This document shows positions 1 through 22,620 of a stretch of 22,620 bases of DNA, one piece after another (the stretch's first letter is position 1; each line of letters opens with the position of its first letter). Made by a program: the position numbers and the translations under genes. The notes under the pieces are model-generated. The model did no database searches and was not told the DNA's origin. It saw only the letters and a list, made by a program, of their open reading frames with translations. Source of the DNA: Clostridiales bacterium (GTDB lineage Bacteria; Bacillota; Clostridia; Oscillospirales; Oscillospiraceae); contig PITX01000001.1 in NCBI GenBank assembly GCA_017577345.1, forward strand, positions 1 through 22,620. Direction: 5' to 3'.

Positions 1-249
1 CAGATTTCAGATTTTTACCGTATATCGGAAACGCTCAAAATCTGCAAGGGACAGATTGTACCCGCAGGGGGTAGGCCGCATCCGTAGCGCTCCTTCGTCG
101 CTAACGGCTGCGCACCCACGGTTTGCTTCGCAAACCTCGCAATGACAAATCTGTTCATACCAATCTTTATTTTGACGGTTACGGACTTTTTTGACAGTCT
201 GAGACGGTGCGTTTTCAAAACGAAACGCACCGTCTTCGTATTTTATCTA
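1..249. repeat. Intergenic region with dispersed-repeat copy and a 13-bp-stem hairpin
   Basis: No credible gene lies here. Read on the minus strand, about 101-147 starts TGTCATTGCGAGG and continues to ACCGTGG and TGCGCA. The same blocks recur at 14880-14932, so this looks like a dispersed intergenic repeat. At about 202-236 a perfect 13-bp stem (AGACGGTGCGTTT with its complement, 8-nt loop) lies just downstream of the stop of the SLH gene. It probably ends that transcript, although neither strand has a clean U-tract next to it. Confidence 0.55.
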
Positions 250-3200
250 TTATTCCGCGACATTCCGGATAAATTGCATCAGCATCTTGGCGACCTGCGC
301 TCTGGTCGCGTCATCCTGCGGCAGGAGGTAAAGCTTGCCGTTCTTCTCTGCGCCGCCGATGATCTCTTCCGCAACTGCCCAGCTCATCGCATCCGATGCC
401 CATGAGCTGACCTTGCTCCGGTCTGCAAACCCGCTCGGCTTTTTGCCTGCAGAGACATCCCTGCCGATCGAATCCGCATAGCGGAACAGGATCGCGGCAA
501 GCTGTTCCCGCGTCACATTGCCGTTCGGATCGAATTTCCCGCCGCCGACACCGGTGACGATGCCGTTTTCCGCCGCCCATGCGACCGCATCTGCGTACCA
601 TTTGTCGTCGGAAACATCATAGAAGCCGTTTTCGCCCTCCATCGGTTCTCCTGCGTACCGCCACAGCACCGTGACCAGCATGGCACGGGTCATCGGGCTG
701 TTCGGGCAGAAAGCTGTCGTGCTCATGCCGTTGAACAGACCGCGCTCGATCGCAAAGTCGATGCCCGCGTGCGCCCAGTCGTTTTTTACATCGGTGAATT
801 TACGGCTCGGGCAGTCCTTGCCGCCGTCGCAGGGGCGTTCAGGCTGTGTGGCGGGAATGCTCTCAGTGCGTTCCTTGCCGCAGACCGTGCAGACATAGGT
901 CATTACGCCGGTGCTGTGCGTTGTCGGTACAAGCGTCACTGTGCCGTCTGACCAGGTGTGGTCTGCCAGCGGTGTGAAATTTTGCCGGTAGGTATCCCCG
1001 CAGCGGAGACATGTATATTCTGTATAGCCCGGCTCGGTGCAGGTCGCCATGATCTCATGCTTCTGATAGTCATGTCCGGTCGCAGGTGTTATGACCTGTA
1101 CAACGAATACCTTGCCGCATCTTGCGCAGTGTGAGCCCTCGGTTTTGCCGTCCACGGTGCAGGTCTGCGTCACCGCAGGATCGGTCACGACCTGATGTCC
1201 CTGCGCCGGGATGACTGTCTGCGCCCGTAACACCGTTCCGCAAACCGAGCAATGAGAGCCTTCCGTCTTGCCGCTTGCCGTACAGGTCGCGGGGATCGCG
1301 CTGTCGATGACCTCCCGGTGTCCCTGTGCATAAAGGATTTCTGTTTTTGTCTCGCCGCAGCGCAGGCAGGTATAGACACATTCCCCGTTCGTTGTGCAGG
1401 TCGCCTGCTTCGTAACAGTGCCCTTGTCCCACACATGGCGGCAGATCCCGCTTACATCCGGCTCGACCCAGACCGGTGCGGTCACGGCAATATCGCCGTC
1501 CGCCTCCGTGATCTTCAGATAATAATATTTTTGCGTATTGCTCAAGCGGGTATCTACCATGCAGCTTGCACCTGTGGCGGTGAAGGACTGCAAAATCAGT
1601 CCGTTTTCGCCGATGACGGCCACGGTCTGCAGCCGCTCTCCGTCCGGATCACTGATCTGCGCGGTAATATGTATCTCGTCGTCATTCGTCTGCACGATGT
1701 CTCCCATCAGCGCATCGTTCAGATAATAATAGATCGTTAAGTTCTGATCCTCGGTAGCGTAGACACGCCGCTGCGACATCGCACGGTACAGTCCTGCCTC
1801 GGTAAAATCGTTGGTCACAATGACCGTGCGGTGCGTATTGGAGTCACCCCATCTGCCGCTGTGGTTGTCCTGATTGTTGGTCGGCGCGACATGCCAGCCC
1901 ATGGCAAGGCATTTGTCATATTCGGTGTAGCTGCGCCAGTAGCCGCTGTTGAGCACGGAGCCGCTGCCGTTGCCGACCTCGATCAGGCAGATGACCTCGT
2001 CACGGGCCTCATTATAGCCCGCGTATTCATCGAAGGTGCCGAAGGTCACGCCCGGATGGTTGAGCTGGGAAACGATCGGCGCATTGTCAATGTGTTTTGT
2101 GTGTTCCGTAGGATTTCCGTTTTCGTCCAGTCCCCGATTGGCATTCACCATGAGGTCGTCATACAGGTACATTCCCGCATAGCCGAGCTTCTCATTGAGC
2201 AGACGGTTGTTCTTGGAAACCGTTCCGTAGGTGTTGAAGGTGTTGGTATGACCGGGACCTGCCGTCCAGGTCATTTCGTAGCCGTAGGCGGCAACAAAAT
2301 CCGTGCTTTTTTCGTTGTATTGCTCGGCTGTTAATCTTGCTTCCTTCCATTTGGTTGTGCTTTTGTCTTCTGTCAATTTCAGAGGAGAAAGATTATAGTA
2401 ACTGGAAACCGTTGCCGTTGAGGAAGTATCAAAATAGTTGGAATGGTCAGTCACGATCAGAAAATCGACATCCTTCGCACCCATGGCGTGCTGATACGCC
2501 TCTGACAGTGTGCCATAGCCGTCGGAATAGTCCGTATGCGAGTGGATCTGTCCGAAATACGCCTTGACCGGTCTGGAGCCGACATAAAATTCCCAGGATT
2601 TCTCTGCCGTTTTTCCGTCTTTTCGCGTCACACGCAGGCTGACGGTATGTGCGCCCGTGCTCAGAGCGGCAGCGGGCGTGTAGGTCGCCCACGAGCCGTC
2701 CGTCTTTGCAGAAACAGCTGCACCGTCCAGCTTCATCTGCAGGGTCGGTGCCGTACCGCAGTTGATCAGCTCCGCCGCGATCTCCGGGCGGGTCTGTGCA
2801 TCGACTGAGGTGCTGTAGATCGGCAGGGTCTGCCCGATCTGCGGCTCATCCCGGATCACGACCGTCTTTGCCGCACTGTAGAAAACGCCGTATTCATTGG
2901 TCACCTGCGCAGAAAGGGTCAGGCTGCTGTGTCCGTTCAGCTCCGACGCGGGGAGCGTATAGCTGTATGCCGTGCCGTATTGCGAGGAGGGTGTGAGCCG
3001 TTTCGCCGTGCCGCCGCCCAAAGAGCAGGTCACATTCAGAGATGTTATTCCTGTAAAATCCTCTAACTGTACCGTAAAGGAATAGTCCGTGCCGATGTAT
3101 GCATCCGGCGCGGCAATGAAAGCCGTCGGGCTGACGACAAAACCGACATTGTGCGGATCGTCCACGCGGTAAAAGCCCATGGCGATATATTCGGCATAGT

Positions 3201-3678
3201 TACCGGCATAGGTCCAGCCGCGGAAGGACGGTGCGTAGTATTCTACACAGACATTCCTGCCTGTGCCGCTGTACTTTGCTGTCGCATTTTCGATCGTATA
3301 GCCGCCGTCCTGTCGGATCAGCTTCCACCTTGTATAGGATGTCTGTGTGGGGGAGAAAAAGAGATCTTCCTCGTCAGAGGTGCAAAGGTACCTGCCCTTG
3401 TTTTCAAAGGTATAGTAGGTGCCGTCATAATGCACCGTAAAGATCAGTGCACCGTTGCAGAGCGTGCCGCCTGCCACCGAGCCGGATGGAATGTTATATC
3501 CGGTCTCGGCAGTGGTATGCTTCATCGCCATCTTGCTTGCTATATTGTAAATGACGACCTTCTCACCGTCTATCGGCGGGTTCGTCAGTGCTGTTCCCGT
3601 GACCGCTGCCGCCTGCAGGGGCAGGACAGAAAGAAGTACGGAAATCATAAGCAGCATTGCACAGATCTTTCTCTTCAT
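250..3678 (-). CDS. Secreted SLH-domain protein with PHP-type metallohydrolase domain and Cx2C repeats
   Basis: This 1142-residue protein is probably exported and held in the cell wall. Residues 1-25 form a signal peptide (MKRK, hydrophobic run, QAAA). Residues 35-370 look like beta-rich domains. Residues 373-625 resemble a PHP/CehA-type metal-dependent phosphoesterase, with HSHTD (379-383), TDHSN (410-414), NHPG (540-543) and H606 as likely metal ligands. Residues 745-945 hold five approximate repeats of about 40 residues, each with ATCT or a variant followed by a CxxC pair; they could bind metal or act as a stalk. Residues 960-1140 hold three SLH repeats, which in this family bind pyruvylated cell-wall polymer. 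The start is supported by AAAGGAGA upstream and the promoter at 3710-3738. The substrate cannot be told from sequence; PHP enzymes of this type act on phosphoesters or related bonds. Confidence 0.9.
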   Translation of the reverse strand: MKRKICAMLLMISVLLSVLPLQAAAVTGTALTNPPIDGEKVVIYNIASKMAMKHTTAETGYNIPSGSVAGGTLCNGALIFTVHYDGTYYTFENKGRYLCTSDEEDLFFSPTQTSYTRWKLIRQDGGYTIENATAKYSGTGRNVCVEYYAPSFRGWTYAGNYAEYIAMGFYRVDDPHNVGFVVSPTAFIAAPDAYIGTDYSFTVQLEDFTGITSLNVTCSLGGGTAKRLTPSSQYGTAYSYTLPASELNGHSSLTLSAQVTNEYGVFYSAAKTVVIRDEPQIGQTLPIYSTSVDAQTRPEIAAELINCGTAPTLQMKLDGAAVSAKTDGSWATYTPAAALSTGAHTVSLRVTRKDGKTAEKSWEFYVGSRPVKAYFGQIHSHTDYSDGYGTLSEAYQHAMGAKDVDFLIVTDHSNYFDTSSTATVSSYYNLSPLKLTEDKSTTKWKEARLTAEQYNEKSTDFVAAYGYEMTWTAGPGHTNTFNTYGTVSKNNRLLNEKLGYAGMYLYDDLMVNANRGLDENGNPTEHTKHIDNAPIVSQLNHPGVTFGTFDEYAGYNEARDEVICLIEVGNGSGSVLNSGYWRSYTEYDKCLAMGWHVAPTNNQDNHSGRWGDSNTHRTVIVTNDFTEAGLYRAMSQRRVYATEDQNLTIYYYLNDALMGDIVQTNDDEIHITAQISDPDGERLQTVAVIGENGLILQSFTATGASCMVDTRLSNTQKYYYLKITEADGDIAVTAPVWVEPDVSGICRHVWDKGTVTKQATCTTNGECVYTCLRCGETKTEILYAQGHREVIDSAIPATCTASGKTEGSHCSVCGTVLRAQTVIPAQGHQVVTDPAVTQTCTVDGKTEGSHCARCGKVFVVQVITPATGHDYQKHEIMATCTEPGYTEYTCLRCGDTYRQNFTPLADHTWSDGTVTLVPTTHSTGVMTYVCTVCGKERTESIPATQPERPCDGGKDCPSRKFTDVKNDWAHAGIDFAIERGLFNGMSTTAFCPNSPMTRAMLVTVLWRYAGEPMEGENGFYDVSDDKWYADAVAWAAENGIVTGVGGGKFDPNGNVTREQLAAILFRYADSIGRDVSAGKKPSGFADRSKVSSWASDAMSWAVAEEIIGGAEKNGKLYLLPQDDATRAQVAKMLMQFIRNVAE

Positions 3679-3709
3679 GGCTTTTTCTCCTTTTGCTTTC
3701 GTACCTACC

Positions 3710-3738
3710 AGTATAGCAGATCGGATGTGCTCTCACAA
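3710..3738 (-). promoter_or_regulatory. Probable sigma-A promoter of the SLH gene
   Basis: On the minus strand TTGTGA (3738-3733) and TATACT (3715-3710) are 17 bases apart. The SLH gene starts about 30 bases downstream, so it can be transcribed on its own even though the ferritin-like gene ends just upstream. Confidence 0.6.
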
Positions 3739-3747
3739 GTACCAATA

Positions 3748-4194
3748 TTACAAATTTACCGCCATGATGCGCCGCAGAAACTCCAGATGCCGCTGATCTC
3801 CCTGCGCAAGATCCTCGAACAGCTCGCGGTGCGTTATCCAACGCTGTGCCGCACTGCGCCACTGACGAACAGCCCTCTGTTCTGCAGTATATGCATCCCG
3901 CAGTGCAGAGGCAAGGGAGCGTCCTCCCGGTGCCGCACCGCTCAGTACATCCGGACGCTTGCCGTAGAGCAGAAAATACAGCGCGGCAAGCTGCCTCCTG
4001 TGCTGCTGTTCCTCCGACGCCATTTGCCGCAGAAGCGGTGTCTGCCGCCCTGCGTTCATTCTGCGGTAGCCGCGTTCCACTGCCATGATCTCCGCGATCC
4101 ACTGCCGCATCTGCTCCTCATCCGGATGCTCCTGCCGCGACTGCAGTACCCGCTGCCATACCTCCTGCGCCCTTTTTGGGTCAATTTTCTCCAT
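3748..4194 (-). CDS. Ferritin-like (rubrerythrin-type) diiron protein
   Basis: This is a 148-residue cytosolic protein predicted to be a four-helix bundle. Its ligand-like spacing fits the ferritin-like superfamily: Glu in IMAVERGY, EEQQH, Glu in YTAEQRA, and DQRH near the end. Such proteins bind two irons and often detoxify peroxide in anaerobes. There is no rubredoxin-type Cys4 site, so it is not a classical rubrerythrin. I chose the ATG at 4194 because GGGAGG lies 7-8 bases upstream; the reading frame opens earlier, at 4275, but that extension has no ribosome site. It ends about 70 bases before the SLH gene on the same strand. Function beyond the fold is inference. Confidence 0.75.
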   Translation of the reverse strand: MEKIDPKRAQEVWQRVLQSRQEHPDEEQMRQWIAEIMAVERGYRRMNAGRQTPLLRQMASEEQQHRRQLAALYFLLYGKRPDVLSGAAPGGRSLASALRDAYTAEQRAVRQWRSAAQRWITHRELFEDLAQGDQRHLEFLRRIMAVNL

Positions 4195-4252
4195 AACGAT
4201 ACCTCCCGTCGTGTTTCTACGACAGCCTATGCCGTACTTTGACGGTTGGTGC

Positions 4253-4285
4253 AAAAAACACCCGCTGTTTGACAACGGGTGTTTT
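4253..4285 (-). terminator. Terminator of the DUF218 membrane protein gene
   Basis: AAAACACCCG and its complement form a 10-bp stem. On the minus strand it is followed by TTTTTTG, six bases past the stop codon of the DUF218 gene. Confidence 0.8.
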
Positions 4286-4290
4286 ACTGT

Positions 4291-5514
4291 TCAGATCAGA
4301 TTTCCGAAGTAGCCGATACAGCCGATCACCGTGCAGGCGACAGCAATTGCGGCTGCTGCCGTGATATGCGCCCTTACATTCAGCGCGAGAATGCCGAAAA
4401 ATTCTCTCACAAAGCCATTCGGCCAAAAATACCACTTCGTATCCCCTGCAACGCCCTCCGCATCCAGCCCCGCCCTGCGTGCCAGTATGCCGCTGCGGAG
4501 CATATGGTAATTCGTCGTAGCAAATGCCACCCTCGCGCCCGGTTTCAGCTCCTCAATGATTTTTTTGGAAAAGCAGAGATTTTCCCATGTATCCGTGGAC
4601 TTTTTCTCCGGGAAAACCTCGTCATCCTCCGCACCGCGTGTTTTGAGATACAGCTCCATCGCGGAGCCCTCACTCATGATCTCATTCGCGCCCTGACCGC
4701 CCGATGGCACATAGTGCAGGGGCTTCCCCGTTGCGATCTCCTGCTCCCACGCAAAGCGGATGGCGCGGTTGACTCTGCCCTTGAGCAGCGGCAAGAGACC
4801 TCCGCGTTTGTCGATGGAGCAGCCGAGAATGATGATGTAGTCCTTATCGTACGAAGGCTTCTGATGCGCCGCTCTCCAGCCCATGATCGCCGAGCCTGCC
4901 AGGATACATTCCAGATAGCACAGCATGAGCAGGAGAAACAGCGGGATCGCCGTATGAAGTGCGATAAAGAGCGGCTGTGAAAAGAAGCCCTGCGGGAGAT
5001 AGACCTTCTCCGTCAGGAAATCGGAAGCCAGATAGACCACCACCGTGCCGCCGATGTAAAACACCGCAATGACAAGGCTGAGGGCGTTGCTCAGGCAGAA
5101 GCCCTCCTTGCGGATCAGAACGATGTTGCTGATGCCGACCAGCAGGCTGACCGCGACGATCACAAACAGCGCATAGAAGGAAAACCGCCGCGGAAATTTC
5201 ACCACACGCTGAAAGATCGTTTTGACTGTCAGCTCGCCCGGGTTGGAGAAAAGCAGAACGCACAGGGAGATAATGAGCACGGAGGCAAACAGGATGCCGC
5301 CGATCAGACCGATGTTCCGGTAGGAATAGAGCGTGTCCTTCATAGATGAGCGCAGGGCAAGCGACATGACCGCCACGGCAAGCAGCAAAAGCACGATGCC
5401 GCCCGTCAAAACTGTCCGCGGCGCATTTCCCCTGCCGCTGCACAGAATCACCGGAACAATCAAAAGCAGAACTGCCATCTGCGCAGCCAGCCATTTAATC
5501 ATTGTTTTTTTCAT
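4291..5514 (-). CDS. Polytopic membrane protein with DUF218 (YdcF/SanA-like) domain
   Basis: This 407-residue protein has about six N-terminal membrane segments (near 7-26, 35-54, 67-89, 111-131, 143-163 and 181-211), a DUF218 domain at about 226-370, and one C-terminal membrane segment (385-404). DUF218 motifs are visible: GCSIDKRG (231-238), SGGQGANE (271-278) followed by SEG, STDTWENL (306-313) and TTNYHMLR (333-340). Proteins of this family, such as SanA, ElyC and YdcF, are linked to envelope integrity or polyprenyl-phosphate metabolism, but the reaction is unproven. The start has only a weak ribosome site (GAAAGAAA) but directly follows a good promoter at 5555-5583. It appears monocistronic, with its own terminator. 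Confidence 0.85.
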   Translation of the reverse strand: MKKTMIKWLAAQMAVLLLIVPVILCSGRGNAPRTVLTGGIVLLLLAVAVMSLALRSSMKDTLYSYRNIGLIGGILFASVLIISLCVLLFSNPGELTVKTIFQRVVKFPRRFSFYALFVIVAVSLLVGISNIVLIRKEGFCLSNALSLVIAVFYIGGTVVVYLASDFLTEKVYLPQGFFSQPLFIALHTAIPLFLLLMLCYLECILAGSAIMGWRAAHQKPSYDKDYIIILGCSIDKRGGLLPLLKGRVNRAIRFAWEQEIATGKPLHYVPSGGQGANEIMSEGSAMELYLKTRGAEDDEVFPEKKSTDTWENLCFSKKIIEELKPGARVAFATTNYHMLRSGILARRAGLDAEGVAGDTKWYFWPNGFVREFFGILALNVRAHITAAAAIAVACTVIGCIGYFGNLI

Positions 5515-5554
5515 TTTCTTTCAATCCGATCGTATTCTTTATGTCGCAAATTAA

Positions 5555-5583
5555 ACTATAACATAAGCGATATATTATTTCAA
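5555..5583 (-). promoter_or_regulatory. Sigma-A promoter of the DUF218 gene
   Basis: On the minus strand TTGAAA (5583-5578) and TATAGT (5560-5555) are separated by 17 bases. The DUF218 start codon lies about 40 bases downstream. Confidence 0.7.
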
Positions 5584-5593
5584 TCTATGTCTG

Positions 5594-5627
5594 AATGAAA
5601 ATCGCCGGAAGCGATTGCCTCCGGCGA
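5594..5627 (-). terminator. Terminator after the micro-ORF cluster
   Basis: An 8-bp stem (CGCCGGA with TCCGGCG, plus one A-T pair) has a 10-base loop. On the minus strand it is followed by TTTTCATTC. It separates the micro-ORF transcript from the promoter of the DUF218 gene. Confidence 0.65.
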
Positions 5628-5652
5628 ATGATTGTTGCGTTGAAATGTTGTA

Positions 5653-5754
5653 TCAGAACAGCCCGCAGAGCCAGTTCCAGATATATTCTGCAATGCTGGT
5701 GCCATTGCCGTTGAAGCATGCGCGATCAGCTTCTGTCGGAATCACAGGAATCAT
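5653..5754 (-). CDS. Small peptide of 33 residues, unknown
   Basis: The ORF is too short for normal gene calling. It has a near-ideal ribosome site, AGGAGGG, six bases before its ATG, and a terminator about 25 bases after its stop. The peptide begins MIPVIPTEADRACFNG and ends IAEYIWNWLCGLF, with two cysteines and a strongly hydrophobic, Trp-rich C-terminus. I do not recognise it. The hydrophobic tail could be a membrane-active or secreted peptide, or a small toxin; it lacks the acidic tail of AgrD-type precursors. Its ATG overlaps the stop of a 21-codon ORF (ATGA) and is in frame with the upstream five-codon ORF at 5824-5841 after one TGA. It may therefore be the remains, or the second half, of a 62-residue ORF. 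Expression is inference. Confidence 0.45.
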   Translation of the reverse strand: MIPVIPTEADRACFNGNGTSIAEYIWNWLCGLF

Positions 5755-5816
5755 GGTTTTCCCTCCTGTTTTGTCGTTTCGGATAATATGTTTATGAATG
5801 GAATCGAGTTTTTCAT
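5751..5816 (-). CDS. Possible 21-residue micro-ORF coupled to the 33-residue peptide
   Basis: This ORF starts MKNSIPFINILSETTKQ and ends KP. Its stop overlaps the next start as ATGA, as in translational coupling. It has no ribosome site of its own and would depend on re-initiation after the five-codon ORF that ends eight bases upstream. The overlap could be chance because the ribosome site of the next gene lies inside it. I treat it as a weak candidate. Confidence 0.2.
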   Translation of the reverse strand: MKNSIPFINILSETTKQEGKP

Positions 5817-5823
5817 CGTTCAA

Positions 5824-5841
5824 TCAGCACCAAGGCCACAT
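5824..5841 (-). CDS. Five-codon ORF (MWPWC) behind a strong ribosome site
   Basis: AGGAGG at 5855-5850 stands eight bases before ATG TGG CCT TGG TGC TGA. Two of five codons are Trp and one is Cys. It could be a leader peptide sensing Trp-tRNA or Cys-tRNA supply, a minimal signalling peptide, or the 5' end of a longer gene broken by TGA. The same bases ACAAAACAGGAGG precede both this ORF and the 33-residue ORF. Only the ribosome-site placement supports translation. Confidence 0.35.
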   Translation of the reverse strand: MWPWC

Positions 5842-5887
5842 ATCGAATTCCTCCTGTTTTGCAGTGTGTTTTTTGTCTTGACACTTG

Positions 5888-5916
5888 TTTATACGATGCG
5901 CCGGAAAAAATGGCTA
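5888..5916 (-). promoter_or_regulatory. Candidate promoter of the micro-ORF transcript
   Basis: On the minus strand TAGCCA (5916-5911) and TATAAA (5893-5888) are 17 bases apart. With the terminator near 5600 this predicts a transcript of about 280 bases holding only micro-ORFs. The -35 box matches consensus at four of six positions. Confidence 0.4.
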
Positions 5917-5941
5917 CAGTTTTTTGAAAAAAAGTCGGAGA

Positions 5942-6121
5942 TTACAAAAAACGGACAAATATTTATTTTTAGAAGTCAATGCTTTGCGGAGCAGCGCTGC
6001 CTTTTTTCTTATCTTTTCTCCGGAAACGACAATCTTCTTTTAGAGAAGAGAGAAAAGTGAAAAGAGAAAAGAACAAAAAGAAACGACAATCTTCTGCCGA
6101 AAATTGTCGTTTCTTTATGGT
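5942..6121. repeat. Gene-free stretch: purine-rich tract, 16-bp direct repeat, terminator
   Basis: No supported gene lies between 5842 and 6199. GAAACGACAATCTTCT occurs at 6023-6038 and again at 6080-6095, separated by a tract made almost only of A and G on the plus strand. The second copy is the left arm of a hairpin listed separately. The first copy has no matching right arm, so it may be a partial duplication. Confidence 0.5.
6070..6116 (-). terminator. Terminator of the adenylating-enzyme gene
   Basis: A perfect 14-bp stem (6077-6090 with 6103-6116, 12-base loop) is followed on the minus strand by a T-rich run (TTTTTGTTCTTTT, with the last stem bases). It lies about 85 bases past the stop of the 578-residue gene. 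Confidence 0.65.
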
Positions 6122-6149
6122 CTGAGTGTTCATTACGCAAGTGGATTAT
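6122..6149 (+). repeat. Left copy of a 28-bp imperfect inverted repeat
   Basis: The plus strand here reads CTGAGTGTTCATTACGCAAG and onward. It matches 25 of 28 bases of the minus strand at 8362-8335, which is the 5' part of the tRNA-Leu terminator hairpin. The two copies point inward and bound the AT-rich segment. The left copy lacks the second hairpin arm. Confidence 0.7.
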
Positions 6150-6199
6150 TATTCTTTGCTCATTTCTTCCTCTTGTTTTTCAAGTATGAGGTAATCGAT

Positions 6200-7936
6200 T
6201 CATTCAATCACAATAAACCCCTCTTTTTCCTGTTTCAGTGCGTTGTTGTCGCGTTTGCCGTTGGAATGAACGGGGAATGAGGTGCGGAACTTATATTTTG
6301 TCGGTACCTCGTCAATAGGCAGACGCTCTTTACAATTCTCGTAAATCTTATGAGCGAGTTTGTTTTCGTCAAAAGAAATCTCGTTTCTCACAGTCATATG
6401 GGCGGCAAGAACGATATGTCCGTTTTCCTCTACTGCTACTACCTTACAACCGGAAAGGGACTCTTCCTGCAAAATTACATCTTCTATATCAAACATATAC
6501 ACTTTTTTTCCGCTGTCAAGAGTTGCAGAATCGGTGGCTCTGCCGAGAACAAATAACAATCCATCTTCATCTATGTATCCAATATCTCCTGTGCATCCCC
6601 AAACCACGCCATTTTTATCATTCCAGAAATAGTCTTTAGTGGCCGCTCTATTCTTATAGTACTCTAACATATGTGATGGAGAATCCACTCTTATTTCTCC
6701 ATGACATCCATAGGGTAGTTCAGCATTAGTTGTTGGATCAAAAATTCCAACATTAATGTGCGCCATAGGAATTCCTACACTTCCGCTTTTGTTGGCTACA
6801 ATACTATCTGTAACTTTGCCACCAAGCTCGCACATTCCGTACCCTTTCATCAAAGGAGACAAACAACCCTTATCTTTTAAAAAGGCATTGATTTCTATTT
6901 CGCTTTGAGGTATCACTTTTTCGCCACCCGTGAAAGGAAACTCCAGAAAAGACAGTGTCCTATTAAAGGATTTAATATGTATGGCTTTGAGCCAAATGCT
7001 CGTAGCAACAAGCACAAAGAAAGGTTTATATTTTATAACGTCCTTAACAAAAGTTTCAGCGTTAAAAGTTGGTTCCAAAATAACTGTAACGCCATTAGTC
7101 AATGGCAGGAGGACAGATTGGATGATTCCGGTAGAAAACCATACGGGAATCATTTGTAAAAACATAGCCCCGCGCTTAAATAATAACCCGGACGAAAGTG
7201 AGTCAGTTATAGTAGCATTTGACGCGTCATTTGATAAAACAATTCCTTTTGATGCGCCAGTGCTTCCAGAAGAATACACCATAATTACAGGAGTGTCCTT
7301 TTGATACGGTGCTTCGGTTTCACCTTTATAAGAAGTACCGACCCTTTCAAAATCATTCCAATGCATGAGGCGGTACGGCACTTGTGATTTCAAAATGCTT
7401 TTCGTCTTTCCTTTGAGCAAAGCAATTGTTTTGATCGGGTTCTTCATGGAATGATATACGGGAATGATGACCGCGTTTTTGATGCAGGTTTTCGGCAACG
7501 CTTTTTCTATGTAGGAATACATTTCGTCCAGAATGAAGATCCACTCTGCTTCGGTGTCGTTGATGCGGTCAATCATTTGCTCGGTAGTGAATAAAGGATT
7601 GATAAAATTGGCAATAGCGCCGATTTTACTGCAAGCAAGCACGATATAGATCGCTTCCGGCACACCGGCAGTGCAAAGGTTTACACAGTCGCCCTCTTTA
7701 ATGCCGATTTGTTTTAACGATTTTGCGCAAATATCTATTTGCTCAAATAAGACTCCATAAGAAATATCTTTGTTGAAATACCGAATGGCGATATCCTTTG
7801 GATAATTCTTATTGTTATCATAAATGTTTCTATAGACCGTACACTCCGGCGCTTTCATCGCTAACGCCTCTTCGGTGTAGTATTTCAGCCACGGTTTGTC
7901 GATGGACGGATAGCCCGTCAGTTTCTTTTCTTGCAT
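6200..7936 (-). CDS. AMP-forming acyl-CoA synthetase / adenylate-forming ligase (ANL superfamily)
   Basis: This 578-residue cytosolic enzyme is expected to activate a carboxylic acid with ATP to an acyl-AMP and usually pass it to CoA. The ANL core motifs are intact: SSGSTGASKG phosphate loop (222-231), YGMCE (366-370), TGD (449-451), the hinge region GRATD (465-469), and the C-terminal catalytic lysine in NGKRD (K561). The substrate cannot be read from sequence. No acyl-carrier protein, CoA-transferase or peptide-synthetase partner is adjacent. The ATG at 7936 has AAGGAG ten bases upstream. The gene is much AT-richer than its neighbours, uses A/T-ending codons, is monocistronic, and is bounded by inverted repeats, which suggests acquisition by transfer. 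It sits behind a structured leader and terminator (7959-8121). Confidence 0.9.
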   Translation of the reverse strand: MQEKKLTGYPSIDKPWLKYYTEEALAMKAPECTVYRNIYDNNKNYPKDIAIRYFNKDISYGVLFEQIDICAKSLKQIGIKEGDCVNLCTAGVPEAIYIVLACSKIGAIANFINPLFTTEQMIDRINDTEAEWIFILDEMYSYIEKALPKTCIKNAVIIPVYHSMKNPIKTIALLKGKTKSILKSQVPYRLMHWNDFERVGTSYKGETEAPYQKDTPVIMVYSSGSTGASKGIVLSNDASNATITDSLSSGLLFKRGAMFLQMIPVWFSTGIIQSVLLPLTNGVTVILEPTFNAETFVKDVIKYKPFFVLVATSIWLKAIHIKSFNRTLSFLEFPFTGGEKVIPQSEIEINAFLKDKGCLSPLMKGYGMCELGGKVTDSIVANKSGSVGIPMAHINVGIFDPTTNAELPYGCHGEIRVDSPSHMLEYYKNRAATKDYFWNDKNGVVWGCTGDIGYIDEDGLLFVLGRATDSATLDSGKKVYMFDIEDVILQEESLSGCKVVAVEENGHIVLAAHMTVRNEISFDENKLAHKIYENCKERLPIDEVPTKYKFRTSFPVHSNGKRDNNALKQEKEGFIVIE

Positions 7937-7958
7937 GGTGCGTGTTCTCCTTACAATT

Positions 7959-7986
7959 AAAAAAGTGCGCAGCCGAAGCTACGCAC
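7959..7986 (-). terminator. Leader terminator upstream of the adenylating-enzyme gene
   Basis: On the minus strand GTGCGTAGC-TTCG-GCTGCGCAC forms a 9-bp stem (one G-U pair) with a stable UUCG loop, followed by TTTTTT. It lies 22 bases before the start codon and inside the predicted leader. The segment 8005-7999 (CGAAGCT) can pair with 7980-7974 (AGCTTCG), which would remove part of the stem, so an antiterminated state is possible. Confidence 0.8.
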
Positions 7987-8121
7987 CGAAAAACGCAGAG
8001 CTTCGATTTGCTACCACACAAACTTTCGGCAATTCTCACGGAGACGCCAAAACAGAAGTCTGCATTTTTACCAAAGTAAAAATGTGACTCCGCAAAAATT
8101 GCCATATTCAGTTTGTGTGGT
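7959..8121 (-). ncRNA. Structured leader RNA, candidate riboswitch or small RNA (unrecognised family)
   Basis: A consensus promoter predicts a start at about 8121, exactly the first base of a 12-bp helix. P1 pairs 8121-8110 with 8024-8013 (ACCACACAAACT and its perfect complement). P2 pairs 8103-8097 with 8034-8028 (GGCAATT). P3 pairs 8092-8088 with 8043-8039 (CGGAG). P4 is a 9-bp hairpin, 8084-8076 with 8071-8063, four-base loop. A 19-base asymmetric internal loop (8062-8044) lies between P4 and P3. After P1 come a linker and the intrinsic terminator. I found no T-box signature, SRP GGAAG/GNRA site, or motif of a riboswitch I know. It could be a cis-acting riboswitch, an independent RNA of about 160 nt with a 6S-like long hairpin, or a miniature inverted-repeat element. 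Confidence 0.55.
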
Positions 8122-8127
8122 GGCATC

Positions 8128-8156
8128 ATTATAGCATAGAGTACAAATAATTGCAA
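8128..8156 (-). promoter_or_regulatory. Sigma-A promoter of the structured leader / adenylating-enzyme gene
   Basis: On the minus strand TTGCAA (8156-8151) and TATAAT (8133-8128) are 17 bases apart. It is the only strong promoter upstream of the gene. Confidence 0.8.
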
Positions 8157-8196
8157 TATAAAAGGCAAAAATGGACGAAGCTCTTAAATGACAAGA

Positions 8197-8258
8197 GACA
8201 TCTTTTCACGGTGAAGCCGTGAAAGTGTCATAGTGGGTTACGCACTTTAAGTGCGTAA
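8197..8258. repeat. Two adjacent hairpins in the tRNA-to-leader spacer
   Basis: TTTCACGG (8204-8211) pairs with CCGTGAAA (8217-8224), closed by an outer GACA/TGTC pair of arms. TTACGCAC (8238-8245) pairs with GTGCGTAA (8251-8258). No U-tract follows on the minus strand and no ORF is present, so they do not look like simple terminators. Beyond these the spacer 8160-8320 shows nothing I can name. Confidence 0.4.
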
Positions 8259-8317
8259 AAACCAACTGAAAAAGAAAATGAACAGACCAAAAAGTCTGCT
8301 CAAATACAAAGAAGCAT

Positions 8318-8362
8318 ATAAAAACTGAGTGTCCATAACTCACTTGCGTTATGAACACTCAG
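8318..8362 (-). terminator. Terminator of tRNA-Leu, also the right copy of the inverted repeat
   Basis: CTGAGTGT pairs with ACACTCAG and CATAAC with GTTATG, with a single mismatch between the two helices. On the minus strand TTTTTATATG follows. It begins two bases past the tRNA CCA end. Its 5' arm and loop are repeated in inverted orientation at 6122-6149. Confidence 0.8.
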
Positions 8363-8364
8363 CA

Positions 8365-8447
8365 TGGTGCGGGTAACAGGATTTGAACCTGCACGGTTGC
8401 CCACCGGAACCTAAATCCGGCGTGTCTGCCAATTCCACCATACCCGC
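8365..8447 (-). tRNA. tRNA-Leu, anticodon UAG
   Basis: The 83-base gene folds into a full cloverleaf. The acceptor stem GCGGGTA pairs with TACCCGC, followed by A and an encoded CCA. The anticodon stem CCGGA/TCCGG holds loop TTTAGGT, giving anticodon TAG for CUN leucine codons. The T-arm is GCAGG-TTCAAAT-CCTGT, and an enlarged variable arm is present, as expected for a class II tRNA. It has its own promoter and terminator. Confidence 0.95.
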
Positions 8448-8460
8448 AAATTGCAACTGT

Positions 8461-8489
8461 ATTTTAGCACCCTCCCCACTGCCTGTCAA
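8461..8489 (-). promoter_or_regulatory. Sigma-A promoter of tRNA-Leu
   Basis: TTGACA (8489-8484) and TAAAAT (8466-8461) on the minus strand are 17 bases apart, 13 bases before the tRNA 5' end. Confidence 0.85.
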
Positions 8490-8529
8490 GCAAACGCCTG
8501 TAAAGATTAACATAATATGAAAAAATGCC

Positions 8530-8558
8530 TTGACAAGTGCCGCGACGGACATTAAAAT
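8530..8558 (+). promoter_or_regulatory. Sigma-A promoter of rny
   Basis: TTGACA (8530-8535) and TAAAAT (8553-8558) are 17 bases apart. It is divergent from the tRNA promoter, with 40 bases between the two -35 boxes. The leader to rny is about 115 bases. Confidence 0.85.
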
Positions 8559-8580
8559 AACTTTGGATTAGTATGGTCTT

Positions 8581-8636
8581 TCCGGACTTTGGGGTAGTCC
8601 GGACAGGCGTTGCTTTTTCTCCGGCGCATTGCGCCG
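8581..8636 (+). promoter_or_regulatory. Two hairpins in the rny 5' leader
   Basis: TCCGGACT (8581-8588) pairs with AGTCCGGA (8596-8603), followed by GCTTTTTCT about ten bases later. CGGCGC (8622-8627) pairs with GCGCCG (8631-8636) over a three-base loop. They sit between the promoter and the ribosome site and could affect transcript stability or autoregulation. Confidence 0.45.
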
Positions 8637-8680
8637 ACCGTATACCCGAATTTACAGAACAGGAGGTGTATTCACGGAAT

Positions 8681-10222
8681 ATGGAATGGTATTTTTGGGC
8701 TATTATTGTAGCCGTAACTGCACTGCTATTCTTCTTCATCGGCTTTACCTACCGCAAAAAAGTCGCTGAGCGCGAGATCAAAAGCGCAGAAGCTGAAGCC
8801 ACGCGCATTATCAACGAAGCCATCAAGGGCGGCGAGAACAAGAAGCGCGAGATGCTGGTCGAAGCCAAAGAAGAGATCCATAAAAACCGTACCGAATACG
8901 AAAAAGAAGTCAAAGAACGCCGCGCTGATCTGCAAAAGCAGGAACGCCGTCTGCAGCAGAAGGAAGAATCCCTCGACAAGAAAATGGATGCCTTCGAGCG
9001 CAAGGAGGAGGATCTCCACAAGCGTCAGGCCGCTGTTGCCGCCACGCAGGAGGAGGTCAACCTGATCAAAAAGAGCCAGCTGGAAATGCTGGAAAAAATC
9101 TCCGGACTGACGCAGGAAGATGCAAAGAGTCAGCTTCTCAAAGCACTTGAAAACGAATGCCGTCACGAAGCTGCGATGAAGATCAAGGAAATCGAGGCAC
9201 AGACCAAGGACAACGCCGATCAGCTTGCGCGTGAGATCATTTCCATCGCCATTCAGCGTTGTGCCGCAGATCATGCCGCGGAAGCCACTGTTTCCGTCGT
9301 AGCTCTGCCCAACGATGAAATGAAGGGACGCATCATCGGTCGTGAGGGTCGCAATATCCGCACGCTGGAATCCATCACCGGCGTCGATCTCATCATCGAC
9401 GATACGCCGGAGGCGATCACCGTTTCCTCGTTCGACCCCGTCCGCCGTGAGATCGCCCGTCTGGCTCTGGAAAAGCTCATTGCCGACGGTCGTATCCATC
9501 CGACCCGCATCGAGGATCTGGTTGAAAAATCCCGCAAGGAAGTTGACCGCGTGATCAAGCAGGAGGGCGAACGCGCCACCTTTGAGACCGGCATCAACAA
9601 CCTGCATCCGGAGCTTATCAAGCTCCTCGGCCGTCAGAAGTACCGCACTTCCTACGGTCAGAATGTGCTCAATCATTCCATCGAGGTCGCGCACATCTCC
9701 GGTCTGCTTGCAAGCGAGCTGGGCGTGGATGTCACCCTTGCCAAGCGTGCAGGTCTGCTGCATGACCTCGGCAAGTCCGTTGACCACGAAATGGAGGGCA
9801 GTCATGTCCAGTTGGGCGTTGAGCTTGCCAGAAAATACAATGAATCTCCCGATGTCATCCACGCCATTGAGGCGCACCACAATGATGTCGAGCCGCGTAC
9901 CGTCATTGCCTGCCTCGTTCAGGCTGCCGATGCGATCTCCGCTGCCCGTCCCGGTGCACGCCGTGAGAATGTGGAGAATTATATCCGCCGTCTGGAAAAA
10001 CTGGAAGAGATCACCGGCTCTTACCCCGGAGTCGAGAAGTCCTTTGCCATCCAGGCAGGTCGTGAGGTCCGTATCATGGTCAAGCCCGAGGAGGTATCCG
10101 AGGACAACATGGTGCTGCTTGCCCGCGAGCTGGCACGCAAGATCGAATCCGAGCTGGAATACCCCGGTCAGATCAAGGTCAATGTCATCCGAGAGACAAA
10201 GGCGACCGAGTACGCAAAGTAA
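8681..10222 (+). CDS. rny: Ribonuclease Y
   Basis: This 513-residue membrane-anchored endoribonuclease starts bulk mRNA decay in Firmicutes. Domain order is typical: N-terminal membrane helix (about 4-24), a long charged coiled coil (about 30-190), a KH domain with [12 protein letters not shown], and an HD domain with the metal-binding pair in LLHDLGK plus downstream histidines in EAHHND. Length fits the family (about 520). I chose ATG 8681 because the earlier in-frame ATG at 8573 would add 36 residues before the membrane anchor and lies near the predicted transcription start. AGGAGG is 14 bases upstream, a long spacing. It has its own promoter and terminator. Confidence 0.97.
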
Positions 10223-10231
10223 TTTAATATC

Positions 10232-10269
10232 AAAAAGCTGCTGCAAACGGTGTTTGCAGCAGCTTTTTT
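10232..10269 (+). terminator. Bidirectional terminator between rny and the ABC permease gene
   Basis: AAGCTGCTGCAAAC and its complement form a 14-bp stem with a three-base loop, followed by a T-run on the plus strand and by TTTTT on the minus strand. It can end both convergent transcripts. Confidence 0.9.
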
Positions 10270-10293
10270 GTGAATCATTTGCCTGTCGGGAAA

Positions 10294-11040
10294 TCACTTT
10301 TGTTTCATTTTTTGCGTATAAATCACGATGGCGACAGTCAGCAGTCCGACTGCCCATGCGCAGACGATCCAAAGCGTTCCGAGGATGTCCGCGTATCTGC
10401 CGTCCATCGCTGCGCGGCAGGCATCCACCGCATTCGCAAAGGGCAGAACATAGGCGACCGTGCGGAACGCGCCGCCGATCAGATCGAGAGAAAACCAGAT
10501 GCCGGAGAGCCATGCGGAAAGGTTCGTCAGCAGGGCACCGCAGACTCCGCCCACTGCCTTTTCGCTCAGGCAGGTGCCGCAGATCAGACCGATGGCAATA
10601 TTGACCACCGTGATCGGCAGGCTGACGGCAATACACAGCAGAAGATTGCCGCTGAGCGGAAGTCCGAGGATCACCGCCGCGCCAAAGCAGACGATCATCT
10701 GTGCCGCCGCCATCGGAAGGAACGGCAGCAGATAACCGAGAATGAAGTTACTGCCGGTCATCGGCGAGGTATAAAGGCGCAGCAGGAAAGAGCTGCCGCG
10801 ATCCTTGGAAATCAGCAGCGCGGCAAACAGTGCGATGAAGCTCAGACTGAATACGCCGATGCCCGGCGCAAGCTTCTGCATTTCAAACAGATCCATATGT
10901 GCTTCTTCCGGAATACTGCCGTTGATGATGCTCAGAAGCACCAACAGCAAAATCGGGAACGCAATGCCGAAAAATAGACTGAGCGGATCGCGCACCATTT
11001 CTTTCAGATTGCGCTTTGCAAAGCAGAGTGCTCGTTTCAC
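10294..11040 (-). CDS. ABC-2 type transporter permease
   Basis: This 248-residue integral membrane protein has about six hydrophobic segments, a cytosolic N-terminal stretch (RNLKEMVRDPLSLFFGIAFP) typical of ABC-2 permeases, and a conserved 'SPMTG' region in the middle. It forms the membrane part of an exporter with the ATPase encoded just upstream; the two genes overlap by ATGA (11037-11040). Related systems export drugs, peptides, lipids or polymers, and no substrate can be assigned here. It is the last gene of the operon. Confidence 0.88.
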   Translation of the reverse strand: MKRALCFAKRNLKEMVRDPLSLFFGIAFPILLLVLLSIINGSIPEEAHMDLFEMQKLAPGIGVFSLSFIALFAALLISKDRGSSFLLRLYTSPMTGSNFILGYLLPFLPMAAAQMIVCFGAAVILGLPLSGNLLLCIAVSLPITVVNIAIGLICGTCLSEKAVGGVCGALLTNLSAWLSGIWFSLDLIGGAFRTVAYVLPFANAVDACRAAMDGRYADILGTLWIVCAWAVGLLTVAIVIYTQKMKQK

Positions 11041-11753
11041 GGCATCTCACCTCCTGCCAGCCGGATAAAAGCATCCTCGAAACGATCCGTTCCCGCCGCC
11101 TCCATAAGCTCCTGCGGCGTGCCGCAGATCTTCAGACTGCCGCCGCCCATCACGCCGACACGGTTCGCCAGTGCCTCCGCTTCCTCCAGATAATGCGTTG
11201 TCAAAATCACCGTGACCTTGCCCTTCAGCCCCGCAATGACCTTCCACAGCTCGCGCCGTGCCAGCACATCCAGACCCAGCGTCGGCTCATCGAGAAACAG
11301 GAGCTTCGGATCGGAAACCAGTGCCATGGCGATCGACAGCCTGCGCTGCCAGCCGCCGGACAGTGTCTTCGCCCTGCATATTTCAACCTTTTTCAGTCCC
11401 AGCTCCTCCAGCATTGTCAGCACTCTGCCCCGGTCACCGCCGTAAATGTCGGCGATCAGTTCCATATTTTCCCGCACCGTCAAATTGGGGGCAACTGCCG
11501 TTTCCTGCGGCGATACGGCGATACGCTGCTTGATTTCGGGCAGTTCGGATTTAAGATCATAACCGAGCACCCGCGCCGTGCCGTCCGTCGGTCTGAGCAG
11601 ACCTGACAGCAGCTTGATCGTTGTTGTCTTGCCCGCACCGTTGACACCCAAAAGCGCGAACAGCTCCCCCTCGCGCACGGTCAAATTCAGTCTGTCCACC
11701 GCCGCGACCGCACCGAAGTACTTTGTCAGATTGTTTGTTTCAATCGCGTTCAT
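11037..11753 (-). CDS. ABC transporter ATP-binding protein
   Basis: This 238-residue ATPase carries Walker A GVNGAGKTT (36-44), signature LSGGW (131-135), Walker B LLFLDEP (151-157) and a switch histidine in LTTHYLEEA. The sequence groups with DrrA/CcmA-like export ATPases that pair with ABC-2 permeases. It overlaps both neighbours by ATGA, so translation of regulator, ATPase and permease is probably coupled. The signature has W where Q is usual (LSGGW instead of LSGGQ), a small but visible departure. Confidence 0.93.
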   Translation of the reverse strand: MNAIETNNLTKYFGAVAAVDRLNLTVREGELFALLGVNGAGKTTTIKLLSGLLRPTDGTARVLGYDLKSELPEIKQRIAVSPQETAVAPNLTVRENMELIADIYGGDRGRVLTMLEELGLKKVEICRAKTLSGGWQRRLSIAMALVSDPKLLFLDEPTLGLDVLARRELWKVIAGLKGKVTVILTTHYLEEAEALANRVGVMGGGSLKICGTPQELMEAAGTDRFEDAFIRLAGGEMP

Positions 11754-11980
11754 GCATTTTCCTCCGGAAATATCTGCGCCGTGAGCTTCTGATAAAGCTC
11801 CCTCGTCTGCGCTTTATCGGGAATTGCAATGCCTCTCATTTTGTCCGCCAACAGAAGAAGAATATCACCGGCGTGAATACCGAACATTTCGCGTACCTCC
11901 GCCGGAATGACGATCTGCCCCTTGGGGCCGACCTTGACAGGGGCAAGAAACCTTCCCTCCGGGTGTGATGTATTGCTCAT
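11750..11980 (-). CDS. AbrB/SpoVT-type transcriptional regulator
   Basis: This 76-residue protein has a swapped-hairpin AbrB DNA-binding domain, with the core VGPKGQIVIPAEVREMFGIHAGD at about 17-39 of the mature frame. It probably dimerises and controls its own operon, which includes the downstream ABC exporter. I chose ATG 11980 because AGAGGT lies about six bases upstream; the frame is open to 12025 but the earlier ATG has no ribosome site and would overlap the -10 box. An inverted repeat covers its promoter. An antitoxin role is unlikely because no toxin gene is adjacent. Confidence 0.85.
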   Translation of the reverse strand: MSNTSHPEGRFLAPVKVGPKGQIVIPAEVREMFGIHAGDILLLLADKMRGIAIPDKAQTRELYQKLTAQIFPEENA

Positions 11981-12004
11981 GTTGTCACCTCTTTCGTATA
12001 ACTT

Positions 12005-12041
12005 GTATAACAAATTATACTGCAAGACGAAAAAAAGTCAA
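12005..12041 (-). promoter_or_regulatory. Promoter and possible operator of the AbrB-ABC operon
   Basis: TTGACT (12041-12036) and TATAAT (12019-12014) on the minus strand are 16 bases apart. The inverted repeat GTATAA-N4-TTATAC (12005-12020) covers the -10 box, where a bound repressor would block transcription. A further TTATAC-like half-site lies just downstream. The regulator encoded by the first gene is the natural candidate; that is inference. Confidence 0.65.
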
Positions 12042-12052
12042 GTACTTCGCAA

Positions 12053-12085
12053 TAAAACACCGCGCAGGCAAAGATGCCTGCGCGG
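12053..12085 (-). terminator. Terminator of the response-regulator operon
   Basis: An 11-bp stem (CCGCGCAGGCA and complement, four-base loop, 12060-12085) is followed on the minus strand by TGTTTTATT. It lies just past the stop of the PDZ protein gene. Confidence 0.75.
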
Positions 12086-12092
12086 GTCAATT

Positions 12093-12608
12093 TCAATCTT
12101 CGCGGTAGGTCAGCTCGATCCGGATTTCCTCACCGCCGCGGTAAATCTCCATCTGCACCTTCTCGCCGTCAGAACAGGCAGTCAAAAGCGCAATGCAGTC
12201 CTGCACGCTGTCCGGCTGATCGCTGCCGATGCGGAGGATCACATCGCCCGGCAGAATGCCCGCGTGCGCCGAAGTGCCGTTTTCATCCACCTGACCGACA
12301 ATCACGCCGTTCGGCAGATCCCAGTAGCGCCGCTGTGTGTCCTCCAGATCGCAGATCAGCATACCGCAGATCGACGTCTGCTCCTGCTGACCGTTCTCCG
12401 GGCGGAGCATCAGGCTCTTCTGCTCCGTCAGTGCTGACCGCTCCGCGACTTCCGGCTTCTCCTGCAGGTGCGGGATCACAAACGGAATGACATTCGCCGC
12501 CAGCAGGACGACCACAAGCGCAGCTGCCAGTCCGACATAGGATTTCCCGTTTTTCGGCTGTCGCCCCGTGCCGTAATAGTCCGGCATTCTCGGATCTTCC
12601 GTAGTCAT
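12093..12608 (-). CDS. Membrane-anchored PDZ-domain protein
   Basis: This 171-residue protein has a short cytosolic N-terminus, one membrane helix (about 24-46), a linker, and a PDZ domain at about 85-168 (GVIVGQVDENGTSAHAGILPGDVILRIG is its core). It resembles the PDZ part of HtrA/DegP proteases, but there is no trypsin-like catalytic domain, so it should bind peptide ends rather than cut them. It starts ten bases after the sensor kinase stop, and its ribosome site AGGTGA includes that stop codon. The position suggests a role in signalling by, or feedback on, the two-component pair. That role is inference. Confidence 0.8.
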   Translation of the reverse strand: MTTEDPRMPDYYGTGRQPKNGKSYVGLAAALVVVLLAANVIPFVIPHLQEKPEVAERSALTEQKSLMLRPENGQQEQTSICGMLICDLEDTQRRYWDLPNGVIVGQVDENGTSAHAGILPGDVILRIGSDQPDSVQDCIALLTACSDGEKVQMEIYRGGEEIRIELTYRED

Positions 12609-12618
12609 CCCTCCATTC

Positions 12619-14037
12619 TCACCTGCTCAGGGGCATGGTAAAGGTAAATTCCGTTCTTCCGTCGCGGCTGGTCACATAGATGTCCTCACCGTGCGCCAGC
12701 ACGATGGTCTTGACGATATAAAGCCCGAGTCCCGCGCCGTCGCGGTCGGTCGAGCGGCTCTTATCCGTCTTGTGGAAGCGGTCGAAAATCAGCGGAAGCT
12801 CCTCCGGCGCGATGGTCGGGCCGGTATTGCCGACCGTCACGACGGCACTGCTGCCGCGCGGCACAATGCGCACCGAGAGCGTACCGCCCTCGTTGACGAA
12901 TTTGACCGCATTATCCATGAGATTATACAAAACCTGCGTCACCGCATCAGGCAGTGCACGGACATTTACGCCGAGCTCCGGCATGTCAATGTCCACATTC
13001 AGCTTTTTGCGGTTGATACGCTGCTCAAAGCTCAGAAGTGCCTGTCCTGCCGCCTCGCAGATGTCAAAATCCGCAAGCTGATCCTGTGGGATGCCCTGAT
13101 CGCGCAGACGGGAAACATCCAGCATATTACGCACCAGCCGTGAAAGGCGGCGCACCTCGGTGGAGACAAGATTCATGTAATAATAGTGCTTGTCCTCCGG
13201 GATCGTGCCGTCGATCATGCCGTCCAGATAGCCCGCGATCGTCGTCATCGGCGTTTTCAGCTCATGGCTGACATTGGCGACAAATTCCTGCCGCACCGTG
13301 TCGGAGTTTTGCAGGGCAAGCGTCATGTTGTTGAACGCGACTGCCAGTTCCTCGATCTCCTCATTCTGATAGCCCGTCGGAACGCGCACATTGTAATCGC
13401 CGTGGGCGATCTGCTTTGCCGCTTGCGCCATGTCGCGGATCGGCTTTGTCTCGCGGCGGGTCAGATAGGGCGTGGCAATGATCGCGGCAATGAAGACGAT
13501 CAGTGCGACCATGGCGAAGATCTGCAGGGTCTTACCCGTCAGGCGCGTCATTGCTGCGCGCGGCATGGAGACCAGAATGATGCACAGCGGCGTGCCGTCC
13601 TCCAATCGCACAGGAACCGCAACAGCAAGCCGTTCCTCGCCGTAAAGGAGCGATGCCGCCGTTGACAGGCTCATACTGCCGCTTCGGAACAGGCGTTCGG
13701 CATTTTTCCGCCCGATGCTGCGTCCCTGATGCTCACAGTACTGTATATCCGTTGCGCAGATGCGCACCGTGCCCTCCGCATCGCAGATCAGAATGTCGTT
13801 CTCCGACGCACTCGCCGCAACTGCCAGATTGGTGCGGAAGCTCCAGTCGTTCAGATATGCCGCGCTGTACGCCTCGACTAAACCTGACACGCTGTCTGCC
13901 GTACTGCGGAGCGAGCTTTCCTCCGTCTGCACAACATAGCGGTTAAACAGTGCCCAAAAGGACACGCCAAGCAGAATCGTTGCGCCCAGCAGAATGCACA
14001 AAATCAGCGTCAGATGCCTGCGGAAGGTCGTTTTCAT
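12619..14037 (-). CDS. Two-component sensor histidine kinase
   Basis: This 472-residue membrane kinase has helices at about 8-30 and 171-193 that flank an extracytoplasmic sensor of about 140 residues. HAMP follows at about 190-245, then HisKA with phospho-acceptor H258 in FVANVSHELKTP, and the ATPase with N box LYNLMDNAVKF (370-380) and G2 box DGAGLGLYIVK (433-443). It phosphorylates the response regulator encoded upstream; the genes overlap by ATGA. The sensor contains only two cysteines and no named domain I can recognise, so the signal is unknown. Architecture is like PhoR, VanS or ResE kinases. Confidence 0.95.
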   Translation of the reverse strand: MKTTFRRHLTLILCILLGATILLGVSFWALFNRYVVQTEESSLRSTADSVSGLVEAYSAAYLNDWSFRTNLAVAASASENDILICDAEGTVRICATDIQYCEHQGRSIGRKNAERLFRSGSMSLSTAASLLYGEERLAVAVPVRLEDGTPLCIILVSMPRAAMTRLTGKTLQIFAMVALIVFIAAIIATPYLTRRETKPIRDMAQAAKQIAHGDYNVRVPTGYQNEEIEELAVAFNNMTLALQNSDTVRQEFVANVSHELKTPMTTIAGYLDGMIDGTIPEDKHYYYMNLVSTEVRRLSRLVRNMLDVSRLRDQGIPQDQLADFDICEAAGQALLSFEQRINRKKLNVDIDMPELGVNVRALPDAVTQVLYNLMDNAVKFVNEGGTLSVRIVPRGSSAVVTVGNTGPTIAPEELPLIFDRFHKTDKSRSTDRDGAGLGLYIVKTIVLAHGEDIYVTSRDGRTEFTFTMPLSR

Positions 14038-14723
14038 CTGCCGGTGACCTCAAATTTATAGCCGACCGACCAAACGGTCTTCAGCTCCCACTTGTCGGAG
14101 ACGCCCTCTAATTTCTCGCGCAGACGCTTCACATGTACATCCACGGTGCGGGTGTCGCCGAAATAGTCAAAGCCCCAGACCTCGTCAAGGAGCTGATTTC
14201 TCGTATAGACGCGGTTGGGCGTGGAAGCAAGATGGTACAGAAGCTCCATTTCCTTCGGCGGTGTCGGGATCTTCTTTCCATCTACGGTCAGCTCGAACGC
14301 ATCCATGTCGATCACGAGCTTATCAAAGGTCAGCTTACGCTCCGCCTTTTCCGGCTCGATCCCGCTGCGGCGCAGAACGGCCTCAATGCGCGCCAGCACC
14401 TCTTTCATCTCGAAGGGCTTTGTGATATAGTCATCCGCACCCTGCTTGAGCCCCTGTACCTTATCCTCCGTCTCGCTCTTGGCGGTCAGCATGATGATCG
14501 GCGTTTTGGACTCGGCGCGGATCGTGCGGCACACGCCCCAGCCGTCCATGCCCGGAAGCATCACATCCAGCAGCACCAGTGCCGGCTGTACCTCGTGGAA
14601 TTTCTCCACACCCTTCAGCCCATCCGGCGCGATCACGACCGCATAGCCCTCTTTTTCCAGATATAGGCGCAGAAGATCCGCAATATTGCGGTCGTCCTCT
14701 ACGATCAGCACGGTTTTTGCCAT
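14034..14723 (-). CDS. OmpR/PhoB-family response regulator
   Basis: This 229-residue DNA-binding regulator has an N-terminal receiver domain with acidic pair D10/D11, phospho-acceptor D53, T80 and K102, and a C-terminal winged helix with the recognition region RTVDVHVKRLREKL and terminal VGYKFE. I chose ATG 14723 because AGGAGGG lies about nine bases upstream; the frame opens at 14924 but the extra 67 residues are non-homologous. A TATAAT box at 14759-14754 on the minus strand is a likely -10 but lacks a good -35, which suggests an activator-dependent promoter. First gene of a three-gene operon. Confidence 0.95.
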   Translation of the reverse strand: MAKTVLIVEDDRNIADLLRLYLEKEGYAVVIAPDGLKGVEKFHEVQPALVLLDVMLPGMDGWGVCRTIRAESKTPIIMLTAKSETEDKVQGLKQGADDYITKPFEMKEVLARIEAVLRRSGIEPEKAERKLTFDKLVIDMDAFELTVDGKKIPTPPKEMELLYHLASTPNRVYTRNQLLDEVWGFDYFGDTRTVDVHVKRLREKLEGVSDKWELKTVWSVGYKFEVTGR

Positions 14724-14842
14724 AAGCCTGCCCTCCTGTGTGTATCTCCCTACATTATAACCGCAAATTTCCGTTTTGGGTGAACAATTTGTAAAAACTG
14801 TCGATTCTACGCCCTTCCGAAAAGACAAATTCTCCCACAGAG

Positions 14843-14874
14843 AAAAAATGCTGCATGTTTTCTCACATGCAGCA
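14843..14874 (-). terminator. Terminator of the glyA-HAD operon
   Basis: A 10-bp stem TGCTGCATGT/ACATGCAGCA with a six-base loop is followed on the minus strand by TTTTTTCTC. It is separated from the HAD stop codon by a dispersed repeat. Confidence 0.85.
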
Positions 14875-14879
14875 CAATA

Positions 14880-14932
14880 TGTCATTCCGAGACCGCAAAG
14901 CGACCGTGGCTGCGCACGCCTCACAATGGCAG
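14880..14932 (+). repeat. Short dispersed repeat with imperfect inverted ends
   Basis: The segment starts TGTCATTCCGAG and ends CTCACAATGGCA, which are imperfect inverted repeats of each other (9 of 12). Its internal blocks ACCGTGG and TGCGCA also occur in the element at 101-147 (read on the minus strand). It lies between the HAD stop and its terminator, so it is transcribed. Confidence 0.5.
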
Positions 14933-14944
14933 ACGCGTAACGCC

Positions 14945-15802
14945 TTACAGCATTTTTCCCAGCTTTTCAACGGCATCGGCGATCGCGCCCTCGCCGCAGG
15001 GTGCAGCTTCCATATAGGGCATATTACGCAGTTCCTCATCGCAGTCTGCCGGAACAAAGGCAAAGTCCGCCTCGTCCAGCATCGGAATATCGTTGGGCGC
15101 ATCGCCTGCACAGACCAGAATTTTCCTCTCGTAACGGTCTGCCAGTGCCCGCGCCGCACTGCCCTTACTGCAATTCGGATTGCCGATCTCGATGATGTAG
15201 GGCATGGAGCGCGTCACATAGCAGCGTCCGGCGCAGAAGCTGTCCAGTGCCTGACGCACCGCGTCAAAATGTGCGATCTCCTCCGGCGAAAAGTCGGGTC
15301 GCAGGACATCCTTGCCCATGACCGCACAGACCGCGATCTTGATCCACGGCTTCGGCACGGAATCGGTCACATGAACGGGCGTGAAGCCTTCACCCTTGAG
15401 GAAGGCATCGCGGCGGGCGTTGTGACCGAAGACATAATGATTTTCCACGCCCTGGATCTCCACACAGAGGGTCGGATCCAGCCGCTGCGCCTCGTGCACG
15501 ATATCCAGCGCAAAATCGGGCAGCGGATGGGCATAGTAAAGTGTCTCATCGCGGTAGTCATAGCACGCCGCGCCGTTATAGAGGATGCACGGTGCGTTGA
15601 CCGGCACCGGTGCGACGCGTCTGCGGAAGAGCGGGATACTGCGGCCGCTTGCGACGGTAAAAATGCCGCCCTCGGAGATAAAATAGCGGATCGCCTCGAT
15701 ATTGCGCTCACGCAGGGCATTGTCCTGCCCGGTCAGCGTGTGGTCGAAATCGCTCGCAAAAAATACATCGGAAAACTTACCCATAACATTCTTGTCTATC
15801 AT
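14945..15802 (-). CDS. HAD-superfamily hydrolase, Cof-like phosphatase
   Basis: This 285-residue cytosolic enzyme should hydrolyse a phosphate ester, perhaps of a sugar or cofactor. Motif I is DFDHT (nucleophile D18, acid D20), motif II ASGRS (S52), motif III lysine in CSKGSA (K213) and motif [12 protein letters not shown] (233-242). The layout, with a large cap between motifs II and III, matches Cof-type (IIB) HAD enzymes. The start at 15802 overlaps the glyA stop as ATGA, implying coupling; the ATG at 15784 is an alternative and neither has a clear ribosome site. Substrate is unknown. It shares the glycine-riboswitch transcript with glyA. Confidence 0.88.
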
Positions 15803-17058
15803 TCGTACAGCGGATACTTGTTCGTCAGCGCCGTGACAGCGGCGCGGACTTTCTCCTGCGTACCCTCGAAGTCGGCAGCAGTGTCGTAGATGCACTGCGC
15901 GATCATGCGCATATCCTCTTCCTTCATGCCGCGGGTCGTGGCCGCCGGTGTGCCGATGCGCACGCCGCTCGTGATGAAGGGCTTTTCCGGATCGTTGGGG
16001 ATCGCGTTTTTGTTGACGGTGATGTAGTTCTCGTCCAGACGGTGCTGCAGCTCCTTGCCCGTGATGTGCAGAGGACGAAGATCGGCAAGCATCAGATGAT
16101 TGTCCGTGCCGCCGGAGACCAGGTCAAAGCCGTGCTCCAGCAGTCCTGCCGCCAATGCCTTGGCATTTTTGACGATCTGCTGTGCATAGTCTTTGAAGTC
16201 GGGCTGCATGGCTTCCTTGAAGCAGATCGCCTTTGCGGCGATCACATGCATCAGAGGACCGCCCTGCGTGCCGGGGAAAACAGCGGAATTGACCTTCTTC
16301 GCAAATTCCTCCTTGCCCATGATGATACCGCCGCGCGGTCCGCGCAGGGTCTTATGGGTGGTAGTCGTTACGATGTCGGCATAGGGCACGGGGCTCATAT
16401 GTGCGCCGCCTGCGACCAAACCGGCGATATGCGCCATATCGACCATTAGAAGCGCACCGTTGGCATGTGCGATCTCGGCAAATTTTGCAAAGTCGATGGC
16501 ACGCGGATAGGCAGAAGCACCTGCTACGATCAGCTTCGGCTTGTGAAGCTCCGTCAGACGCGCAACCTCGTCATAGTCGATGCGTCCGGTCTCGGGATCA
16601 ACGCCGTAAGAAACCGCGTTGTAGATCTTGCCGGACTGGTTGACCGATGCGCCGTGGGTCAGATGACCGCCGTTGGCAAGGCTCATGCCCAGAACGGTAT
16701 CGCCGGGCTGCAGCACTGCGGCATACGCCGCTAAATTTGCCTGCGCACCGCTGTGCGGCTGCACATTGACAAATTCCGCGCCGAACAGCTCCTGTGCGCG
16801 GGCGATGGCAAGGCGTTCGACCTCGTCAACGACCTCACAGCCGCCGTAATAGCGTTTTGCAGGCAGACCCTCGGCATATTTATTCGTCAGCACCGTGCCC
16901 ATGCAGGCGATGACAGCAGGGGATGCCATATTTTCCGATGCGATCAGCTCGATGTTGCGCCGCTGACGGAACAGTTCTCCCTGCATCAGCTCGCCCACCT
17001 CGGGGTCAAAGCGGCTGACATATGCGATGTTGGGGGCAAGTTCATGGATATTGTTCAC
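15799..17058 (-). CDS. glyA: Serine hydroxymethyltransferase
   Basis: This 419-residue PLP enzyme interconverts serine plus tetrahydrofolate with glycine plus methylene-tetrahydrofolate. Visible landmarks are ELIASEN near the N-terminus, [12 protein letters not shown], the [10 protein letters not shown] region, and the PLP lysine in [14 protein letters not shown] (about K236). I chose the GTG at 17058 because AAAGGAG lies eight bases upstream and because length and N-terminus then fit the family; the ATG at 17124 lies inside the riboswitch terminator. The gene sits behind a tandem glycine riboswitch, so its level should respond to glycine. It is coupled to the downstream HAD gene. Confidence 0.97.
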
Positions 17059-17089
17059 GGTTTTTTCTCCTTTCGATGTCCCGCACACA

Positions 17090-17128
17090 AAAGAAAAAAT
17101 GAGTGCGGCCATCTCCGGCGACACTCAT
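17090..17128 (-). terminator. Expression-platform terminator before glyA
   Basis: ATGAGTG pairs with CACTCAT and an inner GCC with GGC; on the minus strand TTTTTTCTTTT follows. It lies between the glycine aptamers and the glyA ribosome site. Confidence 0.8.
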
Positions 17129-17134
17129 ACACAG

Positions 17135-17159
17135 ACATTCCGCTTCAAAAGCGGAATGT
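17135..17159 (-). promoter_or_regulatory. Hairpin between glycine aptamers and terminator
   Basis: A perfect 11-bp stem ACATTCCGCTT/AAGCGGAATGT with a three-base loop has no U-tract. It may be part of the switching platform. Confidence 0.6.
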
Positions 17160-17309
17160 TCCTCTGTCCTTTTGCCTGAGAGATTCGGCTGACGCCTTGC
17201 ACCTTCGGCACTCAAAAATGAGATTCTCCAGAGAGTCCCTCCGCAGCTCGGTCTGTTTTCCTGAGAGCATTACTCCTTCGGAGGATCGTTCGATCACTTT
17301 CCCGAGCTG
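17160..17309 (-). ncRNA. Tandem glycine riboswitch
   Basis: Two similar aptamers are visible on the minus strand. Aptamer 1 (17309-17244) is closed by CAGCTCGG/CCGAGCTG and contains CCGAAGGAGTAA followed by GCTCTCAGG. Aptamer 2 (about 17240-17160) contains GCCGAAGGTGCAAGGC followed by CTCTCAGGCAAAAGGACAGAG, the hallmark of the glycine (gcvT) riboswitch. It precedes glyA, a gene of glycine metabolism, with a terminator between. Whether glycine turns the gene on or off cannot be decided by eye. Confidence 0.93.
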
Positions 17310-17338
17310 TTTCGACGGGTTTATTTCTTTGTATTCCT

Positions 17339-17366
17339 ATTATATCGTATTGCGCAGGAATTGCAA
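17339..17366 (-). promoter_or_regulatory. Sigma-A promoter of the glycine riboswitch-glyA operon
   Basis: TTGCAA (17366-17361) and TATAAT (17344-17339) on the minus strand are 16 bases apart, about 30 bases before the first aptamer. Confidence 0.8.
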
Positions 17367-17540
17367 CCGTCACTTTTGCAAAAAATCCTGCGCCGATCTG
17401 TACATCTCCTGTGCATTGTGTACAGACATTTCGTGATTTTCCTGAAAATTCCCGAAAATTCGACCCTCCAAACCGTAGATTTTTCCAAGCTTCTGTGCTA
17501 TATTAAAATCGTTATAATACGAATTGAGGTGATGCAGCCT

Positions 17541-18854
17541 ATGGCTCTTTCTTTTTTCGGCGGTGTCCATCCCAAGGGCTATAAGGAGCTTTCCTGTGAG
17601 GTGCCGATCCTGCCGTTCTGTCCGAAGACCGTCAGCATCGCAATGTCACAGCATATCGGCAGACCGTGCACGCCGCTGGTGAAGATCGGTGACCGCGTGA
17701 GCGTCGGTCAGAAGATCGGCGACGGCGAGGGTCTTTGTGTGCCCGTTCATGCGTCTGTTTCCGGCACGGTGATCGCGGTAGAGCTGCGTCCCACCCCCTC
17801 CGGCACTGACGGCATGTGCGTTGTGATCGAAAGCGACGGAAGAGATACGCTCTGTCCCGATATCCATAAGCGCGAAAGCATCGCCGAGCTTACCGGCGAA
17901 GAGCTGACTGCCATCATCCGTGAGGCGGGCATTACCGGCATGGGCGGCGCAGGCTTCCCGACCAATGTCAAGATCTCCTCCGGTCTCGGCAAGGTCGATA
18001 CCGTGATCGTCAACGGCGCGGAATGTGAGCCGTACATCACTTCGGATGACCGCCTGATGCGCGAAGCACCGGAAAAGATCGCAGGCGGTATCCGGATCAT
18101 TCAGAAAATTTTACAGCCCGAGCGCACCGCAGTCGGTATTGAGAAAAACAAAGCTAAGGCGATCGCCGCGATGCAGGCAGCACTGCCCGGAGATGTTGAG
18201 CTGCTGCCATTGCGCGTGCGCTATCCGCAGGGCGCGGAAAAGCAGCTCATTCAGACCGTGACGGGACGCTGTGTGCCGCCCGGCGGTCTGCCTGCCGCCG
18301 TCGGCTGTGCCGTGTTCAATGTGGCGACCTGCGCCGCGATCTATGACGCAGTCTATGAGGGTATGCCGTTGGTGCGCCGCGCCGTGACCGTCACGGGTCG
18401 TGCCATTGCAAGACCCTCCAACTTTTCCGTGCCCATCGGCACGCTGTACTCCGACCTGATCGAGGCGGCAGGCGGTTTTTCCTCCGAGCCGTACAAGATC
18501 CTCTGCGGCGGTCCGATGATGGGCATTGCACAGCATACCCTCGCCTGCGGCACGATCAAGGGCAACAACGCCCTGACCTGCTTCTCGCAGGCGGATAACC
18601 ACGAGGTCGAGGTGCCGCACTGCATCCGCTGCGGCAAATGCCTCGATGTCTGCCCGATGCACCTGATGCCCCTGCAGCTGCAAAGAGCCCGTCAGAAGGG
18701 CGACCTTGCCGCGCTGGAAAAGGGCAATGTCATGGACTGCATCGAATGCGGCAGCTGCGCCTATAACTGCCCGGCGGGCATCCATCTGGTGCAGAGCTTC
18801 CGCACGGCAAAGAAAATGCTCCGCGATGCAAAGGCAAAGGAGGCGGTCAAATGA
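17541..18854 (+). CDS. rnfC: Rnf complex subunit C, NADH-binding electron transport protein
   Basis: This 437-residue peripheral subunit is the NAD(H)- and FMN-binding part of the ion-translocating ferredoxin:NAD+ oxidoreductase. The glycine-rich GITGMGGAGFPTN and NGAECEPYIT motifs of the NuoF-like domain are clear, followed by a SLBB-type region. Two 4Fe-4S motifs are CIRCGKCLDVCP (361-372) and CIECGSCAYNCP (400-411). I chose ATG 17541 because GAGGTG is nine bases upstream and homology starts at once; the frame opens at 17361 inside the divergent glyA promoter. A TATAAT at 17513-17518 is a probable -10 with a poor -35. First gene of rnfCDGEAB; it overlaps rnfD. Confidence 0.97.
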   Translation: MALSFFGGVHPKGYKELSCEVPILPFCPKTVSIAMSQHIGRPCTPLVKIGDRVSVGQKIGDGEGLCVPVHASVSGTVIAVELRPTPSGTDGMCVVIESDGRDTLCPDIHKRESIAELTGEELTAIIREAGITGMGGAGFPTNVKISSGLGKVDTVIVNGAECEPYITSDDRLMREAPEKIAGGIRIIQKILQPERTAVGIEKNKAKAIAAMQAALPGDVELLPLRVRYPQGAEKQLIQTVTGRCVPPGGLPAAVGCAVFNVATCAAIYDAVYEGMPLVRRAVTVTGRAIARPSNFSVPIGTLYSDLIEAAGGFSSEPYKILCGGPMMGIAQHTLACGTIKGNNALTCFSQADNHEVEVPHCIRCGKCLDVCPMHLMPLQLQRARQKGDLAALEKGNVMDCIECGSCAYNCPAGIHLVQSFRTAKKMLRDAKAKEAVK

Positions 18855-19867
18855 AATATGAGGCAACAAATCTGACCGTTTCCTCCTCCCCTCACGCCCA
18901 TAGCAAGAATTCCACCGCCGTCATCATGCGCGATGTCTGCATTGCGCTGCTGCCTGCGCTGATCGCCGCGATCCGGTTTTTCGGCTGGCGTGCGCTGACG
19001 CTGACGATGCTTTCCGTGGCAGGCTGTGTCTTCTTTGAATGGGGCTTCCGCAAGCTCATGAAGAAGGACTGCACCGTGGGCGATTGGTCGGCAGTCGTCA
19101 CCGGTATGCTGATCGCCTTTGTCTGCCCGGTCACGCTCCCGTTCTGGACGATTTTAGTCGCTGATCTGTTCGCCATCGTGCTGGTCAAGCAGCTCTTCGG
19201 CGGCATCGGCATGAATATCGTCAACCCCGCCCTCGCCGCACGCGCCTTCCTGTTCAGCTGGCCGTCTCTGATGTCGGGTAGCTGGGTCAGACCCGGCACG
19301 GCGATTTCGGCGTTCTCCACTCCGTCTGCACAGGTGCTCGACGGTCTGACCTCCGCCACACCGATGGCGGCACTGGCGGAAAACACACTGTCGGCGGAAA
19401 GTCTGCTCGATCTCTTCCTCGGCAACATCGGCGGCTCTCTCGGTGAGGTCAGTGCGGCCGCACTGCTGCTCGGCGGTATCTATCTTCTCCTCCGCCGCGT
19501 GATCTCCGTGCGCATTCCTCTGGCATATCTCGGCACAGTCGCCGTGCTTACCGTCCTCTTCCCGCTCGGCGGCAACGACTGCCTCGACTGGATGCTCTGT
19601 CAGCTTCTTTCCGGCGGTCTCATGCTCGGTGCGATCTTCATGGCGACCGACTACACCACCTCCCCCGTCACGCACGGCGGTCAGATCGCCTACGGCATCG
19701 GCTGCGGCGTGCTGACCGTCCTGTTCCGCTACTTCGGCTCCTATGTAGAGGGCGTGACCTACGCCATCCTTATCATGAACTGCTGTATCGGCTTCTTTGA
19801 TAAGCTCGGCGTTCCCAAACGCTTCGGTCTGGTCAGGCAGAAGAAGAAGGGCGGTGCGGACGAATGA
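18851..19867 (+). CDS. rnfD: Rnf complex subunit D
   Basis: This 338-residue membrane subunit has about nine to ten helices and is expected to carry covalently bound FMN. The motif DGLTSATPMA includes T170, the likely flavinylation site. The GMNIVNPALAARAFL and ATDYTTSPVT signatures are typical of RnfD/NqrB. It starts inside the rnfC stop (ATGA) and ends overlapping rnfG. Together with RnfE and RnfA it forms the ion path. Confidence 0.96.
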   Translation: MKYEATNLTVSSSPHAHSKNSTAVIMRDVCIALLPALIAAIRFFGWRALTLTMLSVAGCVFFEWGFRKLMKKDCTVGDWSAVVTGMLIAFVCPVTLPFWTILVADLFAIVLVKQLFGGIGMNIVNPALAARAFLFSWPSLMSGSWVRPGTAISAFSTPSAQVLDGLTSATPMAALAENTLSAESLLDLFLGNIGGSLGEVSAAALLLGGIYLLLRRVISVRIPLAYLGTVAVLTVLFPLGGNDCLDWMLCQLLSGGLMLGAIFMATDYTTSPVTHGGQIAYGIGCGVLTVLFRYFGSYVEGVTYAILIMNCCIGFFDKLGVPKRFGLVRQKKKGGADE

Positions 19868-20388
19868 AGAATTTTAAGTATATTCTGCGTCTGACGCTGA
19901 CGCTCCTTATCATCACCGCTGTCGTTGCAGGTCTTTTGGGACTGGTCAACTACCTGACGGAGGACAAAATCGACGAATTGACCCGTCAGAAGGCGGAAAC
20001 TGCCATGCAGGAGGTGCTTCCTGCGCAGAATTATGAACCTATGGAAACAAGCACAGACGGCATCACCGAGGCCTACCGTGCAGACGGTCTGGGCTATGTG
20101 GTGCGCGTGAGCACCAACGGCTTCGGCGGTGCGATCGACATGATGGTAGGCATCGACGCTGAAGGCAAGGTGTGCGGCGTGAGCATCATCTCCCATTCGG
20201 AGACCGCCTCCCTCGGCGCAAACTGTGTGCGCGAGGACTTCCGGGCGCAGTTTGTCGGCGCGGACAGCGCGCTTGCCGTCAGCAAGGACGGCGGCACGAT
20301 CGATGCGCTGACCGGCGCGACCGTGACCTCCCGCGCCGTGACGAACGGTGTCGATCTCGCGCTTGCCTTTGTGAAGGAGGTGGGCTGA
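19864..20388 (+). CDS. rnfG: Rnf complex subunit G, FMN-binding
   Basis: This 174-residue subunit has one N-terminal membrane helix (about 7-30) and an extracytoplasmic FMN-binding domain. The motif DALTGATVTS contains T155, the residue expected to take up FMN through a phosphodiester link. Attachment needs the transferase ApbE, which is not encoded in this window. Both ends overlap neighbours (ATGA and TGATG). Slightly short compared with proteobacterial RnfG, as usual in Clostridia. Confidence 0.95.
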   Translation: MKNFKYILRLTLTLLIITAVVAGLLGLVNYLTEDKIDELTRQKAETAMQEVLPAQNYEPMETSTDGITEAYRADGLGYVVRVSTNGFGGAIDMMVGIDAEGKVCGVSIISHSETASLGANCVREDFRAQFVGADSALAVSKDGGTIDALTGATVTSRAVTNGVDLALAFVKEVG

Positions 20389-21029
20389 TGAACTTCAAAA
20401 AACAACTGAAGGAGGGGCTTCTGACCAATAACCCCGTTTTGAGTCAGCTCCTCGGCATGTGCTCGACCATGGCGATCACCACGACCCTCTTTAACGGTCT
20501 GGGCATGGGTCTGAGCGTCACGATCATCCTCATCTGCTCCAATATCGTCATTTCCGCCCTGCGGAAGATCATTCCCGACAAGATCCGCATCGCGGCTTAC
20601 ATCGTCATCATTGCCGGCTTCGTCACGATGGTCGACCTGCTCTTAAAGGCATATATCCCCGCCCTGTCCGACAGCCTCGGCGTGTTTATCCCGCTGATCG
20701 TCGTCAACTGCATCATCCTCGGCAGAGCAGAAGCGTTTGCCTCCAAAAACAGCGTCCTTGCCTCCGCCGCGGACGGTCTGACGCAGGGCGTCGGCTACAC
20801 CGCCGCCCTCGTCATCATGTGCATCATCCGTGAGTTCCTCGGCAGCGGCACCTTCGGCAAAGGCGTTTTGGGTGTAGACGGCATCCGCATCCTGCCCGAG
20901 CAGTATCCCGCCCTGCTGGTCGTCCTGCCCGTCGGCGGCTTCCTCACCCTCGGCTGTCTGATCGCGCTGACCCAGTGGGTCAACCGCAGGCTCGCGGAGA
21001 AGGAAAGAGAAAAGGAGGCGGTCAAATGA
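20388..21029 (+). CDS. rnfE: Rnf complex subunit E
   Basis: This 213-residue membrane protein with about six helices belongs to the RnfE/NqrD family. TNNPVLSQLLGMCSTMAIT at the N-terminus and VPLIVVNCIILGRAEAFA-like sequence (PLIVVNCIILGRAEAF here) are family signatures; the conserved cysteines in helices may hold an iron-sulfur centre shared with RnfA. GGAGGTG lies seven bases upstream of the ATG within the end of rnfG, so 20388 is the start; the longer open frame from 20172 is a shadow inside rnfG. Confidence 0.95.
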   Translation: MNFKKQLKEGLLTNNPVLSQLLGMCSTMAITTTLFNGLGMGLSVTIILICSNIVISALRKIIPDKIRIAAYIVIIAGFVTMVDLLLKAYIPALSDSLGVFIPLIVVNCIILGRAEAFASKNSVLASAADGLTQGVGYTAALVIMCIIREFLGSGTFGKGVLGVDGIRILPEQYPALLVVLPVGGFLTLGCLIALTQWVNRRLAEKEREKEAVK

Positions 21030-21619
21030 GTACCTTTGTCGCTCTGTTCACCATCTCCCTCAACGCCATTCTGGCGGAAAACTTCATCCTCGTCAAATTC
21101 CTCGGCATCTGCCCGTTCATGGGCGTTTCCAAGAAGACGGATACCGCTGTCGGCATGGGTCTGGCGGTCATCTTCGTCATGGGCCTTGCCTCGGCAGCGA
21201 CCTGGGCGGTCAACGAATATCTGCTTGTCGCGCTCGATCTGGAATACATGCAGACGGTGGTCTTCATCCTCGTCATTGCCGCGCTCGTGCAGTTCGTTGA
21301 AATGTTCCTGCAGAAAGCCCTGCCTGCCCTGTATCAGGCACTCGGCATCTACCTGCCGCTCATCACCACCAACTGCGCCGTCCTCGGCGTTGCCCTGCTG
21401 AACATCCAGAACAGCTACAGCTTCATCGAGTCCGTCATCTACGGCGTGACCGGCGGCATCGGCTTCACCCTCGCCATCGTCCTGTTCTCCTCCGTGCGTG
21501 AACGGTTGGAGGACTGTGACTGCCCCAAGGCGTTCAAGGGCTTCCCGCTTGCACTGATCGCCGCAGGTCTGCTGGCGCTGTCCTTCATGGGCTTCTCCGG
21601 CTTCAAGGTCTTCGGTTAA
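21026..21619 (+). CDS. rnfA: Rnf complex subunit A
   Basis: This 197-residue membrane protein with six helices is homologous to RnfE with inverted topology. Signatures are LAENFILVKFLGICPFMGVS and YLPLITTNCAVLGVAL, including the conserved cysteines thought to share an iron-sulfur centre. The start overlaps the rnfE stop (ATGA), with AGGAGG nine bases upstream. Confidence 0.95.
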   Translation: MSTFVALFTISLNAILAENFILVKFLGICPFMGVSKKTDTAVGMGLAVIFVMGLASAATWAVNEYLLVALDLEYMQTVVFILVIAALVQFVEMFLQKALPALYQALGIYLPLITTNCAVLGVALLNIQNSYSFIESVIYGVTGGIGFTLAIVLFSSVRERLEDCDCPKAFKGFPLALIAAGLLALSFMGFSGFKVFG

Positions 21620-21631
21620 GGAGGTGCCGGA

Positions 21632-22459
21632 ATGGAAAAAATTCTTTATGCCGTGCTCGTACTTTCCGTCATGGGCGCAGTATTCGGCGCGATCCTTGCG
21701 ATCGCCTCAAAAATCTTCGCCGTCAAGGTCGATGAGCGTCTGCCGAAGCTGACCGGATGTCTGCCCGGCGCCAACTGCGGCGGCTGCGGCTTTGCCGGCT
21801 GTCAGGCGTATGCACAGGCAGTCATCGACGGCAAGGCACCGATCGGTCAGTGTGCCGCCGGCGGTGCGGAGGCTGCAAAGCAGATGTCCGCCATCATGGG
21901 GGTGGAGGCAGTCGAGGTGGAAAAGAAGGTCGCCATGGTCAAGTGCCGCGGGCAAAATCACCTGCCCAAGGCGCGCTATGACGGCATCACCGACTGCCGC
22001 AGTGCCATGTTCGTCACAGGCAACGGTCCGTCTGCCTGCCCGAGCGGCTGTCTCGGCTTCGGCACCTGCACGACCGTCTGCAAATTTGATGCGATCCATG
22101 TAAAAAACGGCGTTGCCCGCGTGGATGCGGACAAGTGCACCGGCTGTATGCAGTGCGTGGAGATCTGCCCGAGAAAGGTCATCATCCCCGTCACCTACAG
22201 CACCGACATCGTGATCGCCTGCTCCAATCACGACCGCGGCGCAAAGACCCGGAAGGTCTGCGACATCGGCTGTGTCGGCTGCCACCTGTGTGAAAAGCAG
22301 TGCGAGCACAATGCGATCCATGTCATCAACAATCTGGCAACCATCGACTACAGCAAATGCGTCTCGTGCGGACGGTGCGCGGCGATCTGCCCGCGTCACC
22401 TGATCTCCGACTCGAATCTGCGCACAGATATGGACGCCGTCCCCGCCATGCAGAGATAA
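21632..22459 (+). CDS. rnfB: Rnf complex subunit B, iron-sulfur electron entry protein
   Basis: This 275-residue subunit takes electrons from ferredoxin. One N-terminal membrane helix (5-28) is followed by the 4Fe-4S motif CLPGANCGGCGFAGC (43-57). Further Cys clusters lie at 136-150, 169-179, 210-224 and 243-253, which make three or four more 4Fe-4S centres, including two bacterial ferredoxin-type pairs. The multi-cluster C-terminus is typical of clostridial RnfB. AAGGAGGTG lies about six bases upstream of the ATG. Last gene of the operon, followed by a hairpin. Confidence 0.96.
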   Translation: MEKILYAVLVLSVMGAVFGAILAIASKIFAVKVDERLPKLTGCLPGANCGGCGFAGCQAYAQAVIDGKAPIGQCAAGGAEAAKQMSAIMGVEAVEVEKKVAMVKCRGQNHLPKARYDGITDCRSAMFVTGNGPSACPSGCLGFGTCTTVCKFDAIHVKNGVARVDADKCTGCMQCVEICPRKVIIPVTYSTDIVIACSNHDRGAKTRKVCDIGCVGCHLCEKQCEHNAIHVINNLATIDYSKCVSCGRCAAICPRHLISDSNLRTDMDAVPAMQR

Positions 22460-22465
22460 ATATTC

Positions 22466-22492
22466 AAGGCTTCCGCTTTTTGCGAAAGCCTT
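22466..22492 (+). terminator. Hairpin after rnfB, possible terminator
   Basis: AAGGCTT pairs with AAGCCTT and CGC with GCG around a TTTTT loop. No U-tract follows, so termination here, if it happens, may use the larger palindrome just downstream. Confidence 0.45.
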
Positions 22493-22602
22493 GTCAGCGT
22501 GTCGAAAAACCCTTTTCGACACGCTGACAGGCTGTCAAAAAGTACGGAAGACAAGCAACTCTCACTCGTCGGCGTACATAGGTACGGTAGAGTGAGAGTT
22601 GC
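22492..22602. repeat. Two large palindromes downstream of the rnf operon
   Basis: A perfect 17-bp stem (22492-22508 with 22513-22529, loop ACCC) is followed by a 13-bp stem (22555-22567 with 22590-22602). The latter encloses a smaller CGTAC/GTACG hairpin. The spacer CTGTCAAAAAGTACGG resembles the minus strand near 205-185 at the other end of the window. These look like dispersed intergenic repeats; the window ends 18 bases later. Confidence 0.6.
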
Positions 22603-22620
22603 GCAGTAAGTCAAAATCCT

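Follow-up and report, generated by a model that had tools for sequence, protein, structure and literature searches.

A recurrent promoter and leader RNA cassette of Clostridia, probably a transcription-attenuating riboswitch

Organization of the locus

The window analyzed here is a stretch of 22,620 nucleotides from a Clostridiales bacterium of the Oscillospiraceae. Its minus strand carries, at positions 8121–7959, an element whose RNA is predicted, from reading of the sequence and by script, to start at a first helix, P1, and to end in a terminator. The features are listed below, with the evidence for each in brackets.

8128–8156, minus strand: promoter TTGCAA-17-TATAAT with an extended −10 TG, at the same position across the family and part of a conserved cassette (sequence)
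8110–8121, minus strand: P1 5' strand (ACCACACAAACU), predicted 5' end of the RNA (fold, script, covariation)
8013–8024, minus strand: P1 3' strand (script, covariation)
8088–8104, minus strand: inner stem (P2/P3), 5' strand (MFE fold)
8027–8043, minus strand: inner stem (P2/P3), 3' strand (MFE fold)
8076–8084, minus strand: P4 5' strand (script, covariation)
8063–8071, minus strand: P4 3' strand, inside a conserved GGUAAAAAYGCA region (script, covariation, motif)
8055–8069, minus strand: long-range helix A, 5' strand (AAAAAUGCAGACUUC), excludes P4 (script, covariation)
7989–8004, minus strand: long-range helix A, 3' strand (GAAGCUCUGCGUUUUU), with one bulged base (script, covariation)
7995–8004, minus strand: antiterminator B, 5' strand, common to A (script, covariation)
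7975–7984, minus strand: antiterminator B, 3' strand, common to the terminator 5' arm (script, covariation)
7978–7986, minus strand: terminator C, 5' arm (script, covariation)
7965–7973, minus strand: terminator C, 3' arm (script, covariation)
7959–7964, minus strand: terminator U tract (sequence)
6200–7936, minus strand: AMP-binding acyl ligase-like protein, 578 aa, whose ATG lies 22 nt past the terminator (Pfam PF00501, E 1e-53)

The promoter comprises TTGCAA (8156–8151), a 17-nt spacer and TATAAT (8133–8128), with the extended −10 TG at 8136–8135; given these hexamers, their spacing and the TG, a start near 8121 is a reasonable prediction. P1 is a perfect 12-bp helix (8121–8110 with 8024–8013); the MFE fold merges a 7-bp and a 5-bp helix into one 17-bp stem with G–U pairs (8104–8088/8043–8027), and P4 is a 9-bp helix (8084–8076/8071–8063). 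The asymmetric 19-base loop spans exactly 8062–8044 and contains part of one strand of the conserved long-range helix A (8069–8055 with 8004–7989). The terminator reads GUGCGUAGC-UUCG-GCUGCGCAC followed by six U, ends at 7959, 22 nt upstream of the ATG at 7936, and can be broken by an antiterminator pairing of CGAAGCU (8005–7999) with AGCUUCG (7980–7974). The fold energy of segment 8122–7959 is −70.5 kcal/mol versus −41.3 (sd 4.2) for shuffled sequences (z −6.9), none of the 200 shuffles being as low. The first-pass annotation of this DNA had described a structured leader starting at its first helix, and the promoter, P1, the inner helices, the 19-base loop and the terminator all lie where it had put them; helix A was missing from its description.

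Some 250 bases upstream of the element lies a tRNA gene (RF00005; 8368–8447, minus strand), and tRNA or tmRNA genes are present in relative loci L091, L092, L097 and L112 too. Elsewhere in the window, two tandem glycine riboswitch aptamers (RF00504; 17157–17314, minus strand) are found upstream of ORF 15799–17124, whose product presumably resembles serine hydroxymethyltransferase.

Distribution and copy number

A search of 99 genomes with the DNA of the element gave matches in 24, among them the genome of the window, which has three copies. A covariance model was then built from an alignment of 25 of the 32 loci available at that stage, leaving aside L012, L029 and five copies that were incomplete or had long inserts. 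With a threshold E value of 0.001 or better, it matched 26 of 150 genomes in a family-level sample, 102 of 295 in an order-level sample and 99 of 391 in a class-level sample, the window's own genome being counted in each; in a phylum-level sample of 299 genomes, that genome was the only match. From this, the family would seem to be restricted to the class, large samples having been subject to stricter filters in scoring; false matches by the model appear to be few. Copy numbers in the family, order and class samples are lower bounds, since only 7 to 19 candidates were scored per genome. Deeper scoring of 12 chosen carrier genomes at the same threshold gave three copies in the window's genome, nine in a congener (G010) and 30, the highest number, in G701.

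A pattern scan of named records returned at least 120 stretches, 80 of which were analyzed; the model confirmed the element in 74 of these. The titles of these loci point mostly to gut Oscillospiraceae, Ruminococcus and other Clostridia metagenome-assembled genomes, among them an Oscillospiraceae assembly from goat omasum (L216, element at 6288–6452), and a named strain, Anaeromassilibacillus senegalensis An867, carries one copy. The model did not confirm the pattern matches in Flavobacteria (L168, L193), Pseudaminobacter (L178) and Gastranaerophilales (L153), nor those at L177 and L187. Several copies in three genomes (G300, G667 and G486) are located no more than about 250 bases from the beginning of a contig, a hint that similar copies or flanks break assemblies.

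A search of Rfam 15 at gathering and relaxed thresholds, run on the window and 20 relative loci, gave nothing credible over the element. The matches on it were at chance level: in the window, ncS025 scored 14.5 bits against a threshold of 46, and in L104, SNORA68 scored 27.8 bits against 43 over the first 28 nt. The view that the leader belongs to no recognized class is thus upheld, no family having reached threshold, and Rfam holds no non-regulatory repeat family that matches it. The open-access literature searched, including PMC8040213, PMC2864571, PMC11109978 and PMC8632094, showed no such element, and an earlier unnamed listing may exist.

A promoter fixed to the RNA and a gene start just downstream

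When 128 copies were lined up without gaps at the model start, the promoter columns proved nearly fixed: T in 96% of copies at −32, T in 93% at −31 and G in 85% at −30, then TG in 92 and 94% at −12 and −11, and T, A and T in 96, 94 and 96% at −9, −8 and −4. (This set excludes the weak antisense model hits L046, L064 and L110, five further weak or antisense hits, the twice-fetched loci L122, L124, L135, L137 and L138, and the incomplete L018.) It is this fixed position relative to the model start that places the predicted 5' end of the RNA at P1.

For the analysis of start codons, 84 hits from named records were added, identical sequences were counted once and a flank of 150 or 200 nt was required, which left 199 or 192 copies, respectively. 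A strict ribosome site and start codon lie within 40 nt downstream of 114 of the 192 copies, leaving 78 without one; the corresponding numbers are 4/192 on the divergent side and 15/185 further downstream. With a looser picker, a ribosome site and a start codon are found within 120 nt in 154 of the 199 copies, with a median gap of 21 nt (quartiles 18–33). The asymmetry between the two sides suggests that the element acts mainly as a cis leader. In 14 of the 128 copies, another copy lies within 250 nt downstream. Tandem copies mostly have their own promoter; at L119 (750–1311), three of them, spaced by 42 and 44 nt and each with a promoter and a terminator, stand ahead of one ORF. Terminated transcripts of tandem copies with their own promoters would be short free RNAs.

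Covariation and competing helices

In an alignment of 27 copies, P1, P4, C, B and A each exceed both shuffled and slid controls in cells paired and in covariation score, while the number of pairs changed on both sides is not clearly above shuffles for P4 (reached in 188 of 500) or B (78 of 500). Helix A joins AAAAAYGCAnnCUC, a consensus that covers the P4 3' strand plus the bases following it, to GAGnnUGCRUUUUU, the strand just before the terminator.

A larger alignment of 106 copies, made by a model containing neither A nor B, with antisense rows retained along with the 25 copies used for training, showed 90.7% of the cells of A to be paired, with 91 double-change cells versus 22.4 in shuffles and 9 of its 14 pairs changed on both sides, a number that none of 500 shuffles reached. 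In the same alignment, 92.7% of the cells of B are paired, more than in all shuffles, and there are 39 double-change cells versus 22.3; its double-change pairs number four, the same as in shuffles (329/500). Double changes affect 32 of the 33 pairs of P1, P4 and C, the helices to which this alignment was fitted. Finally, among 84 copies from named records, some of which also occur in the 106-copy alignment, 87.6% of the cells of A are paired and double-change cells number 66, versus 30.3 in shuffles and at most 49 in slid versions; the number of double-change pairs is not above shuffles there (200/500). Copies inside one genome have diverged and still keep the pairing, and the A strands of a copy pair better with each other than with most foreign partners, on average 19% of the latter pairing at least as well. 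Altogether, covariation supports P1, P4, C, A and B, with B the weakest, mainly through cells paired and covariation score. The helices are thus kept by compensatory change among relatives in the Clostridia, the check that the first-pass annotation had proposed. Its other structural claim, that terminator and antiterminator compete, is borne out as well: the pairing is present in the window, and B and C are conserved in relatives.

Since A and P4, A and B, and B and C each have one strand in common, the members of each pair are mutually exclusive, and the element, as judged from its sequence, is probably a transcription-attenuation switch. The median energies of the competing helices in 120 copies are −15.7 kcal/mol for C, −12.1 for B, −15.4 for the A duplex and −12.65 for P4. 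In the window's element, the C state (−68.6 kcal/mol) is more stable than the B state (−67.3) by 1.3 kcal/mol; in folds of the growing transcript, P1 and P4 appear first, B-containing folds come next and C appears only once its last arm has been made.

Besides its defining property, the direct binding of a small ligand that changes expression, a riboswitch is judged by further traits, and three of these are seen here: a structure kept by compensatory changes, apart from the double-change pairs of P4, of B and, in the named set, of A; a location in the 5' leader of a putatively regulated gene (114/192); and overlapping, mutually exclusive expression-platform helices (A, B and C), each pairing being kept across copies.

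Downstream genes and viral contigs

The ligase-like protein of the window did not reach the cut-off of any of the best 25 of 102 NCBIfam families. Downstream proteins are mixed in function: among 88 of the 91 picked ORFs, many of which end at the locus edge, a Pfam scan found 42 families in all, few with more than two members, the BspA-type LRR_5 (15), AMP-binding (6) and SLH (4) families among them. A simple pattern found starts resembling signal peptides or lipoproteins in 51 of 105 proteins among those listed, and clustering of 154 downstream proteins left 68 singletons. The best 25 matches in a PHROGs scan were mostly to nameless families. A small Cys-rich protein with an ECCCDECDY-like motif recurs downstream of the element (L026, L110, L111, L130, L163, L164 and L165; the cluster has 12 members).

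Among 27 viral-contig loci chosen by the same pattern, the model confirmed the element in 20 and did not confirm it in seven. Ten of the 17 distinct viral-contig copies are followed by more than 400 nt in which no ORF reaches 40 aa; at L274, L278, L282, L284, L262 and L264, a conserved small membrane-like peptide comes after such a stretch. In several viral-contig copies, e.g. L263, L268 and L272, inspection by eye reveals AAAAAGUG facing CACUUUUU in place of AAAAAUGC facing GCAUUUUU; the A strands are conserved in viral-contig copies with a rebuilt P4. Searches of named phage genomes and of plasmids by blastn, with one query each, gave no match.

Comparison with known systems and candidate signals

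Like transcription-terminating riboswitches, the element lies in a 5' leader, has a conserved fold and an antiterminator and a terminator that exclude each other, and is followed closely by a gene; it differs from them in the rigid position of its promoter at the first helix and in being so numerous, with as many as about 30 copies in one genome, which precede unrelated genes. Riboswitches for c-di-GMP occur in several copies and have surface-protein targets in some Clostridia. The element resembles them in its many copies per genome and adhesin-like targets but has no Rfam match, and GGDEF gave no match in 26 of the 50 carriers scanned (23 are above the cut-off), which makes c-di-GMP a very unlikely general signal. 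The DAC domain of c-di-AMP synthases is present in all 50 carriers, a count that speaks neither for nor against c-di-AMP.

T-box and leader-peptide attenuators also choose between an antiterminator and a terminator; compared to them, the element lacks an Rfam match and shows no common frame between its anchor motifs. In the 73 of 128 copies that have both motifs, the spacing modulo 3 is distributed 30/25/18 over all frames, and we rejected a leader-peptide attenuator on this test, which covers frames spanning both motifs. An antitermination leader of the LoaP type was rejected as well, LoaP being above cut-off in none of the 50 carriers; weaker matches, in 49 of these 50 and in 13 of 14 control genomes, are presumably ordinary NusG. 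Finally, the sections available to us of a survey of 50 bacterial genomes describe, for example, a trpB motif supported by covariation, which has a terminator and whose P1 region holds a possible antiterminator (PMC11109978); these traits are like those of the element, and no leader of the element's kind is described there.

The first-pass annotation had suggested the acid used by the ligase as a possible ligand. The mixed targets speak for a general signal, and with AMP-binding proteins accounting for 6 of the 88 downstream proteins, the ligase is one target of many and its acid is unlikely to be that signal. The functions of the genes downstream point to no particular ligand.

Alternative explanations

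If the element were instead a multi-copy small RNA gene, i.e. a promoter, a structured 160-nt RNA and a terminator acting in trans, the gene downstream would be incidental. That nearly every copy is accompanied by a promoter and a terminator fits this possibility, as do the three copies of L119, whose spacing leaves room for barely more than a promoter, the 14 copies out of 128 that have a further one downstream, and the 10 of 17 distinct viral-contig copies without a near ORF. However, a stand-alone RNA would have no consistent downstream gene, whereas strict starts follow the element far more often than they occur on its divergent side (114 versus 4 of 192) and the gap found with the looser picker is short (median 21 nt, quartiles 18–33), the copies that precede another copy being the exceptions; moreover, the conserved antiterminator B would presumably be useless in a plain small RNA terminator. 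We consider this explanation improbable, and a free RNA of about 160 nt, an option raised at first, is disfavored for most copies. A mobile, MITE-like repeat that happens to carry an inverted repeat and a promoter is more improbable still: copies are many, some on viral contigs and some at contig ends, but diverged copies within a genome keep their pairing, their orientation tracks the downstream gene, and the geometry of promoter and terminator is conserved.

A third alternative concerns the effector. An attenuator leader responding to a protein or another RNA rather than to a small molecule would account for the functionally mixed targets, as in a global regulon, and a protein might recognize the conserved sequences of linker and loop; one candidate protein, LoaP, is, however, above cut-off in none of 50 carriers, and we regard such an effector as rather unlikely. 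The reading that we prefer, with a probability of about 0.8, is that the element is a promoter and transcription-attenuating leader cassette of a new Clostridia RNA family, probably a riboswitch. What stands of the first-pass reading is the unrecognized structured leader with competing hairpins; an enzyme-related ligand as the general signal is not supported, and a free RNA is not favored for most copies.

Proposed mechanism and implications

As to its mechanism class, the element is probably an attenuator, putatively a riboswitch, from an uncatalogued family that is unusual in its fixed promoter, its large copy number and its tandem stacking. In the mechanism that we propose, the GAG..UGCRUUUUU strand would choose its partner, either the P4 3' strand and the following bases, forming A, or the terminator 5' arm, forming B. 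With A formed, B would be barred, terminator C would form and the downstream gene would be off. With P4 keeping its 3' strand, B would form first during transcription, C would be delayed and the gene would be on. The signal, be it a small molecule, an ion or a protein, would shift the balance between P4 and A; we lean slightly towards a signal that stabilizes A, and would thus turn genes off, on the grounds that viral-contig copies with a rebuilt P4 still have conserved A strands. A single signal would thereby govern as many as about 30 genes, a regulon for surface proteins, lipoproteins and accessory functions.

A more specific proposal, to which we give slightly less than even odds, is that the family forms a new class of riboswitches sensing a common signaling compound, which would control a large regulon by way of a portable promoter–switch cassette, shared by the chromosomes and viruses of gut Clostridia and sometimes stacked in tandem, with strand exchange (P4/A, A/B, B/C) as the decision step.

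About a quarter of the class-level sample (99 of 391 genomes) carries the element, and in some genomes its copy number rivals that of a major regulon. The promoter being fixed to the RNA, sequence is enough to delineate such a regulon, and the copy in strain An867 would make the element testable in a named strain. If the element is a riboswitch, it would reveal a signal by which gut Clostridia set their surface proteins and viral genes.
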